A stretch of DNA of 64,000 bases from Desulfovibrio sp. UCD-KL4C (GTDB lineage: Bacteria; Desulfobacterota; Desulfovibrionia; Desulfovibrionales; Desulfovibrionaceae): positions 124,001 to 188,000 of the forward strand of contig NZ_VCNC01000003.1 of the NCBI RefSeq assembly GCF_006210265.1, given 5' to 3'. The translations under genes and the position numbers were made by a program. The notes beneath the pieces are model-generated. The model did no database searches. It had not been told where the DNA came from and was given only the letters and a program-made list of their open reading frames with translations. Below are positions 1 to 64,000 of this stretch, in pieces. How positions within the stretch are numbered: the stretch's first letter is position 1; each line of letters opens with the position of its first letter.

Positions 1-11
1 ATGCAAGATTT

Positions 12-359
12 ATGGAGTATTATTTGAGCGAGCGTAAAAGAAATCCTCAGCAGAGCATTCGGGCACACTGTTTGTGGTGCATGGGTGGAAGTTCTCAGCT
101 TGTCAGAGAGTGTCAGGACGAGAATTGCTCTCTTTTTCAGCTCAGAGGACCTAAGTCCGATGAGGCTGAGCGTGTTTGTATACGCGCAATTCGAAGATAC
201 TGTCTTGCGTGTACTGTTGGTGACAGGCAGGCTATCAGGGCGTGTCCTGAAAAAGAATGTGTTTTACGACCTTATAGGTTAGGGGTTCATCCAAGGACCA
301 TCAAGAGAAGAAAAAAAAGGCAAATTGAGAAAAGCCATTTGAAGCTGCCCGGAATGTAG
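12..359 (+). CDS. Tandem Cys4 zinc-ribbon-like small protein
   Basis: Function unknown. The 115-residue protein contains two copies of the same cysteine pattern, C-x2-C-x10-C-x4-C, at C20/C23/C34/C39 and C64/C67/C78/C83. Each copy has a basic, Arg-rich approach and the second ends in an RPYRLG-like tail. Single copies of this kind (CxxC, then a later CPxxxC and a PYRxG tail) are familiar in small proteins of delta-proteobacteria, Firmicutes and prophages, and probably bind a metal such as zinc. The tail (about residues 92-110) is strongly basic, which would suit nucleic-acid binding, but that is inference. The frame is open upstream to the window edge and no clear ribosome binding site precedes the ATG, so the true start could lie further left. 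It converges on the receiver gene that follows. Confidence 0.7.
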   Translation: MEYYLSERKRNPQQSIRAHCLWCMGGSSQLVRECQDENCSLFQLRGPKSDEAERVCIRAIRRYCLACTVGDRQAIRACPEKECVLRPYRLGVHPRTIKRRKKRQIEKSHLKLPGM

Positions 360-376
360 AAGGCTGACTTATTCCG

Positions 377-772
377 CTAAGGTATAAGCCCGAAGAGAGT
401 CAGCTCTTCCACAATTTTATCTTTGGTCAGAGGCTTTAGTATAAAGGTTGTTGAGTTTCCACGCAGGTATGTTTCAGATATCTGCTCTTCATCGTCCATA
501 ACTGTCATTATGATCGGTATTTCTTTATTTAATTCAAGACCATTTTCTTGTTCTATTTCTCGTATTTTCCGCAAAGCATGCGGTCCATCCCTAGAGTCGT
601 TTTTTGATTTTATGAAAATTGCACTGAAAGAATCTTTTTTATCTAAAGAATCAGTAAAAGCTTTAACAGCTTCATTGCCATCGCTGACGATGTGATACAT
701 ACCGTGCTCTTTAATTGTATCGGTTATGAGTTCACGGTGGATCTTATTGTCGTCAGCGATGAGAAATTTCAT
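377..772 (-). CDS. Receiver-domain protein lacking the phospho-acceptor Asp
   Basis: A stand-alone CheY-like receiver of 131 residues with no output domain. The acidic pair D7/D8 after beta-1 and the late lysine in ILKPLTKD are present, so the fold is recognisable. At the phosphorylation site the family has LDxxMPxxDG, whereas this protein reads IKSKNDSRDG: the phospho-aspartate position is Lys55 (codon AAA at 608-610, complement strand). The usual Thr/Ser of beta-4 lies in IIMTVMDD. By family knowledge it should not be phosphorylated conventionally and may act as a constitutive or protein-interaction receiver. A good AGGAGG-type site lies upstream of the start (complement of about 779-784). 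No kinase gene is adjacent. Confidence 0.85.
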   Translation of the reverse strand: MKFLIADDNKIHRELITDTIKEHGMYHIVSDGNEAVKAFTDSLDKKDSFSAIFIKSKNDSRDGPHALRKIREIEQENGLELNKEIPIIMTVMDDEEQISETYLRGNSTTFILKPLTKDKIVEELTLFGLIP

Positions 773-881
773 GCATAGCCTCCTGATAGTACGAGCAGGT
801 TATTAACGACGAGTATTAATTTTTATTATTCACCATATAACATCTGCAATGTGTCAGGTCTAGCTATGATTTATTTTTTAC

Positions 882-3032
882 TTATCTATCTGATTCTTTC
901 ATAGACAGGGCAATTCTTTTGCGTGCAAGGTCCACTTCCATAACCTTAACAAGTACTGCCTGTCCGGGGTAGACTACATCGGACGGGTTGCGCACGAAGT
1001 TATCTGCCAGTCTGCTGATATGTACCAGTCCGTCCTGATGCACTCCGATATCAACAAATGCTCCAAAGTTGGTTACATTAGTGATAATTCCGTTTAGCAT
1101 CATGCCTTCTTTAAGGTCTTCAACCTCTTTTACATCATCATCAAATTGAACAAGTTCGAATTCTTTCCGTGGGTCACGGCCCGGTTTTTCGAGTTCTTTC
1201 ATGATGTCTTCAAGCGTAGGTAACCCAAGATCATCTGAAATATATTTTTCAAGTTCGATTTGTTTTCTGAGTTCTGCTGATTTAATAAGATCAGAAACGC
1301 TTGCATTAAGATCTTTAGCCATGCGGGCTACAGTCGCATATCGTTCTGGGTGAACGGCTGTTTCATCAAGAGTATTTTTAGCATTTCTGATACGCAGGAA
1401 TCCGGCGCACTGTTCATAGGCTTTAGGTCCAAGTCTAGGAACTTTCATTAGAGCTTTGCGTGATGCAAACGGTCCGTTTTCATTTCGCCAGTTAATAATA
1501 TTCGCAGCAGTTGTTGAGCTGAGTCCAGAAACTGATTCCAAAAGTTTTGCGCTGGCAGTGTTAAGCTCAACTCCCACCATATTTACGCAGGACTCGACAA
1601 CTCTGGTGAGGCTTTCAGCCAGTTTTTTTTGGTTTACATCATGCTGATATTGTCCGACTCCGATTGATTTTGGATCGATTTTAACAAGCTCGGCCAGCGG
1701 GTCCATAAGTCTGCGCCCGATTGAGACTGCACCGCGAACGGTGATGTCATAATCTGGAAATTCTTCTCTGGCTATCGGTGAGGCTGAATATACGGATGCA
1801 CCGGATTCGTTGACCATTATGATCGGTAAAGAATCAGGCAGATCAAGTCCTTTGATGAACTGTTCTGTCTCGCGTCCTGCTGTTCCGTTCCCAATGGCAA
1901 TTGCCTCTATGGAGTATTTATTAACAAGGTTTATAATTTTCTCTGCCGCTTCTTTCTTTTTGCCTTCTGAAGTAACAGGGTAGATGGTATCATTATGCTT
2001 TAATCCGCCCTGTGCATCCAGACATACAAGTTTTGCGCCTGTTCTGAATCCGGGGTCAAGAGCAAGAATATTTTTACTGCCGAGCGGTGGAGCGATCAAT
2101 ATTTCTCTAAGATTAGATGCAAAAACTTTGATGGCTTCTGTTTCAGCTTTTTCAAGAAGATTGGAGCGAAGCTCTGTTTCCATTTGCGGGGCAAGAAGAC
2201 GTTTATAGCTATCTGCAGAGGCTTTTTCTACTTGTTTAGAGGCCGCAGAAGTAGACTTAACAATATTGCGGCTTAAGGTATCAAGCCCTTCTTCTTCTGG
2301 TGGGCGGAAGGAGACTTTCAGAAATTTATCTCTTTCACCGCGAAGCATTGCAAGAATTCTATGGCCCGCAGATTTTCGTGCAGGTTCACGCCAGTTGAAC
2401 CAGTCCCTGAATTTGGAAGCTTTTTCTTCAGCTTCAGGGGACAGGGCCGTTTTCGTTGCATGTGATTCAAGTATAGCTTTGTTTTCAAAAAGTGAGCGTA
2501 CAGCCTGACGCAGAGCCTGATTTTCAGATATTTTTTCCGCGATGATATCACGCGCTCCGGCTAATGCGTCTTCTATAGTTTTAACCCCTTTCTCCGCAGA
2601 TATATAGCTTTCTGCTTCTTTCTCCGGATCACATTTTTGGGCGAAAATTTTAACAGCAAGTGGCTCAAGTCCCTTTTCAATTGCGGCTTGTCCCTTTGTT
2701 TTACGTTTTGGTTTGTAGGGCAGATATAAATCTTCCAACTGCCGCAGATTCTGAGCTTCATTGATTTTACTGCGCAGCGCATCAGTAAGTTTTCCCTGCT
2801 CCTCAATTGAATTAAGGACGGTTTCACGTCTTTTCTCAAGCTCATTAAGTTTACCTAAAAGATCACTTACAGCTTCAACTGCGACTTCATCCATACTGCC
2901 CGTAGCTTCCTTACGGTAGCGGGAGATGAACGGAATAGTTGCGCCTTCTTCAAGAAGGGAAATTGCAGCTTGTACATTTTTAACAGGTAGATTCAGTTCG
3001 GAAGCAATGCGGGATATATTATCAGTGGTCAT
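882..3032 (-). CDS. tex: Tex family RNA-binding transcription accessory protein
   Basis: A 716-residue Tex protein, the usual family length, thought to act in the cytoplasm on nucleic acid and transcription. In order it shows an N-terminal helical region with the hallmark YKPKRKTKGQ (about residues 106-115), a YqgF/RNase H-like domain starting with NILALDPGFRTG (about 321-332), helix-hairpin-helix elements around SVSGLSSTTAANI, and a C-terminal S1 RNA-binding domain from about residue 640 (NFGAFVDIGVHQDGLVHIS). It is transcribed leftwards and starts 111 bases from the end of the ArsR gene. No part is truncated. Family assignment is very secure, but the exact cellular role of Tex is not firmly known. 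Confidence 0.97.
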   Translation of the reverse strand: MTTDNISRIASELNLPVKNVQAAISLLEEGATIPFISRYRKEATGSMDEVAVEAVSDLLGKLNELEKRRETVLNSIEEQGKLTDALRSKINEAQNLRQLEDLYLPYKPKRKTKGQAAIEKGLEPLAVKIFAQKCDPEKEAESYISAEKGVKTIEDALAGARDIIAEKISENQALRQAVRSLFENKAILESHATKTALSPEAEEKASKFRDWFNWREPARKSAGHRILAMLRGERDKFLKVSFRPPEEEGLDTLSRNIVKSTSAASKQVEKASADSYKRLLAPQMETELRSNLLEKAETEAIKVFASNLREILIAPPLGSKNILALDPGFRTGAKLVCLDAQGGLKHNDTIYPVTSEGKKKEAAEKIINLVNKYSIEAIAIGNGTAGRETEQFIKGLDLPDSLPIIMVNESGASVYSASPIAREEFPDYDITVRGAVSIGRRLMDPLAELVKIDPKSIGVGQYQHDVNQKKLAESLTRVVESCVNMVGVELNTASAKLLESVSGLSSTTAANIINWRNENGPFASRKALMKVPRLGPKAYEQCAGFLRIRNAKNTLDETAVHPERYATVARMAKDLNASVSDLIKSAELRKQIELEKYISDDLGLPTLEDIMKELEKPGRDPRKEFELVQFDDDVKEVEDLKEGMMLNGIITNVTNFGAFVDIGVHQDGLVHISRLADNFVRNPSDVVYPGQAVLVKVMEVDLARKRIALSMKESDR

Positions 3033-3143
3033 TTATTCAGCCGTTTTTAGGTGTTTATTGAGTAATGGTACTTAATCAGTCAGAACAGGCACTTTCGCTT
3101 GTTAACTGTTTTCAGTCAATATTGTTTGTCGGTGGTGGCTATT

Positions 3144-3491
3144 TTACTTTCTATCAATATCAGCCTTTTGCGCCGAGTTAATTACAGCACTCAGTACACC
3201 TGGGAAGCGTGCTTCCAAATCTTCTATACGCAAGCTGTTGAACAATTCTTTCCCTTCACGCCTAGTCGTCACTATTCCGGATTCGCGAAGCACCTTAAAG
3301 TGGTGCGACAGGGATGACTTGGGTATGTCTAAGCCGAAACAGCCGCATTGAATTTCAGATTCGCTTGCTAGTTTCAGTACAATTTCCAGCCGTATTTGGT
3401 CACTTAGAGCCTGCAAAACCTTTGCTAGATTTATTTCATCTCGTAATGGCTGTTTTTGCTGATTAGTATTTGTCACAAAGGTTATCCTCAT
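3144..3491 (-). CDS. ArsR-family transcriptional repressor
   Basis: A 115-residue winged-helix regulator. The recognition helix region reads KSSLSHHFKVLRESGIV (about residues 58-74), typical of ArsR/SmtB proteins, and the wing contains TTRREGKELF. Two cysteines, C49 and C51 (EIQCGCFGLD), sit just before the recognition helix, where several ArsR members bind thiol-reactive ligands or metals, so the inducer may be soft metal or redox; that is inference. It is divergent from the flavodoxin-like gene, and the 132-base gap holds TTCGAA-type repeats that are the likely operator. The ATG at 3491 has no ribosome binding site. A GTG at 3476 follows GAGG by nine bases and may be the real start (110 residues). 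Confidence 0.9.
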   Translation of the reverse strand: MRITFVTNTNQQKQPLRDEINLAKVLQALSDQIRLEIVLKLASESEIQCGCFGLDIPKSSLSHHFKVLRESGIVTTRREGKELFNSLRIEDLEARFPGVLSAVINSAQKADIDRK

Positions 3492-3520
3492 TTTTTTTAT
3501 TGGATCTTATAGAAAATCTG

Positions 3521-3578
3521 TTGACCTGACAACTTAGTTCGAATAATTTCGAATCAATACGGTTCGACAAATATCGAA
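3521..3578. promoter_or_regulatory. Divergent promoter and TTCGAA operator cluster
   Basis: The gap between the ArsR gene and the flavodoxin-like gene carries a direct repeat TTCGAAT-AAT-TTCGAAT (3538-3554), in which each TTCGAA is itself a palindrome. It is followed by an inverted repeat TTCGA-N6-TCGAA (3563-3578). A TTGACC box at 3521-3526 lies 17 bases before TAATTT (3544-3549), so a rightward promoter would overlap the first repeat. This layout fits repression by the adjacent ArsR protein. The link to that regulator is inference. Confidence 0.6.
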
Positions 3579-3623
3579 TTGTATTTAAAGCAGATCCACA
3601 ATTAAACTAGCCGAGGTCAAATT

Positions 3624-4280
3624 ATGAAAGCTATTGCCGTTAACGGAAGCCCTAGGAAAAAAGGAAATACTGCAACTTTGCTTGAGCATGCCCTAAATGG
3701 TGCAAAGGCGAAGGGAGCAGATGTAGAAGTAGTCAACCTTTACGGGTTAAAATATAAGGGGTGCATCAGTTGTTTTGAATGTAAAAAAAATGGTGGAAAA
3801 AGTTATGGGAAGTGTGTTGTTAAAGATGAACTGACTTCGATATTAGAAAAGATCAGTGAAGCTGATGTTCTTATAATGGGTACACCAATCTATTTTTCAT
3901 CTGAGACAGGGGAAATGCGGTCATTTCTAGAACGTTTTTTCTTCCCATATTTTACCTATACACCGGATCATATGTCTATTTTTCCAGGGAACATTCAGGC
4001 AGGGCTACTCTATTCCATGAACGTTCCTGAAGAAGGTATGCTTGCTCGTAACTATGATAAATTCATAGCTTCTACTCAGGGATTTGTCAGCAAGATCATA
4101 GGAAACTGTGAGCTACTGCTTTGTACTGATACCTATATGTTCAAAGATTATTCTAAGTATGAATTCTCTATATGGAACGAAGAGGCAAAATTAAAGCGGC
4201 ATAAAGAAATTTTCCCGCTGGATTGTAAGAAAGCTTATGAGATGGGGGTGAAACTGGCTTCTGCTGTATCAAATGACTAG
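3624..4280 (+). CDS. Flavodoxin-fold NAD(P)H/FMN oxidoreductase, Isf-like
   Basis: A 218-residue NADPH-dependent FMN reductase / iron-sulfur flavoprotein-like protein. The FMN phosphate loop NGSPRKKGNT is at residues 7-16. A compact cysteine motif follows at C47, C50, C53 and C64 (CISCFEC then C), which in the archaeal Isf family binds a [4Fe-4S] cluster. The second flavin loop is MGTPIYFSSETGEM. It probably moves electrons from a reduced carrier to FMN and on to an acceptor in the cytoplasm; the substrate is unknown. GAGG at 3613-3616 supports the start. Its promoter region is shared with the ArsR gene, so it is probably ArsR-controlled and possibly responds to metal or oxidative stress. Confidence 0.85.
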   Translation: MKAIAVNGSPRKKGNTATLLEHALNGAKAKGADVEVVNLYGLKYKGCISCFECKKNGGKSYGKCVVKDELTSILEKISEADVLIMGTPIYFSSETGEMRSFLERFFFPYFTYTPDHMSIFPGNIQAGLLYSMNVPEEGMLARNYDKFIASTQGFVSKIIGNCELLLCTDTYMFKDYSKYEFSIWNEEAKLKRHKEIFPLDCKKAYEMGVKLASAVSND

Positions 4281-4327
4281 CTGTAAATATTTGTTATTAA
4301 CGGGATTGATCGATAAAGTCCTTAGCA

Positions 4328-4368
4328 AAAAATAAATCCTCTGTGCTTGGTACAGAGGATTTATTTTT
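4328..4368. terminator. Bidirectional intrinsic terminator
   Basis: Arms 4328-4344 and 4352-4368 form a perfect 17-bp stem with a 7-base loop. Its outer end is A-rich on one side and T-rich on the other, so it can end transcription of both converging neighbours. Confidence 0.85.
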
Positions 4369-4370
4369 AA

Positions 4371-4859
4371 TTATTCAATGTCAGCTTCTTCTTTTGCCAG
4401 CTCAGCTTTTGTAAGCGACCAGAAAGGAACTCCGTCCTTAGTCAGCCTGAATTTGTATTTGCGCTCTTCTCCGGATTTGACTTTTGCGGCCATATATTCA
4501 TACTTGCCGTCGATCTCAACTAAGACTCCGTAAACTTTAACGGTTACGCCGGGTCTCAAACCTTTTATTCTCGGCTCAACAAAGTCTTTTGGTCCAAGGT
4601 GGACAAGAACTTTTTCTCCGTCTTCTTTGTCTTTGACCACAAGCCCAACGCCTTCAGTCATCCCTTCGAATGGAGTAATATCAACAATTTTAATTAGTGT
4701 ACCTTTGAAAACATCACGGTCGGTATTGTCGTAAAGTTTGTCATATTTACCGCCTTTCTCCCATCCTTTAATGTTCATATCTGTCGCAGATGCTGTAGTG
4801 GCTGTGAGGATGCAGAGGCATAGAAAAGGTAATAATTTCAAATTGACTTTTCTTAACAC
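4371..4859 (-). CDS. Secreted hypothetical protein with signal peptide
   Basis: Not recognised. The 162-residue product begins with a clear signal peptide (LKLLPFLCLCILTATTASA, cleavage probably after residue 25), so it should be periplasmic. The mature part alternates short beta-like segments (FKGTLIKIVDITPF, VGLVVKDKEDGEKVLVHLGP, VTVKVYGVLVEIDGKYEYM), which suggests an OB-like small barrel, but no metal or heme motif is visible. The C-terminus is charged. It lies 20 bases downstream of a lipoprotein gene on the same strand, and the two probably form an envelope-protein operon ending at the adjacent terminator. Confidence 0.75.
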   Translation of the reverse strand: MLRKVNLKLLPFLCLCILTATTASATDMNIKGWEKGGKYDKLYDNTDRDVFKGTLIKIVDITPFEGMTEGVGLVVKDKEDGEKVLVHLGPKDFVEPRIKGLRPGVTVKVYGVLVEIDGKYEYMAAKVKSGEERKYKFRLTKDGVPFWSLTKAELAKEEADIE

Positions 4860-4879
4860 TTGGAAACTCCTTTTTCTGT

Positions 4880-5467
4880 CTATTTCTTTTCAGATAACCA
4901 ACTGCTGAATGCAAGCAGGTCTATTTTTTTCGCATCGGCAAAAGCCATTTTCCGCTGAAAATCTGTCTTGATGAACTGAACAGTTATCTGTTTTGTTTTT
5001 ATGTCTATTAAAAAAGCTCTGATATAGTCCGATCTGGAGTACATAGATCCTTCATTATCATTGGTAGTGTTGCCTGCGCTGATGTCATAGAGCAGAGCAA
5101 GGTCTGCATCAGTATTGGATAGGGCTTGCAAAACTGTATCTACATTTGGTGTATACTTATTGTATTTTCCTTTTACCCATAGTTCTTGTCCGTCAATGTT
5201 TTTAAGAACTGGGATGTTGCCGCCGTTAACCGGATAGGCTGACCACGCGTAAACAAAAGCACCGGATTGTTTGCAAGCATCCTTTAAAGCCTGCGTCATT
5301 GTCCAGCGGTATTTTAATGTAAAATCCATGGTGGATGCACGCCATGGCAGCACTGCAACCTTATATGTTTTACCGCCCGTATTAAACGGTGTGTCATATC
5401 TCGGGGCGGCTGCGCAGGAGACAAGTACCATTGTCGCCAAAAGCATCATTATTAATTTTTTCATCAA
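4880..5467 (-). CDS. Putative outer-membrane or periplasmic lipoprotein
   Basis: A 195-residue lipoprotein of unknown role. The N-terminus has a lysine pair, a hydrophobic stretch and a lipobox LVSC with the lipidated Cys at residue 18, followed by AAAPRYD. With no Asp at +2 it would be expected to sort to the outer membrane by the enterobacterial rule. The body reads KVAVLPWRASTMDFTLKYR and later ADLALLYDISAG, reminiscent of small alpha/beta lipoproteins that resemble GNA1162/LpoB-like or TolB-N-like folds; this resemblance is only impressionistic. It is the upstream gene of a probable two-gene unit with the secreted protein. Confidence 0.75.
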   Translation of the reverse strand: MMKKLIMMLLATMVLVSCAAAPRYDTPFNTGGKTYKVAVLPWRASTMDFTLKYRWTMTQALKDACKQSGAFVYAWSAYPVNGGNIPVLKNIDGQELWVKGKYNKYTPNVDTVLQALSNTDADLALLYDISAGNTTNDNEGSMYSRSDYIRAFLIDIKTKQITVQFIKTDFQRKMAFADAKKIDLLAFSSWLSEKK

Positions 5468-5605
5468 TAATCCTTTATGTTGATTGTGATAATTACAATT
5501 TACATCGGTGCTTAAAATAAGTCCACTGCCGGCAGCTATATTAGACTTGGCCCCGAGTTGATTTGTCGCTACACTCCGATTTGTTTTAAATTTGGAGGTA
5601 GTTAG

Positions 5606-6145
5606 ATGTCCGGTAGTAAAAAGCCCCAGAAATTATCCAGAAGAGGTTTTCTTTTCGGAGGATTCAGACGAAAAGATGACAAAGAACAGGTACACAGCGC
5701 AGCAAAACCTATAGCTGCGACTGAAGTGGATCTTGATGTTCTTGCTGCTGCAAATGTTGCCTATGAAAATAAAAGGTACGCAGAAGCTGCAGAAAAATAT
5801 AGAGATTTTATAAAATCAGAGCCTCATAACGCCAATGCCAGAAAGCGGTATGGCCATAGCTTATATATGTGCGGAAAATTTGTTCAGGCAAAGGTTGAGC
5901 TTGAGCGAACCATTAAAATTCTGGGCGAAGATAATTTTGCTTCACTATACCTCGGATTAATTTTTTGCCGAATCGGGAACGGTGAAAAAGTTTTATCCGC
6001 ATGGAAAGGGTATTTTGATCCTACAAAAATAGATGTACAGCGTGAAATAAATTTACAGATGGCCCTGATAGAAAGTGATCCTGAATTTACACTTGCTGAA
6101 GCCGCAGACATGGTTGAAAAAGTTTTAAATGAAAGTGCCGGATAG
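5606..6145 (+). CDS. Tetratricopeptide-repeat protein with SRRGFLFGG N-terminus
   Basis: A 179-residue protein of unknown function. Residues about 45-110 form TPR-like helical pairs (VAYENKRYAEAAEKYRDFI, ANARKRYGHSLYMCGKFVQA). The N-terminus carries S11-R12-R13-G-F-L, which looks like a twin-arginine motif, but the hydrophobic segment that would make a Tat signal is missing: the next residues are FGGFRRKDDKEQ. It is therefore predicted to be cytoplasmic, and the arginine motif may bind a partner instead. The start is supported by TTGGAGG ten bases upstream. It converges with the MocR gene, leaving only four bases between them. Confidence 0.85.
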   Translation: MSGSKKPQKLSRRGFLFGGFRRKDDKEQVHSAAKPIAATEVDLDVLAAANVAYENKRYAEAAEKYRDFIKSEPHNANARKRYGHSLYMCGKFVQAKVELERTIKILGEDNFASLYLGLIFCRIGNGEKVLSAWKGYFDPTKIDVQREINLQMALIESDPEFTLAEAADMVEKVLNESAG

Positions 6146-6149
6146 CCGC

Positions 6150-7580
6150 CTACATTAAAGCAAGTTCACCGAGTCGTTTAATACCGTTTTGAATAGCATC
6201 ACTCCATGGTGATCCGCTGCTGAGCCTTATGTAATTAGAAAAAGCATCACGTGTTGAAAAAACTGATCCCGGAACGATTCCTATTCCTTCCTCTTTGGCC
6301 TTAAAGAAAAGTTTTACGCCGTCTGTTCCGGCAGGGAGTTCTACCCACAGAACAGAGCCTCCTTTCGGATTGGTGACTTTTGTTCCTTTAGGGAATGACA
6401 GAGCTATTTCAGTTCGCATCTTAGTCATTTGTTCTTTCATTGCTAAACGTAATTTTTTGAGATGGCGATCAAAATGTGCATCTTTTAGATATCTTGCTGT
6501 GGCCATTTGAGTCGGGGATGCGCAGGATACATTCGTGGTGGCTTTTATTTCCATAGCCTTATCAAGATAACGCCCCGGAGCCAGCCACCCTACACGGTAT
6601 CCCGGTGAAATAGTTTTTGAAAAAGAAGAGCAGAGCAGAACTCCGCCTTTGCGGTCGAATGATTTGAATGTTTTTGGCCTTGTATCTCCGAAGTATATAT
6701 CTCCATAAACATCGTCTTCAACAAGTGGTATATCTTTTTCTGCCAGCAGGTTAACTATTTCTTTTTTTGCATCATCCGGTGTAAGGCCACCATCAGGATT
6801 ATTAAAATTGGGTGAGAGAATGCATGCTTTAATATCGAATTTTTTTACCACAGTGGCCAATTCTTCAGTATTGATTCCGTTTCTAGGGCAGGAAGGTATC
6901 TCTAATGCCCGTAGTCCAAGGCTTTCCACCAATTGCAGGAAGCAATAATAAGTCGGGGATTGAATTAGCACCAAGTCTCCTGCACGGGTTAACGCGCGCA
7001 GAGAAATATACAGAGCTTCCATTGCTCCGATAGTAATCATTAGTTCTTCCGCAGTAAAATTGGAACCACAGTCAACTGAGCGGAAAGCTATTTGTCTGCG
7101 TAATTGTAAATTACCGGCAATCGATTCGTATTCTACGGAAAGGGTAGGGTTTTCTTTGATAACCGCTGCCATTATCTTCGTTAGATGTTTTGTCGGTAAT
7201 AGTTCACTGCCTGGGCAGACTACGCCGAGCGGTAGTAAATTTTTATTTCCTACCGTTTCAAGAGCTGTCTGTATCAATTTATTTTTGGTCACAGTATGCG
7301 GTTCAAGCATCGGGCTCGGCTTTACTATGGGTGTTGGAATATTGCGGAATTCACTACGCACAAAATACCCTGATCTGGGGCGAGATTCAATTAAACCTAG
7401 CTTCTCAAGTTCTTCATAGGCGTGGCTTACGGTTGATATGGATACTTTTAAATTTGAACTCATTTGTCGCAATGAGGGGAGTTTGTCGCCAGGTGTCAAA
7501 TCTCCTGCATGGATGTGCTTTGATATTTCCTGTTCAACTTTTTTATATCTGTACTCTTCATTATCACGCTTAATATTCAT
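6150..7580 (-). CDS. MocR/PdxR-type GntR regulator with aminotransferase domain
   Basis: A 476-residue fusion of a GntR winged helix (about 10-78; LPSLRQMSSNLKVSISTVSH) to a fold-type I aminotransferase domain (about 100-470). The PLP-binding lysine is in SSFSKTISPGYRVGW, and the substrate-side NNPDGG and DDVYGD motifs are present, so it should bind pyridoxal phosphate. MocR proteins use the aminotransferase part as a ligand sensor. It is divergent from azlC-azlD, which makes an amino-acid-responsive control of that exporter likely. The candidate operator is the repeat set at 7600-7656. A clear ribosome binding site is not seen before the ATG. Confidence 0.93.
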   Translation of the reverse strand: MNIKRDNEEYRYKKVEQEISKHIHAGDLTPGDKLPSLRQMSSNLKVSISTVSHAYEELEKLGLIESRPRSGYFVRSEFRNIPTPIVKPSPMLEPHTVTKNKLIQTALETVGNKNLLPLGVVCPGSELLPTKHLTKIMAAVIKENPTLSVEYESIAGNLQLRRQIAFRSVDCGSNFTAEELMITIGAMEALYISLRALTRAGDLVLIQSPTYYCFLQLVESLGLRALEIPSCPRNGINTEELATVVKKFDIKACILSPNFNNPDGGLTPDDAKKEIVNLLAEKDIPLVEDDVYGDIYFGDTRPKTFKSFDRKGGVLLCSSFSKTISPGYRVGWLAPGRYLDKAMEIKATTNVSCASPTQMATARYLKDAHFDRHLKKLRLAMKEQMTKMRTEIALSFPKGTKVTNPKGGSVLWVELPAGTDGVKLFFKAKEEGIGIVPGSVFSTRDAFSNYIRLSSGSPWSDAIQNGIKRLGELALM

Positions 7581-7599
7581 AATTAAATCCTATATTGCT

Positions 7600-7656
7600 A
7601 AATCTGTTATGATTCAGATTTGTATAAACTGTGTCTGTACTGGTTGCAGATTGTAT
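7600..7656. promoter_or_regulatory. Candidate MocR operator repeats
   Basis: An inverted repeat AAATCTG-N8-CAGATTT spans 7600-7621. The right arm continues as CAGATTTGTAT, and a near-copy CAGATTGTAT recurs in direct orientation at 7647-7656, about three helical turns away. The sites lie between the divergent MocR and azlC genes. MocR regulators are known to bind direct and inverted repeats in such gaps; assignment to this protein is inference. Confidence 0.5.
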
Positions 7657-7729
7657 GTTCTTTTATCATCAGCTTCAAGAGTAAATTTTAGAATGGATTT
7701 GTTGAGTATTTATGCCGCAGGAGGTAAGT

Positions 7730-8440
7730 GTGGAATCCACAATGAGTTCCCAAAAAAACAGATTTAATGGCGTATTGATGTCGGCAACTAAACAGGCTCT
7801 ACCTATTGTGCTTGGGTTTTTGCCTGTCGGTTTTGCGTATGGAGTTTTGGCTCGCAAAACCGGAATTTCTATTGATAACACAGTGTTGATGTCCCTGCTT
7901 GTCTTTGCCGGATCATCGCAGTTTATAGCGGTTGGGCTTCTTGCATCAGGAGCCTCGGCTGTGTCGGTGATTATTACTACCTTTATCGTTAACCTACGCC
8001 ACTTGCTCATGTCTGCGGCTCTTTCTCCTCATCTACGCAAGTGGAGTAAGCTGGAGCTGGCAGCTTTCAGTTTTCAACTTACTGATGAAACTTTTGCAGT
8101 GCATTCAACCAGATTCGGTAACGGTGATAACTGTAAGTGTGAAACTTATCTGATTAACAGTATTGCTCAATTGTCATGGATCGGTGGTACTGTGCTGGGA
8201 ATTATTTCAAGTTCCATTATTACCGACATTAAACCAATGGGCCTTGATTACGCCCTTCCAGCAATGTTTATCGCTCTGCTCATATTTCAGATAAAAGATA
8301 AAAGTCATATCATAGTTGGAGTAATCACCGGACTCCTTTCCACAGCATTTGCTCTTGGCGGAGCCGGACAGTGGAATGTTATAATCGCAACACTTATCGG
8401 CGCAAGTCTTGGAGTTATATTGTCATGGACCAAAAATTAA
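7730..8440 (+). CDS. azlC: AzlC family branched-chain amino acid exporter, large subunit
   Basis: An inner-membrane protein of about 236 residues with hydrophobic helices throughout and the AzlC signatures LPVGFAYGVLA, FAGSSQF and LRHLLMSAAL. With AzlD it forms the two-subunit exporter known for branched-chain amino acids and analogues. A GTG start at 7730 is chosen because AGGAGG (7719-7724) precedes it by five bases. An in-frame ATG at 7712 would put that site inside the gene, and ATG 7742 is also possible. The next gene overlaps its end by 16 bases, which indicates translational coupling. Probable control is by the divergent MocR protein. Confidence 0.92.
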   Translation: MESTMSSQKNRFNGVLMSATKQALPIVLGFLPVGFAYGVLARKTGISIDNTVLMSLLVFAGSSQFIAVGLLASGASAVSVIITTFIVNLRHLLMSAALSPHLRKWSKLELAAFSFQLTDETFAVHSTRFGNGDNCKCETYLINSIAQLSWIGGTVLGIISSSIITDIKPMGLDYALPAMFIALLIFQIKDKSHIIVGVITGLLSTAFALGGAGQWNVIIATLIGASLGVILSWTKN

Positions 8441-8748
8441 TTTTTTTAATAATAGTAGGAATGATGGTAGTTACTTACGGACCGCGGCTTCTTCCTGTAC
8501 TGACTTTGAGTTCGAGGGATCTTCCGCCTGTAGTTGTGCGCTGGTTGGGATATGTTCCTACTGCTGTACTGTCTGCATTGCTGGTCCCTTCGCTTTTAGC
8601 TCCCGAAGGCGTGATAAATTTAGGTTTTGATAATATTTATTTCTGGGTAGCGGTCCCGACTTTTGGGGTAGCCATGTTTACTCGTAACTTTTTCGGAACA
8701 GTTGCTTTCGGAATGGGAATGGTCGCTGCGGTTCGGTACTTTCTTTAG
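8425..8748 (+). CDS. azlD: AzlD family branched-chain amino acid exporter, small subunit
   Basis: A 107-residue membrane protein with three to four hydrophobic segments and the AzlD motif TYGPRLLPVLTL near the N-terminus and RWLGYVPTAVLSALL after it. It partners AzlC in the inner membrane. The start at 8425 (MDQKLIFLII) is chosen over the in-frame ATG at 8371 because GGAG sits about ten bases upstream and family members begin just before this helix. The gene overlaps azlC by 16 bases. Confidence 0.92.
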   Translation: MDQKLIFLIIVGMMVVTYGPRLLPVLTLSSRDLPPVVVRWLGYVPTAVLSALLVPSLLAPEGVINLGFDNIYFWVAVPTFGVAMFTRNFFGTVAFGMGMVAAVRYFL

Positions 8749-8783
8749 ATGTAATTCAGATTTATTTTTCAAATATTAAAAAA

Positions 8784-8820
8784 GAGCAGTCCGTGAAAAA
8801 ATCACAGGCTGCTTTTTTTA
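8784..8820 (+). terminator. Intrinsic terminator after azlCD
   Basis: Arms 8785-8796 and 8802-8813 pair with two imperfect positions around a short A-rich loop and are followed by a run of seven T. It also lies at the 3' side of the converging gene at 8862. Confidence 0.75.
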
Positions 8821-8861
8821 ATGCATACTATTAAGATTGTCAGAAATATTTTGTGATTGAG

Positions 8862-9326
8862 TTATTGAATTGGATTTCCTTTTTTATCCTGATCCGCTGC
8901 AATCTGTGAAAGCTTTGCGCGAATATATTCGCTGGCAATGTTTCCCTGTTCGTCATTTTGAGTGGGGGCGTAAGCTGAAATGTCTTCTGCAATCTGTTTT
9001 TCCATCCGTTCTGATTCCATGAACATAATGTATACCAGAACAAGTGCGGAATCATTTTCAGTTGTGCCGCTGCAAAGTTCTTCGATTTGATTTCTGGGGA
9101 CGGTTTCAAGCAGTCTATCAATGAACATTACGGCCCATTTATCGTATAGCTCGGCAATGGTCGGGATCATCAATTTTATGTTATTAACAGATCTTTCATC
9201 AATATTTGGCATGGTCATGGCTATATATTCTCCAATGGCGTTCTGACGGGCAGATTCATCGTGAGTACATTTTTTCATTATGACCGCGTGAATATATTCT
9301 CTTATTTTTGTTTCTTCCATTTCCAT
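8862..9326 (-). CDS. Hypothetical helical cytoplasmic protein
   Basis: Not recognised. The 154-residue product is predicted to be almost entirely helical and acidic, with no signal peptide or membrane segment. Notable stretches are IGEYIAMTMPNIDERSVNNI, IAELYDKWAVMFIDRLLE and LVLVYIMFMESERMEKQIAE. It contains two cysteines (C20, C85) in no metal motif. It is a single gene, and GAGGTAA precedes the ATG by about five bases. Its helical build would suit a small interaction or regulatory protein, but no function can be assigned. Confidence 0.7.
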   Translation of the reverse strand: MEMEETKIREYIHAVIMKKCTHDESARQNAIGEYIAMTMPNIDERSVNNIKLMIPTIAELYDKWAVMFIDRLLETVPRNQIEELCSGTTENDSALVLVYIMFMESERMEKQIAEDISAYAPTQNDEQGNIASEYIRAKLSQIAADQDKKGNPIQ

Positions 9327-9595
9327 ATTACCTCATGCAGCAAAATTAGAATTATTTATCTTCATTTGTCCTGTGGATTGATTACTCGAAAGATTCTTTG
9401 CAGGCAACTGCACTTAGGAATGAGTGAAAAAAGTGAGATTGAGTTAAGTAGCTTATTGACTTTTATGCTCATTGCGTATCTGATTTTTCAGCACGAATAG
9501 ACGTACAAGTTGCTTGTCAGCAAGCCTGTCGTAGTCCGTTATGTTACCTTAGATTATTGCTGTTATTGATTATACGATTTTTATTGGAGAATCTC

Positions 9596-10879
9596 ATGGA
9601 CTTTCTTTTTAATATGCTCCCCTTATTTAAAATTATGTTTGTTTTTATCTGCATGCTGATCGGTATCAGATTTAAATTAGGGGTAGGGTTATCAGTTTTG
9701 CTGGGCGGATTTGTTCTGGCACTGATAACAGGTATGAAAATGGACTTGCTGCTTGAAACTACTACGTCTGCAATTATAGATAGTGAAACTATTTATCTGG
9801 TATTAATTGTTGCCCTCATCATGTTTCTCAGCGGACTTCTTGAATGTACGGGGCAAGCTTCTAGAATAATGGAATCTCTTACCGGGTATCTTAGGAGTCC
9901 AAGGTTGCGTCTTGTTTTTTTCCCGGCCTTGATAGGCTTGCTTCCTATGCCGGGCGGGGCGATTTTCTCTGCTCCCATGATTCGCGAAGCGGCTGAAGGG
10001 CTCGATGTCAGTGATAGTAATAAAGTAGTAATTAATTATTGGTTTAGGCATTTGTGGGAACTTGCATGGCCGTTGTACCCTGGAATGATTCTCGGTGCTG
10101 CTCTCAGCGGCATGTCTGTGTTTAAATTTATCAGTTATACATTCCCCGGTCCTATTGTTGTTTTTTTGCTGGGGTATTTCTTTTTCCTGCGATCTTCAGT
10201 TCTACCGCTTGAAAAAGGTGTTCACGATAATATTGAAGTAAAATCAGGCAACGCTTTAAGAGCAGTAAAAGAAAGCTTGCCACTGCTTGTCGCTATCGCT
10301 GGCTCCTTGGTATTTGAAGCCCTTTTTTCTTTTATTTCGCCAAATATTCCATTTGAAGCTGCGATCATTACGGCATTATTTTTGGCTGTACTTTGCGCGG
10401 CATTTGCTAATACGGGGGCAATAGCAATTATTCGCTCGTTACTGGTGCAGAAAAGATTTATCAGCATGGTCTTTATGATATTTTGTGTATTTATATTTAA
10501 AGACGTTCTCGGTTCTTGCGGCCTTATTGCTGAACTTTCACGTCTTGCCGGAGGTGAAACTGCTTTAATTGCCGCTGCGGTTTTAGTTCCGTTTGTTGTC
10601 GGCTTTATTGCAGGTATTACTATGGCGTTTGTAGGGGCCGCAATGCCTCTGGTTGTGGGACTTGTTCATTCAATGGGGCTAACCTCGCAGCTCCCTGCAT
10701 GGGCTATGCTGTGCATGTTTTCCGGTTTTGCAGGTATAATGGCATCACCTCTTCATATATGTTTTCTTTTGACCTGTGAGTATTTTAATGTAGATTTATA
10801 TTCAGCGTGGAAAAGGATCTTTACTCCTAGTATTGTCCTGTTATGTATGGGAGTGGCGTACTTTTTTGTTTTGGTGTAG
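9596..10879 (+). CDS. DUF401 family integral membrane permease-like protein
   Basis: A 427-residue polytopic inner-membrane protein with about ten to twelve hydrophobic helices. The DUF401 signature region reads GLLPMPGGAIFSAPMI followed by NYWFRHLWELAWPLYPG. The family resembles the ion-transporter superfamily of gluconate/citrate-type permeases, but substrates are not established. The start at 9596 is chosen because GGAG lies upstream and the protein then begins MDFLFNMLPLF. An in-frame start at 9557 would add 13 hydrophobic residues. It is 51 bases from the cyclophilin gene; a shared transcript is possible. Confidence 0.88.
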   Translation: MDFLFNMLPLFKIMFVFICMLIGIRFKLGVGLSVLLGGFVLALITGMKMDLLLETTTSAIIDSETIYLVLIVALIMFLSGLLECTGQASRIMESLTGYLRSPRLRLVFFPALIGLLPMPGGAIFSAPMIREAAEGLDVSDSNKVVINYWFRHLWELAWPLYPGMILGAALSGMSVFKFISYTFPGPIVVFLLGYFFFLRSSVLPLEKGVHDNIEVKSGNALRAVKESLPLLVAIAGSLVFEALFSFISPNIPFEAAIITALFLAVLCAAFANTGAIAIIRSLLVQKRFISMVFMIFCVFIFKDVLGSCGLIAELSRLAGGETALIAAAVLVPFVVGFIAGITMAFVGAAMPLVVGLVHSMGLTSQLPAWAMLCMFSGFAGIMASPLHICFLLTCEYFNVDLYSAWKRIFTPSIVLLCMGVAYFFVLV

Positions 10880-10930
10880 TACGCACAGACCTTACGAGGT
10901 CAAGAAATAAAAAAATCGGAGGAATACGAT

Positions 10931-11440
10931 ATGGCTAATCCTATGGTAATGATGGAAACACCTGAAGGTGAAGTTTTAATTGAACTTTACGAAGACAAGG
11001 CTCCAAAGACAGTTGCAAATTTTTTGAAATATGTTGACGAAGATTTTTATGCTGGAACAATTTTTCATAGAGTTATCAACAATTTCATGATTCAGGGCGG
11101 TGGATTTGATTTTTCTATGAAAGAAAAAGCAACCAATGCACCTGTTGAAAATGAAGCTGATAACGGTCTTAAAAATGAAGTTGGAACTCTTGCCATGGCT
11201 CGTACTATGGATCCTCATTCCGCTTCATCACAGTTTTTCATTAACGTAAAAGATAACGGTTTTCTGGACCACACAGCAAAAAACCCTCAGGGTTGGGGAT
11301 ATTGTGTATTCGGTAAAGTCGTTGACGGAATGGAAGCTGTCGATAAAATCAAAAAAGTACGTACTCGTAGCCATGGTCCTATGGACGATGTTCCAGTTGA
11401 TCCTATCAGCATTATTTCTATGACTCGCTTTGAAGATTAA
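10931..11440 (+). CDS. ppiB: Cyclophilin-type peptidyl-prolyl cis-trans isomerase
   Basis: A 169-residue cytoplasmic cyclophilin without a signal peptide, the size expected for PpiB. The active-site elements FHRVINNFMIQGG (including the catalytic Arg), MARTMDPHSASSQFFINV and WGYCVFGKVVDGM are all intact. It catalyses proline isomerisation during protein folding. GGAGG precedes the ATG by about seven bases. A strong terminator follows. Confidence 0.95.
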   Translation: MANPMVMMETPEGEVLIELYEDKAPKTVANFLKYVDEDFYAGTIFHRVINNFMIQGGGFDFSMKEKATNAPVENEADNGLKNEVGTLAMARTMDPHSASSQFFINVKDNGFLDHTAKNPQGWGYCVFGKVVDGMEAVDKIKKVRTRSHGPMDDVPVDPISIISMTRFED

Positions 11441-11467
11441 TACGTAACTATTGGAAAAAACATTTTT

Positions 11468-11507
11468 AACGCCGAAAAAGGAATATCCTTTTCGGCGTTT
11501 TTTTTTT
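11468..11507 (+). terminator. Intrinsic terminator after ppiB
   Basis: Arms 11468-11482 and 11486-11499 form a long, nearly perfect stem with a three-base loop, followed by nine or more T. Confidence 0.9.
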
Positions 11508-11614
11508 ACGTTATGTCAAAGAGCATATAATAGATTATTATTTGAAAATTTTTTGAGTAAAAGTTTTGTAGTGTCATACTAGATCTCGTTAAGTATTATA
11601 AGGCGTAGAGGTAG

Positions 11615-12724
11615 ATGTTGAATAACTCTGAATTAACAATATTAGTTATTGATGATGAAACTTTCGTGCGCGAAACAATCAGTGACTACCTTAGCGATTC
11701 CGGTTTTAATATTTTAAATGCCAGTGACGGTGCGGAAGGGATTGCTGTTTTCAGAGCAAATAAGCCCGACGCTGTTCTGGTAGATTTAAATATGCCACAT
11801 GTTGACGGGTTTGAAGTTCTTAAGGTTGTGCATGAGGAACATCCTGATCTTCCGGTCATTGTTGTTTCAGGTGCGGGACTGATTGAGGATGCGATTCAAG
11901 CTGTACGCCTCGGAGCATGGGATTTTGTAACCAAGCCTATTGTTGACATGGGTATTCTTGAGCATGTCTTAAACCAAGGGCTGGAAAGAGCTCTCTTGAT
12001 TAAGGAAAATAAAAGATACAAAGAGCATCTTGAAGTAGAGGTCCACAAAAGAACTGAGGCCTTGCGTAACGAAATTAAGATGAGGAAGAAAACTCAAGAT
12101 GCTTTAATGATTTTACAAGCTGAAGTTATTGAAACTCAGAAAGAAATTATCATGACTCTAGGCGAAGTTGTTGAAACCCGGTCCAACGAAACGGCTAAAC
12201 ACGTTCGCAGAGTTGCAGAGTATACCGCTCTCTTGGCGTTGAGGGCCGGACTTGATCCGGAAGAGGTAAATTTATTAAAACTGGCCTCTCCTATGCACGA
12301 CGTCGGTAAAATAGGTGTTCCGGATACGGTGCTGAATAAGCCTGGTAAACTTACTTCTGATGAATTTGAGCTGGTTAAAACTCACACTACTATCGGCCAT
12401 GATATTTTGAAGCATTCCGAAAGACCTATTTTCAAGGCTGCTGCAATTGTGGCTTATGAGCACCATGAACGATGGGATGGTAGAGGATATCCTCGCGGAC
12501 TTGCCGGTGAAGAAATTAGTATTTACGGACGTATCACCGGGATTGCGGATGTTTTTGATGCTTTGGGTAGTGAGCGTGTTTACAAGAAAGCTTGGTCACT
12601 TGAAAAGATTAAAGGTTATTTTGAACAGGAAAAAGGTAAACAGTTTGATCCTGTTTTAACTGATCTTTTCTTTGATGGTATTGATGAAATTCTTGAACTG
12701 AGAAAACTGTATCCAGACGGCTGA
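11615..12724 (+). CDS. Response regulator with HD-GYP c-di-GMP phosphodiesterase domain
   Basis: A 369-residue RpfG-like regulator. Residues 1-120 are a receiver with the acidic pair D13/D14, phospho-Asp D57 (VLVDLNMP) and the lysine in VTKP. A coiled coil (about 125-180) joins it to an HD-GYP domain with the intact HD at 228-229 (MHDVGKIGVPD) and HHERWDGRGYP at 283-293, so it should be an active cyclic di-GMP phosphodiesterase switched by phosphorylation. Its kinase is not adjacent. AGAGGTAG lies just upstream of the ATG. A terminator separates it from the converging ferredoxin gene. Confidence 0.95.
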   Translation: MLNNSELTILVIDDETFVRETISDYLSDSGFNILNASDGAEGIAVFRANKPDAVLVDLNMPHVDGFEVLKVVHEEHPDLPVIVVSGAGLIEDAIQAVRLGAWDFVTKPIVDMGILEHVLNQGLERALLIKENKRYKEHLEVEVHKRTEALRNEIKMRKKTQDALMILQAEVIETQKEIIMTLGEVVETRSNETAKHVRRVAEYTALLALRAGLDPEEVNLLKLASPMHDVGKIGVPDTVLNKPGKLTSDEFELVKTHTTIGHDILKHSERPIFKAAAIVAYEHHERWDGRGYPRGLAGEEISIYGRITGIADVFDALGSERVYKKAWSLEKIKGYFEQEKGKQFDPVLTDLFFDGIDEILELRKLYPDG

Positions 12725-12745
12725 GTATTATCTGAAAATATATTT

Positions 12746-12780
12746 AAAAGGGTATTGAAAATTTCAATACCCTTTTTTTT
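12746..12780. terminator. Terminator between convergent genes
   Basis: A perfect stem (AAAAGGGTATTGAAA with its complement) is flanked by A on the left and eight T on the right, so it can work in both directions. Confidence 0.85.
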
Positions 12781-12794
12781 GACTTAAAAAATAT

Positions 12795-13721
12795 TTAAGA
12801 AGATTTGAGTAGTTCTTCTACCTTAAAAGGTTCTGGGTGTTTCTTATTTAGTGCAAGGTGTAGGGACCCTTTCCGGCATTTATTCGTGCACACTCCGCAT
12901 CCCATACATTTATCAGGATCTATATGCATGCGCTTGTCGTAGATTCTCATCGCTCCGAAAGGGCAATATTCCATACACTGTCCGCAACCGATGCATTTTT
13001 TAGGATCAACTATGGAGATATATCCTGAAGGGGTCAACATCGGAATGCCGTTTTTCATAGCTTCCATAGCACCGCAGCAACATGGGCAGCAGTTGCATAT
13101 TGAATAAAACCTGCCGAGCATTACGTCTTTGAAAAATGCACTATGTATATGGCCTCTGGCATTTTCCGCCTCAAGTATCCTTGCCGCTTCATCTATGGTT
13201 ATACGCCGTGATTTTTTAGGATGATTTTCAATAACGAATGAAGCAAAGGGCTCTCCAATAATTAAGCAGACATTCATAGGAAGGCATGGTTCTTTTTGCG
13301 CAGCGCGGCAAGGGCATTCAAGTGCTACGATATGGTCGGGCTCGTTGAGTACCATATTTCTGGCTTTGCTGTAGGGTAGAACCCGTTCGGGAATAGTTGT
13401 GGAAACTTCACGTCCTATATGTATAAGCTTAAGAGCCTCTTCAGTGATAATAATTTTGCCATGATATGTGTCTGCGAAATCTTTTTTAAGCTGTTCCATT
13501 TTTTCTTTATCATCAGGATGGGCAATAAGACTTGTAATAAAGTCGGCAATGGGAGCAATATCTTTTTCACCCAAGGGAGCCCCTATATAAGCTTTAGGCC
13601 AGCGTATATACATATAATTATGAAGAACATCTTTGATTGTCATGTTCTTACTCTCAAGAGCTTTCTTGATTAGTTTTCCGGTTCGGGTGTCCGGAATGGA
13701 TTTATCAATAACTTTCTTCAT
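12795..13721 (-). CDS. Cysteine-rich 4Fe-4S polyferredoxin-like protein
   Basis: A 308-residue soluble protein. The C-terminus holds two adjacent [4Fe-4S] ferredoxin motifs, CIGCGQCMEYCPFGA and CMGCGVCTNKCRKGS. Ahead of them are two further cysteine groups, CPCRAAQKEPC and the very dense CNCCPCCCG, which could bind one or more extra clusters. The N-terminal third has no cysteines and resembles a helical docking region. An electron-transfer or redox-sensing role is likely; the partner is not visible nearby. The start at 13721 is chosen because GAGG lies seven bases upstream; a start at 13781 would add 20 hydrophobic residues that do not fit the family. The proline usual after the last Cys of the second motif is replaced by Arg. 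Confidence 0.85.
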   Translation of the reverse strand: MKKVIDKSIPDTRTGKLIKKALESKNMTIKDVLHNYMYIRWPKAYIGAPLGEKDIAPIADFITSLIAHPDDKEKMEQLKKDFADTYHGKIIITEEALKLIHIGREVSTTIPERVLPYSKARNMVLNEPDHIVALECPCRAAQKEPCLPMNVCLIIGEPFASFVIENHPKKSRRITIDEAARILEAENARGHIHSAFFKDVMLGRFYSICNCCPCCCGAMEAMKNGIPMLTPSGYISIVDPKKCIGCGQCMEYCPFGAMRIYDKRMHIDPDKCMGCGVCTNKCRKGSLHLALNKKHPEPFKVEELLKSS

Positions 13722-13869
13722 ATATGAGCCTCTTGTTATATTAATTAGCAGAGCTAAAAAAAATAGTACAGGTTTTCTCAAAGTAACTTCACAAGATGAA
13801 CGGGTTATGCCTATGTTGCACTTGTACCTGATATCATAAGAAATAAGATGATTATGCAGGAGTTGTTAA

Positions 13870-15348
13870 ATGGAAATTACAGTTCGCAGACATGGTGAAA
13901 GTGTTGTTATTCGCATGGGCGAAAGAATTGATGCTTACGGAGCCGTAGAGCTTGATAAAGTGCTTGAAGAGCTTCTGAGTGAACAATCTCTGGCATGTAT
14001 GGCATTCGATATGAATGATGTTTGTTATCTGAGTAGTGCCGGAATTCGTAGTATTGTAAAAACGCTTAAGATTTTGAGCTCTCGGCAAGGGACACTAGCT
14101 ATTTGCGGTTTGCGCCCATATTGTAAGAATGTTCTTGATACTGCCGGTATGACACGGTCTTTAAATATTTTTGTTTCAAGAAGTGAAGCCATGACTTTTT
14201 TGCAGTCCGTGCAGTGGGAACGGCAAGCTCTTAAAAACTGGTATGAACTTGAGAATATGGATTCACCCATTGGTAATTTCAGATTTATTCCGGGTGATAA
14301 CAGTCAGGCTGAAATTAAAGTCATCGGTTCTGTTGCGGATGTTCTTCACTCCAGAGTAACTGAAAACCGAATGTTTTCACGTAGATTTTCACAAACAGAA
14401 TATTCCATCGGAGTCGGCGGTCTTGGCAATGTTCCTGCAGATTATATGAAAGTTCTAGGTGCGATGATCACCATCGGCGGGACTATGGCATGGGCTCCTA
14501 CTGATGGACATGACCTTGCAGATTTTTTGGTTCCGCAAAATGATACAGGAGCGGTTCTTATCAAAACTCCGTTTAATTTGACGATTGACGGAGGTTTCAA
14601 TGAATATGTGATGTTTAATTCCATAGAGGAAGGCGGTACGACTCTGGATAAGCTCTACAGGGGGCTTTTTCTGCTTGCCAGACGGAGGCGCAGAGATTTT
14701 AAAGGGGTTATCGGTGTTGCTGCGTGGACACAGGTAAGCGAATTAATGGCGGGAACTTTGATGCGCTCTCCTATAAGTGAGTTTGCACCTGCAAATGGAA
14801 AAACTATTATTGATTCGGTTAATAGGGGAGAGTGGTGGACGAGGGACAGTATTCCAAGACATCGAAATGTTACCTGTCTGACGTGCGGAGTAGGAGTTGA
14901 TCTTTCATGTGATCTTTCAGCTTATGAGCAGGCTGGCCTTTATGCCGGATTTTATATCGATCCGGCTACAGCCGGAGATAAAGGGCATATTCTAAATAAT
15001 CATGGAGCTGTTTTCGAGCGTCTTCAAATGCCTGAAAAAATGGTTTCATTGGATAAATCTATCCGGCAGGTAACTGCAAAAGCTGAATTTAAAGATATGC
15101 GCAAATTGCGCGGGACCAGTAAAGTTACGCGTGCTTTTATGGGGATAAGTTATATACAAAAAATTTCTCAGGACAGTTCCGGCTGGCAAGGCGGAGGAGC
15201 TGAAGCAATTATCAGCCGGGGGCTTGCGGATAAAAGGTACCGGATGGAAGCAGATGGACCATCTCTTTTAGAAAAACGTGACGAAGAAATTAGTAAATTT
15301 CAACGTTTTTTAGAAGCTCAACAAGTTAAATTAGGCACAAAAAACTAA
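13870..15348 (+). CDS. STAS-domain protein with large C-terminal unknown domain
   Basis: Residues 1-110 form a STAS (anti-sigma-factor antagonist) domain with the phosphorylatable-serine motif LSSAGIRS (S55/S56) in the usual place. The remaining 380 residues are not recognised. They contain glycine-rich YSIGVGGLGN, then GTMAWAPTDGHDLADFLVP, an LARRRRRDFKG patch, and a CLTCGVGVD segment. The DG/GHD residues recall PP2C-type phosphatase loops, but the full metal-binding set cannot be traced, so no activity is claimed. No membrane segment is seen. A GGAG-type site (GCAGGAG) precedes the ATG. It lies 132 bases before an orphan periplasmic binding-protein gene on the same strand, which may belong to the same signalling unit. 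Confidence 0.82.
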   Translation: MEITVRRHGESVVIRMGERIDAYGAVELDKVLEELLSEQSLACMAFDMNDVCYLSSAGIRSIVKTLKILSSRQGTLAICGLRPYCKNVLDTAGMTRSLNIFVSRSEAMTFLQSVQWERQALKNWYELENMDSPIGNFRFIPGDNSQAEIKVIGSVADVLHSRVTENRMFSRRFSQTEYSIGVGGLGNVPADYMKVLGAMITIGGTMAWAPTDGHDLADFLVPQNDTGAVLIKTPFNLTIDGGFNEYVMFNSIEEGGTTLDKLYRGLFLLARRRRRDFKGVIGVAAWTQVSELMAGTLMRSPISEFAPANGKTIIDSVNRGEWWTRDSIPRHRNVTCLTCGVGVDLSCDLSAYEQAGLYAGFYIDPATAGDKGHILNNHGAVFERLQMPEKMVSLDKSIRQVTAKAEFKDMRKLRGTSKVTRAFMGISYIQKISQDSSGWQGGGAEAIISRGLADKRYRMEADGPSLLEKRDEEISKFQRFLEAQQVKLGTKN

Positions 15349-15480
15349 TTGTGGCGGTTAAACTTGGTGCATAATGTATTAAATTTGTAATATAGTAGCA
15401 GTATAGGATATCATGAGTCAGTCTTTATTGATGCATCCTGCAATAGAATTGATTCTCGCATTATAATATTGGGAGATAGT

Positions 15481-16608
15481 ATGAAAAAAGTAGTAATTTT
15501 TTGTCTTATTGCGATCGGGTTTTGCACCTGCAATTCGGTTGCGGCTGAAAATACAATTAAAATAGGTGTACTTTATAATTTAACAGGTCCGATGGGAGTC
15601 ATTGATCAGCCTGGTTTCCATGGTATGGAGCTTGCTCAGGAAGTCATAAACAGCGAAGGCGGTGTGCTCGGTAAGAAAATAAGTTTAATCGTTTCCGATT
15701 GCCGCTCAAATCTTGATGCAACGGCTACTGCCGCTTCAACTCTTTCCAGTGAAAAAGGAATTGTCGCTGTTTCAGGACTGAACGATACAGATTACGCTAT
15801 AGCTGCTGCCCCTGCAGTAACTACTAAAAATATGGTATTTATAACGGCTGGTGCAACCATGCAGAACTTGCCTTATATGTATGGTAAATATTTTTTTATG
15901 ACTGCGTTTGGAGATAATATGCAGGCACGTGCAGTGGCTAAGTTTGCAAAGCGCAGACTTAATACAACTCGTTGTTTTGTCGGTACAAATATTTCCAGCG
16001 AGTTTTCTAAAACCCTTTCTAAATATTTTAAACGCAGGTATCGCAAATATGGCGGAAAAGTGGTCAAAGAGGAATGGTTTAATACTGAAGATGCCACGTA
16101 TCCACTGCCGAAAGAAGGCGATAATCCTGATCTGTTTTTTCTTTCAACAATTCCGCCTGATGTTGCTAAATATGTGACGGAAGTCCGCAAAGCAGGATTT
16201 GAACAGCCCATTGTTTCTGGTGACGGATTTGATTCTCAAGGATTACTAAATATCCCTGGAGAGTATGCTCATTCTATTTATTTTGCGGCACATGTAGCCT
16301 TTGATAATCCTGCCTCGGAAGTACAAGAGTTTGTTGAGCGGTATAAAAAAATGTTCGGAGTCCATCCTAACAGCGGTTTTGCAGCTCTTGGGTATGATAC
16401 AGTAATGTTGCTTGCTCAGGCTATCACAAGAGCTGGTTCAACCGATCCTGACGCAATCAGAGCCGCTTTGGCAGAAACTAAAAACTTTCAAGGCGTTACT
16501 GGTGAAATCAGCTATCCTGAAGGAGTAAGGGTCCCAGATAAAACCGTAGATATTGTCAGCTTTGCTAATGGAACTGTTTCATTTGTTGAACAGATTTCTC
16601 CTAATTAA
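15481..16608 (+). CDS. Branched-chain amino acid-type ABC substrate-binding protein
   Basis: A 375-residue periplasmic binding protein of the LivJ / Peripla_BP_6 type. A signal peptide ends near NSVAA (residue 22), and the mature part begins IKIGVLYNLTGPMG. Further family features are MELAQEVINSEGGVLGKK, the VAVSGL linker and HPNSGFAALGYDTVMLLAQA. The ligand is probably an amino acid, amide or related compound. GGGAG six bases before the ATG at 15481 fixes the start; a TTG four codons upstream is less likely. No ABC permease or ATPase gene is nearby, so it may feed a transporter encoded elsewhere or act as a sensor for the upstream STAS protein. That link is inference. Confidence 0.9.
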   Translation: MKKVVIFCLIAIGFCTCNSVAAENTIKIGVLYNLTGPMGVIDQPGFHGMELAQEVINSEGGVLGKKISLIVSDCRSNLDATATAASTLSSEKGIVAVSGLNDTDYAIAAAPAVTTKNMVFITAGATMQNLPYMYGKYFFMTAFGDNMQARAVAKFAKRRLNTTRCFVGTNISSEFSKTLSKYFKRRYRKYGGKVVKEEWFNTEDATYPLPKEGDNPDLFFLSTIPPDVAKYVTEVRKAGFEQPIVSGDGFDSQGLLNIPGEYAHSIYFAAHVAFDNPASEVQEFVERYKKMFGVHPNSGFAALGYDTVMLLAQAITRAGSTDPDAIRAALAETKNFQGVTGEISYPEGVRVPDKTVDIVSFANGTVSFVEQISPN

Positions 16609-16644
16609 AAAATTTTCACTCACTAATTGAAAATGGAGAGGGAA

Positions 16645-18150
16645 ATGGAATTTAATATTGCCGTAGAGCCTGCATCCACATGGTTTGCCGATGCAGTTAT
16701 CTTTTTTGCGTTTAAGGATTCAGAAGAATTTTTGCCAGGATTTTCTAGATGGATGGCAACCGAAGCAGACTGGGTTGCCGGCTCCTCTGGGCTTCAGGAT
16801 TTTACTGGAGAACTTGGCAGTACAACGGTTATTTACGGTTCTTCTACTTCAATCCCGCGGGTTGTACTTCTAGGGCTTGGCGATAAGAGTGAGTTTGGTG
16901 TTGAGCCGTTCAGTCAAGCTGTGTCTTCAGTATTTTGCAAATGTCGTGAACTTAAATTCAGAGTTGTCGGAGTTCCGTTGACAGCATTTGAAGGCATTGT
17001 TCTTGAAGATATGCATGAACATTTTGTAGTGGCGGCAATGGACGGTCTTTATGCCTATGATGAGTTTAAAAGTAAAAAAGAAAAAAATGGAACACTTCCT
17101 GAGTCCGTTAAGTTACTGACAGAAGTTGAGCCTCTTGAGACATTTGTTGAGACCATTCATAAAGGTCAGGCCATTGGCGCGGCTGTTTCCTATGCTCGTG
17201 ATTTGGTAAATTCTCCTCCTAATATTGCAAACCCGGTGTTTTTAGCTGAAGAAGCAAAGAAGCTTGCAAAGAAGTATGATTTTAAATTCAAGGCTCTGAA
17301 ACGCAAAGATATTATTGATAAAGGAATGGGAGCATATGCTTCTGTTTTTAAAGGAAGTGTCGACGAACCGCGCCTTATCACTCTTGAGTATTGTCCTAAA
17401 GGCAGAGAAGGGGACAAGCCTCTGGTTTTGATAGGCAAAGGCGTTACTTTTGATACCGGGGGGATTTCTCTTAAACCTACAGGTCATATTGAGGATATGA
17501 AGTGCGATATGGCAGGGGCTGCGGCAATACTTGGTTTTTTTAAAGCTCTTGGAGAACTCAATCCTGATTTGCCTGTAGTCGGCATATTACCTTGCGCTGA
17601 TAATATGCCGGATGGTTTAGCAACCCGCCCTGGTGAGGTTGTAACATCCTTTTCCGGTAAGACTATTGAAGTTTTAAATACTGATGCTGAGGGCCGTCTT
17701 TTACTTTGTGATGCCTTGGCATATTCAGAGCAATTTGAACCAGCGGCCATTATTGATCTCGCCACTCTTACGGGCGGATGCATAGTAGCTTTCGGCTGGA
17801 GTGTTGCTGCGGTAATGGATAATTCTCCTAAACTTGAAGATCTTATTATTGAATCAGGCATGAGAGTTGGCGAAAGATTCTGGCCTATGCCGCTTTGGGA
17901 TATTTATAAAGAAGAGCTCAAAAGTGATGTAGCGGATCTTAAAAATGTAGGCTCACGTGAAGGAATGACTATTCATGCCGGAATGTTTTTGAAAGAGTTT
18001 GTGCCTGAAAATGTACCTTGGGCGCATCTTGATATTGCCGGACCTGCGTGGCGAAAAAAGAAGACTGCAACTTTGACTGCTGGCGGAACAGGATTCGGAG
18101 TTAGAACTTTAATCGAACTTCTCTCGCAAATAGATTTAGAAGATATTTAA
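16645..18150 (+). CDS. pepA: Leucyl aminopeptidase, M17 family
   Basis: A 501-residue cytosolic M17 aminopeptidase that removes N-terminal residues from peptides using two metal ions. The metal and catalytic regions are intact: GKGVTFDTGGISLKPTG, then MKCDMAGAAA, and the signature NTDAEGRLLLCDALAY. The N-terminal macrodomain-like half (about 1-165) is divergent, as is usual. The start at 16645 follows GGAGAGG by a few bases, while ATG 16633 would overlap that site. It is 36 bases from the binding-protein gene and may share its transcript. PepA can also bind DNA in some bacteria; nothing here shows that. Confidence 0.95.
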   Translation: MEFNIAVEPASTWFADAVIFFAFKDSEEFLPGFSRWMATEADWVAGSSGLQDFTGELGSTTVIYGSSTSIPRVVLLGLGDKSEFGVEPFSQAVSSVFCKCRELKFRVVGVPLTAFEGIVLEDMHEHFVVAAMDGLYAYDEFKSKKEKNGTLPESVKLLTEVEPLETFVETIHKGQAIGAAVSYARDLVNSPPNIANPVFLAEEAKKLAKKYDFKFKALKRKDIIDKGMGAYASVFKGSVDEPRLITLEYCPKGREGDKPLVLIGKGVTFDTGGISLKPTGHIEDMKCDMAGAAAILGFFKALGELNPDLPVVGILPCADNMPDGLATRPGEVVTSFSGKTIEVLNTDAEGRLLLCDALAYSEQFEPAAIIDLATLTGGCIVAFGWSVAAVMDNSPKLEDLIIESGMRVGERFWPMPLWDIYKEELKSDVADLKNVGSREGMTIHAGMFLKEFVPENVPWAHLDIAGPAWRKKKTATLTAGGTGFGVRTLIELLSQIDLEDI

Positions 18151-18154
18151 AAAT

Positions 18155-18189
18155 AAAAAGCTCCTCAAATTTACTTGAGGAGCTTTTTT
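18155..18189. terminator. Bidirectional terminator between pepA and the asparaginase gene
   Basis: The stem AAAAAGCTCCTCAA pairs with its complement around a short loop, with A-runs and T-runs on the two sides, between converging genes. Confidence 0.88.
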
Positions 18190-18212
18190 ATAATTTTATG
18201 TATCGGTTACAG

Positions 18213-19223
18213 TTAAACGCTTTCTTCAGCAAAAATTGTTTTGATCTGTTCCAATGGGCGATTGCTTCCGATTAGAAGTTGCAGCAACAGTGTGGCTTTC
18301 AGCGCAGAAAGTCCTCCGGCAGTGATAACCCCTTTCTGTTTTAAGTAAGCAGCTCCACCCGGGTATGCATAAATGGGCCATACTCCTCCTTCAACGCATC
18401 TTGTGCAAAGCACTACTGTAACACCAGCTGCAATGCATTTCTCAATGCCTGAAACCAGCCCTGGAGGAGTGTTGCCTGCTCCGAAACCTTCAAGCACGAT
18501 TCCTTTCACACCCGTTTCTAATAATTTTTCTAAAATTGTTGAGTTCATGCCCGGATGGCAGCCGACCAGATGTACATTTGAATCCACCCCTGTGATTGGG
18601 AAAGAGAAGCGCGGTCTTCTATGTGAGTCTGCTCTTGTCAGAATAACGGATTCTCCGGATATAAAACCTATTCTGCCTGTGTTTTGACCTATAAACGGGT
18701 CAACATTCAGGGAACTGGATTTGATGGCGTTCTTGGCCGCAAAAAGCTTATCTGCCATTTGGAGGATAACGTCCGCTCCTTTTGGCGGTGGCAGCAGGCA
18801 TACTCGTACTGCGTCTACTAGATTGCGTATCCCGTCATACCCTGATTCGTTGAAGTAGCGCATGGCCCCGGTTAAAATTACCGGCTTAGGGGAGTTCACG
18901 GATATATCTAGTGCGTATGCTGTTTCAGCCATAAGGTCAGTACCGTGGAGGATAACTGCGCCCAGAACTTGCTCTTCAGCAAGATATGAATCAACGTCAT
19001 GAGCCAGTTTAAGCATCATTTCAGGAGACATGTGCGGGCTTGGAACATCAGACCAGAGTACTGGACGTATAGTGATGTCTTTATCGTCAGGAGTAATTTC
19101 TGAAATTAATTTGTCGAAGTTACCACCAGGAACAACTCCCCCGGCTTCGGGTTCTTCGCTCATGCCGATTGTGCCGCCGGTGAAAATGAGGACAACTTCG
19201 CCTGAAATATTATTTTGGGACAT
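18213..19223 (-). CDS. L-asparaginase
   Basis: A 336-residue asparaginase that hydrolyses asparagine to aspartate and ammonia. The first catalytic threonine lies in VLIFTGGTIGM (T15 or T18) and the second in LHGTDLMAETA, followed by VILTGAMR. There is no signal peptide, so it is most like the cytoplasmic AnsA type. GGAG lies six bases before the ATG. Residues 40-60 are slightly unusual in sequence, but both active-site segments are intact. It ends at the terminator shared with pepA. Confidence 0.93.
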   Translation of the reverse strand: MSQNNISGEVVLIFTGGTIGMSEEPEAGGVVPGGNFDKLISEITPDDKDITIRPVLWSDVPSPHMSPEMMLKLAHDVDSYLAEEQVLGAVILHGTDLMAETAYALDISVNSPKPVILTGAMRYFNESGYDGIRNLVDAVRVCLLPPPKGADVILQMADKLFAAKNAIKSSSLNVDPFIGQNTGRIGFISGESVILTRADSHRRPRFSFPITGVDSNVHLVGCHPGMNSTILEKLLETGVKGIVLEGFGAGNTPPGLVSGIEKCIAAGVTVVLCTRCVEGGVWPIYAYPGGAAYLKQKGVITAGGLSALKATLLLQLLIGSNRPLEQIKTIFAEESV

Positions 19224-19346
19224 TTATAGCTCCGCATAAGGAATTATTATCTAATGTACGCAAATCAGGTAGCTCAGGAACTCTCGCTTGGCAATAGATG
19301 TTATAGTAACAGTTAAGCTAAGTTCTGTTAAATTGCTCACTACAAG

Positions 19347-19382
19347 AAAAGCCTCCCAAACACTAGGTCTGAGAGGCTTTTA
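19347..19382 (-). terminator. Intrinsic terminator after typA
   Basis: On the complement strand an AAGCCTC/GAGGCTT stem with a 19-base loop is followed by TTTTC. The long loop makes it weaker than its neighbours. Confidence 0.6.
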
Positions 19383-19401
19383 AGATTCAATTTTAAGCTG
19401 A

Positions 19402-21237
19402 CTATTTCTTTTTCAGTTCTTTACCGCGTGCCATGTGGCGTTTAGCGGTGGAAAGTTCTGACTTGCGAAGTCTGATTGACTCAGGAGTTACTTCAATCAC
19501 TTCATCATCAGTGATGAAGTGCATAGCTCTTTCAAGAGTCATAGGTCTGCATGGGGTAAGAATGACAGCTTCATCTTTACCGGATGCGCGCATATTAGAG
19601 AGTTTTTTCTCTTTGGTAGGATTGATATTGATATCAGTATCTTTGTTGTGCTCACCTACAATCATTCCTTCGTATACTGGATCACCAGGTTTAACGAACA
19701 TTTCACCGCGAGGTTCAAGGTTGAAGATTGCGTAAGCAACAGCTTTACCGGAACGGTCAGAAATAAGAGAACCTGTGTAACGTGAAGGGAAATCACCTCT
19801 GTAGTCGGCGTATCCGGCAAATAGAGTGTTCATAATTCCAGTTCCCTTGGTATCGGTTAGGAACTCATCACGGTAACCGATGAGTGAGCGTGAAGGTGCT
19901 GAAAATTCCATGCGAACACGACCTTTCCCGTTATTAACGAGGTTGGCCATTTGTGCTTTTCTGGAAGAAAGTTTTTCAGTTACTACGCCCATGAATGCGT
20001 CTTCGCAGTCGATGAAAACCTGTTCCATAGGTTCAAGTTTCTTGCCGTTTTCTGTTTTGAAGATAACTTCAGGTCTTCCTACGGTAAGTTCAAAACCTTC
20101 ACGACGCATGGTTTCAATAAGGATCGCTAACTGAAATTCTCCGCGTCCTTTAACTATGAAACTATCTCTATATTCGCTTTCTTCAATTTTAACAGCAACG
20201 TTAAGCAGTGTTTCTTTTTCGAGTCTTTCACGAATTTTAGAAGACTGAACTAGTTTTCCTTCGAGTCCGGCCATTGGAGAAGTGTTGATTCCAAAGCGCA
20301 TGGATACAGTCGGTTCGTCAACTGTGATTCTTGGAAGAGCTTTAGGAGCTTCTCTGGTGCAGATTGTGTCACCGATAGTAATAGCTTCAATACCTGAAAC
20401 AACAACAATATCACCTGGGTGAGCAATGTCTGTTTCAGTGAAAGTCAAACCTTCGTATGTCTGTACTTTGGTAAGTTTCAGCGGAATGGTCTGTCCCTGC
20501 TCGTTGATGCAGGCGAGAGGTTCGTTTTGCTGAGTTGAACCATGGATTACTTTACCGATAGCAAGGCGGCCGAGATAGTCTGAGTAACCGAGGTCGGAAA
20601 CAAGCATCTGGAAAGGTTCATCTTCATCGTAGGAAGGGCCGGGAATATGCTGTACAACCATATCCATGAGAGGATGAAGGTTTTCACCTTTCTCTTCAAG
20701 AGTATGCTGAGCGATACCGTCTCTGCCGATTGCGTACATAACAGGAAATTCAAGTTGCTCTTCGTTAGCGTCTAAATCGATGAAGAGGTCATAAACTTCA
20801 TCAAGAACTTCGTTAGGGCGAGCATCGCCGCGGTCAATTTTATTGACAACAACAATAACTTTAAGGCCGGCTTCAAGAGCTTTTTTCAATACGAATCTTG
20901 TCTGAGGAAGCGGTCCTTCAGAAGCATCAACTAAAAGGATTGCTCCGTCAGCCATGCTTAAAGAACGTTCAACTTCACCGCCGAAGTCGGCATGGCCGGG
21001 GGTGTCGATGATGTTGATTTTAGTACCTTTCCAGTCAACCGCACAGTTCTTAGCTGCAATAGTAATTCCGCGTTCACGCTCAAGGTCCATGCTGTCCATG
21101 ACTCTGTCATCAACTTTTTGGCCTTCACGGAAAAGCCCGCTCTGCTTAAACATTCCGTCAACCAATGTAGTTTTACCATGGTCAACGTGGGCTATGATTG
21201 CGATATTTCTAAGTTTCTCATTAGTAGTTTTTTTCAC
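19402..21237 (-). CDS. typA: Ribosome-associated GTPase TypA/BipA
   Basis: A 611-residue translational GTPase. G1 is AHVDHGKTT near the N-terminus, the switch region has RERGITI, G3 is DTPGHADFGGEVER and G4 is VVNKIDR. EF-G-like domains and a lysine-rich BipA tail (MARGKELKKK) follow. It acts on the ribosome, in stress adaptation and subunit assembly. The start is placed at GTG 21237, because GGAGG lies six bases upstream of it; the GTG at 21252 would put that ribosome binding site inside the reading frame. It is divergent from thyX. Confidence 0.96.
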   Translation of the reverse strand: MKKTTNEKLRNIAIIAHVDHGKTTLVDGMFKQSGLFREGQKVDDRVMDSMDLERERGITIAAKNCAVDWKGTKINIIDTPGHADFGGEVERSLSMADGAILLVDASEGPLPQTRFVLKKALEAGLKVIVVVNKIDRGDARPNEVLDEVYDLFIDLDANEEQLEFPVMYAIGRDGIAQHTLEEKGENLHPLMDMVVQHIPGPSYDEDEPFQMLVSDLGYSDYLGRLAIGKVIHGSTQQNEPLACINEQGQTIPLKLTKVQTYEGLTFTETDIAHPGDIVVVSGIEAITIGDTICTREAPKALPRITVDEPTVSMRFGINTSPMAGLEGKLVQSSKIRERLEKETLLNVAVKIEESEYRDSFIVKGRGEFQLAILIETMRREGFELTVGRPEVIFKTENGKKLEPMEQVFIDCEDAFMGVVTEKLSSRKAQMANLVNNGKGRVRMEFSAPSRSLIGYRDEFLTDTKGTGIMNTLFAGYADYRGDFPSRYTGSLISDRSGKAVAYAIFNLEPRGEMFVKPGDPVYEGMIVGEHNKDTDININPTKEKKLSNMRASGKDEAVILTPCRPMTLERAMHFITDDEVIEVTPESIRLRKSELSTAKRHMARGKELKKK

Positions 21238-21427
21238 GGATTCCTCCGGCACATGACTGCCGCAAGCTTAGTTACCCAAAATAGGGTTACATTGCTAAAA
21301 AAGGATGCGGAAGGTCTGCTGTCGGTTTTTTATATAGTTGGTTAGATAAGGGATGGTTAGTTAGAGTATATTGTCACGCGTGGCAAGCAAAAAAAAGGCT
21401 AAATTGGTGACATGTGTGTAACATCTT

Positions 21428-21469
21428 AATTTTATGCTTAATTAACCGCAGTGCATTGAGCATAAAATT
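21428..21469. promoter_or_regulatory. 11-bp inverted repeat in the typA-thyX divergent gap
   Basis: The 313-base gap between typA (leftward) and thyX (rightward) contains AATTTTATGCT (21428-21438) and its exact complement AGCATAAAATT (21459-21469), separated by 20 bases. It could be an operator or a hairpin in a 5' leader. A second, unpaired feature nearby is TTGAAGGAGCTC, the ribosome binding site of thyX. Nothing else was seen in this gap. Confidence 0.5.
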
Positions 21470-21550
21470 GAAGTGATATGTGACCTGTATTGCTTCCTTG
21501 CACCTGTAGAGCTTTTACTTTATGAAGAGCCTTAAATTGAAGGAGCTCTT

Positions 21551-22294
21551 ATGCCTGAGAAAGATTTACGAGTTGAATTGTTATCTATGACCCCTAATGC
21601 CCTTGAACTTATCTATGCTTCGTTCAGGCAATGCTATTATGCTGGGTTTACAGCGGATATGTGGCCTAGGCTTATAAGTGGAGAGATTGCAAAGGAAAAG
21701 CAGGATGCCTTTGTCTCCAAGATTCTTGAGTCTGGGCATGACAGTCCTATTGAACATGTTAGTTTTACGTTTGCTGTAGAGGGAATTTCCAGAGCCTGTT
21801 CTCATCAGATCGTAAGGCATCGTATTGCGTCTTATTCGCAGCAGAGCCAGCGTTATGTTGCTGAAAATGATATGGATTACATCATTCCTCCGGCAATTAA
21901 AAAGATTCCTGAAGCGCGTGAACGTTTTGAAAAATTTATGGCAGAAGTTGGATCAGCATACAGTGATCTGCGTGAAATTCTTGTTGCTGCCGGTCGCGAA
22001 AGTAAGGCGAATGAGGATGCCAGATTTGTGCTGCCACAGGCCGCAGAAACGAAGATAGTGATAACTATGAATTGTCGTTCGCTCATGCATTTTTTCAATT
22101 TGCGTTGCTGTCAGCGTGCTCAATGGGAAGTCCGCATTATGGCAGATAAAATGTTAAAGCTTTGCAAAGAAAGTCTGCCGGCAATTTTTCGCAACGGCGG
22201 AGCCAGATGCGAGCAATTGGGTTACTGTCCTGAAGCTGAAAGGTTTGCATGCGGTAAGTATCCAACCTTGAAAGAACTGACTGAAAGGAAGTAG
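21551..22294 (+). CDS. thyX: Flavin-dependent thymidylate synthase ThyX
   Basis: A 247-residue FAD enzyme that methylates dUMP to dTMP using methylenetetrahydrofolate and NADPH. The family signature RHRIASYSQQSQR is at residues 89-101, and the later residues FFNLRCCQRAQWEVR fit the nucleotide-binding C-terminal part. Its presence suggests that classical ThyA is not needed. AAGGAG lies seven bases before the ATG. It is followed by a terminator and then by the long AT-rich region before dnaA. Confidence 0.97.
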   Translation: MPEKDLRVELLSMTPNALELIYASFRQCYYAGFTADMWPRLISGEIAKEKQDAFVSKILESGHDSPIEHVSFTFAVEGISRACSHQIVRHRIASYSQQSQRYVAENDMDYIIPPAIKKIPEARERFEKFMAEVGSAYSDLREILVAAGRESKANEDARFVLPQAAETKIVITMNCRSLMHFFNLRCCQRAQWEVRIMADKMLKLCKESLPAIFRNGGARCEQLGYCPEAERFACGKYPTLKELTERK

Positions 22295-22346
22295 TTACTA
22301 CATTATATATAGCATGCCTAAAAAAATGGTTTTATCGCTCATAATC

Positions 22347-22380
22347 AAGCCTGTCCGGATTTCCTGACAGGCTTTTTTGT
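22347..22380 (+). terminator. Intrinsic terminator after thyX
   Basis: The 9-bp stem AAGCCTGTC/GACAGGCTT (22347-22355 and 22366-22374) has a 10-base loop and is followed by a T-run. Confidence 0.85.
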
Positions 22381-23240
22381 TTTTTTAGCGAGAAAGCGAG
22401 GTCGCAAGGGTTTTTAAAAAAGTTTTTCTACTCATTTTTATTTGTATGCGAAAAATTTTATCTTTTTTTTAAATTTAAATTTAAATTTAAATTTATTAAT
22501 TATTATACGTTATAAGTAATAAAACGTGTTTTGGATACTTTTTTAGCAATTTTGTTATATAATATTGCAAATTTGTAGTATTTAATCCCACCTTATTAGT
22601 CTGTATTTTCAACATAAATTTTATTTAAAAAATTAAGATGTGGATAGAATTTTATTCAGACTCGACTATTGTAATTTTTCAGCTGCATAATACGTTGGTT
22701 TATAGGCCTTACGAGATGTCAAGTATATCTTAATTCAATTAAATAAGATGTTTGTTAAATGTTCTAAATTTTAAGTCCTATAATCCCTTTGTTTTATTGG
22801 GCTCAGCTCAATGTTATTTAAACAATGGTTTTTATAAGTTATTTGTGATTTGAATATTATTTTAAAAAAAAGTATGTTATATATGGTGTTTATGTGTGTA
22901 AATGTTGTTTTGAGTCTCAAAAATGAAAAATATTATAATGAGTAGTAATTTTACTGACAGTGAGGAAAACTGCGTAATTTTATGAAAAAAAGATAAAAAT
23001 TAGAATTAGCCTGTGGAAAAAGTTTTCAACAGTTGTTTATAATAATGATATTGACAGTCGTCAGCCCAAGAAACATGCAGGTTTGTAGGATTGCAATTAT
23101 CTGGCTATAAATGCTTATGTACCAAAAAAGAATAAATAAATTAATATGTTATCTTGTAGAAAAACATAGGGCGTACATCGGGAGCTCAGTGCTATATTAC
23201 GAGTTGATGTAGTGTTGTTCTTTGTCTTAGTTATCGCTTC
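22381..23240. other. AT-rich gene-free region before dnaA, candidate replication origin
   Basis: About 860 bases carry no plausible gene. Sites close to the DnaA box TTATCCACA are seen: TGTGGATAG at 22639-22647 and TGTGGAAAA at 23012-23020 (both on the complement strand), and TTTTCAACA at 22606-22614 and 23023-23031. The last pair stands 2 bases apart in opposite orientation, a tight cluster 210 bases before dnaA. A very AT-rich tract with TTTAAA repeats lies at 22461-22510 and could be the unwinding element. Placement beside dnaA fits a bacterial oriC, but no dnaN or gyrB follows, so a second dnaA locus rather than the true origin is possible. Confidence 0.5.
22471..22494. repeat. AAATTT hexamer tandem repeat
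   Basis: Four perfect AAATTT units follow a run of eight T and continue into ATTATTAATTATTATA. This is the most A/T-pure stretch of the region before dnaA, with no G or C from 22463 to 22507, and is a natural candidate for a DNA-unwinding element. Confidence 0.8.
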
Positions 23241-24590
23241 ATGATTACAGACAGCTGGAACAAAATTTTAAAATTTCTCGAGAAAGGGCTTAACCCCGGC
23301 CTATTCAAAGTTTGGATTAAACCTTTGAAGGCTGAAGTTAGTAATAACATCATTAAGCTATATGCTCCGAATGAATTTGTTGCTGCGTGGGTTAGAGACC
23401 GACTTTTAGACAGTATTACCGAGGCCGGAACTCAGGTTCTAGGATCGCGCCCAAAAGTTGATGTTGGTGTTAAAAAAGTTGCAGATAAACCTGCTGGTTT
23501 AGTCCGCCCTAAAAGTCCGCAACAGGTGCAAACAAGCATGGGACTTCCCATGATGCGTCCGTCGGTAACGGCTAGAGTTCCACGTTGGCGCTTTTCGTTT
23601 GATGACTTTGTCGTTGGAGACTCTAATCAGTTGGCATGTGCTGCTTCGAGAAGTCTTTGTGATAATTCCTTACCTGGAGATCAGCTGTTCCTCAGTTCTA
23701 CTCCTGGTCTTGGAAAAACTCATTTACTGCATTCGATCGGTCAGGGACTCTGTGCTACCAGTAATAAACAGCATGTTTCCATTGCCTGCCTTACAGCTGA
23801 AGAATTTGCCAATAGAATGGTTATGGCTCTTAAAGCCGGTGAAATATCAAGGTTTAAATCCGAATTCAGAGAGAATGTTGATTGTCTTCTTCTTGAGGAT
23901 GTTCATTTTTTTCAGGGCAAGCACAAGATGCAGGATGAGATTCTTGAAACTTTGAAATGCTTGCAGTTGCGCGGCTCAAAAGTTGTTATGACAAGTTCTT
24001 TTCTACCTCGCGAACTTGAAAAAGTTGACCCGCAGTTGGTGTCCAGATTTTGTTCAGGACTTTTAGCTGTTATAGCAACTCCTGACTTTGAGACCAGAAA
24101 ACGCATTGTGCAGAGCAAAGCTACCCGTCTTGGGACTCAGGTACCTGATTCTATCTCGGAGCTGCTAGCAGACCGTATTACAACCGATGTGCGCCAACTT
24201 GAAAGTTGTTTGCAGAACCTTGTGCTCAAAGCAAGGTTGCTTAATAGAAATTTGACACAGGAACTGGCTTGGCAGGTTCTTGAAAATTATTCTGTTACAA
24301 ATAAAAACCCAAGTTATGATTCAATTGTTGAGCACATTTGTCGTTCTTATGACCTTTCAGCTGATCAGCTTCGCTCCAAAAGCCGGAAACGTCAGATTGT
24401 TTTAGCCAGAAATACAGCTTTCTTCCTCGCTCGCAAATATACTGAACTCTCCTTGAAAGATATTGGAGTAAGACTCGGTCGCAGGCATTCAACAGTGATT
24501 AAAGGCATCACTAATATTGAACGGGAAATTTCTTTACAAACTCCTCTTGGAAGGCAGTTGCAGGATACTGTCGCTCGCTTGACACCATAG
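23241..24590 (+). CDS. dnaA: Chromosomal replication initiator DnaA (divergent motifs)
   Basis: A 449-residue DnaA with all four domains: domain I (1-75, including APNEFVAAWV), a short linker, AAA+ domain III (about 115-345) and domain IV (about 358-449). Motifs differ from the textbook. Walker A is S153-TPGLGKT, with Ser replacing the first Gly. Walker B is LLLED (E219-D220) instead of DD. The arginine finger VSRF (R269) and sensor II (DVRQLE, about 316-321) are intact. The domain IV signature is GRRHSTVIKG, one residue shorter than GGRDHTTV. This combination is consistent with the Desulfovibrio branch as remembered, not checked. Its start lacks a visible ribosome binding site. It lies directly before the ATPase-less DnaA-like gene. 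Confidence 0.93.
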   Translation: MITDSWNKILKFLEKGLNPGLFKVWIKPLKAEVSNNIIKLYAPNEFVAAWVRDRLLDSITEAGTQVLGSRPKVDVGVKKVADKPAGLVRPKSPQQVQTSMGLPMMRPSVTARVPRWRFSFDDFVVGDSNQLACAASRSLCDNSLPGDQLFLSSTPGLGKTHLLHSIGQGLCATSNKQHVSIACLTAEEFANRMVMALKAGEISRFKSEFRENVDCLLLEDVHFFQGKHKMQDEILETLKCLQLRGSKVVMTSSFLPRELEKVDPQLVSRFCSGLLAVIATPDFETRKRIVQSKATRLGTQVPDSISELLADRITTDVRQLESCLQNLVLKARLLNRNLTQELAWQVLENYSVTNKNPSYDSIVEHICRSYDLSADQLRSKSRKRQIVLARNTAFFLARKYTELSLKDIGVRLGRRHSTVIKGITNIEREISLQTPLGRQLQDTVARLTP

Positions 24591-24707
24591 TAATACGTTC
24601 ACAGTTTTTGTTTTTTTGCTTTAAGGATATTCATTGCATCCGGCGTTGATTTATCGTAAGACCAGCCCCCTTGTTTTAAACTGAAACGAAACTTTCAGGG
24701 GTAGGAA

Positions 24708-25412
24708 ATGAATTCCGATTTGTGGCACTCGATTAAGAAAAAATTAAAGGTCCGCATTAATCCTGTTCTGGTAAAAGTATGGGTAGATCCCCTTTCTGCC
24801 AGATATGAAGATGGTGTAGTCCAAATTACTGCGCCTAATGAATTTGTGATGAATTGGGTACAAGAGCATCTTTTAGGAACAATAAAAGATGCGGCTCAGG
24901 AAGTTCTTTCCACTGAAGTGGGTGTTACTATAGCTCTTCAGAATAATGAAAAAGGTGAGCTGGAAGAGACTGAATTCATTACGGATGTAACAGCATATTA
25001 TGCTGTGGAAGATATCTTGAACAGTATTAATCGAATGAAAAATATTGTTCATAATCGGTACGGAATAAGTCCTACTGAATTTCCCGATCTGAATGAGGAA
25101 GAAGCTTTACCTGAGATTAAACTTGAAGATCAATCATTTGATTCAATTCTGGACGCTGTTTTAGAAGCTTTTACCGTTACTTTCAGAGAGATGATGGAAC
25201 AGCAAACTGACCATGCAGCTCTTGCCAGACGGGTTTTGTACTATCTTTGCTTTAGATATAGTATTCCTCCTGAAGAGGTTGCTTTAAATATGGATTGTAC
25301 TGTTTCCGATGTTAAAGCCGGAGCAGCTGAACTTGAAGAAGAAATTGAGTTCGCAATAGATAACGGTCATAATTTGGACGATCTACTTTTGAGACTTTTC
25401 AAAAAAGATTAA
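24708..25412 (+). CDS. DnaA-like protein with domains I and IV but no AAA+ domain
   Basis: A 234-residue protein. Residues 1-70 match DnaA domain I of the gene just upstream (shared INPxLxKVWxxPL and APNEFVxxWV). Residues about 143-212 align without gaps of note to DnaA domain IV (FDSILDAV, ALARRVLYYLCFRYS, then EEVALNMDCTVSDV), but the DNA-contact signature RRHSTV is replaced by DCTVSDV. The entire ATPase domain is missing and a 70-residue acidic linker stands in its place. It cannot be an initiator by itself. It might pair with DnaA through domain I and modulate initiation; this is inference. AGGGGTAGG precedes the ATG. It begins 118 bases after dnaA and ends at a shared terminator. Confidence 0.85.
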   Translation: MNSDLWHSIKKKLKVRINPVLVKVWVDPLSARYEDGVVQITAPNEFVMNWVQEHLLGTIKDAAQEVLSTEVGVTIALQNNEKGELEETEFITDVTAYYAVEDILNSINRMKNIVHNRYGISPTEFPDLNEEEALPEIKLEDQSFDSILDAVLEAFTVTFREMMEQQTDHAALARRVLYYLCFRYSIPPEEVALNMDCTVSDVKAGAAELEEEIEFAIDNGHNLDDLLLRLFKKD

Positions 25413-25439
25413 TATTTTATGTATGTTAAAATGACTTTT

Positions 25440-25472
25440 AAAAGGTCTGACTACTTGTAGTCAGACCTTTTT
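25440..25472. terminator. Bidirectional terminator between the DnaA-like gene and the PhoH gene
   Basis: A perfect 15-bp stem (AAAAGGTCTGACTAC with its complement, four-base loop) is flanked by T on the right and A on the left, between converging genes. Confidence 0.92.
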
Positions 25473-25489
25473 GGTTTTGGGTAAGAAAT

Positions 25490-26680
25490 TTAAAGGCCGC
25501 TTTTGATCACCATATCCGTAATCGGTCCTCGTGACTTTTCACCTTTAAGGACCATGTGTGCGTATTCTTTATTGTTTTTAAGCTTCTTGACTACCCAGTT
25601 GAGTCCGTTGTTGCTCTCATTGAGATATGGGTTGTCAACCTGCCGGGTATCTCCAAGGCATAAGCATTTGACCCCTTCCCCCATACGCGTAAGCATGGCA
25701 CGGACTTCTGCCCGAGACATGTTCTGCATCTCATCGATTATTACAATACAGTTGTCCAGGTTCATGCCTCGAATATAGGCTATAGGTAGAATTTCAAATT
25801 TCTTTTGGTTAAAGCGGTATTGGTCAGAATCGTTGTCTAAAAAAATTCTGTTTGCTGGTCGTTGTTCGTGCAATTTTACCGCTAAATCTTTTATATAACG
25901 TGTGTAAGGTTGCATCTTTTCTTCTACATTACCGGGCAGAAAACCCATTTTTGCACCGATTTCCCAAATAGGTTTCACCAGATAAACTTTTTCATATGGG
26001 TTATCTTTTTTTTCAAGAGCTAAGTATAAGGCCGAGGCTAAAGCTAGAAATGTTTTTCCGTATCCAGCTTCTGACTGAATTGAGACAAGATTTATGTCAT
26101 TGTTAAGCATCAGTTCAAGAGCAAGATTTTGATAAATGTTTCTAGGTTTAACACCCCATACATTGTGTGTGTATGATATTTGTTTATTTCCGTCTGCTCC
26201 ATAAAAAATAGGTGTACCGTTTTCCCAGCGAAAGCAGTTGGTAATGGGGGCTTCACCTTCTTCAATAAATCCAGTGTACAGTTGAGAGTCAGAACGGAAC
26301 GGGTTGGAATCTTTGTATCCTTCACATTTCAGATTGTATAAACCTGCTTTAATTTGAAGGATGCGATCATTTGTTACGAGAATAGGTTCTTCAATTTCAC
26401 TGTGGAATGTTTCTTTAAGTATGCGGTCATCGGCTGTACCATCTGTAAGTGTTTCTGCAAATTCGGGCCTGAAGACAGTGAGAAGGTCATCGTTTAAAAT
26501 TAATTTAACTGCCTGCGCTACAATGTGTCCGACACGGGGGTCCCGCTTAAGTTTGTCCAGTTCCGTCAGTACGGTGTACGGGATGTGAATTTTGTTTTCC
26601 ACCCCGTTTCTAAGAGTTGCAATGCATTTAGGATTTTCAATAAGCACATTTGTGTCTAATACAAAGTTCTTCTGTCCCAT
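25490..26680 (-). CDS. PIN-PhoH fusion: RNase and AAA ATPase
   Basis: A 396-residue protein. The N-terminal PIN nuclease domain (about 1-135) starts with NFVLDTNVLIENP and has LTELDKLK. It is joined to a PhoH-type P-loop ATPase with Walker A SEAGYGKT and Walker B CIVIIDEMQN, then GDTRQVDNPYL. Such PhoH2-type proteins are reported RNA helicase/ribonucleases in other bacteria. No antitoxin-like gene precedes it, so it stands alone here. The ATG is preceded by a GAGG-like site on the complement strand, about seven bases away (GAGGTCTTATG). Confidence 0.93.
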   Translation of the reverse strand: MGQKNFVLDTNVLIENPKCIATLRNGVENKIHIPYTVLTELDKLKRDPRVGHIVAQAVKLILNDDLLTVFRPEFAETLTDGTADDRILKETFHSEIEEPILVTNDRILQIKAGLYNLKCEGYKDSNPFRSDSQLYTGFIEEGEAPITNCFRWENGTPIFYGADGNKQISYTHNVWGVKPRNIYQNLALELMLNNDINLVSIQSEAGYGKTFLALASALYLALEKKDNPYEKVYLVKPIWEIGAKMGFLPGNVEEKMQPYTRYIKDLAVKLHEQRPANRIFLDNDSDQYRFNQKKFEILPIAYIRGMNLDNCIVIIDEMQNMSRAEVRAMLTRMGEGVKCLCLGDTRQVDNPYLNESNNGLNWVVKKLKNNKEYAHMVLKGEKSRGPITDMVIKSGL

Positions 26681-26701
26681 AAGACCTCAACTCGGTTGTA
26701 G

Positions 26702-26742
26702 TTTTTTTTTAAAATAAAAAAGGCGATTCTAAAGAATCGCCT
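26702..26742 (-). terminator. Intrinsic terminator after the moeA unit
   Basis: On the complement strand a perfect stem AGGCGATTCT/AGAATCGCCT (26733-26742 with 26721-26730, loop of two bases) is followed by a T-rich run at 26702-26720. It ends the leftward transcript containing mobA and moeA. Confidence 0.88.
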
Positions 26743-26952
26743 AAAAAATAATTTCAATGTGTTCCGCGAAGTACAACTGGAAATGTTGCATGATTCTCCT
26801 GTCGTTTTGCTTTCATGATGCAAGAGTACAGGTGATATTACTTAAAGTACTCCCGATAATGTAACAAACAAGTTACTGTTATGATAACAAATCTTTTTTA
26901 ATGATGGAAGGATGAATGTGAGTAAGGGGTTATAAAAATAATGATTAATCGT

Positions 26953-28194
26953 TTAAGACGATTTGATAACTTCGACAAGTTCACCTGCTTCAAGTGTTTC
27001 TGAATCCGGTGGAATTGTAATTATGCCATTTGCACTGCACATTAATTTTCTTGTTGATATGTTGCGGCTGTCGAGCGGGTTGGCTTTAATGAATCCTTTT
27101 TTTTCGGTAATCAGGCATGGAATAAATTTTTCACGTCCTTTGGCTCCTTTTACAGAGGTTTCGAGTGTGGCTAACGTTGTGCTGAATACCTCTGGTAGTC
27201 TTGAAAGGATATTTAGAGTAGGTTTTATAATAGTATGGAAAGCCAATTGAACTGCATTTGGAGGGCCGGGAAGTCCTAAAATCGTGGTGTTTTCCAGCTT
27301 AAACGCAAAGATTGATTTAGCAGGATGTATTGATAATCCTTTGAAAAGCGGAATTCCTCCAGCATTTTTTATTGAATTAAAAACAAAATCTCTATTACCC
27401 GGTCCGGTTCCGCCTGTGGTGATGATAAGGTTCGATTTACTGTTTCTTTTAACTGCCTTAGCAATGGCTTCCGGTGAATTCTCACAGGTCGATATGACAA
27501 CCCCTGCTGTTCCAGCCCCTTCACACAATCCTTTCATTAAAATCAGGTTGTCGGCAGGTATCAAACCTTCCGGTCCTGTTTCAGACGGGCTGCAAAGTTC
27601 ATTGCCCACTGCTAATACGGAGGCTTCAGGCATTTTGCGAACGCGGATATGATGTTTTCCAGCGTATGCAAGGAGGGCTGCTGTACAAGCTGAAATACGA
27701 GTGTTTTCAGCAACGAGCATTTCTCCTCGCATTACATCTGAACCTGCGGGACGAATGAAAGATCCTTTCTTAACTGGAGAAGGTACTGAAATTGTATCGC
27801 CTGAAATTTTAACCTGCTCAAATGGAATAACGCAGTCACAACCTTGCGGAATTATTCCTCCGGTCAGAATTTTAATACTGCTGCTTATTCGTATTTTCTT
27901 TGCCCTGGCGGATGACGGTCGTATTTCACCTGAAACTGTGAAAACCGCAGGAGCGTCAATTGTCGCTGAAAATGTTTTGTCGGCTGTGAGCGCGAAACCA
28001 TCCATTGCAGATCTGTCCTGTTCGGGCATAGACGTATCACTGTAAATGGTCTGAGTTGCAACGCGCCCGCAACAATTTGTCACAGGAATAGTTTCTTCAG
28101 CAACTTGCGCAATCTCTTTCAGAAGAATTTTTAAGCATTCCTGACGGGTGATATTTTTCGGAAACATTGTTTCTTTTTCTAGTTCATGTTGCAT
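26953..28194 (-). CDS. moeA: Molybdopterin molybdenumtransferase MoeA
   Basis: A 413-residue MoeA of standard length, which inserts molybdate into molybdopterin-adenylate in the cytoplasm. The MoeA-type MPT-binding features are present: MDGFALTA in the N-terminal half, TGGIIPQGCDCVIPFE, and ITTGGTGPGNRDFVFN followed by SIHPAKSIFAF and GLPGPPNAVQ. The tail has the usual domain IV strands. The ATG at 28194 overlaps the mobA stop codon by 16 bases. An alternative ATG is at 28167. The C-terminus has no extra domain. Confidence 0.94.
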   Translation of the reverse strand: MQHELEKETMFPKNITRQECLKILLKEIAQVAEETIPVTNCCGRVATQTIYSDTSMPEQDRSAMDGFALTADKTFSATIDAPAVFTVSGEIRPSSARAKKIRISSSIKILTGGIIPQGCDCVIPFEQVKISGDTISVPSPVKKGSFIRPAGSDVMRGEMLVAENTRISACTAALLAYAGKHHIRVRKMPEASVLAVGNELCSPSETGPEGLIPADNLILMKGLCEGAGTAGVVISTCENSPEAIAKAVKRNSKSNLIITTGGTGPGNRDFVFNSIKNAGGIPLFKGLSIHPAKSIFAFKLENTTILGLPGPPNAVQLAFHTIIKPTLNILSRLPEVFSTTLATLETSVKGAKGREKFIPCLITEKKGFIKANPLDSRNISTRKLMCSANGIITIPPDSETLEAGELVEVIKSS

Positions 28195-28832
28195 TTAACA
28201 GCTCTCTTACATGCCTTGCTGAGTTCTTCCGGCGTGTTTACATTGATAAATGATTCGAGATCCTGATCGTGTTGCTGGAGAATTTCTACTTCAACAGTAT
28301 GAACTTTTACTTCTGGGAAGAATCTGATGATTTGAAGAATTCCGTTATCAAGATTTTTTTCAATAAATGGAAGGCAGCGTTTTGAGTATACAGCGCAAAG
28401 TGGTTCGTATCGTTTGTTGTTGCGAATTGGTATCAAAACGTCATCAGATGGATCCAATAATGAGATTAGTTTTGTAACGAGATTTTTATTCAAGAAAGGT
28501 GAGTCGCAGGCAGTAATGAAAACATGTTCCGTTTTAGCGTGGCTTAATGCAGCATGCACCCCTGTAAGAGAACTGCGTTGCTGATAGATATCGCCGGCAA
28601 GTCTGATATTTAAATTCGGGTGGTTTTCAGGAGTTCTGGTAATGACAAAAATTTCGCTGAAAAGTTCTGATAATTGACGGATAATTCTGCTGATTATTTT
28701 TTCACCGGAAATCTCAAGGCATGATTTGTCCTTGTGCCCCATGCGACTTCCTTCTCCGCCAGCTAAAATAGCTGCGCTTATTTTATTCTCTGTAGGTAAC
28801 TTTTTCGAGAGCATAAATAATATTGGGGTCAT
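28179..28832 (-). CDS. mobA: Molybdenum cofactor guanylyltransferase MobA
   Basis: A 217-residue nucleotidyltransferase that adds GMP to the Mo-cofactor to make the bis-MGD type used by formate dehydrogenases. The nucleotide-binding loop AAILAGGEGSRMGHKDKS is intact, with the magnesium-binding CDSP motif (TACDSPFL) after it. It is shorter at the C-terminus than many homologues. The gene overlaps both neighbours: 50 bases with the HD gene upstream and 16 with moeA downstream. The ribosome binding site is weak, so coupling to the upstream gene is likely. M7 (28814) is an alternative start. Confidence 0.92.
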   Translation of the reverse strand: MTPILFMLSKKLPTENKISAAILAGGEGSRMGHKDKSCLEISGEKIISRIIRQLSELFSEIFVITRTPENHPNLNIRLAGDIYQQRSSLTGVHAALSHAKTEHVFITACDSPFLNKNLVTKLISLLDPSDDVLIPIRNNKRYEPLCAVYSKRCLPFIEKNLDNGILQIIRFFPEVKVHTVEVEILQQHDQDLESFINVNTPEELSKACKRAVKCNMN

Positions 28833-29775
28833 ATAAATATGACTCTTTGTATAGTGCTTTTAAAGCGTCGACAGTTGTCATGCACTTTTTACCAGGCCTA
28901 ATCATTGTCATTGCCACAAAAGAATCCACAGCGCCACACAGTTTTCCAAGCCATGAAATTTTTTCGCTCGTAACCCCGCGCGGGTATCCTGATCCGTCCA
29001 TTCTTTCATGATGTTCAAGGATAGCTCTAAGAGATGTTTTAGTAAGAGATTTTGTCATGCTTAGAATTTCAACGGAACTGATGGGGTGATTACGTATGCG
29101 TTTTTGTTCATCAATGCTTAACGAAAATTCTTTGCCCAGTACAAAGTCAGGCAGGCAGCTCATTCCTACATCACAAAGAAACAGGGCTACAAGGTATTCT
29201 ATGAAAGAATCAAGGTCTGGCTTACCTTCTCTGCCATGCAGGCATATTCCTGCGCCTATGATTCCGTTTGAAATTGATTTGTTGGTAAGTGAGTGCTGCT
29301 TATCTAAGTGCGGAATTATGTGCCAGATTATATTAGGTTTGTCGTGCATAAGCTCTCCGGCAGCGAGCAGTGTAGAGTAGAAATCGGGAAAGTTTTTTTT
29401 GATAGAATCTTTGAAAATTTTGTTGGAAGCCTCTTTGAGTGCTTCAACAATAATCAATGCCATGTCTTCCTCAGAGATAGAGTTCGCCATGTCAGCAATG
29501 ACTGTTTCTAAGTTAGCACAAAAATAAGGTCGACAATCAGCAATGTCGGTGTTTTTTATGAAAATAAGATCTTTGCTACACTCTTTGAATATTCTTTTTT
29601 TGTCTGCGCTGACAATTGTTTTTCCAGGGGTTGTCGCAGCAGAAAAATTTCCTGTTTGCGGATTCATCCTGTATAAGCAGAAGGGAAGTCCTGATTTAGG
29701 AAGAAATTTGAAAATATCACTTGATATTGAACAGAAATTTTCTTCTGCCATCTGGTCTTTTTTCACCATATTCAT
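28783..29775 (-). CDS. HD-GYP-like protein with a degenerate HD motif
   Basis: A 330-residue protein. A family-unknown N-terminal half (1-160) is followed by an HD-GYP domain (about 165-325). The GYP side is intact, HHERMDGSGYPRG at 255-267 and RNHP at 228-231. The HD doublet reads C201-D202 in FLCDVGMSCLPD where the family has HDIGK: the metal-binding His is Cys and the Lys is Met. It may therefore lack phosphodiesterase activity or use an altered metal site. It is the first gene of a tightly overlapping set with mobA and moeA, an unexpected partnership. Alternative starts at M3 and M9 are possible. Confidence 0.85.
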   Translation of the reverse strand: MNMVKKDQMAEENFCSISSDIFKFLPKSGLPFCLYRMNPQTGNFSAATTPGKTIVSADKKRIFKECSKDLIFIKNTDIADCRPYFCANLETVIADMANSISEEDMALIIVEALKEASNKIFKDSIKKNFPDFYSTLLAAGELMHDKPNIIWHIIPHLDKQHSLTNKSISNGIIGAGICLHGREGKPDLDSFIEYLVALFLCDVGMSCLPDFVLGKEFSLSIDEQKRIRNHPISSVEILSMTKSLTKTSLRAILEHHERMDGSGYPRGVTSEKISWLGKLCGAVDSFVAMTMIRPGKKCMTTVDALKALYKESYLYDPNIIYALEKVTYRE

Positions 29776-30346
29776 GCTTCGGGCTCACTTTAATTGAATA
29801 CAGATTGCTAAGGAATATTTGGGCTATTTCCCAGCTTCATAACTTTAAAATATATTATCATCAAAGTTGAGCCAAGGGCAATGGTTCATATTCAGTAATA
29901 AAAATCAAGAAATTCTTTACTTATGTTTTTATTATGTTTTCTGAAGGTCTCTATTTATCCTAACTCAGGTTGTAAAAAAGATTTTAATTGTGTCTTTTGA
30001 GTGAAAAATAGCAACATTTGAAGTGTCGTAATCTTTCCAAAGGTTATATATTCCAGATGTTGCTTGCGAATTTGTTCGTTGTGGAGTTATTTTTTTAATA
30101 TATTGAATGGGAAGGGTGTTTTTAAGTTTTTTTTAAATTTTTCTCATATTCTAGCAGTAAAGTGTGCGTTCAATTCTTGCAATGACCACCGTACTCTGAC
30201 TATATTCATTTTCTGTTAGGATTAAATGGTCAAATTTAAACTGGACGAGTTAAAACTTCAGCAGAAATAAGTTTTGCTAACGTATCATTTTCCTCAGGAA
30301 ACGCACATCACCCCTTATAAATTTTAAAGGGGGTTCGGGAGAAAGT
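29776..30346. other. 571-base gap between divergent genes, with a leader hairpin
   Basis: The gap separates the HD-GYP-like gene (leftward) from the acyl-CoA synthetase gene (rightward). It is AT-rich with no open frame of note and no tRNA-like fold. The only clear structure is a hairpin CCCCTT/AAGGGG at 30311-30332, whose right arm ends five bases before the ribosome binding site GGGAG (30337-30341) of the rightward gene. It could influence translation of that gene. No clear promoter was identified. Confidence 0.5.
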
Positions 30347-32494
30347 TTGGATAGTCTTTTCACTCCATCATCAATTGCCGTTGTGGGCGCTTCGGCTGTT
30401 TCCGGTAAAATCGGAAATACGATTCTTACTAATCTTCAAAGTGCAGGATTCAAGGGAGAGCTGTGCCCGGTGAACTCCCGCGGCGGGACAATCTGTGGTC
30501 TGAAAGTTTATAAAAGTATATCCGAAATAGATCATCCTGTGGATTTAGCTGTAATAGCTGTCCCAAGAGAAGCTGTGCTGAGCGCGGTAAATGATCTGAT
30601 TAAAATAGGTGTCCGCTCGGTTGCAGTCCTTTCAGCCGGGTTTCGTGAAGTCGGTCGCGAAGGGTGGATACTTGAAAAACAAATTTCAGAACTTGCAGAA
30701 AAGAATAGTATTTATTTACTTGGCCCGAATTGTCTGGGATTTATAAATACATCCGCAAACGTAAATGCCTCTATTGCATCCGGTACTTTGTTGACCGGAA
30801 CAACTGCTTTTTTCTCGCAGTCTGGTTCATTATGTGTAGCTGTACTAGATTGGGCTTTAGAACATGAAATCGGGTTTTCAAAGTTTGTTAGCCTCGGGAA
30901 TAAGCCTGTTCTTAATGAATCTTCAATGATTGAGTATCTGGGCAATGATCCTGAAACAAAAGTCATTTTAGGTTACGTGGAAAATATTACTGACGGGCGC
31001 CGTTTTATGGAACAGGCCGTCAAAGTTTCCATGAAAAAACCTATTATCATGATGAAATCAGGAACAACTGCTGCCGGAGCCAGAGCAGCATCATCCCACA
31101 CCGGAGCTATTTCCGGTTCAGATCAGGCATGCGACGCGGCATTTCATCAGGCAGGGATTATCAGAGTTGATAGGCTGGAAGAACTGTTTAAGCTGGCTAA
31201 CGCTTTTTCATGTCAGGAATTACCTCTAGGGCCGAATTTAGGTATAATTACAAATTCAGGCGGTCCCGGCATTCTCGCAGCTGATGCGTGCGGAGAATCC
31301 AGCCTGCGTATGCCTTCTTTTTCTTTAGCTACCATTGCGGAATTGCAACCAATGCTACCTGGCTACGCATCAATTTATAATCCAGTTGATTTGTTACGGG
31401 AGGCCGATGCAGGACATTATTGCAAAGCTATAAAACTTATCGGTCTTGATCCGGCTATTAACAGTGTGCTGGTCATTGTTTCACCTTCAGATAATATGAA
31501 CTTAACGGAAGTTGCTGAAACCATTGCGATTTGTTCTTCTGAAATCAGTAAACCTGTTTTTTGCTGTTTAATGGGACGCAAGAACAGTGAAGAGGCAAGA
31601 AGTATTTTTTCAAAAGCTGGCGTTCCTGTTTATGACTTTCCTAAGCAGGCTGTCAGGGCTATGGACAGCATGTACAAATATGCGATTTGGAAAGGCCGAG
31701 CCTTACGAACTTTTGAAACACCTGATCGCGATTATGACGCCGCACGAGAGATTGTTGATTCCGCGTTACGCTCAGGTCGCTCAGAACTCGTGGAGTTTCA
31801 GGCTCGTGATATTGTTACAGCATATGGGTTACCAAGTCCTGACTCTGATTTGGCCCGCTGTGGAGATGAAGCCGTAGCCTTGGCTAAGAGATTGGGATTT
31901 CCGGTAGTTCTTAAGATTGCTTCTCCGGACATTTCATATAAGTCTGATGTAAACGGAGTCTGGCTTAATCTTAATACTGAGGATGAAGTCCGTAATGCAT
32001 TTTGGCAGATTACGGCTGAAGCTCAGCGACTTAAACCTGATGCATATATTGCGGGATGTCTTGTTCAGCAAATGGCTTCAAAGGATGCACGTGAAATCAT
32101 TATAGGTTTTCAGCGTGATGAACAGTTCGGACCACTGTTGATGTTTGGACTTGGTGGTGTTTACGTTGAGGTGTTAAAAGATATTTCGTACCGCCTTACA
32201 CCTCTTTCTGTTGAGGATGCGGCTGAAATGGTGCGTGAAATTCGTTCGTACATGTTGCTTAAAGGCGTCAGGGGTGGTGAACCTGCCGACTTTGATGCGA
32301 TAACAGATGTTTTGATAAGAATGTCTTGTCTGGCTGATGATTTTCCTGAAATATATGAAGCTGAATTTAATCCTGTACTTGTAAGTTCTGACGAAGCGTT
32401 GGTTGCTGATGCTCACATGACGATAGTCAAACTTCCATCTGACAGTAAAGAATCAGGTTTGAGTGTTGATGACGACCTTTCAAAGGAGGCATAA
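30347..32494 (+). CDS. ADP-forming acyl/acetyl-CoA synthetase, fused alpha and beta
   Basis: A 715-residue single-chain enzyme of the NDP-forming acyl-CoA synthetase family, which couples acyl-CoA hydrolysis to ATP formation. The N-terminal CoA-binding part begins SSIAVVGASAVSGKIGN. The phosphorylated histidine is in SSHTGAISGSD (alpha domains), and an ATP-grasp beta part occupies about 480-700 (GFPVVLKIASPDISYKSD, FGLGGVYVEVLKD). The start is TTG at 30347, with GGGAG five bases upstream. Its partner gene begins at the base directly after the stop codon. In this setting it may conserve energy from acetyl-CoA, or an aryl- or branched-chain acyl-CoA; the substrate cannot be read from sequence. 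Confidence 0.93.
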   Translation: MDSLFTPSSIAVVGASAVSGKIGNTILTNLQSAGFKGELCPVNSRGGTICGLKVYKSISEIDHPVDLAVIAVPREAVLSAVNDLIKIGVRSVAVLSAGFREVGREGWILEKQISELAEKNSIYLLGPNCLGFINTSANVNASIASGTLLTGTTAFFSQSGSLCVAVLDWALEHEIGFSKFVSLGNKPVLNESSMIEYLGNDPETKVILGYVENITDGRRFMEQAVKVSMKKPIIMMKSGTTAAGARAASSHTGAISGSDQACDAAFHQAGIIRVDRLEELFKLANAFSCQELPLGPNLGIITNSGGPGILAADACGESSLRMPSFSLATIAELQPMLPGYASIYNPVDLLREADAGHYCKAIKLIGLDPAINSVLVIVSPSDNMNLTEVAETIAICSSEISKPVFCCLMGRKNSEEARSIFSKAGVPVYDFPKQAVRAMDSMYKYAIWKGRALRTFETPDRDYDAAREIVDSALRSGRSELVEFQARDIVTAYGLPSPDSDLARCGDEAVALAKRLGFPVVLKIASPDISYKSDVNGVWLNLNTEDEVRNAFWQITAEAQRLKPDAYIAGCLVQQMASKDAREIIIGFQRDEQFGPLLMFGLGGVYVEVLKDISYRLTPLSVEDAAEMVREIRSYMLLKGVRGGEPADFDAITDVLIRMSCLADDFPEIYEAEFNPVLVSSDEALVADAHMTIVKLPSDSKESGLSVDDDLSKEA

Positions 32495-33559
32495 ATGGTA
32501 GGTATTTATATAGGTTCTACAACCGGATACTCGGGTAAGAATCTTTTGGCCATGTCTTTAGGATTGAAGTTTCGCAACAGTGGCTTCAATGTTGGCTATA
32601 TGAAACCTGTAGGGGCTGTTCCGCATATGGATGGAAACAGGCCGGGAGATGCCGATGCCGCCTTTATTCAAGAAGTGCTGGGACTTGAACAGGACCCTGA
32701 AAAAGTTACCCCTGTACTAGTTACAAGAGATTTCACAATAAAAGCTTTTACTGAAGATCTCGGAGATTTGAAGCCTAAAATTATAGAATCATACGCGGAA
32801 CTCAGTCAGGACAAAGATGTTATGATTATAGGCGGATCAGGAAGCTTTTTGAGCTCTGGTAATTATTGCGGAGTAAGTGGGCCTGATGTGGCTGGAGCTC
32901 TCGGGGCAAAAACAATCCTGATTGACCGCTATTCCAAGGAACTCAAGTATGACTATGTTCTTCGTGTTCAAAGAGATCTCGGCGATGATTTTCTCGGGGT
33001 AGTCTTTAATGATGTGCCGGATCACTATATGGATGAACTTAAATCTCTGCTTATTCCTTTTCTTGAGAAAAAAGGCGTTAGAATTCTCGGTATAATTCCG
33101 CGTGATCCTCTTATGGGAGCGATCAAAGTCAGCGATCTTGCAGAGCGTCTGTTTGGAAAAATTATTTCTGCACATGCAAAAGCGGACAGAGTCGTTGAGA
33201 ATTTTTTAATCGGAACCATGCAAGTCGAAAACTTCATTACCCATTTCAGACGGCATAAAAATTCAGCCGTAATTGTCGGTGGCGACAGGGCTGACGTGCA
33301 GCTTGTCGCTCTGGAAGGGAACTGTCCGTGTCTTATTCTAACTGGTAATCTTTACCCTAATGATATAATTTTAACCCGTTCTGAAGTCCTAGAAATTCCC
33401 GTTATTGTAGTGCGTGATGATACATATTCGGTTGCCAAAAAAATGGAAGCAATTCAGGAAAGTTATAAGTTAAGGGACATGATTAAAATTAATCACGGAG
33501 CCAGCCTCGTTAACTCAGAATTGGATTATGACTATATTTTTGATAAATTGGAACTATAA
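32495..33559 (+). CDS. Phosphotransacetylase N-terminal-like P-loop/DRTGG protein
   Basis: A 354-residue protein without a Pta catalytic domain. Residues 1-210 resemble a BioD-like P-loop domain (GSTTGYSGKNLLA at 7-19, then MKPVGAVP). Residues about 220-330 match the DRTGG regulatory domain (AVIVGGDRADVQLVALE). The same two domains form the N-terminal, non-catalytic half of long phosphotransacetylases. It begins directly after the stop codon of the acyl-CoA synthetase gene, with AAAGGAGG inside that gene's end. A regulatory or nucleotide-sensing partner for the synthetase is a reasonable inference. No enzyme activity is claimed. Confidence 0.85.
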   Translation: MVGIYIGSTTGYSGKNLLAMSLGLKFRNSGFNVGYMKPVGAVPHMDGNRPGDADAAFIQEVLGLEQDPEKVTPVLVTRDFTIKAFTEDLGDLKPKIIESYAELSQDKDVMIIGGSGSFLSSGNYCGVSGPDVAGALGAKTILIDRYSKELKYDYVLRVQRDLGDDFLGVVFNDVPDHYMDELKSLLIPFLEKKGVRILGIIPRDPLMGAIKVSDLAERLFGKIISAHAKADRVVENFLIGTMQVENFITHFRRHKNSAVIVGGDRADVQLVALEGNCPCLILTGNLYPNDIILTRSEVLEIPVIVVRDDTYSVAKKMEAIQESYKLRDMIKINHGASLVNSELDYDYIFDKLEL

Positions 33560-33950
33560 AAACCTACTGCTATAGTAGGAATAAAAATATATACCTTCTT
33601 AATTTATGGTTGTAATTATGTGTTTGGTGATAGGTTTAAAATGGTTAAATTGCTGTTTTATAAAGGTTTATATTGAGGATAATTGTAGAGCTTAACTATG
33701 GTTATCCTTTTTTATTGTGAATAATTAGACAAACAATCCTCATAGTTACTATTGTCCTGATCTGTAAAATATGCGATTTAACCACCAGTTATAAGTTCAG
33801 AGAGGTCTTTGAGCTTATGTGGTGACTTAGTTTAAACCAAGAGATGTGACTAAATTTGGTTAGAAAACAGGGTGCGTGGCACCCGAAAAACCGAGCGTGA
33901 TTTGGAAGTGTTGGCGGACACACCAGATTTTCGGAATGAGGAGGCATAAG
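33560..33950. terminator. 391-base gap: late terminator-like hairpin and tmc leader
   Basis: At 33676-33708 an AGGATAA/TTATCCT stem with a 19-base loop is followed by T-rich sequence to 33713, a weak terminator for the acyl-CoA synthetase unit. A smaller hairpin CCTACT/AGTAGG lies at 33563-33579 without a T-run. Further right, GGGTGC-GTG-GCACCC (33870-33884) is a short strong hairpin upstream of tmcD, whose ribosome binding site is GAGGAGG (33938-33944). No gene is seen in the gap. Confidence 0.5.
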
Positions 33951-35204
33951 ATGCCTAATGCGTCCACGTGGGATTGGAATCCCGGTAGGCGAGAGGTCCA
34001 AGACATTAGCTCTTGGTCCACTAAATTTGAGTGGGTGGAAGAATTTCACGCTAGTGCCGACGGAGAGAAGATCGGGGCAGTCGTAAAGACAAGCGATGGG
34101 GATTTTACTGCTTGCGTTAACGGTCAAGAGTGGGAAGAGAGATATGAACGGGTTTTCTACCTTAAATTTTCTCCTGACGGCAGACTGACCGGTATTACTC
34201 AGCAGGATGGTGAATGGACTTTAGCTGTTGACGGCAAACATTGGCCGGAAACTTATGGCTATATCTGGAGCACTATGTTCGGTTCCAACGGTTCTATTGT
34301 CTGTGCTGTTCAGCAGGACGGAGAATACGGCATGGGAGCTGACGGTGTTCTCTGGGAAAATCTGTTTGCCAATGCTAACAATTTTACACTTGGAAGCGAC
34401 GGCAAAAGTACTGCCGCTGTTGTTCAGGTTGCACCTCTTGCTCAGGCTGATATCGAAACCTTTCAAAAAGGTATCTATTCCATTGCTGTGAATGGTGAAG
34501 CTTGGGACAGAGTTTTCATGAACTGTTACACTCCCGTATTCGATGCAAAGTGTGAGAAAGTAGCTTGTCAGATTAGAAAGTCACTCTACGATTACACTAT
34601 CGCTGTTGACGGAAAAATCTGGCAGCGAGAATTTCAGTGCGTCTGGGATCCTTGTTTCAATCCTGTTAGTGGAGCAGTCGCTGCTCCTGTCCGTCTCGGC
34701 GGGAAATGGGGTATGGCTCAGGACGGAGAAATTATCTGGCCGGCTGAGTTCGCTCAGTGTTGGCATCAGCAGTTCAGCGAAGATGGCAGTAAGCTTTGGG
34801 CCATTGTCGCTACTTCACTTGGTAAGTTTACTTTAGCTGTTAATGGAACACCTTGGAGTGTGACTGCTCCTGTTGTTCTCGATATGGCTGTAAGCCCTGA
34901 TGGTAACCGCGCAGCAGCTCTCGGGAAAACTGATTATGTTTACACAGTAATGTGTGACGGAAAAGTTTGGAACGATTCTTATGCTATGGCTTGGAAACCT
35001 GTTTTTAGTCCTGACAGTAGCAAAGTGGCTGCTAAGGTTGAAAAGAATGGACGCTTTACCGTTGTTCTTGATGGAAAACCTTATGGCCAGGACTTTGAAC
35101 AATGCTGGGAACCAATTTTCAGCCCATGTTCAACCAAGGTGCTTATCCGTGCTATTGATGGCGGAAAGTTTGTCCGCATCGTAGCTGACGTAAGTGATTT
35201 CTAA
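33951..35204 (+). CDS. tmcD: Tmc complex subunit D, WD40-like repeat protein
   Basis: A 417-residue protein of Trp/Asp/Gly-rich repeats resembling a beta-propeller: about eight units of the form SPDGxxxAAxVxxxGxFTxAVDGxxW. It has no signal peptide or membrane segment, so a cytoplasmic face location is likely. Position directly before tmcC, tmcB and tmcA identifies it as TmcD of the Desulfovibrio transmembrane complex. The start is fixed by GAGGAGG six bases upstream; an in-frame extension to 33876 would start inside the leader hairpin. The biochemical role of TmcD is not established. Confidence 0.9.
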   Translation: MPNASTWDWNPGRREVQDISSWSTKFEWVEEFHASADGEKIGAVVKTSDGDFTACVNGQEWEERYERVFYLKFSPDGRLTGITQQDGEWTLAVDGKHWPETYGYIWSTMFGSNGSIVCAVQQDGEYGMGADGVLWENLFANANNFTLGSDGKSTAAVVQVAPLAQADIETFQKGIYSIAVNGEAWDRVFMNCYTPVFDAKCEKVACQIRKSLYDYTIAVDGKIWQREFQCVWDPCFNPVSGAVAAPVRLGGKWGMAQDGEIIWPAEFAQCWHQQFSEDGSKLWAIVATSLGKFTLAVNGTPWSVTAPVVLDMAVSPDGNRAAALGKTDYVYTVMCDGKVWNDSYAMAWKPVFSPDSSKVAAKVEKNGRFTVVLDGKPYGQDFEQCWEPIFSPCSTKVLIRAIDGGKFVRIVADVSDF

Positions 35205-35222
35205 CAGCCGGAGGCAATACGC

Positions 35223-35882
35223 ATGAACTCTTTTTATGCATTCGTAGTAGGCCCTCTGGCGTGGATCGCTTGGGGCGTGTTTGTTTTAGGTTCCATATAC
35301 AAGATGGTTTCAATGTACCAGCTTGCTAAAAAGAAGGACGGTTCGTCCTTGCACTATATGAGTTTCAAGTTCGGAATGCGTTCTATTCTGCACTGGCTCA
35401 ATCCTGTAGGAACCCTTGGTTGGCAGAGCAATCCTTATACAGCTCTGGTAACTTTTGTTTTTCACATCTGTCTTGTCATTGTTCCATTGTTCCTTTTGGG
35501 ACACGTGGTCCTCTGGGATCAGTTTTTCGGCATTACGTGGCCGACTCTCCCAGATACAGTTGCCGACATCATGGCCATTGTGCTCGTAGCTTGCTGCGTT
35601 TATTTTGGACTGCGCCGCTTTTTGCAGCGTGATGTACGTTTCCTGACTACCGGTAAGGACTGGGTAGCTTTGACTATTCCAGCTTTAACTTTTCTTTTCG
35701 GTATTCTGGCATATCACCAGATTGGAAGCCCCAAGGCAATGCTTATACTACATATCCTTTGCGGAGAAATTATGCTGATCAGCATTCCTTTCTCCAGACT
35801 CAGTCACATGCTGTTCGGTGTGTTCACCAGAGCTTACATGGGATCAGAGTTCGGCGGAGTCCGCCACTCAAAGGATTGGTAA
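35223..35882 (+). CDS. tmcC: Tmc complex subunit C, integral membrane cytochrome b-type protein
   Basis: A 219-residue inner-membrane protein with five to six hydrophobic helices, starting MNSFYAFVVGPLAWIAWGVF. Histidines on helices (for example FVFHICLVIV, LLGHVVLW, LILHILCGEI) fit the heme b ligands of the NarI/HdrE-like family. By family knowledge TmcC anchors the complex and passes electrons across the membrane between the periplasmic cytochrome and cytoplasmic TmcB. CCGGAGG lies nine bases before the ATG. The gene is 18 bases from tmcD and 25 bases from tmcB, so it is part of one operon. Confidence 0.93.
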   Translation: MNSFYAFVVGPLAWIAWGVFVLGSIYKMVSMYQLAKKKDGSSLHYMSFKFGMRSILHWLNPVGTLGWQSNPYTALVTFVFHICLVIVPLFLLGHVVLWDQFFGITWPTLPDTVADIMAIVLVACCVYFGLRRFLQRDVRFLTTGKDWVALTIPALTFLFGILAYHQIGSPKAMLILHILCGEIMLISIPFSRLSHMLFGVFTRAYMGSEFGGVRHSKDW

Positions 35883-35907
35883 CCACATCCCCACAAGGAG
35901 TATTGAA

Positions 35908-37224
35908 ATGACATTCGATAGGAAAATTAAGGATGCCGGGCTCGAGCGGGGCGTGTCCCGTCTGACACCTGAGCGCATCGAAACAGTTCTTAAGCAGGTT
36001 CTCGAAGGAGAGACCGGAGCAAAATTGAGGCTGTATGCAGAAACCTGCATGCGCTGCGGTATGTGTTCCGAAGCCTGCCATTATTATATGTCCCATGATG
36101 GTGACCCATCCTACTCTCCCGCAGGTAAGGTTCATCAGACAATGGGCGAAATCTTGCGCAATAATTGCAAAGTAACACCTGAGTTCGTCTACCAGATGGC
36201 CCAGATTGCATATACAGAATGTAACCTCTGTCGCCGCTGTGTTCATTATTGTCCACTTGGAATTGATACGGGTTACATCATGAGTGTTGTGAGACGTATG
36301 TGTCACAAACTAGGCGTAACTCCTCAGTATATTCAGGATACCTCTCACAGTCATGCAGCTACAATGAACCAGATGTGGCTTAAAGATGATGAGTGGATTG
36401 ATACCCTGCAGTGGCAGGAAGATGAAGCCAGAGACGAAATGCCGGAACTTCGCATTCCTTTAGATAAGGAAGGCGCTGAGATATACTATTCAGTTATTGC
36501 TCCGGAACCTAAATTCCGTACTCAGCTGATTTATCAGGCTGCATTTATTATGAATTCAGCTGGTGTTGATTTTACTATGCCTACTTCACCGGGCTGGGAC
36601 AACTCTGATATGTGTATGTTCTCCGGTGATTATGAAATGATGGGACGTTTAAAGAAAATTCATTTTGAGTCAGCTCTTGATCTCAAGGTTAAAAAGATTG
36701 TTATGGGTGAGTGCGGACACGCATTCCGTTCCATTTATGATCAGGGTAACCGCTGGGATGGATGGGAAATGTATCCCATTGAGGTTGTTCATTCTGTTGA
36801 ATTTTTCTGGGAACTTATCAGTTCTGGCAAAATTAAGATTCGTGAAAAATTCCAAGAACCAATTACTATACATGATCCTTGTAACATCATTCGCGGACGC
36901 GGCTTGATGGAACAATCCCGCAAACTTGCTCACGCACTTTGCGATAATGTGGTTGAAATGCATCCTAACCTTGAGCACAACTATTGCTGTGCGGCGGGTG
37001 GCGGTGTTATCAACTGCGGACCTCCATTTAAGAATGTCCGTATGAAAGGTAACAGGATTAAGGCTGAGCAGTTAAAAGCCACTGGCGTTAAGACTATCCT
37101 TGCGCCTTGTCATAACTGCCACGGTGGGCTTGAAGATTTAGTCCATTACTATGAACTTGGCATGGATATTAAATTCTTCGGCGATCTTATCTATGATCTG
37201 ATGGAAAAGCCTGAAGTGGAATAG
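35908..37224 (+). CDS. tmcB: Tmc complex subunit B, HdrD-like iron-sulfur protein
   Basis: A 438-residue cytoplasmic protein. Two [4Fe-4S] motifs lie at C47/C50/C53/C57 ([11 protein letters not shown]) and C105/C108/C111/C115 ([12 protein letters not shown]). The second half has CCG-type cysteine-rich regions as in Hdr[10 protein letters not shown] then [10 protein letters not shown] and APCHNCHGG, which in heterodisulfide reductases hold a non-cubane cluster. Electrons likely pass between a cytoplasmic donor or acceptor and the membrane subunit. The start at 35908 follows AGGAG; a longer frame from 35818 overlaps tmcC and is rejected. Confidence 0.95.
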
Positions 37225-37237
37225 GGGGAAGATTACA

Positions 37238-37642
37238 ATGTTAAAAAGAGTATTAACTGTCGCGGCGGTTGTCGCATGTGTCTTTCTCTATATGATTCCA
37301 GCATTCTCTCAGGATGAAATAACATTCCTGAAGGATCCCGCTTTTATTCATCCAGAAAGACCTGCGGCTCCATTCATGCATGATATGCATAATGAAAAAG
37401 CTGGTATTGAAGATTGCGCAACCTGTCATCATGTATGGAAAGACGGAAAGGTTGTTGAAGATGAAAGCTCGGAAGATCAGTCATGTTCATCTTGCCATCA
37501 GGTTAAAGCTGAAGCAGGTAAAACAAGTCTCCGTAACGCTTATCACAAGCTTTGCATTAATTGTCACATCAAAAAAGACAAAGGCCCTGTAACTTGCGCC
37601 GGATGTCATCCAGACGGCGGAGCTGCTCCTGCCGGACATTAG
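37238..37642 (+). CDS. tmcA: Tmc complex subunit A, tetraheme type II cytochrome c3
   Basis: A 134-residue periplasmic cytochrome with a signal peptide (about 1-24, ending PAFS). The four c-type heme sites are C60-H64 (CATCH), C83-H87 (CSSCH), C106-H110 (CINCH) and C120-H124 (CAGCH), with axial-ligand histidines in PFMHDMHNE and elsewhere. Type II cytochrome c3 accepts electrons from periplasmic hydrogenase through type I c3 and feeds them to the membrane complex. GGGGGAAG precedes the ATG by about eight bases. It is the last gene of the tmcDCBA cluster and is followed by a strong terminator. Confidence 0.95.
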
Positions 37643-37670
37643 TCCACTCGGACTCATTCATTGATTTAAG

Positions 37671-37704
37671 AAAGCCGCCTTTCCGTATGGAGAGGCGGCT
37701 TTTA
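37671..37704 (+). terminator. Intrinsic terminator after tmcA
   Basis: AAAGCCGCCT and AGGCGGCTTT form a G+C-rich stem with a 12-base loop, followed by TTTAAG. Confidence 0.8.
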
Positions 37705-37736
37705 AGTTAATGAGCATTGGGGTATAGAAACAATAT

Positions 37737-39401
37737 ATGAAGAAGTTGTTTTTAATAAATTGTCGTAAACCTATGGTTGATGCGTTTAAAGATGCAGGCC
37801 ATGATGTCCGTTGTCTTTATACTACGGAACGTGAAGTGAATGTTTTGTATGAGTTGGAGAAACTTGAGTTTTCTCCAGATATACTTTTGCAGCAGGAATC
37901 GCTTGGTTGCAGAGTTTTTTTAAACGGGTTGGCTTCAATTGATTGCGTCCGTTTGTTCTGGTCAGTTGATACTCATATGAATATGCATTGGCATGGTTTG
38001 TATGGATCAATGTTTGACGGAGTGCTGACAACTCAGAAGAAATATATTTCATCTCTTGAAAAAGTTTGTACCGCTAAAATTTGCTGGGTTCCTTGGATGG
38101 GGTGCCGACTTGGTCCGGAAACCGGAACTGATCAGGGACTTATCCCATACACGAAGCGTAAGCATGATTTAACTTTTGTAGGAAGAGTTTCATCGCAGAG
38201 ACCTTCCAGAAAGCTCTTTGTTGATTTTTTGAGAGCCAACTATAATTTGAATCTTGTGAATGGACTTAATTATTCTGAAATGATGTCTTTATATAAGCAA
38301 ACCAAAATTGTTCCTAACGAGGCTATTTTCGGTGAAGTTAATTTTAGACTGTTCGAAGCATGTTCCTGCGGATGCGCCGTGGTTACGCCCTTTGTAGATG
38401 ATGAGCTTGGAGAACTTTTTGAAATAGGTAAAGACATCGCTGTATATAATGATGTGCTTGAACTGAAAGATATACTTGATAGATTTCGGGGCAATCCTAT
38501 GCTGGCCGCCGAAATGGGACTTGCTGCTTATGAGCGTGTTTTGCGTGAACATATGCCTGCTAACAGGGTTAATAGCATTTTGGATTTTGCGCAGCATTTA
38601 ACCCCTCGCATAATCGATGAATCAGATAATAATTTTTTGTATATCCAGATCCAAGCTGCGCTTGCCTCTGCCGGAGACACTGATGTTTCATGGAAAGAAG
38701 TAATAATATCTTTAATGAGGTCAAATCCAAGTGTCTCTAAGGATACTACTTTACTCCGTATTTTTGCTAATGGAAATATGACCAGTGAGTTTTTAAAGAT
38801 AGCGCAAACATATATAGGTAATGCCGTTGGAGTAGACGATGCTCTTTTGAATATGACAGCATCAATTGGCAGTAGCAAAATGGGTGATTGGGACTTAGCT
38901 AGGTATTTCTGGTTAAGATATATTACAAAGATTCAATCAAATAGCCCTGAAACTCCTCGCGATCATGTCCATTTATTGATGCTTTGGGGGCGGGAGCTTT
39001 CTAAAATTGGTATTTCAATGATGCGTGGTGTGGCTTTTAATGAAGATAAAGATATACCGACATGTGCGAGTCAATGTTTATTTTCAGCTCTTAGGTTAGA
39101 TCCGCAGAATTTAGAAATATATAAACGACTTGATGCTTTGTTTACAGGAATAGCCGGGGCCGAATCAATGCGCCTTGCCTTTTTGTCACACTTATCTTTG
39201 CATTATCCTGATGACTGGAGACTAAGCACTGAGCTTGGAATAGTTAGCTTGAAAATATTTCGTTTGTCTGAGGGGCTTACTGAGCTTTGTCATTCTGAGA
39301 AAAAAGCTATAGCCGCAGGGCGGCAGAGGTTTTGGTGGCGTAAAATCGAATCAGAAATAAAAGCATATTTAAAAATAGTTAAATTAAATAATATGTGTTA
39401 A
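37737..39401 (+). CDS. Glycosyltransferase (CgeB-like) with a helical C-terminal region
   Basis: A 554-residue cytoplasmic protein. Residues about 1-290 are a GT1/CgeB-type glycosyltransferase: RLFWSVDTHMNMHWHGLY, LTFVGRVSSQRPSRKLFVDF, then NFRLFEACSCGCAVVTPFVDDE, the nucleotide-sugar-binding region. The remaining 260 residues look helical and TPR-like (LARYFWLRYITKIQS, CLFSALRLDPQNLEIYKRL). It could glycosylate a cell-surface or flagellar component. The acceptor is unknown, and no other sugar gene is adjacent. The ribosome binding site is weak. Confidence 0.85.
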   Translation: MKKLFLINCRKPMVDAFKDAGHDVRCLYTTEREVNVLYELEKLEFSPDILLQQESLGCRVFLNGLASIDCVRLFWSVDTHMNMHWHGLYGSMFDGVLTTQKKYISSLEKVCTAKICWVPWMGCRLGPETGTDQGLIPYTKRKHDLTFVGRVSSQRPSRKLFVDFLRANYNLNLVNGLNYSEMMSLYKQTKIVPNEAIFGEVNFRLFEACSCGCAVVTPFVDDELGELFEIGKDIAVYNDVLELKDILDRFRGNPMLAAEMGLAAYERVLREHMPANRVNSILDFAQHLTPRIIDESDNNFLYIQIQAALASAGDTDVSWKEVIISLMRSNPSVSKDTTLLRIFANGNMTSEFLKIAQTYIGNAVGVDDALLNMTASIGSSKMGDWDLARYFWLRYITKIQSNSPETPRDHVHLLMLWGRELSKIGISMMRGVAFNEDKDIPTCASQCLFSALRLDPQNLEIYKRLDALFTGIAGAESMRLAFLSHLSLHYPDDWRLSTELGIVSLKIFRLSEGLTELCHSEKKAIAAGRQRFWWRKIESEIKAYLKIVKLNNMC

Positions 39402-39465
39402 ATCTTAAGCTGAGGCTTAACTGACGAGAGTATAAATAACTTATTGCAAACAGTAGAGATATATT

Positions 39466-39810
39466 ATGGCGTGTGAATTTTTCAATGAACAGGCATTTTT
39501 CGATCATCTTAGTGGTGACAGGGAACTTGGAGCCGAAATACTTAATGTTTATTTGACAGATGCCCCGGCAAGGTTGAGGGCTCTATCAGAAGCTACTAAG
39601 ACAAATAATCAGAATCTAATAATTAAATATTCTCATGCTCTTAAAGGAATTTCAGCAACAATTCGTGCTGAGAAAATTGCTGAAATTGCAGAAGACATAG
39701 AACTAGCCGCAAGGCAAAATCACCTTGAGAAAGTAAATGAATATTTGCCGGATATTGAAAAAATATTGGAAAAGACTTTAAAAGTACTGAGAAATTATTT
39801 GGAAATGTAA
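39466..39810 (+). CDS. Stand-alone Hpt domain phosphotransfer protein
   Basis: A 114-residue four-helix Hpt protein with the phosphorylatable His57 in YSHALKGISATI. It would shuttle phosphate between a hybrid kinase receiver and a final response regulator. No kinase is adjacent, but the hybrid kinase at 43010 and the chemoreceptor unit are close by. AGAG lies before the ATG. A terminator follows, so it is transcribed alone or with the preceding gene. Confidence 0.92.
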   Translation: MACEFFNEQAFFDHLSGDRELGAEILNVYLTDAPARLRALSEATKTNNQNLIIKYSHALKGISATIRAEKIAEIAEDIELAARQNHLEKVNEYLPDIEKILEKTLKVLRNYLEM

Positions 39811-39846
39811 TTATTATTACGTGGCTATTCAATCACTGGTTTTGCA

Positions 39847-39884
39847 AAAAAACTCCTTACGAATGTATCGTGAGGAGTTTTTTT
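39847..39884 (+). terminator. Intrinsic terminator after the Hpt gene
   Basis: AACTCCTTACGA pairs with TCGTGAGGAGTT (one G-T pair) around a five-base loop and is followed by TTTTTT. Confidence 0.88.
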
Positions 39885-40024
39885 ATGTTATATGATTTTT
39901 AGGTATACTTATAATAACAAGAGAAGGAGTGGTCGTATAATGTGTTTAACGCAATAAACAGAAGGTTTAAGGCTCTGTTCTTTAGAGTAGTGTTTGGAAT
40001 ATTTAAGTAGTTAAGGGGGCTGGT

Positions 40025-42073
40025 ATGTTAAAAAATATGAAATTAGGATTAAAACTAGGGCTCAGTTTTGCGTTGATGATTTTCTTGACTGCGATAATGG
40101 CATTTGTAGGTTTTAATGGAATGACAGGTGTTAAGGAGCGTGTTGAAAAGGCTGATAATGTTAACATTATGGTTAAGACCTTGCTTGGAATAAGGATTAT
40201 TGAAAAGAATTATATGTTGCGCAAGGATGATAGTTATTTAAAAGAACATCAAAAAAAAATTGCGGACATAAAGACTGAGATAGAAGAAACAGACAAAACA
40301 TTTACTCAGAAAATCAATCATGATCAAATGTCTGCAGTAAGTGAAGCCGTAGTAAAATACGATAAAGCTTTTGCCGAATATGTTCTACTTGCAACTGAAC
40401 GTAAGAAAGTTATGGAGCTGATGCGCAATGAAGCGCGCTTAGCTCTTAAAGAACTTGAACAAGTTAGATTTGCTTTGAAAACACAGTTAAGCAGTATAAT
40501 GACTGATACAAAGTCACAGATTATAAGCTCATTGAATAGTGGAAAAATTAATCAGGTTGGTAATATTTATCAAAAAAGTCAAATGGACATCGCTAATAAA
40601 CTTAAAAAAGCAGATGACGCCAGTAGAGCGATTAAATGGTTTATTACAGTTAGAAAAAATGAAAAAGAATATATAATTTCTTCTGACACTAAGTACTTAG
40701 ACATGGTTAAAAGTGATATGGCAAATATTGTTAAGCTCGTGAAAGATATGAGCGGTAGTTTTGTAAATCAGCAAAATATAGGGCTTGCTCAGGGTGTTTT
40801 AAAGGCAGTGACGAACTATGAAGAAGATTTTATAAATTATACTAAATTGATGCAGTCACAAGTTCAGGCTGAGAAACAAATGGTTGTTACTGCTCGTAAA
40901 GCTGCAAGTGAATGTCAGAGTGCCCGTACAGATCAAAACGCAAAAATGCTCAATCAGATGAAATTTTCTAATATCATGTTGATGACTGTTGCCTGTATAT
41001 CTTTTTTAATTGGAATTGTAACCGCTTTCTTTTTGACAAAAGGAATTACCGGACCTGTCAATAAAGGGGTCTCTTTTGCGCAAATTATGGCTAAAGGTGA
41101 TTTTACACAAACTTTGGATATAGACCAAAAGGATGAGATGGGAGATCTTGCAGCAGCTTTGAATGACATGGTCAATAAACTGTCATCAGTTGTAACAGAG
41201 GTTGGTATGTCTTCTGAGAATGTAGCCTCAGGAAGTGAGGAATTATCAGCGACTGCAGAAAGCCTTTCGGAATCTTCAACTGAGCAGGCTGCTAATGTAG
41301 AGGAAGTCTCTTCATCAATCGAAGAAATGACCGCAAATATTAGGCAAAATGCTGAAAATGCACATGAAACAGAACGAATTGCCTTGCAGTCTGCAAAGCA
41401 GGCCGAAGAAGGCGGAGTTGCTGTAACTAAAGCTGTTGTTGCAATGAAGAATATTGCGGAAAAAATATCTATAATTGAAGAAATAGCACGTCAAACAAAT
41501 TTACTCGCTTTGAATGCTGCGATTGAAGCTGCCCGGGCAGGAGAACATGGTAAGGGATTCGCTGTGGTTGCAGCAGAAGTGAGAAAGCTTGCTGAGCGAA
41601 GCGGTGAAGCCGCTGGTGAAATTGGAGATCTGTCTTCTACAAGTGTAAGCGTTGCTGAAACAGCCGGTGAAATGCTTAATCAGTTAGTACCGGATATCAA
41701 GCGAACTTCAGAGTTAGTTCAGGAAATTGCGGCGGGAAGTAATGAGCAACTGAGCGGATCAGAACAAATTAATAAAGCTGTTCAGCAACTTGATCAAGTT
41801 ACTCAGCAGAATGCCTCAGCTTCTGAGGAAATGGCGTCTACATCAGAAGAATTATCTAGTCAGGCAGAGCAGTTACAGCAGGTAATGAGCTTCTTCAAGA
41901 GTGCCGGAAAAGTCTCAGTGCAAAGAAAATCTTTGCCGGAGCCCCGTCATACAGTCCGTAAACCCCAGGAAGTCAAAGCTATTGAAACAAAAAAAATAGT
42001 AAAACAAGACTCATCTGGGGTAGCTCTTGATATGAGTGGAGATTTTTTAGATTCAGATTTTGAAAAATTCTGA
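40025..42073 (+). CDS. Methyl-accepting chemotaxis protein
   Basis: A 682-residue transmembrane chemoreceptor. An N-terminal membrane helix (about 10-31), a long helical periplasmic sensor of about 280 residues, and a second membrane helix near 318-338 ([20 protein letters not shown]) are followed by HAMP (about 340-390) and the signalling domain. The hairpin tip is intact, [19 protein letters not shown] then [19 protein letters not shown]. The sensor's helical, low-Cys sequence suggests a double four-helix (HBM-like) ligand domain; that is inference. The last residues DFEKF resemble the aromatic-x-x-aromatic CheR/CheB tether. AGGGGG precedes the start. It is followed by cheW, 89 bases downstream. 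Confidence 0.95.
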
Positions 42074-42162
42074 TAATGACTGGATGAAGTTTCGTTTTTT
42101 TATTACTATAAGTTATGTTGAAATAAAATTAATTAATATTTTTTAAATAAAACAGGTGACAG

Positions 42163-42708
42163 ATGAGTGAAGAAAAAAATAGTACAATGAATCAATATCT
42201 GACATTTACTTTAAATAAAGATATTTATGCTCTTGATATCTCAAGTGTCAGAGAAGTGCTGGAGTTAACGCCCATAACCAGGATTCCTAGAACTCCTAAG
42301 TTTATGAGGGGGGTTATTAATCTGCGCGGTCATGCTGTGCCTGTTGTTGATATGCGGCTTAAATTCGGTATGAGCAAGACTGAGGATACAGTAAATACTT
42401 GTATTATTATTGTTGAGGTGCTTTTTGACGGTGATAGTACCGTCATGGGAGCTCTTGCAGACTCAGTTCGGGAAGTTATTGAGCTTACTGAAGGAATGAT
42501 CGAAGAGCCTCCTAGAATGGGAACTACAATTAAGACTGATTTTATTTGTGGAATGGGAAAACAGGATGATGAATTTGTTATAATCCTAGATATTAATAAG
42601 ATCTTATCACTTGAAGAACTTGCTATGCTCAAGAGTGTAAATCATGATTCTTCTGCTGAGACTATTCCCGAGGTGAGCCCTGATCAAGGAGTGAGTCTTA
42701 ATCTTTAA
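42163..42708 (+). CDS. cheW: Chemotaxis coupling protein CheW
   Basis: A 181-residue CheW with MNQYLTFTLNKDIYALDISS at the start and the receptor/kinase-binding region TRIPRTPKFMRGVINLRGHAVPVVDMR. It links the adjacent receptor to a CheA kinase encoded elsewhere. The C-terminal 25 residues are longer than in E. coli CheW and acidic. AGGTGA lies four bases before the ATG. A strong terminator ends the mcp-cheW unit. Confidence 0.95.
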   Translation: MSEEKNSTMNQYLTFTLNKDIYALDISSVREVLELTPITRIPRTPKFMRGVINLRGHAVPVVDMRLKFGMSKTEDTVNTCIIIVEVLFDGDSTVMGALADSVREVIELTEGMIEEPPRMGTTIKTDFICGMGKQDDEFVIILDINKILSLEELAMLKSVNHDSSAETIPEVSPDQGVSLNL

Positions 42709-42756
42709 ATTTGCTGTGTATATTAAAAATGAGACAAAATTATTAGTAAAGGTTTA

Positions 42757-42795
42757 CAAAAACCCCGTCCCTCAAAAAGGGGCGGGGTTTTTATT
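42757..42795 (+). terminator. Intrinsic terminator after cheW
   Basis: AACCCCGTCCC and GGGGCGGGGTT form a G+C-rich stem (with one G-T pair) and are followed by TTTTATTT. Confidence 0.9.
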
Positions 42796-42823
42796 TATCT
42801 AAAGTTTAGCATTCATGCTATTG

Positions 42824-42852
42824 TGACTAGTAAAACTTTTATAAACTAGTCA
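42824..42852. promoter_or_regulatory. Inverted repeat before the hybrid kinase gene
   Basis: TGACTAGT (42824-42831) and its complement ACTAGTCA (42845-42852) are separated by 13 bases, about 160 bases before the kinase start. The rest of the gap from 42709 to 43009 holds only the cheW terminator and AT-rich sequence. An operator role is inferred from symmetry alone. Confidence 0.4.
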
Positions 42853-43009
42853 TGTATATTGAATAATTTACTTTAAAAGATTATAAATACTTGCTATATA
42901 ACATGCAGTGAAATAATGTTTTTTATAAGCATAAGCTGAATAAATTTTTATATGGTTTATAGTTTGTGTCTCAAAAATAATTACACGTAAAAATAGTGAT
43001 AGTTTTGTC

Positions 43010-44995
43010 ATGCGGCGTACTCTTTATTATATTTTATTTGCATTATCTTTAATCGCAACATTTTCAGCAGGAATATTATATAATTATAATCCTGTTGTTT
43101 CCTTTGTTTGTCTGTCTGGAGTGATAATTGTTTTAATTTTGATAATATCCGGTGTCAGGCGCGATATGGAGCGCAATGCATTAGAAAACCAAGAATTTTA
43201 TTCTACCATTATAAACAATTCTGATATCGGATTGTACCGGGCAGATCTGAACGGTAAATGTGTTTATGCAAATGACTTTTTTAAGACTCTAGTTAAGGAT
43301 TTGCCGAATTTATATAAAAATGGAGATCAAAGTATTGTGGTTCCTCTTTGTGAAGATTCCTTAAAGCACAATATTTTTTTTAAAAACTTGTTGGACGGTG
43401 GTAAAATTCTAGAAAGTGAGTCTTGTTTTTTAACTGATGATGGGAAAAATTTGCATCTGGCCGAGACTGCTAAGATTGTTTGTGATGTAGACGGAAAGGC
43501 TATCGGAATAGTCGGTGCTGTTAAGAACATCTCAGCTGTTAAAGTGATTGAAGAAAAATTGGAGCTTGAAAAGAGATATTTGACAGCTGTCATGGATATT
43601 CTTTCTGAAGCTGTTTTTATTGAAGATCTTGAAGGGACTTATTTGAAAGTTAGTCGTAGTTTTGCTGACTATACAGGGTTAGATACTCCAGAGCTGTGTG
43701 TCGGTAGTAATGCAAATAACTATTTTTCACCTAGGATTTCCTCAGTTATTTTAGACAATATTTCAAATGTAGCTACGACAGGTGAAGATAGTAATTTTGT
43801 GCTTCCAGTGGAAGACAGGCATGGCCGGAAAGTGGAATTTTCTGTTAAGCATTCTTTGATCCGGAATCATAAAGGTGAACCTACCGCTATTATAGGCTAC
43901 GCCAGAGAATTTAAAGAAATAGAAGTGAATAGAGTGGATGATGTTTGGAAATCCTTGAATAAGTCTTTGGATGTTTCGTATTCACTAAACAACTTGTGTC
44001 ATGAACTCAGAACTCCTTTTGTTGGAATAATCGGTAGTATAAAAGCTTTCGCTGAAGAAGAATTGCCTGATAGAGCCAAGTCTTATGCTGAAAAGGCATT
44101 AAAATCTGCTGAAAGATTTAAGGATGCACTGAATTATTTTTTGCATGATTTTTCTAGCGAGGACTCAAGTGATAAAGAGCTTCCGTTTTTTAATTCCAAT
44201 ATAGCTTTTTCAAAAATTTTGGACATGTATATTCCTGCTGTAGAACTTGAAAACCGAAGTATTGAGTTTTTTATTGAAAATAAAATTCCGAAAAATATTT
44301 CAGGAAGCAGGCGTCAGTTTTTACAGGCTATTTTTTGCTTAGTAGGAAATGGCGTTTCTATTTTGCAAGGGACTAAATTGGTTGCAGGCATTGAAGCTCT
44401 TGACTTAACTGAGCATGATGCGGAATTTAATTTTTTTGTTAGGGATTGTTCTAACAAAGGGGTTAGACCGCATCCCAGTCAACTTTCGTATGTATTTATA
44501 GAAACGGTCCGTAAACTTGGTGGAGATCTTTATTGTAATGCGGACAATGGTTTTACAATTGGATTCAAGGTTAGGGCTGGATTCAACTTAGAAAAAACAG
44601 GTGTGGCTGATAATTGTGCTGACGACGCAAAGAAATGTGTTCTGTTGGCAGAAGACGATATCAGCAGTCAGTTTATGATGCGCAAAAAGCTCGAGAAAAA
44701 AGGATGTATTGTGCGGACAGCTGCAACCGGACTAGAGGTTTTAAACTGCCTAAAAGAGAGCACATATGATCTTGTTTTAATGGATGTGCAGATGCCGGAG
44801 ATGAATGGTTTTGAAGCTACAAAAACTATTCGTGCCGAGGAAGATGGAGAAGTGAAAATTCCAATTGTTGTAATGAGTGCCTATGATGCTGATATTGATA
44901 CCAAGCAAATGTCTTTGCTTGGTATCAATGAATTTGTTTCTAAACCTATACGAAATGAAACATTAGAAAAAATAATCAATAAGTATTTGAGTTAA
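43010..44995 (+). CDS. Hybrid histidine kinase with a degenerate ATP-binding domain
   Basis: A 661-residue membrane protein. Two helices are near 1-47, two PAS-like domains about 60-180 and 190-305, and a HisKA domain with H331 in CHELRTPFVGI. The ATPase region (about 400-525) keeps an N-box-like Asn (VGNG, N447) and the Asp of G1 (D479), but the DxGxG glycines read DCSNKG and no G2 box (GTGLGL) is found; LSYVFIETVRKLGG stands there. The receiver (543-661) is canonical with D592 in LVLMDVQMPEMNG. It may be phosphorylated by another kinase or act as a phosphatase/scaffold. It starts after a 300-base gap without a clear ribosome binding site. Confidence 0.82.
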   Translation: MRRTLYYILFALSLIATFSAGILYNYNPVVSFVCLSGVIIVLILIISGVRRDMERNALENQEFYSTIINNSDIGLYRADLNGKCVYANDFFKTLVKDLPNLYKNGDQSIVVPLCEDSLKHNIFFKNLLDGGKILESESCFLTDDGKNLHLAETAKIVCDVDGKAIGIVGAVKNISAVKVIEEKLELEKRYLTAVMDILSEAVFIEDLEGTYLKVSRSFADYTGLDTPELCVGSNANNYFSPRISSVILDNISNVATTGEDSNFVLPVEDRHGRKVEFSVKHSLIRNHKGEPTAIIGYAREFKEIEVNRVDDVWKSLNKSLDVSYSLNNLCHELRTPFVGIIGSIKAFAEEELPDRAKSYAEKALKSAERFKDALNYFLHDFSSEDSSDKELPFFNSNIAFSKILDMYIPAVELENRSIEFFIENKIPKNISGSRRQFLQAIFCLVGNGVSILQGTKLVAGIEALDLTEHDAEFNFFVRDCSNKGVRPHPSQLSYVFIETVRKLGGDLYCNADNGFTIGFKVRAGFNLEKTGVADNCADDAKKCVLLAEDDISSQFMMRKKLEKKGCIVRTAATGLEVLNCLKESTYDLVLMDVQMPEMNGFEATKTIRAEEDGEVKIPIVVMSAYDADIDTKQMSLLGINEFVSKPIRNETLEKIINKYLS

Positions 44996-44998
44996 AGA

Positions 44999-45610
44999 TT
45001 AATTAGTAAAGACACTCCTAATATAAAATTCTATCCCGTCCTCAAGCATCTGCACTGAAAGAAGAATCAGAATAAGACCCATAAGTCTTTCACATGCTCT
45101 GAGCCCTCTTTTACCCAAAAAACGGGCTAAAGTCGGTCCTATCATCATAATACCAAAGGCAACGAGCCAGGCGAGCATTACTCCTGTGAGCACCGTCATG
45201 TCAGCGTTTCCTTTTGATCCGTAAACCATTACCGCGGCTAAAAGAGACGGCCCAGCAAAAAGCGGGACAGCTATCGGAACAATGAAAGGGTCCTTTTCGA
45301 GAGTGATTTTTTGATTATCAGGCTGCGGGAAGACCATTTTCATAGAGATTATGAAAAGAATGACCCCACCTGCTAAGCGCAATGTTGACTGATGAATGTT
45401 AAGCATCTTCATTAGTCCGGCTCCCAAGTACATAAAAAGTATAATGATGCCCAGTGCGAACAGAAGCTCTCTAAATAGAATTTTTCTTTGGCGTGCTGGA
45501 GAAAATTCTTTGAGCATTGCTAGGCATGTCGGTAGATTGCCCAGCGGGTCCATTATAAGGATAAGCGGAAAAGCTATTTCAAGTACTGCGCGAATTGTTT
45601 CGTTTTGCAT
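44999..45610 (-). CDS. MarC/NAAT family integral membrane protein
   Basis: A 203-residue inner-membrane protein with about six helices. The MarC signatures IMDPLGNLPTCLAMLKEF near the start and AGPSLLAAVMVYGS in the middle are present. The family is annotated NAAT (neutral amino acid transporter), but its biological function is not secure. It converges with the hybrid kinase gene, three bases from its stop, and is 15 bases from the aldolase gene upstream, so the two probably share a transcript. Confidence 0.92.
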   Translation of the reverse strand: MQNETIRAVLEIAFPLILIMDPLGNLPTCLAMLKEFSPARQRKILFRELLFALGIIILFMYLGAGLMKMLNIHQSTLRLAGGVILFIISMKMVFPQPDNQKITLEKDPFIVPIAVPLFAGPSLLAAVMVYGSKGNADMTVLTGVMLAWLVAFGIMMIGPTLARFLGKRGLRACERLMGLILILLSVQMLEDGIEFYIRSVFTN

Positions 45611-45625
45611 TGGATGATTGGTGTC

Positions 45626-46279
45626 CTATTTCTTTCCGCCGGCTTGACCGTAAGTTGAAAATTTTTCGATTACTTTATCCATTTCAGTATCAGGAACGAT
45701 TACCGGAGTGCCTACAGATAATGCTTGAATATAAATTCTGGCTATAAGTTCGAGCTCTTCGGCAGCGTCAAATGCATTTTGTATATGTGTTCCAACTGTA
45801 ATTAAGCCATGATTTGCAAGTAGGACCGCATTGTAGTTTTCAATTGTATTGGTCACATTGTCGGCGAGTTCAGGTGTACCGAATGTTGCATATGGAGCCA
45901 GTGGAACTTTTTTACCGGCAAATCCTACAAGATAGTGCACAGCAGGCAATTCCATGTTCAAGCAGGCTACAGTTGTTGCATAGACAGAATGTGTGTGTAC
46001 CACAGCATTAATATCAGAACGTTTTTTGTACAAAGCTGTATGAAATCCTGCCTCACTTGATGGTTTCCTTTTTGAATCTAAAATTTTTCCATAAAGATCC
46101 ATAACAGTTACATCAGCCGGGCTTGATTCTAAGTAGTTAAGTCCGCTGGCACTTATGGCAAGCAATCCTTTTTCACGATTCAAAATACTCAGGTTGCCAC
46201 CTGTTCCTGTTGTCAGCCCAGCTTCAAGCATTTTGCAACCATATTTAACAACTAATTTTCTTTCTTCCTCAAGCAGCAT
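45626..46279 (-). CDS. Class II aldolase / L-fuculose-phosphate aldolase family
   Basis: A 217-residue zinc-dependent aldolase. Family features are TGTGGNLSI near the start, the catalytic SSEAGFHTALY, and the zinc-ligand histidines in VVHTHSVYAT, with LANHGLITVG after them. It cleaves a sugar phosphate (fuculose-1-phosphate or a similar ketose phosphate) to dihydroxyacetone phosphate and an aldehyde. The exact substrate is uncertain, and members of this family also act in methylthioribose salvage. AAGGA lies eight bases before the ATG. Confidence 0.9.
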   Translation of the reverse strand: MLLEEERKLVVKYGCKMLEAGLTTGTGGNLSILNREKGLLAISASGLNYLESSPADVTVMDLYGKILDSKRKPSSEAGFHTALYKKRSDINAVVHTHSVYATTVACLNMELPAVHYLVGFAGKKVPLAPYATFGTPELADNVTNTIENYNAVLLANHGLITVGTHIQNAFDAAEELELIARIYIQALSVGTPVIVPDTEMDKVIEKFSTYGQAGGKK

Positions 46280-46320
46280 CGTAGAAGTCCTTATAATTTA
46301 TTCAAAATAATCTGTTAAAT

Positions 46321-47553
46321 TTATTGTGAATGTAAATTTTCAATTCTTTTTAAAACAGGTGGATGACTGTATTCTAACCATACATAAAGAGGGTGCGGGG
46401 TTAGGTTAGACAGATTGCTTGCGGATAATTTTTTCAAAGCACTGATAAGTGCAGATGGTGTCTTGGTTGTTTCCGCTGCAAAGTTATCCGCTTCAAATTC
46501 GTGTTTACGGGATTTAGCATTACTGAAAACAGCGAGAACGGCAGAGATTGGAGTGTAGAGAAGTGCAAAAAATATAAGACCTGCATGTATTGAAATGTTC
46601 TGCATCCCAAAGGCTGCAAACAGTTCTTTATTGCCAAGGAATAGTGACATTAGCAAAAAGACTATGCCTGTATTGATGATGCTCATGATGATCATTTTGC
46701 GGATATGGCCCAGCTTGCTGTGGCCTATTTCGTGAGCAAGGACAGCTACGATTTCATCTGTAGAGAGTTCGCTTATCAAGGTGTCGAATAAGGCAATACG
46801 TTTCTTTTTACCGAATCCTGTGAAGTAAGCGTTGGCTTTAGTAGATCTTTTAGAACCGTCAATCATGAAAATACCTGAAATTTTAAATCCGTTTTGCTGG
46901 GCAAAATGTTCGATTTTGTCTTTGAGTTCGCCGTCTTCAAGCGGAGTAAATTTGTTGAAAAGTGGTAAAATCCATGTTGGGGCTATGTATTGAATTGCAA
47001 GCGTTACAACCACGATAAACAACCAGCACCAAGCCCAAGCAAATTGTCCAGCTGTGCTGAAAAAAAGAAGTACTCCACTGAGTAGAATACCGCCGAGAAT
47101 TCCACCAAGCAGATATCCTTTCAATTTATCTATTATAAAAGTCTTTAAATCTGTTTTGTTAAATCCGAATTTTTCTTCAATCACGAATGTCTGGTAGAGC
47201 GCAAAAGGAATAGAAATAATGTCGCTTAGGATTGCAAGTCCTGCAAAAAAGATAAGTCCTGTTCCTATTTCACCAAATCCGAAATTTAAAGCCCATATAT
47301 CAAGCAGGTTGAATCCTCCGCAGATGATGAACAGTAACGTCACCAATGTCATAGAGGTACTTGATATGTTTTCGAAACCTATACCGGCTCTAGTGTAATC
47401 TTGTGATTTACGGTATTTATCAGCATCAAATATGTTTTTGAATTCATCAGGTAACTTCGGAGAAAGAGCTTTACGGTTAAGTTGTCTGGAAACAAGGCCT
47501 AACAGGCAAACTGCAGTCAAAGAAAATATAATAATAAAAAAGTATATGTTCAT
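46321..47553 (-). CDS. M48 family Ste24-like membrane metalloprotease
   Basis: A 410-residue integral membrane protease. The zinc motif LAHEIGHSKLGH provides two His ligands and the catalytic Glu, and a third ligand lies downstream in HEFEADNFAAE. Multiple helices on each side match CAAX prenyl protease 1/Ste24, including EKFGFNKTDLKTFI. In bacteria it is thought to degrade misfolded membrane or periplasmic proteins. No ribosome binding site is seen before the ATG; a palindrome lies 34 bases upstream. Confidence 0.92.
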   Translation of the reverse strand: MNIYFFIIIFSLTAVCLLGLVSRQLNRKALSPKLPDEFKNIFDADKYRKSQDYTRAGIGFENISSTSMTLVTLLFIICGGFNLLDIWALNFGFGEIGTGLIFFAGLAILSDIISIPFALYQTFVIEEKFGFNKTDLKTFIIDKLKGYLLGGILGGILLSGVLLFFSTAGQFAWAWCWLFIVVVTLAIQYIAPTWILPLFNKFTPLEDGELKDKIEHFAQQNGFKISGIFMIDGSKRSTKANAYFTGFGKKKRIALFDTLISELSTDEIVAVLAHEIGHSKLGHIRKMIIMSIINTGIVFLLMSLFLGNKELFAAFGMQNISIHAGLIFFALLYTPISAVLAVFSNAKSRKHEFEADNFAAETTKTPSALISALKKLSASNLSNLTPHPLYVWLEYSHPPVLKRIENLHSQ

Positions 47554-47586
47554 ATTTATGTTTATAAGTTTAAGGTTAATTTGCTA

Positions 47587-47602
47587 AATTGTGGTCACAA
47601 TT
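47587..47602. promoter_or_regulatory. Palindrome AATTGTG-GT-CACAATT
   Basis: A 16-base dyad with 7-bp arms stands in the divergent gap (47554-47882) between the M48 protease gene and the TPR gene, 34 bases from the protease start. It resembles the half-sites of CRP/FNR-family regulators, though spacing differs. A second structure, AAGCCG/CGGCTT, lies at 47811-47834 near the TPR gene. The rest of the gap is AT-rich without genes. Confidence 0.45.
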
Positions 47603-47882
47603 GATAACAGTAGAGTTCTGGCAAGGGAGTAAAACTAACTTGTAGGCAGTGAGGCGTCAATCTTGTAATATAGATAAATGACTTCTTCTTTTTTCCATAA
47701 AAATGTCCTTTATGCCTTATGATAGTTGAGAAGCTTGACAAGTTGTTGTAGAGGCGAAACAATTATAATGTTTAAAACTGGTTGAATAAGTTAATTTACA
47801 CCTTATCTAAAAGCCGTTTGCCTGCATCCGGCTTATATAATTAAAAGATTATTTAGAAAGAATTATGAGGGAGAGAGTCTGT

Positions 47883-48875
47883 ATGAGTTCACCTAAAAGT
47901 ATCAAGGAAAATATTGCTCGTGCTAAATCATATGGTCAACGTAAGGATTATTTGCGGTGCCTTTTTTCGCTGAGTATTTCTCTTGATGAACTGGCAGACA
48001 GTCAGGTTTTTGGCCGTGAAAAATTTGAAATTGGAATTCTTGTTGATGAGGTTTTTCGTCAGCTTCTTGCTATGGAAGAACTTAAAAGTGTGCTTCCCCG
48101 AGGTTTAAAATATACGCGCGGGCACGAAAAGAAATTGTCAAAGGCTCTTCGGAATATTCATGATACAATTAAGAATGCTATTGAAAAAGCTGCTATTGAT
48201 AAAATTAGAAAACAGAAAAATCAGATTGATAAGTATATTTTGACGGGTCATAAATGCCTTGAAAATAAAGATGCTAAAGAAGCTAAGAAATATTTTCGCC
48301 GGATAACAGAAGCTTTTCCTGAAGAACGCGGACTTTTGCAGGATGTTGGTGGAAGATTTGTCAAAGCGGGATTTGCCCGTGATGGGATTGAATACTTGGA
48401 GCGTGCAATAGAGCAAAATCCTACAGACAGTCGTCCTTATACATTAATACTTCTTGCGTGGGAGATGCTTGCTGAACAGGATCAAGCTCTTGCTATCATA
48501 AAAGATATTGTTCGCCGTTTTGGCGCAAATGAAAGTCTGTATGTTCGCCAGTCTAAACTTTTTCTTGCAAAGAGAATGTATGCTGAAGCCTATGACGCAG
48601 CTGCATCAGCTCTAAAACTTAATCCTCTTAGTCGTGACGCTAAAAAAATTTCTGACCAGCTCGGGCCTAAGATCTTTGGAAGAGGGTACAAACCCGGAAC
48701 AACTACAGGTGAGATTAAAGCCGCGAAGGCTAAGCAGTCTACTTCGTCAAATTCATCAACGAATGGGGCTCTCAATCTTAATTTTGGCGGAGGTTCTTCC
48801 GGTACCAAGAAGGCGGCGCCTAAAAAAACTGTTAAAAAGCCTGATACATCTAAAGCTATCAAACTTGATTTTTAG
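47883..48875 (+). CDS. TPR repeat protein
   Basis: A 330-residue protein of unknown function. The first half is helical and basic (SIKENIARAKSYGQRKDYLR). TPR-like pairs lie in about 130-260 (KKYFRRITEAFPEERGLLQ, GIEYLERAIEQNPTDSRPYT, AYDAAASALKLNPLSRDAKK). The C-terminal 50 residues are a low-complexity Ser/Asn/Gly and Lys-rich tail. No signal peptide or catalytic motif is visible. The start at 47883 is used because GGGAGAGAG lies upstream; ATG 47865 would place that site inside the reading frame. A weak terminator follows. Confidence 0.82.
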   Translation: MSSPKSIKENIARAKSYGQRKDYLRCLFSLSISLDELADSQVFGREKFEIGILVDEVFRQLLAMEELKSVLPRGLKYTRGHEKKLSKALRNIHDTIKNAIEKAAIDKIRKQKNQIDKYILTGHKCLENKDAKEAKKYFRRITEAFPEERGLLQDVGGRFVKAGFARDGIEYLERAIEQNPTDSRPYTLILLAWEMLAEQDQALAIIKDIVRRFGANESLYVRQSKLFLAKRMYAEAYDAAASALKLNPLSRDAKKISDQLGPKIFGRGYKPGTTTGEIKAAKAKQSTSSNSSTNGALNLNFGGGSSGTKKAAPKKTVKKPDTSKAIKLDF

Positions 48876-48914
48876 TTATTCTTTATGAATTTCGTAGAAT
48901 CTTATCTGATCTCT

Positions 48915-48952
48915 AAAATCCCTTGGTGAACTTTTGTTTGTCAGGGGTTTTT
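48915..48952 (+). terminator. Weak intrinsic terminator after the TPR gene
   Basis: AAATCCCT pairs with AGGGGTTT (one G-T) across a long loop and is followed by TTTTT. It overlaps the end of the converging DUF1508 gene. Confidence 0.5.
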
Positions 48953-49187
48953 AGTTTGCTTTGCCGGTATCTGTTACAGATGTAGCTCTGTTGATTGTCT
49001 GGAGAATAGCAATCCCATTTTTACATGACTGTTTTGTGGTATATCCCTTTCCGCTGTCAGCTATAATATTTCCGTTATCTGATTTCAGTACCCAGCGGTA
49101 CTCTCCTTTTTTATCCAAGCATATTTCAAAATGATAATGCTCAGGATCACTTTTAATATCTGTGTCCACTAAGGTTAGACTATCCAT
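48951..49187 (-). CDS. DUF1508 (YegP-type) small protein
   Basis: A 78-residue protein. The DUF1508 core is clear: YHFEICLDKKGEYRWVLKS followed by NGNIIADSGKGYTTKQSCKNGI. Such proteins often carry one or two copies; this has one, with a short C-terminal extension (TSVTDTGKAN). The function of the family is not known. GGTGA lies before the ATG. Confidence 0.85.
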   Translation of the reverse strand: MDSLTLVDTDIKSDPEHYHFEICLDKKGEYRWVLKSDNGNIIADSGKGYTTKQSCKNGIAILQTINRATSVTDTGKAN

Positions 49188-49261
49188 ATTTTTTCACCAT
49201 ATATATTAGTAAATTTTATATTGGTGATATTATATATGATAATACTTACAGTCAAGCTTGT

Positions 49262-49302
49262 AAAAAAAAGAACCCCCGACAAACTGATGTCTGTCGGGGG
49301 TT
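49262..49302 (-). terminator. Intrinsic terminator after groEL
   Basis: On the complement strand AACCCCCGACA pairs with TGTCGGGGGTT around a ten-base loop and is followed by CTTTTTTTT. It ends the groES-groEL operon. Confidence 0.92.
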
Positions 49303-49344
49303 TGATATCGGTTTGCGAGCCGATGAATGATCTGGAGGGAGTGC

Positions 49345-51024
<1,680 letters not shown>

Positions 51025-51062
51025 TTATCTCCTTAGAAAAATGAATTGTAAAAGTATAAGTA

Positions 51063-51353
51063 CTAGGCTGCGACAACTGCGAGAATGTCGTCTTCGCGCA
51101 TTACTAGATGATCAACACCATCTATTGAAATTTCTGTTCCGGCATATTTAGCGAAAAGAACGATGTCACCTTCTTTTACGCCGATTGCTATTCTTGAACC
51201 GGAATCGTCAAGTTTACCTGGTCCAACTGCAACGATTTCACCTTTGAGAGGTTTTTCTTTAGCAGAGTCAGGGATAATGATTCCACCTACAGTTTTTTCT
51301 TCCACTTCAAGGCGTTTGACTAAAAGGCGGTCACCTAGTGGTTTCAGTTTCAT
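51063..51353 (-). CDS. groS: Co-chaperonin GroES
   Basis: A 96-residue GroES, normal length, which caps the GroEL ring. Beginning [20 protein letters not shown], it has the mobile loop [26 protein letters not shown] lies seven bases before the ATG. It is the first gene of groES-groEL. Confidence 0.98.
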
Positions 51354-51378
51354 TTTTCATCCTCCGGTAAGATATAAT

Positions 51379-51406
51379 TTTATATTATTTTTTAATTTAG
51401 GCGCAA
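51379..51406 (-). promoter_or_regulatory. Candidate groESL promoter
   Basis: On the complement strand TTGCGC and TATAAA are separated by 16 bases, about 25 bases upstream of the groES start. They fit a vegetative promoter. No CIRCE inverted repeat (TTAGCACTC type) was found in this gap, so HrcA control is not supported by what is visible. Confidence 0.4.
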
Positions 51407-51541
51407 GCCCATAATCCGTTGCGACAAAAACAAAATGCTATATTGGATGTTTTATGGTCTAAACGGATTGAACTTAAGTAAGACATTATTGAAAACTGTC
51501 AACATCAGAGTGGCTTTTTTTTGAAAATCATTTCTCATCGG

Positions 51542-52183
51542 CTATCGCAAATCCTTGGAGACATATAGAACTCTGCCGACAGGTTCCCAACTTAGTGAAA
51601 GGTCTTTTAAATCAATCTCAATCTTTTTGGGCTGTGCTTCTGGATTATCAGACATGAGAAGTATTTTTCCAGGTTCTTTAGCAATTCTTTTTACAACTAT
51701 TTCCTGATCAATACGGACAACATAAATACGTCCTTCGTAGAGATCTTTTTGCGATTCATCGACTAAAATATGATCACCGTCCTCAATTCGCGGGGCCATG
51801 GATTCACCTGTTACGGCCATTAATTTCATACAGTCAGGGTTTCCCTTTTTAGTAAGCCAGTCAAGCCTGAAAGCGTATGTGTCTTCGACTGTGTCATCGG
51901 TCTGCAAACTTCCTCCACCACCGCTAGGGCGTGCAAGAACCTTGGGAACATGGTGAAAGCTATCCATGTCAGCACCAGTCGACGGAAATATTATCTTTGC
52001 GCCAATTTTATCCAGTACTTTTGCGATAACTTGGATATGTTTTCCTCTTTCGTGTTTGAGGTAACGGATAATCTGATTTGGAGCTACTCCGCAGGCTTTA
52101 GCCATCTGAGTTGGGTTTGCATACGGTTTGCCCGGACCTATCATATTCTTCATACCCTCAACAAGATCAAAATAAAAACTCAT
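51542..52183 (-). CDS. CI/LexA-like repressor: HTH plus S24 peptidase domain
   Basis: A 213-residue regulator. An Xre-type helix-turn-helix occupies about 15-50 (QMAKACGVAPNQIIRYLKHE), and the S24 peptidase domain begins near 105 with catalytic S128 (VTGESMAP) and K165 (VVKRI). Both active residues of the family are present, so RecA-stimulated self-cleavage is plausible. No Ala-Gly or Cys-Gly scissile pair is obvious in the linker (ARPSGGGGSLQ). It is divergent from a Mor-like activator gene, and three copies of a 14-base repeat lie nearby. AAGGAGGGG precedes the ATG. Confidence 0.88.
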   Translation of the reverse strand: MSFYFDLVEGMKNMIGPGKPYANPTQMAKACGVAPNQIIRYLKHERGKHIQVIAKVLDKIGAKIIFPSTGADMDSFHHVPKVLARPSGGGGSLQTDDTVEDTYAFRLDWLTKKGNPDCMKLMAVTGESMAPRIEDGDHILVDESQKDLYEGRIYVVRIDQEIVVKRIAKEPGKILLMSDNPEAQPKKIEIDLKDLSLSWEPVGRVLYVSKDLR

Positions 52184-52246
52184 ATCCCCTCCTTATCTGG
52201 ATAGTTTATGCTTTTTTTAAAAAAATGTCCTCTTTTATGTTTTAGA

Positions 52247-52260
52247 ATAGTTTAATTTGG
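52247..52260 (+). repeat. 14-base repeat, copy 1 (repressor promoter)
   Basis: ATAGTTTAATTTGG in the gap before the CI-like gene. The same sequence recurs at 52371-52384, and a 12-of-14 match at 52801-52814. A shorter related ATAGTTTA lies at 52201-52208. The set is likely an operator array for the local repressor or Mor-like activator; that is inference. Confidence 0.75.
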
Positions 52261-52370
52261 TTTTTTTTGGATTAAAATTTACTATTTGGTAAATTTTATT
52301 TACAAAATGGCTTGCTAAAAAGAATTATTGTTAATATAAATTTTTTCGGTGGATATGTGGGGATGATTTC

Positions 52371-52384
52371 ATAGTTTAATTTGG
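52371..52384 (+). repeat. 14-base repeat, copy 2 (Mor-like promoter)
   Basis: An exact second copy of ATAGTTTAATTTGG, 25 bases before the start of the Mor-like gene. Nearby at 52278-52293 is an inverted repeat TTTAC-N6-GTAAA. Confidence 0.75.
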
Positions 52385-52408
52385 GTACTTATTTTTAGGA
52401 GAGGATTT

Positions 52409-52726
52409 ATGATTTTTGGGTCCGTTTCACGTTGTTTAGATTTTCCGGATTTGAATAATAAAAGAGTTATGACAGCTGAAGGGCTTATAAAAGTTCTGGG
52501 TCATGAAGGGGCCGAGAGAGTAATCTACTTTTGGGGAGGGATGAGGGTCTCGGTTCCTAATATAGAGGAGTTGCAAAAGATTAGACTCCGTGAACGGGTT
52601 AAACAGGCTTTTGACCAGGGAGCGACTCCTTCACAGATTGCTGAACGATTTGGTGTTTCTGTCAGAACTGCACAAAGAATGCGAAATCCTTCAGCATGTG
52701 TTGAGAATGGTTCGAAAATGATATAA
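52409..52726 (+). CDS. Mor-like small transcription factor
   Basis: A 105-residue protein similar in build to phage Mu Mor/C activators. There is an N-terminal dimerisation-type part with WGGMRVSVPNIEEL (about 43-56) and a C-terminal helix-turn-helix, ATPSQIAERFGVSVRTAQRM. Divergence from a CI-like repressor makes this look like a domesticated phage switch, but no phage structural genes are in the window. GGAGAGG lies six bases before the ATG. Confidence 0.8.
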   Translation: MIFGSVSRCLDFPDLNNKRVMTAEGLIKVLGHEGAERVIYFWGGMRVSVPNIEELQKIRLRERVKQAFDQGATPSQIAERFGVSVRTAQRMRNPSACVENGSKMI

Positions 52727-52800
52727 TACAGTTAGAGGTGTAATAGATTTGTTTAAAAGTTGAGCTTAATTGCGCAAAATATTTGCTTGTCAGTTTTGGA

Positions 52801-52814
52801 ATAGTTTGAATTGG
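52801..52814 (+). repeat. 14-base repeat, copy 3 (before the diguanylate cyclase gene)
   Basis: ATAGTTTGAATTGG matches the other two copies at 12 of 14 bases and lies 44 bases before the GGDEF gene. This links the regulator pair to the signalling gene. Confidence 0.7.
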
Positions 52815-52857
52815 TTGCAGTCTAGTAATGCAACCAATTCTATAGAGAGATTAATTT

Positions 52858-55197
52858 ATGAATAATAAAAAAGACAGTAAGCTGTTAAAAAAATGTATAA
52901 AAAAATATATAGTAGCAGCAGTTGTTATTTTGACTGTCGCCGGCTGGGCTATTTATAATTATACAGAGCAATACTTGGTTCATGTTTCAAAGCATGAATC
53001 TGAGCTTACAATAAATAGTTGCAAGCAGTTAAACTCATGGCTTGAACTTGGAGTTCAGGATGTAAGTATTCTCAGCAATTTGTTGGAAGATATTTTGAAT
53101 GAGGATGCACCATTGGCTTTAAAAATTAATGAAGTTGCAGAGATATTCACTATTTTTGGAAAGGAAAGAGATATTTGTCTTCAGATGCGTTTTTTTTCAA
53201 AAGATGGGATAGAGTTGGTTCGCGTTAATTTTAAAAATAAAGTTTCTGATCGTGTTTATGGCGATTTTTCGCAAAGTAAGGGTGACCGGGAATATATTCA
53301 GAATGTTTTAAGTTTGAAAAATGGAGTGTATATTTCAAGCTTAGATTTGAATATAGAGCATAGCAAAGCAGCTCTTCCGCATGTCCCGGTATTCAAGTTT
53401 TTGAAGAAAATAGACGGTCAGAATGCAACAGAACTGGGGATGGTTGAAATAAGTTATTCAGGGCGTTTTTTTGTCGATTTGTTGAAATTTTATGCAAAGA
53501 AATCTCTAGGGGAGTTTTTTCTGCTCAATAATTCAGGTCAGTGGGTCATTGGATTTGATGATATGTATAATGTAAAATTCATTACGTTAGAACAATTTCT
53601 ATTGCTCTCAAAACCATTTACTGCAGAACTGGATAACCGTTCACTATCTCCAACTGATCAATTCTTAAGTTCTAACGGGTTGTATACTTATGGATTAGTA
53701 TATCAAAAATCTTCCTCATTCCTAAATTTTTCAAGTGTAAGTGAGAATGAAAAGTGGAGAATTGTTTCTTTTGTTTCACCTGAAAAGTTGGTTGTTCCTC
53801 GAATTCGGATTGCTATATTTTTGTTTGCGATTTTTATTCTATGGTGTGGATTTCTGCTTTGGCGTAAATCTATTGCCCGTATTGAAAAAGAACATATTAA
53901 CAACGCCTTGCAGGAAAGTGAAAAAAGATTTTTGGATATTACTGATGCTGCAGGTGAATTCATATGGGAAACTGGGCCTGGGGGGAGTTTTATTTTTGTA
54001 ACCGGGCGGGCAGAAGATATACTGGGGTATAGTGCGGAAGAATTGGTCGGAAGATCCCCATTCGATTTTGTTGATGAAGAGTCTTCGTGGGAAGTTAGAA
54101 AAGAATTTCTTGATGCTGCTCAGGAACGAAGACCATTTAATTCTCTTGTTTCCACATTTGTTAACCGTGATGGTCATAAGTTGTGGTTAGAATTTAACGG
54201 TGTTCCTGTTCTGGACAGTGAAGGTAACGTAACCGGTTTTCGCGGAGCGACTTCTGATATAACGGCACAGCGTAAAACTTTACAAGAGTTGCAAGACAGA
54301 GAGGATATGCTTCACAGCATAAGTGATTCAGTTCAGGATGCCCTTATACTGTTGGATGACAAAGGTCTTGTTCACTTTTGGAACCCCGCTGCGGAAAAGA
54401 TTTTTGGTTTTTCATCTGAGGAAATGATCGGCAAGAATTTGCGTTCCTGCGTCTGGGCTGAAGATAATCTTGATAATTCGGATGCTCCATCTACGCAGGA
54501 TGGGAGTGAGAATAATCTTTTCGCATCTTATGGTTCTTTTACTGTTAATGTTCGTAGAAAAGATGGAAATGTTTTTCCGGCCGAAGTCCTTTTATCACCC
54601 TTACGAAGGGAAGCTGGCTGGTGGGTTGTAGGGACAATCAGGGATGTTACTGAACGCAAAGAAGCTGAGGATTCACTGCGTAAGTTGGCTACAACGGATC
54701 CTTTGACCGGGTTGAGTAATCGACGGTTTTTTATGGAAAAGGCTGAAGAAGAAGTTGAAAAAGCAAAAAGGTATAACAGAAGTTTATCGCTTTTGATGCT
54801 GGATATTGATTTCTTTAAAAAAGTTAATGATACCTACGGTCATGATGCTGGTGATGATGTTTTAAAGTCCTTATCTGTTGCAGTGCTTGAAGTTCTAAGA
54901 AATGTGGATGTTTTTGGTCGAATTGGAGGAGAAGAATTTTCTATTCTTATGCCGGATACAGATATTGATGGGGCTGTTTTGGCGGCTGAAAGAATCAGAC
55001 ATAAAGTTGAAAAAGCTAATATGCAGACTAGGTCTGGAATTCTTACAATAACGGTGAGTATCGGAGCTGCCACAATAAATAAAAGGATAACTACTTTGGA
55101 ACTCTTGTTAAAAGCTGCGGATCTTGGTCTTTATGCCGCAAAGGATGCAGGCAGAAATCAAGTAAAAGTTCGGATTAGTTCTGAAGGGACAAGCTGA
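52858..55197 (+). CDS. Membrane-bound diguanylate cyclase with PAS domains
   Basis: A 779-residue protein. A membrane helix (about 15-35), a 280-residue periplasmic sensor resembling a double-Cache/CHASE-like fold, a second helix (about 318-336), two PAS/PAC domains (about 350-480 and 480-605) and a C-terminal GGDEF domain follow in order. The active-site loop is RIGGEEFSILMPD and the region before it DPLTGLSNRRFF, so it should make cyclic di-GMP. No I-site RxxD is obvious: the position five before GGEEF reads DVFGRI. AGAGAG is the weak ribosome binding site. A strong hairpin follows. Confidence 0.95.
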   Translation: MNNKKDSKLLKKCIKKYIVAAVVILTVAGWAIYNYTEQYLVHVSKHESELTINSCKQLNSWLELGVQDVSILSNLLEDILNEDAPLALKINEVAEIFTIFGKERDICLQMRFFSKDGIELVRVNFKNKVSDRVYGDFSQSKGDREYIQNVLSLKNGVYISSLDLNIEHSKAALPHVPVFKFLKKIDGQNATELGMVEISYSGRFFVDLLKFYAKKSLGEFFLLNNSGQWVIGFDDMYNVKFITLEQFLLLSKPFTAELDNRSLSPTDQFLSSNGLYTYGLVYQKSSSFLNFSSVSENEKWRIVSFVSPEKLVVPRIRIAIFLFAIFILWCGFLLWRKSIARIEKEHINNALQESEKRFLDITDAAGEFIWETGPGGSFIFVTGRAEDILGYSAEELVGRSPFDFVDEESSWEVRKEFLDAAQERRPFNSLVSTFVNRDGHKLWLEFNGVPVLDSEGNVTGFRGATSDITAQRKTLQELQDREDMLHSISDSVQDALILLDDKGLVHFWNPAAEKIFGFSSEEMIGKNLRSCVWAEDNLDNSDAPSTQDGSENNLFASYGSFTVNVRRKDGNVFPAEVLLSPLRREAGWWVVGTIRDVTERKEAEDSLRKLATTDPLTGLSNRRFFMEKAEEEVEKAKRYNRSLSLLMLDIDFFKKVNDTYGHDAGDDVLKSLSVAVLEVLRNVDVFGRIGGEEFSILMPDTDIDGAVLAAERIRHKVEKANMQTRSGILTITVSIGAATINKRITTLELLLKAADLGLYAAKDAGRNQVKVRISSEGTS

Positions 55198-55209
55198 TAA
55201 AAATATAAA

Positions 55210-55257
55210 ATATCTACTAAGCCAGAAAAATATTTTTCTGGCTTAGTAGATATTTTT
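55210..55257. terminator. 21-bp perfect hairpin, bidirectional terminator
   Basis: ATATCTACTAAGCCAGAAAA and its complement form a perfect stem of 21 bp (55210-55230 with 55233-55253) and a two-base centre, followed by T-run to 55259. It stops just before the cheX stop codon, between converging genes. Confidence 0.92.
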
Positions 55258-55716
55258 TTACTCGAAGCAGAATTCTATAGTAAATTGGCCGTGATCAGTT
55301 GTAAATGGAATAGCCATAACAGCGGCAGTCGTTACATGTGTAATCGTATGATTATCTCCGATGATAACGGTCGGAGTAGACCCTTGAAGTTTGTAACCTT
55401 GTTCTGTAAGACCTGCTCTGGCCTGCCCGGAGACCATATTGGTTATTTCTCCTACAGCATCCTTAACATCCTGCATAAGGTCTTGAATGTCATCTCCAAG
55501 CATGTTTTTAACGATATTAACTGCACATTTTTTTTCAAAGGATATCGAAATACTTCCATTTACATTTCCTGTAAATCCGACAACTCCAGTCACATCTCCA
55601 GTGGCAATATTTCCTTTTTTTACAAATGGTTTACCCACTTTAGGGGTGACCATAGCCATCATAGAAAGAATATCGATGGTTGCTTTTATAAATGGTTTTG
55701 CCAGCTCAACGTTCAT
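55258..55716 (-). CDS. cheX: CheX-type CheY phosphatase
   Basis: A 152-residue CheX/CheC-family protein which removes phosphate from CheY-P. The catalytic E-x2-N signature is in VGEITNMVSGQAR (Glu and Asn). The protein begins MNVELAKPFIKATIDILSMM as usual. AAGGAG precedes the ATG. It is a lone chemotaxis gene here, but the window also carries cheW and an MCP, 13 kb away. Confidence 0.93.
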   Translation of the reverse strand: MNVELAKPFIKATIDILSMMAMVTPKVGKPFVKKGNIATGDVTGVVGFTGNVNGSISISFEKKCAVNIVKNMLGDDIQDLMQDVKDAVGEITNMVSGQARAGLTEQGYKLQGSTPTVIIGDNHTITHVTTAAVMAIPFTTDHGQFTIEFCFE

Positions 55717-55978
55717 GAGTAGACTCCTTAAAAAAAGTTCGTTTTTTTATAATTATCATTCGTTATGAATAATTTAGTTTGAGAAGTACATTTGTTTTTG
55801 CACTTTTGGCAATGAAAAACAGTGTGTTACTTTGCTTTACATCTCAAATGTTGCCTAGCCATTAAATATTTCAGAGTTTATTTAGAATGTATTTAAATGC
55901 TCGGCTATTAAAATCTAAATATACCAATACAAAGTAATATATATTGGCACGTATTTATATGCTCCATATTACGATCTT

Positions 55979-56027
55979 GTCAAATACTGTCAAATTTTCT
56001 GCTTTTTTGTTCTGGTGAAAATTTGAC
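55979..56027. promoter_or_regulatory. GTCAAAT box cluster before glnS
   Basis: GTCAAAT occurs at 55979-55985 and again at 55989-55995, exactly one helical turn apart. The second is the left arm of an 11-bp inverted repeat GTCAAATTTTC/GAAAATTTGAC (55989-55999 and 56017-56027, 17-base spacer). It stands in the 429-base gap (55717-56145) between cheX and glnS. No gene is seen in the gap. Confidence 0.5.
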
Positions 56028-56145
56028 CGCCTTGTTAAATTTACGTAGTTGAGTGTAGTTGAATTTGTTAAGATCTAATTGATTTGTGCATGGTCTAAAA
56101 GTTCAAAGTTTAATATTTAAATAATTCATTCGAGGATATAAATCG

Positions 56146-57846
56146 ATGTCAGATAATATTACAGAATCTACTGTTCCAAAGAATTTTATTGCAGCTATTA
56201 TTGAGAAAGATAACGAAACCGGAAAGTATGATGGAAGAGTTGCAACACGTTTCCCTCCTGAACCTAATGGTTATCTTCATATCGGACATGCTAAATCCAT
56301 CTGTTTGAATTTTGGTCTTGCCAAAGGGTTCGGCGGAACTTGCAACCTCAGGTTTGATGATACTAATCCTTCGAAAGAAGAAGTTGAGTATGTTGATTCT
56401 ATTAAAGAAGATGTTCACTGGCTTGGCTTTGATTGGGATGACCGCCTTTTTTATTCATCAAATTATTTTGATCAGCTTTATGCATTTGCGGTTCAGCTCA
56501 TTAAAGACGGTAAAGCTTATGTAGACAGCCTCAGCGCTGAAGAAATTCGCGAATATAGAGGTACTTTGACTGAACCTGGCAAAGACAGTCCATATCGCAC
56601 ACGTTCTATTGAAGAAAATCTTGATCTTTTCACGCGGATGAAAAATGGTGAGTTTGCAGATGGTGAACATTTGCTCCGTGCTAAAATTGATATGGCTTCA
56701 CCAAATGTTATAATGCGAGATCCTGCCTTGTATAGAATACGGAAGGTGGATCATCATCGTACTGGCGATAAGTGGTGTATTTATCCTATGTATGATTTTA
56801 CCCATTGTCTTTCGGATTCACTTGAAAAAATAACTCATTCTGTCTGTACCTTGGAATTTGAAAATAATCGTCCTTTGTATGATTGGGTTTTGGAAAATTT
56901 AGGCGTGTACAGGCCGCAGCAGATCGAGTTTGCAAGACTCAACCTAAGCTATACTGTAATGAGTAAGCGTCGTCTTATTCAACTCGTTGAAGAAGGGCAC
57001 GTTTCCGGTTGGGATGACCCTAGAATGTCTACAATTTCGGGTATGAGGAGGCGTGGATACCCTGCGGCTGCAATTCGCAATTTCTGTGAACGTATCGGAG
57101 TTGCCAAGGCAACTAATATGGTTGACTTTGCTCTGCTTGAGTTTTCCGTTCGCGAAGAGTTAAATGCTCATTCTCCTCGTTATATGGGGGTTATCAATCC
57201 TCTTAAGGTTGTCATTGAAAACTATCCTGAGGATAAAACCGAAGAGTTTGAATTCCAGAATAATCCCGAAGATCCTGAGGCCGGAACACGCATGGTTCCG
57301 TTTTCAAAGGTTCTCTATATTGAACGGGATGACTTTATGGAAGATGCTCCTAAAAAATTCTTCAGGCTTGCTCCTGGACGTGAAGTTCGTCTTCGCTATG
57401 CTTACTACATAAAATGTACAGATGTTATTAAAGATGAGAATGGTGAAGTAGTTGAGCTGCGCTGTACTTATGACCCTGAATCTAAAGGCGGCGGAACCCC
57501 AGACGGTAGGAAAGTTAAGGGTACATTGCACTGGGTTTCTGTAGCTCACGCAAAGGAAGTTGAAGTTCGTTTGTATGAACATCTGTTCACCAAAGAAAAT
57601 CCAATGGATAATAAAGATGGATCAGATTTTAAAGATCATATAAATCCTGACTCGCTTAAAATTCTACCGAAGTGCTATGTTGAACCTGTTCTAGGTGATG
57701 CTCAGCCGGGATTTAAATGTCAGTTTGAAAGAATCGGTTATTTTTGCGTAGATAAAGATTCTACTCCTGAAAAAACTGTTTTTAACAGAACTTCTACACT
57801 CAGAGATACTTGGAAGAAAATTGAAAAAAAGCAAAATGCTAAATAA
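56146..57846 (+). CDS. glnS: Glutaminyl-tRNA synthetase
   Basis: A 566-residue class I synthetase that charges tRNA-Gln directly. The HIGH-type motif is in [16 protein letters not shown] (about 36-51), the KMSKS-type motif reads VMSKRR (about 275), and the anticodon-binding C-terminal domains are complete. The length matches the bacterial family. A GAGG lies 11 bases before the ATG. A strong terminator follows. Confidence 0.97.
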
Positions 57847-57881
57847 GTTTATTTCTTGTCAGTAAAGACTATATACGATTT

Positions 57882-57916
57882 AACCCGGAAATCTATTTTG
57901 GTTTCCGGGTTTTTTG
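57882..57916 (+). terminator. Intrinsic terminator after glnS
   Basis: AACCCGGAAA pairs with TTTCCGGGTT (57882-57891 with 57902-57911) and is followed by TTTTT. Confidence 0.9.
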
Positions 57917-58075
57917 TTTTCAATTTATTAGTTATTTTGATTATATGTTGCTTTGAGTGCATTGTTTGACTTATAAAACATTTTTTTAAAAATGTTATAC
58001 AATACGTAGTAAAAGAACGTATAAATATATGATTAGAAACAGCAGTAAATATTTTTTATGGAGTGGAGGTATAGG

Positions 58076-59569
58076 ATGAGTTCTGACATAGATAAAGGTT
58101 CCAGACTTGCGATTGCAATTGCCGGAAGGAGTAATGCAGGTAAATCTTCAATAATTAGAGCTCTCTCTGGAATTGAAGATGATGAAATAATTCCTGTTGA
58201 AGAAGATGAAATGTATCCTTTAACTAGAACTGAGATCCATCCGCTTGGGCCGGTAACTATTTATGATACTGATGCTCATATTCCGGGAAATGATAAGGCA
58301 CGATTGATTAAGGCGGCCCTGTACAGTGTGGATGTAGCTGTTGTTGTTACGGACGAATCCGGCATAACAGATGAAGAACGGGAAATTACGACTCTTCTTT
58401 TTGAAAGGGGAATTCCTTGTGTGATGGTTTTTAATAAAGCTGACATAAGGCGTCCGAGTCTCGCTGATATGGAATTTTGCGGCTCAAGAGGAATTCGCTT
58501 TGTTGCAACTTCGACAGTTGACGGGCGCGGAATAGAACGCCTTAAAAAATCTATACTTGCGTTGGCTCCTGAAGAGAATTTACTAGATCCTGTTCTTGCC
58601 CGAGATCTTATCGGTAAGGGGGATTACGTTATTTGTGCTATTTCAGATGACTCGTCCTCGCCTAAAGGGCGACTTGGTCTTCCTAAGTCACAGGTTTTGC
58701 GTGAAGTTTTAGATGTCGGAGGGATTGCTGTTCTTGCAAAGGAAGGGGAGCTGTTTCAAACTATTTCCGGTCAGAAAAGACGTCCTGCTTTGGTCATTGC
58801 CGATTGGCAAGCCGTTAAAAAGGTAATGGATATTATCCCTAAGGATGTTCCATTAACAACTTTTCCCATTATTTTTGCCCGTCATAAGGGGAACCTTGAG
58901 CAGTTGGTTCACGGTGCAAATGCTATTGATCTACTGAAAGATGGTGATAGAGTTTTAATTGTTGAAGCTTGCCCTCATCACCCTAAGGCGGAAGATTTAG
59001 GGAAAGAAATGATTCCGGCACGAATTGCGGATTATTCCGGAAAGAAAATAACATTTGAGTCAAAAACAGGATGTGGACTTCCACTTGACCTTTCCAGCTA
59101 TCGGTTGGTTGTTCATTGCGGAGCCTGTATGACCGATCGCGCAGATATGCTTAGACGCATACGTGATTGTGACAGGCAGCAAGTTCCAATTACAAATTAC
59201 GGTTTGGCTATTGCAAAGGTTGATGAAACATTGAATCGTCTTATTGAGCCTTTTTTTAAAGAGGAAGTTGCCGATAAGAATGTTGCAACAGGAAAAGTTA
59301 ATGTTTTCAGAGGGAGCAATTCAAAAGCGATGCACCTTGTTGTTCCTGATGCAGTGTATCCTGAAAAAGCGGTTCCTTTTAATTTGATGTACCTTTTTGG
59401 TGACATTGATATTACCAAGAAAAGTATAGGTTTTTCATCGCTTCCTTTTGCTAAAGGCGGGCAGCAAAAGATACGGAAATTTGTTGAGAAACATGGGTAT
59501 TGCTTCTATAAATGGCCTGGGCGTGTTTTAGGACCGGACCTTGGCGGAATGCTTGAGCCTGATGAATAA
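58076..59569 (+). CDS. hydF: [FeFe]-hydrogenase H-cluster maturation GTPase HydF
   Basis: A 497-residue maturase, the scaffold on which HydE and HydG assemble the diiron centre of [FeFe] hydrogenase. The P-loop GRSNAGKSS is at the N-terminus with the DTDAHI-type G3 and NKAD G4. The C-terminal iron-sulfur-binding cysteines are in EACPHHP and HCGACMTDRA. No hydE, hydG or hydrogenase gene is in the window. The start at 58076 follows GTGGAGG; a longer in-frame ATG at 58058 would place this site inside. Confidence 0.95.
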   Translation: MSSDIDKGSRLAIAIAGRSNAGKSSIIRALSGIEDDEIIPVEEDEMYPLTRTEIHPLGPVTIYDTDAHIPGNDKARLIKAALYSVDVAVVVTDESGITDEEREITTLLFERGIPCVMVFNKADIRRPSLADMEFCGSRGIRFVATSTVDGRGIERLKKSILALAPEENLLDPVLARDLIGKGDYVICAISDDSSSPKGRLGLPKSQVLREVLDVGGIAVLAKEGELFQTISGQKRRPALVIADWQAVKKVMDIIPKDVPLTTFPIIFARHKGNLEQLVHGANAIDLLKDGDRVLIVEACPHHPKAEDLGKEMIPARIADYSGKKITFESKTGCGLPLDLSSYRLVVHCGACMTDRADMLRRIRDCDRQQVPITNYGLAIAKVDETLNRLIEPFFKEEVADKNVATGKVNVFRGSNSKAMHLVVPDAVYPEKAVPFNLMYLFGDIDITKKSIGFSSLPFAKGGQQKIRKFVEKHGYCFYKWPGRVLGPDLGGMLEPDE

Positions 59570-59672
59570 CGTTGAATACTAATTATGAGCTGCGATTCTT
59601 AGACAATTATTAAGGTCAAAGGCTGTATGAGTATGGACAGGATTAATAGCTAAAGGAATTGTTCTTACTAGT

Positions 59673-59897
59673 ATGATGAAGCGTCTTGATTTAGCCGTTT
59701 ATCATGAAGTTGATTCTGTTTTGCTTGGTAAGTTTAAGCCCGGAGTAAAGGAGGATAGCTTGCAGAATGACGGAGTCACTCTTTCAAATATGAATTACAC
59801 AAAAAATCTGATTTCTGACGTAATTAGAGATAAACTGAAAAATATGGGGCAGCTGTTAAAATCTGGAAAGATTACCTTTAACTACTCGGAAAAATAA
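59673..59897 (+). CDS. Small hypothetical protein upstream of the hybrid kinase
   Basis: Not recognised. A 74-residue product (MMKRLDLAVYHEVDSVLLG to ITFNYSEK) with a helical C-terminal half (KNLISDVIRDKLKNMGQLLK) and no membrane segment or metal motif. It lies 18 bases before the kinase gene, so it is probably co-transcribed. No good ribosome binding site is seen: AAAGGA lies 14 bases upstream. The kinase context suggests a small regulator, but this is speculation. Confidence 0.5.
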   Translation: MMKRLDLAVYHEVDSVLLGKFKPGVKEDSLQNDGVTLSNMNYTKNLISDVIRDKLKNMGQLLKSGKITFNYSEK

Positions 59898-59915
59898 TCT
59901 GGCGGCATTACCTTA

Positions 59916-62294
59916 ATGTTTAAAGTCCCTAAAATAAGTTACGGAATTACACTTGGCGTATTGTTGATTATGACTGCGATCTTAGTCCCTTTGGGTTTTT
60001 TTGTAGTAACTCGGCAATATGATAATTCTGTTAAAGCTCTTTACTCAAGAGGTGAAGGGATAGCTTCTTTTGTGGCTTTTGCTAGTAGTGAAGCAATTAT
60101 AAAATATCAATTTTATCGGCTGGATGAACTTACGCGTGGAGCCTGTGCTACTAAAGAAGTTGGTTACTGTGCTGTTTTTAAGCCTGACGGATCGGTATAC
60201 AGCGAATCAGGAAAAAATATTTCAGAATCTGATGGTAAGTTTTTAAAAATTGAGAAACGCATTTTAAAAGACGGTGATCTGCTGGGGATGGTCCAGATTG
60301 AAATGCTGACCGATTCCGCAGATATTAATGATCGTACTGCCAAACAAAATTTTTTCCTTATTTTCTTTTCATCTCTTCTTATTGCAGGTGTCAGTATTAA
60401 CTTTTTCTTAGGTAAATTTTTTATTGATCCGATTGTTAAATTATCTAAGCAGGCTGTTGATATTGGGCAGAATAAATTTGGTAAGCTCAAACAGATGGAG
60501 CGTTCTGACGAAATTGGAGAACTTGCTTTAGCTTTGAATGATGCAAGTGATAGATTTTCGCGGCTTAATTCTGAGCTTGAAGAGTTAGTGGCTGAGAGAA
60601 CTATTGAGCTCAGTGAGGCTAACCTTAATCTTAGCGAAGAGAATAAAGAGCGTATACGCGTTGAAAATAATTTAACATCCGTTTTGGATGAACTCTCATT
60701 TGCTGTTCAGGAACTTGAGAAAGCAAAAGAAAAAGCTGAAAAAGCTAGTCATTTTAAAAGTGAATTTCTTGCCATGATCAGTCATGAAATACGGACTCCG
60801 ATGAATGCCATTTTAGGTATGGGAGAGTTGCTCATTGAGACCGGCCTTGATTCTGAGCAGATGGGGTACGTTGAAATATTTAGAGGATCAGGGGAGTTAC
60901 TACTCAAAATTATCAATGATATTTTGGATTTTGTTCAAATAGAATCAGGGCAGCTAGACCTTGACCCCGTCCCTTTTAATCCTTCACGTGATGTTCAGAG
61001 CGTATGTAAAAGTGTCGCCCATTCCGCTCATGCCAGAGATATTGAAATTATTTGCGATGTGGATGCGGATGTTCCTATTCAGGTTGTAGGAGACCATGTC
61101 AGAGTGCGGCAGATATTAATGAATATTATATCTAATGCTGTTAAATTTACCTTTAGCGGAGAAGTTGAAGTGCGGCTCAGTCTTCAAAGTTCAAGTGAAA
61201 ATCATGACCAGCTTTTATTTACAGTCAGAGATACGGGAATAGGAATTTCTGAAGGGAAAAGTAGTACTATTTTCGATAGCTTTGTTCAGGCTAACAGCTC
61301 AACCAGCCGTGAGTATGGAGGGACTGGCTTAGGGCTTGCCATTGCATCACGTCTCGCCGGATTAATGGACGGAAAAATCTGGTTTGAAAGCACGCGTGGA
61401 CAGGGAAGTATTTTTTACCTTTCAATTCCATTTAGAAAATTTGTTTTTGAAAATGAACTTGGAGTTGTTGATTTTTCAGGTACTAAAGTTTTGTTGGTTG
61501 ATGATAATAATACTGTACGGGAAGTTCTTGCCCGCAGACTTCAAGACCTCGGTGTTTCGGTTTCTGTCGCTATAAATGCAGGGGAAGGTAGTGATTATCT
61601 GAAGGGTGCTCATGATCGTAGTGAACAGTATGATTTAATTTTGATTGATAGCGATATGCCGGATATGTCCGGTGTCGATTTTTTTTCTGAAGTCAAGCAA
61701 AACGGTTGGCTTAATGGGCTTGTTGCAATAATGTTTTCGGCTAGTTGTACAGAAGATGACCGCAATTATGCCAGAGTAGTCGGTGCTGATTTCACCTTGA
61801 TCAAACCTGTATTCGACGTTGATCTTGTCCGGTGTCTGTCCAGCGTAGTTGTGCCGGATAGCAACGAAGGTGAAGAATTTTGCCCTGTATTAAAAGTTCT
61901 ACTAGTTGAAGATAACGAGGATCACCGTAATATTTTGGAACTGTTTATACAAGACACAGGGATGGACGTGACATCTGTTGCTGATGGGTTTAGAGCTGTT
62001 CAATTATTTGCAGAGAGGAAATACGATCTTGTTTTTATGGATTTGAATCTTCCGGTGCTAAGCGGGCTTGAAGCTGTAGTAAAGATGCGTGAAATAGAGG
62101 GAGCAGGAGTCATCGGTCGAGCTAGAATTATTGCGCTTGCAGCTCATGTTCTGGGTAGTTCACAAGCTGAAAGCTTTAAGGCTGGATGTGACGGGTTTAT
62201 TTCTAAACCGATTAAGAGAGATACGATTCGTTCTGTTATTATGGATGTCGCCGCGGGCCGAGATCTTTCAGAAGAATTTAAAGTTTCAAAGTAA
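59916..62294 (+). CDS. Hybrid histidine kinase with two receivers
   Basis: A 792-residue membrane kinase. Two helices (about 12-30 and 146-166) frame a periplasmic sensor of about 115 residues. A HAMP-like region and a long coiled coil lead to HisKA with the His in [15 protein letters not shown], then an intact HATPase (N-box [12 protein letters not shown]1 DTGIGIS, G2 [11 protein letters not shown]). Two receivers follow, the first with Asp in [13 protein letters not shown] and the second with [13 protein letters not shown]. All catalytic residues are present. The Hpt gene begins 18 bases downstream, so a multi-step phosphorelay is clear. No DNA-binding output regulator is next to it. Confidence 0.96.
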
Positions 62295-62312
62295 CTCAGG
62301 CTTGAGGTTGAT

Positions 62313-62612
62313 ATGAGTAAAAAAATGTTAATTATTGATGAAAGTGTGAAATCTTTGATTCCTCATTTTGTCGTTCATCAATTCGCTGAATTGGATATTA
62401 TGGAAAAGAGTCTTAAAGCTGGTGATTTAGAAGAAATCAGTAGGTTGGGGCATAGTTTGAAAGGAGCAGCCGCAAACTTTAGTCTGGACCCCCTTTGTAA
62501 GCTTGGAGCGGCTATTCAGGATGTAGCTAAATTAAAAATGACCGATTCGCTTGCACCGCTGCTTGCCAAGTATCGCATGTATCTTGAAGAATTAAAATCG
62601 ATGCAGGATTGA
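62313..62612 (+). CDS. Hpt domain phosphotransfer protein of the kinase unit
   Basis: A 99-residue Hpt protein with phosphorylatable H47 in LGHSLKGAAANF. GAGG lies before the ATG and the gene is 18 bases from the hybrid kinase, so it should be the phosphotransfer step of that relay. The first 20 residues are not the usual four-helix start (KKMLIIDESVKSLIP), which may be a short docking extension. Confidence 0.92.
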   Translation: MSKKMLIIDESVKSLIPHFVVHQFAELDIMEKSLKAGDLEEISRLGHSLKGAAANFSLDPLCKLGAAIQDVAKLKMTDSLAPLLAKYRMYLEELKSMQD

Positions 62613-62640
62613 TAGTTCATAGTTAATTTAACATTCCGCT

Positions 62641-63762
62641 TCAATTATTCGGCTTAATCTGTAATCCGCAGGCGCTGGCCGCAGCTATCATTGTATCGTA
62701 CCATCTTGCACTGCTTGCAACGAAAACTCTTTTTGTTTTTCCTGAATATTTAGCTTTGTGCTGAGCATTCCCTTTGAAAGGGTAAAGTTTTTCTCCATGC
62801 TTGAAGATAAATTTTGATATTTTTTCTAGCGGCTTATTCAAATCATATCCTGTTTGTAAACCTGCAAGCGGAGATAACCCCAGGCTCAATATGTTTTTAT
62901 TTTCTCTACGGAATTTTTCAACAGCCGCGAGTACTGTCATAGCCGATGTTCCATTTACTGCATCGGAACTAATACGGTCAAAGTTGTGATAATACCCGAT
63001 AATATCCCCTTCTGAATATATCGGATCGAAACCTGCAACCCCAATTAATTTACCATGTTGCCTTGCCCAGAAAAACCTTCCATCAATTTCATCTTTATCC
63101 GGTAAAGGTCGTGTTAGAAAAGAGAGTTCTTTTCCGCCTTTATGCTGCAACCAATCCTGACACAGATCATTTATTTCTTTTTTATTAATTGCTGATAATT
63201 TTTGTTCTTCAATTTCCACTCCAGCTTTTAGAGATTTATTGCGCCACCGCCTGAGCGAGGCCTTACTCCGGCCTTCGAGTGAAAAAGATTTGATATCAAG
63301 CTCACTTTCAATCCCCAGCTGATAAATTTTGTAACCGAAACCGTAAAGCGTTTCTGCCAGTTGTTCATCGATTTGAATTAAAGTCATTTTTTTGAAAATT
63401 TTTTGCAGCGAATCTACAAACAACCCCTGTAAAGATGGCGGAGCTACGGGGTTAGTCAGTATAACTGCATGATTTGTTGGAGAAAATAGATTTTTAATAT
63501 TAACCCATGCAATATAGCCGATTGAATCACATATTGCGTAGTTCATTCCGCGTTGCAGTGTCGAATACGACATGCATCTATTCCCATACTTTCTGATATA
63601 CGGAAACAAATTCCTTTCAATATTTATATCTGCACTCGATACAAAATTGAATTTTGGTAGTCTGTTTGTATTCATGGTATTACGCTGGTTAAGTTTTAAA
63701 GGTCCATTATACCTCATAGTTATATCTTTTTCAAGTCGATATGGAGCAGAACTGTCTTGCAT
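62641..63762 (-). CDS. DUF2156 (MprF C-terminal-like) transferase
   Basis: A 373-residue soluble protein resembling the GNAT-like catalytic domain of phosphatidylglycerol lysyltransferase, but without membrane helices. The core includes KASLRRWRNKSLKAGVEI, FWARQHGKLIGVAGFDP and TSAMTVLAAVEKF. It may transfer an aminoacyl or acyl group to a lipid or small molecule; the substrate is unknown. The start is uncertain: no ribosome binding site precedes the ATG at 63762, and M16 (63717) or M30 (63675) are alternatives. It is divergent from the gene at the window end. Confidence 0.8.
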   Translation of the reverse strand: MQDSSAPYRLEKDITMRYNGPLKLNQRNTMNTNRLPKFNFVSSADINIERNLFPYIRKYGNRCMSYSTLQRGMNYAICDSIGYIAWVNIKNLFSPTNHAVILTNPVAPPSLQGLFVDSLQKIFKKMTLIQIDEQLAETLYGFGYKIYQLGIESELDIKSFSLEGRSKASLRRWRNKSLKAGVEIEEQKLSAINKKEINDLCQDWLQHKGGKELSFLTRPLPDKDEIDGRFFWARQHGKLIGVAGFDPIYSEGDIIGYYHNFDRISSDAVNGTSAMTVLAAVEKFRRENKNILSLGLSPLAGLQTGYDLNKPLEKISKFIFKHGEKLYPFKGNAQHKAKYSGKTKRVFVASSARWYDTMIAAASACGLQIKPNN

Positions 63763-63820
63763 GATATTTTTTTTTTATTTAGGGCACGAGTTAAATTAAT
63801 TGTTCATGCATGGGAGAAAA

Positions 63821-64000
63821 ATGATTTATTCTTTTTGTAAATTTATCGAACGCCATTTTTTGTTACTGGCTGTCGTGCTCAGTGCTGCCGCATATATAGA
63901 TCCAGCATTGTTTACATGGCTTAAGCCTCATATAGCCTTATGTCTTGGAATTATTATGTTTGGCATGGGACTGACTCTTGAGATTGAAGATTTTACTTTA
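63821..64000 (+). CDS. Bile acid:sodium symporter family protein (5' part, cut by window end)
   Basis: The first 60 residues of a membrane protein, incomplete at the right edge. The sequence MIYSFCKFIERHFLLLAVVL leads to a second hydrophobic segment with CLGIIMFGMGLTLEIEDF, where GMGLTL is typical of the SBF/YocS-type bile-acid:sodium symporter family. GGGAG lies four bases before the ATG. The family transports organic anions with sodium; the substrate cannot be told from this fragment. Confidence 0.8.
   Translation, partial: MIYSFCKFIERHFLLLAVVLSAAAYIDPALFTWLKPHIALCLGIIMFGMGLTLEIEDFTL

Follow-up and report, generated by a model that had tools for sequence, protein, structure and literature searches.

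A short, AAA+-less DnaA2 paralogue with a charge-inverted domain IV-like end: a putative modulator of the second DnaA in Desulfovibrionaceae

Introduction

Domain I of DnaA is the module through which the protein makes contact with further DnaA copies and with helicase or regulators. In a 64,000-nucleotide stretch of DNA from Desulfovibrio sp. UCD-KL4C (contig NZ_VCNC01000003.1, positions 124,001 to 188,000; hereafter the window), a dnaA gene is followed on the same strand by a short gene whose product resembles DnaA at both of its ends and has no ATPase in between. The locus raises the question of what such a protein does beside a complete DnaA, which DnaA its neighbor is, and from which DnaA it descends. 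The short protein represents a natural separation of the domain I contacts of DnaA from its ATPase and DNA-binding functions. The features of the region are collected in Table 1.

Table 1. Features of the thyX–dnaA2–short gene region (positions are those of the window).
Feature	Position	Strand	Remarks
AT-rich intergenic region thyX–dnaA2	22295..23240	+	946 bp, 27% GC
Inverted DnaA-box-like pair TGTGGAAAA-AG-TTTTCAACA	23012..23031	.	209 bp before dnaA2
dnaA2, second DnaA paralogue	23241..24590	+	449 aa; domains I, III, IV; not the origin-linked DnaA
Likely ribosome-binding site of short gene	24697..24705	+	by eye; similar G-rich stretch ahead of ortholog starts
Short DnaA-like protein gene	24708..25412	+	ATG start, 234 aa, without AAA+ domain
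Domain I of short protein, residues 1-78, KH-like fold	24708..24941	+	PF11638 E 3e-15; 4tps_B Z 13.9
Acidic variable linker, residues 79-141, net charge about -11	24942..25130	+	4/63 positions invariant
Charge-inverted domain IV-like domain, residues 142-234	25131..25409	+	hhalign and structure comparison
Former DNA-recognition helix region VALNMDCTVSDV, residues 191-202, replacing the DnaA2 RRHSTV region	25278..25313	+	
Intrinsic-terminator-like hairpin after short gene	25440..25471	+	14 pairs

Results

The short protein combines DnaA domain I with a domain IV fold

Residues 4–65 of the short protein match the Pfam family DnaA_N (PF11638) at E 3e-15, with 56.1 bits against a cut-off of 24.6. 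In the same scan the AAA+ family PF00308 gave no match up to E 1 (DnaA2, the product of the upstream gene, matches it at E 1.5e-37), and comparison of the linker with profiles of DnaA2 or of the origin-linked DnaA1 revealed no AAA+ remnant (probability ≤0.6). The TIGR00362 DnaA equivalog model scored below its cut-off, reaching 41.1 of 343.9 bits over residues 6–87 only. Within the linker, one semi-conserved helix is predicted with low confidence at residues 100–118.

At the C-terminus, Bac_DnaA_C aligned with residues 145–184 below threshold (19.4 of 31.5 bits, E 0.0011), as it also did in the short genes of four of six related genomes (15.6–17.9 bits). A sequence search of solved structures with the ortholog profile recovered domain I, with 2e0g as the best match (E 7.7e-07). 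Up to E 10 it returned nothing for domain IV, and two other rows, with E 1.4 and 1.6, are chance-like. The assignment of domain IV is based on profile–profile and structural evidence and not on a simple sequence match. When the C-terminal domains of the short proteins were compared by hhalign with domain IV of 20 DnaA2 proteins, the score was 51.2 (probability 96), whereas 50 column-shuffled versions peaked at 20.5 against the same DnaA2 profile. An AlphaFold2 model built on the 17-row ortholog alignment gave block-mean pLDDT values of 64–77 for domain I (residues 1–78) and 81–94 for residues 141–210, with lower values beyond and mostly below 50 in the linker. In VIA-align superpositions, the modeled domain I matched its counterpart in B. 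subtilis DnaA (4tps_B; Z 13.9, 1.2 Å, 78 residues). Residues 142–232 superimposed on M. tuberculosis DnaA domain IV (3pvp_A; Z 11.2, 2.6 Å, 84 residues), and the C-terminus likewise on E. coli domain IV (1j1v_A; Z 10.9, 2.7 Å, 83 residues) and on B. subtilis DnaA (8btg_A; Z 11.1, 3.0 Å, 87 residues); for helical folds, middling Z values can arise by chance. With Foldseek alone, 3pvp_A was matched at E 0.01 with probability 1.00. A second model, started from the most divergent ortholog and using the same 17 rows, placed residues 149–244 of that protein on 3pvp_A at Z 11.2, on 1j1v_A at 11.0 and on 8btg_B at 11.2.

Taken together, the profile comparison and the two predicted models confirm a DnaA domain IV fold at the C-terminus. 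The initial annotation had described a DnaA domain I and a domain IV-like end separated by an acidic linker in place of the ATPase, and had named structure prediction as the check on that end; this description holds. One detail does not, as the INP motif said to be shared with the upstream DnaA reads LNP in the latter.

The adjacent dnaA is a second paralogue located away from the origin

The DnaA encoded in the window matches DnaA_N, Bac_DnaA and Bac_DnaA_C well above cut-off and reaches 337.1 bits with TIGR00362, slightly under the cut-off of 343.9. The genome contains two DnaA domain IV matches above cut-off: DnaA2 in the window, and DnaA1 on contig 7, which adjoins dnaN, gyrB and gyrA (neighbors identified by eye from the open reading frames). 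In a complete genome of the same genus (G117), sampling of the GC skew gave negative values from 2.14 Mb onward and a change of sign between 4.231 and 4.241 Mb. DnaA1 maps there to 4.235 Mb; DnaA2, at 3.548 Mb, is 687 kb from the skew flip and DnaA1. The distance between the two genes was 525–736 kb in all six genomes examined. Because DnaA1 sits by dnaN and at the skew flip, the dnaA of the window is the second, non-origin paralogue. The short gene thus lies beside a dnaA, as first described, and this dnaA is dnaA2 and not the origin-linked gene, which is found next to dnaN-gyrB-gyrA on another contig. The box-like pair and the AT-rich leader in front of dnaA2 had prompted consideration of an oriC at this position, which was rejected: in G117 both flanks of dnaA2 have negative skew (3.42 and 3.64 Mb), and the sign changes at dnaA1.

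Two DnaA proteins are usual in Desulfovibrionaceae. In a sample of 99 genomes, some of them incomplete, two DnaA domain IV matches were present in 82, one in 15 and none in 2. The Walker A motif PGLGKTH is found in 32 of 32 DnaA2 proteins and the Walker B residues ED in 31 of 32. The box-reading signature is R[RKT]HSTV in all 32 DnaA2s and KDH[ST]TV in five of five DnaA1s; judged by such motifs, an altered box specificity of the DnaA2 lineage is possible. The DnaA1 of the window's genome gave no DnaA_N match at E 0.001, a family matched by both the short protein and DnaA2. Its region contains two consensus DnaA boxes in 19 kb as compared with 2.7 by chance, and in G117 the surroundings of the skew flip at DnaA1 revealed no clustering of DnaA boxes; oriC may use other boxes.

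The control region of dnaA2 and transcription of the pair

In all 12 regions examined within the genus, the thyX–dnaA2 gap measures 865–1074 bp with 26–37% GC. When at most one mismatch is allowed, each of six genomes has a single copy of the inverted box-like pair, located before dnaA2, with no control matches, and TGTGGAAAA is found in nine of 11 non-duplicate thyX–dnaA2 regions. In other genera at least one box-like site lies 46–231 bp before dnaA2 in 20 of 20 regions, as scored with a loose pattern over up to 700 bp and without a shuffle control. The sequence TGTTCTAAA at 22760–22768 is invariant in all 11 aligned thyX–dnaA2 regions. The locus thereby points to a second DnaA that is conserved in Desulfovibrionaceae and has a signature of its own as well as a separate control region containing DnaA-box-like sites.

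A terminator scan detected no site in the dnaA2–short gene gap; over the stretch scanned it counted four terminator-like sites as against 2.3 expected from shuffles. The two genes are separated by 109 to 326 bp across the genus; given a spacing as wide as 326 bp in certain species, a separate promoter for the short gene is possible. The count of consensus promoters over the region, 14 as compared with 8.9 expected, was given no weight, and an Rfam search of 22200–25600 gave one sub-threshold match, at the terminator, which was taken as chance. An element beginning GGATATTCATTGCATCCGG... at 24625–24659 within the gap can be recognized by visual inspection in about nine of the 12 gaps aligned; it is possibly a promoter or processing site.

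A full-length short gene accompanies dnaA2 throughout the genus

Each of the 17 genomes of the genus has a full-length ortholog behind dnaA2, in the same orientation. The order thyX–dnaA2–short gene was seen in all 12 fetched regions, and the positions in the other five fit the same order. Searches with the 17-row profile gave, among the matches listed, no full-length match in the other 271 of 288 genomes of the family, the other 331 of 348 of the order, or, in a sample of the phylum, the other 394 of 395 genomes, at least 16 of which belong to the family; the family and order negatives are based on the listed rows ordered by E-value together with the best E of every matching genome. The best match outside the genus (E 2.5e-21) is a domain I within a 487-aa frame. 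The conserved pairing with dnaA that the initial annotation had looked for across Desulfovibrionaceae is therefore seen in the genus, within the bounds of the matches listed, and not in the family at large. In 20 regions from 14 other genera dnaA2 was present in all and no open reading frame was assigned to the short protein in any, which argues that DnaA2 has no general need of it.

A short-pattern scan of named contigs, which tells little on distant relatives, returned only two loci, both in the genus. Short frames outside the genus (in G003, G033, G129 and two in G551) were rejected as orthologs since all are located at contig ends and represent cut genes. A horizontal or mobile origin of the short gene was also rejected: tblastn gave no match among plasmids and one weak match among phages (34.6% identity over 22% of the query, E 9e-3), a viral-contig scan gave 44 pattern matches and no confirmed relative, and the best PHROGs hit had an E of 0.017.

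Domain IV has lost its DNA contacts and inverted its charge

E. coli DNA-contact sites were mapped onto the short protein by way of DnaA2 and of E. coli residue numbering. In E. coli domain IV, Arg399 of a loop enters the minor groove and the helix comprising residues 434–451 reads the box (available text of PMC5742627). In the short protein, acidic or neutral residues take the place of the corresponding basic loop of DnaA2, SKSRKRQ (the window has EQQ-TDH, shorter by one residue), and all 17 orthologs have CTVS[DE][VI] instead of RRHSTV. Both of the features by which DnaA-box contact was assessed, the basic loop with Arg399 and the [RK]xH[ST]TV signature, are missing. Loss of the signature had been recognized from the window sequence, albeit with RRHSTV set against DCTVSDV; an ungapped alignment pairs it with CTVSDV. 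The net charge of domain IV is −13 to −7 in the short orthologs (mean −10.6, n=17), as compared with +4 to +10 in 37 DnaAs (means of +7.75, +6.4 and +7 in sets of 12, 20 and 5).

Invariant positions among the 17 orthologs number 45 of 93 in domain IV, 33 of 78 in domain I and four of 63 in the linker; within the former recognition helix region, nine of 12 are invariant. Fixation of an altered recognition helix is expected of a new binding surface and not of decay. Such a surface might be directed at DNA itself, with domain IV re-purposed as a DNA binder of new specificity and the short protein acting as a transcription factor for the locus. The retained helix-turn-helix fold and the fixed recognition helix would suit this reading, but a mean net charge of −10.6 and the lost basic loop are hard to reconcile with DNA binding, and we consider it very improbable.

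The short gene is under purifying selection. Over six pairs its whole-gene dN/dS is 0.055–0.155, in most of them two to four times that of dnaA2 (0.027–0.052 in five pairs, with no nonsynonymous change in the sixth), several of the dS values being near saturation. Domain I gave values of 0 to 0.086 in the six pairs; for the linker the ratio rose to about 1 in two close pairs, where changes are few. The dN of domain I was lower than that of domain IV in three of the six pairs, equal in one and higher in two. Loss of the AAA+ domain and the DNA contacts, together with a variable linker whose dN/dS is near 1 in those two close pairs, could also describe a decaying or non-functional duplicate of dnaA2. 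That the frame is open in all 17 genomes, with whole-gene dN/dS in the above range and altered residues that are fixed and not drifting, contradicts decay and makes it scarcely credible.

Domain I retains its contact residues

Trp6, Trp25, Pro43, Glu45, Phe46 and Trp50 of domain I are invariant in the 17 short orthologs, and position 44 is Asn or Ser. Position 21 is Leu in all 17 and in the DnaA2 of the window, and Glu in E. coli. In E. coli DnaA, Trp6 serves domain I self-association and Phe46 binds DnaB and DiaA (available text of PMC5742627); the corresponding patch on B. subtilis domain I is the SirA site and lies near the HobA and DiaA sites (PMC4285326, in the portion accessible). The Trp6/Trp25 spacing is present in 31 of 32 DnaA2s and, as judged by eye, absent from five DnaA1 N-termini, which favors DnaA2 as the partner of the short protein.

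A different partner from DnaA2 is just as conceivable for domain I. The short protein might act as a decoy for the domain I clients of both DnaA1 and DnaA2, taking up helicase or a regulator and damping initiation at oriC without touching DnaA2. The strong constraint on domain I (dN/dS 0 to 0.086 in six pairs) and the retained PNEF..W patch are consistent with a decoy, whereas selection on the altered domain IV (45 of 93 positions invariant; dN no higher than that of domain I in three of six pairs) and the strict link to dnaA2 would be left unexplained, and the domain Is of five DnaA1s are very different. We regard this alternative as decidedly unlikely.

Both ends of the short protein derive from the DnaA2 side

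Profile scores for domain I of the short proteins were 150.5 with DnaA2 of other genera (20 rows), 103.5 with DnaA2 of the genus (12 rows) and 40.2 with DnaA1; for domain IV they were 51.2, 41.4 and 21.8, respectively. The DnaA1 profile contains only five rows, so part of the difference between DnaA2 and DnaA1 may reflect profile depth. Trees of each domain were built from 54 rows, comprising 17 short proteins, DnaA2 from 12 of the 17 genomes of the genus and from 20 others, and five DnaA1s, with two duplicate loci dropped. The 17 short proteins form one group in both trees (100/99 and 100/100), on the DnaA2 side. In the domain I tree the group joins one outside DnaA2 (85/88), with a long-branch warning, and in the domain IV tree it joins four outside DnaA2s with starred support. 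Neither tree sets the short proteins beside the DnaA2 of their own genus, and the two domains disagree on placement.

Descent from the DnaA2 lineage, and not from DnaA1, is well supported by these sequence comparisons. The simplest origin is duplication with loss of the AAA+ part, in agreement with the derivation proposed in the initial annotation and with the parent now placed on the DnaA2 side; alternatively, the gene may have been transferred from another DnaA2 line.

Discussion

A putative modulator of DnaA2

We propose that the short protein is an AAA+-less, non-DNA-binding DnaA2 paralogue that modulates DnaA2, on balance negatively, and assign this reading a probability of about 45%. We infer DnaA2 to be the partner because the short gene is strictly paired with dnaA2 and its product has a domain I of the DnaA2 kind. 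The protein would be expressed from the gene that immediately follows dnaA2, probably in part or in full from a shared transcript. Without an ATPase, it would be expected to form no DnaA filaments, and its acidic domain IV should not bind or hold DnaA boxes in the known way. Its domain I could pair with DnaA2 via the Trp6 face or, alternatively, occupy the domain I client patch (PNEF..W), and the acidic domain IV could shield, or compete for, the basic DNA-binding domain of DnaA2. A more specific form of the proposal, possible though on the whole doubtful, would have the short protein act as an internal antagonist, in which the charge-inverted domain IV, as a DNA mimic, covers the surface by which DnaA2 binds DNA and domain I is paired with DnaA2, and the two genes together would form a DnaA-box-controlled switch away from oriC.

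The effect on DnaA2 might instead be positive. As a non-catalytic helper, the short protein could bring helicase or another domain I client to DnaA2–DNA complexes, in the manner of a tethered DiaA or HobA. The client patch has been kept and the pairing with dnaA2 is strict (17 of 17), and the patch on which the activators HobA and DiaA act is almost that of the inhibitor SirA (PMC4285326, accessible portion). An acidic domain IV, however, gives no obvious help to the formation of a DNA complex, and DnaA2 does without the short protein in the 20 regions from other genera, if it is active there; we judge a helper unlikely. Negative modulation of DnaA2 is the reading that we prefer.

Comparison with known systems

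Among the papers that could be searched, we found no described protein with domains I and IV and no AAA+ part, no paper on Maridesulfovibrio and dnaA or on DVU2252/DVU0001, and no study of a second Desulfovibrionaceae DnaA. Two dnaA genes within one gene cluster are described in another bacterium (available part of PMC4403523). DnaA_N domains outside full DnaA include those of the Rickettsia plasmid protein DALP and of Orientia DnaA_N open reading frames (available parts of PMC4316617 and PMC10732058), and plasmids of Rickettsia felis carry copies of DnaA_N proteins (PMC1800911, likewise in part). In the portions of these sources available to us, DALP has DnaA_N in its C-terminal region, is otherwise variable and is encoded by plasmid or mobile-element genes, and domain IV goes unmentioned; the short protein, by contrast, is chromosomal with conserved neighbors, has an N-terminal DnaA_N (residues 4–65) together with domain IV, and falls outside the DALP definition. 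Residues 6–88 also match NF005206/PRK06672, an NCBIfam hypothetical protein (E 3e-06, 26.4 bits), but this 341-position model has another layout and a cut-off of 416 bits, and the short protein scores far below it.

SirA, HobA and DiaA bind domain I and are not known to derive from DnaA. Here the putative regulator itself bears domain I, unlike those three proteins, which regulate DnaA by binding to that domain (PMC4285326, accessible portion). The short protein could also be a DNA mimic, its charge inversion being seen and its competition with DNA putative. QnrB, which has a pentapeptide-repeat fold, is unrelated to the short protein, and the two share the idea of DNA mimicry acting on DnaA. 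QnrB is described as a DNA-mimic protein that binds DnaA and raises its affinity for single-stranded oriC fragments (available text of PMC6617969).

DnaA2 has domain I and the domain IV fold in common with the short protein and is the best-scoring relative of both of its ends; the short protein differs in having no AAA+ domain, an acidic domain IV with lost DNA contacts and half the length. Hda consists of the AAA+ part alone and is a negative regulator. It is a DnaA-related regulator of full-length E. coli DnaA, and residues of DnaA domains I and IV are tied to its action (available text of PMC5742627). Neither the Hda model TIGR03420 nor AAA+ matched the short protein up to E 1. A search for Hda in five genomes gave no match above cut-off in any, with the control above cut-off in only one of 14. 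A third, weaker Hda/DnaA-like AAA+ match (45.7 bits) occurs in a 427-aa frame at G000:C2:231515-232045, and weak matches of 29.7–39.8 bits occur in four other genomes. In contrast to Hda, the short protein keeps both of the other folded DnaA domains and drops the AAA+ part; it is the complement of Hda, with everything except the AAA+ part.
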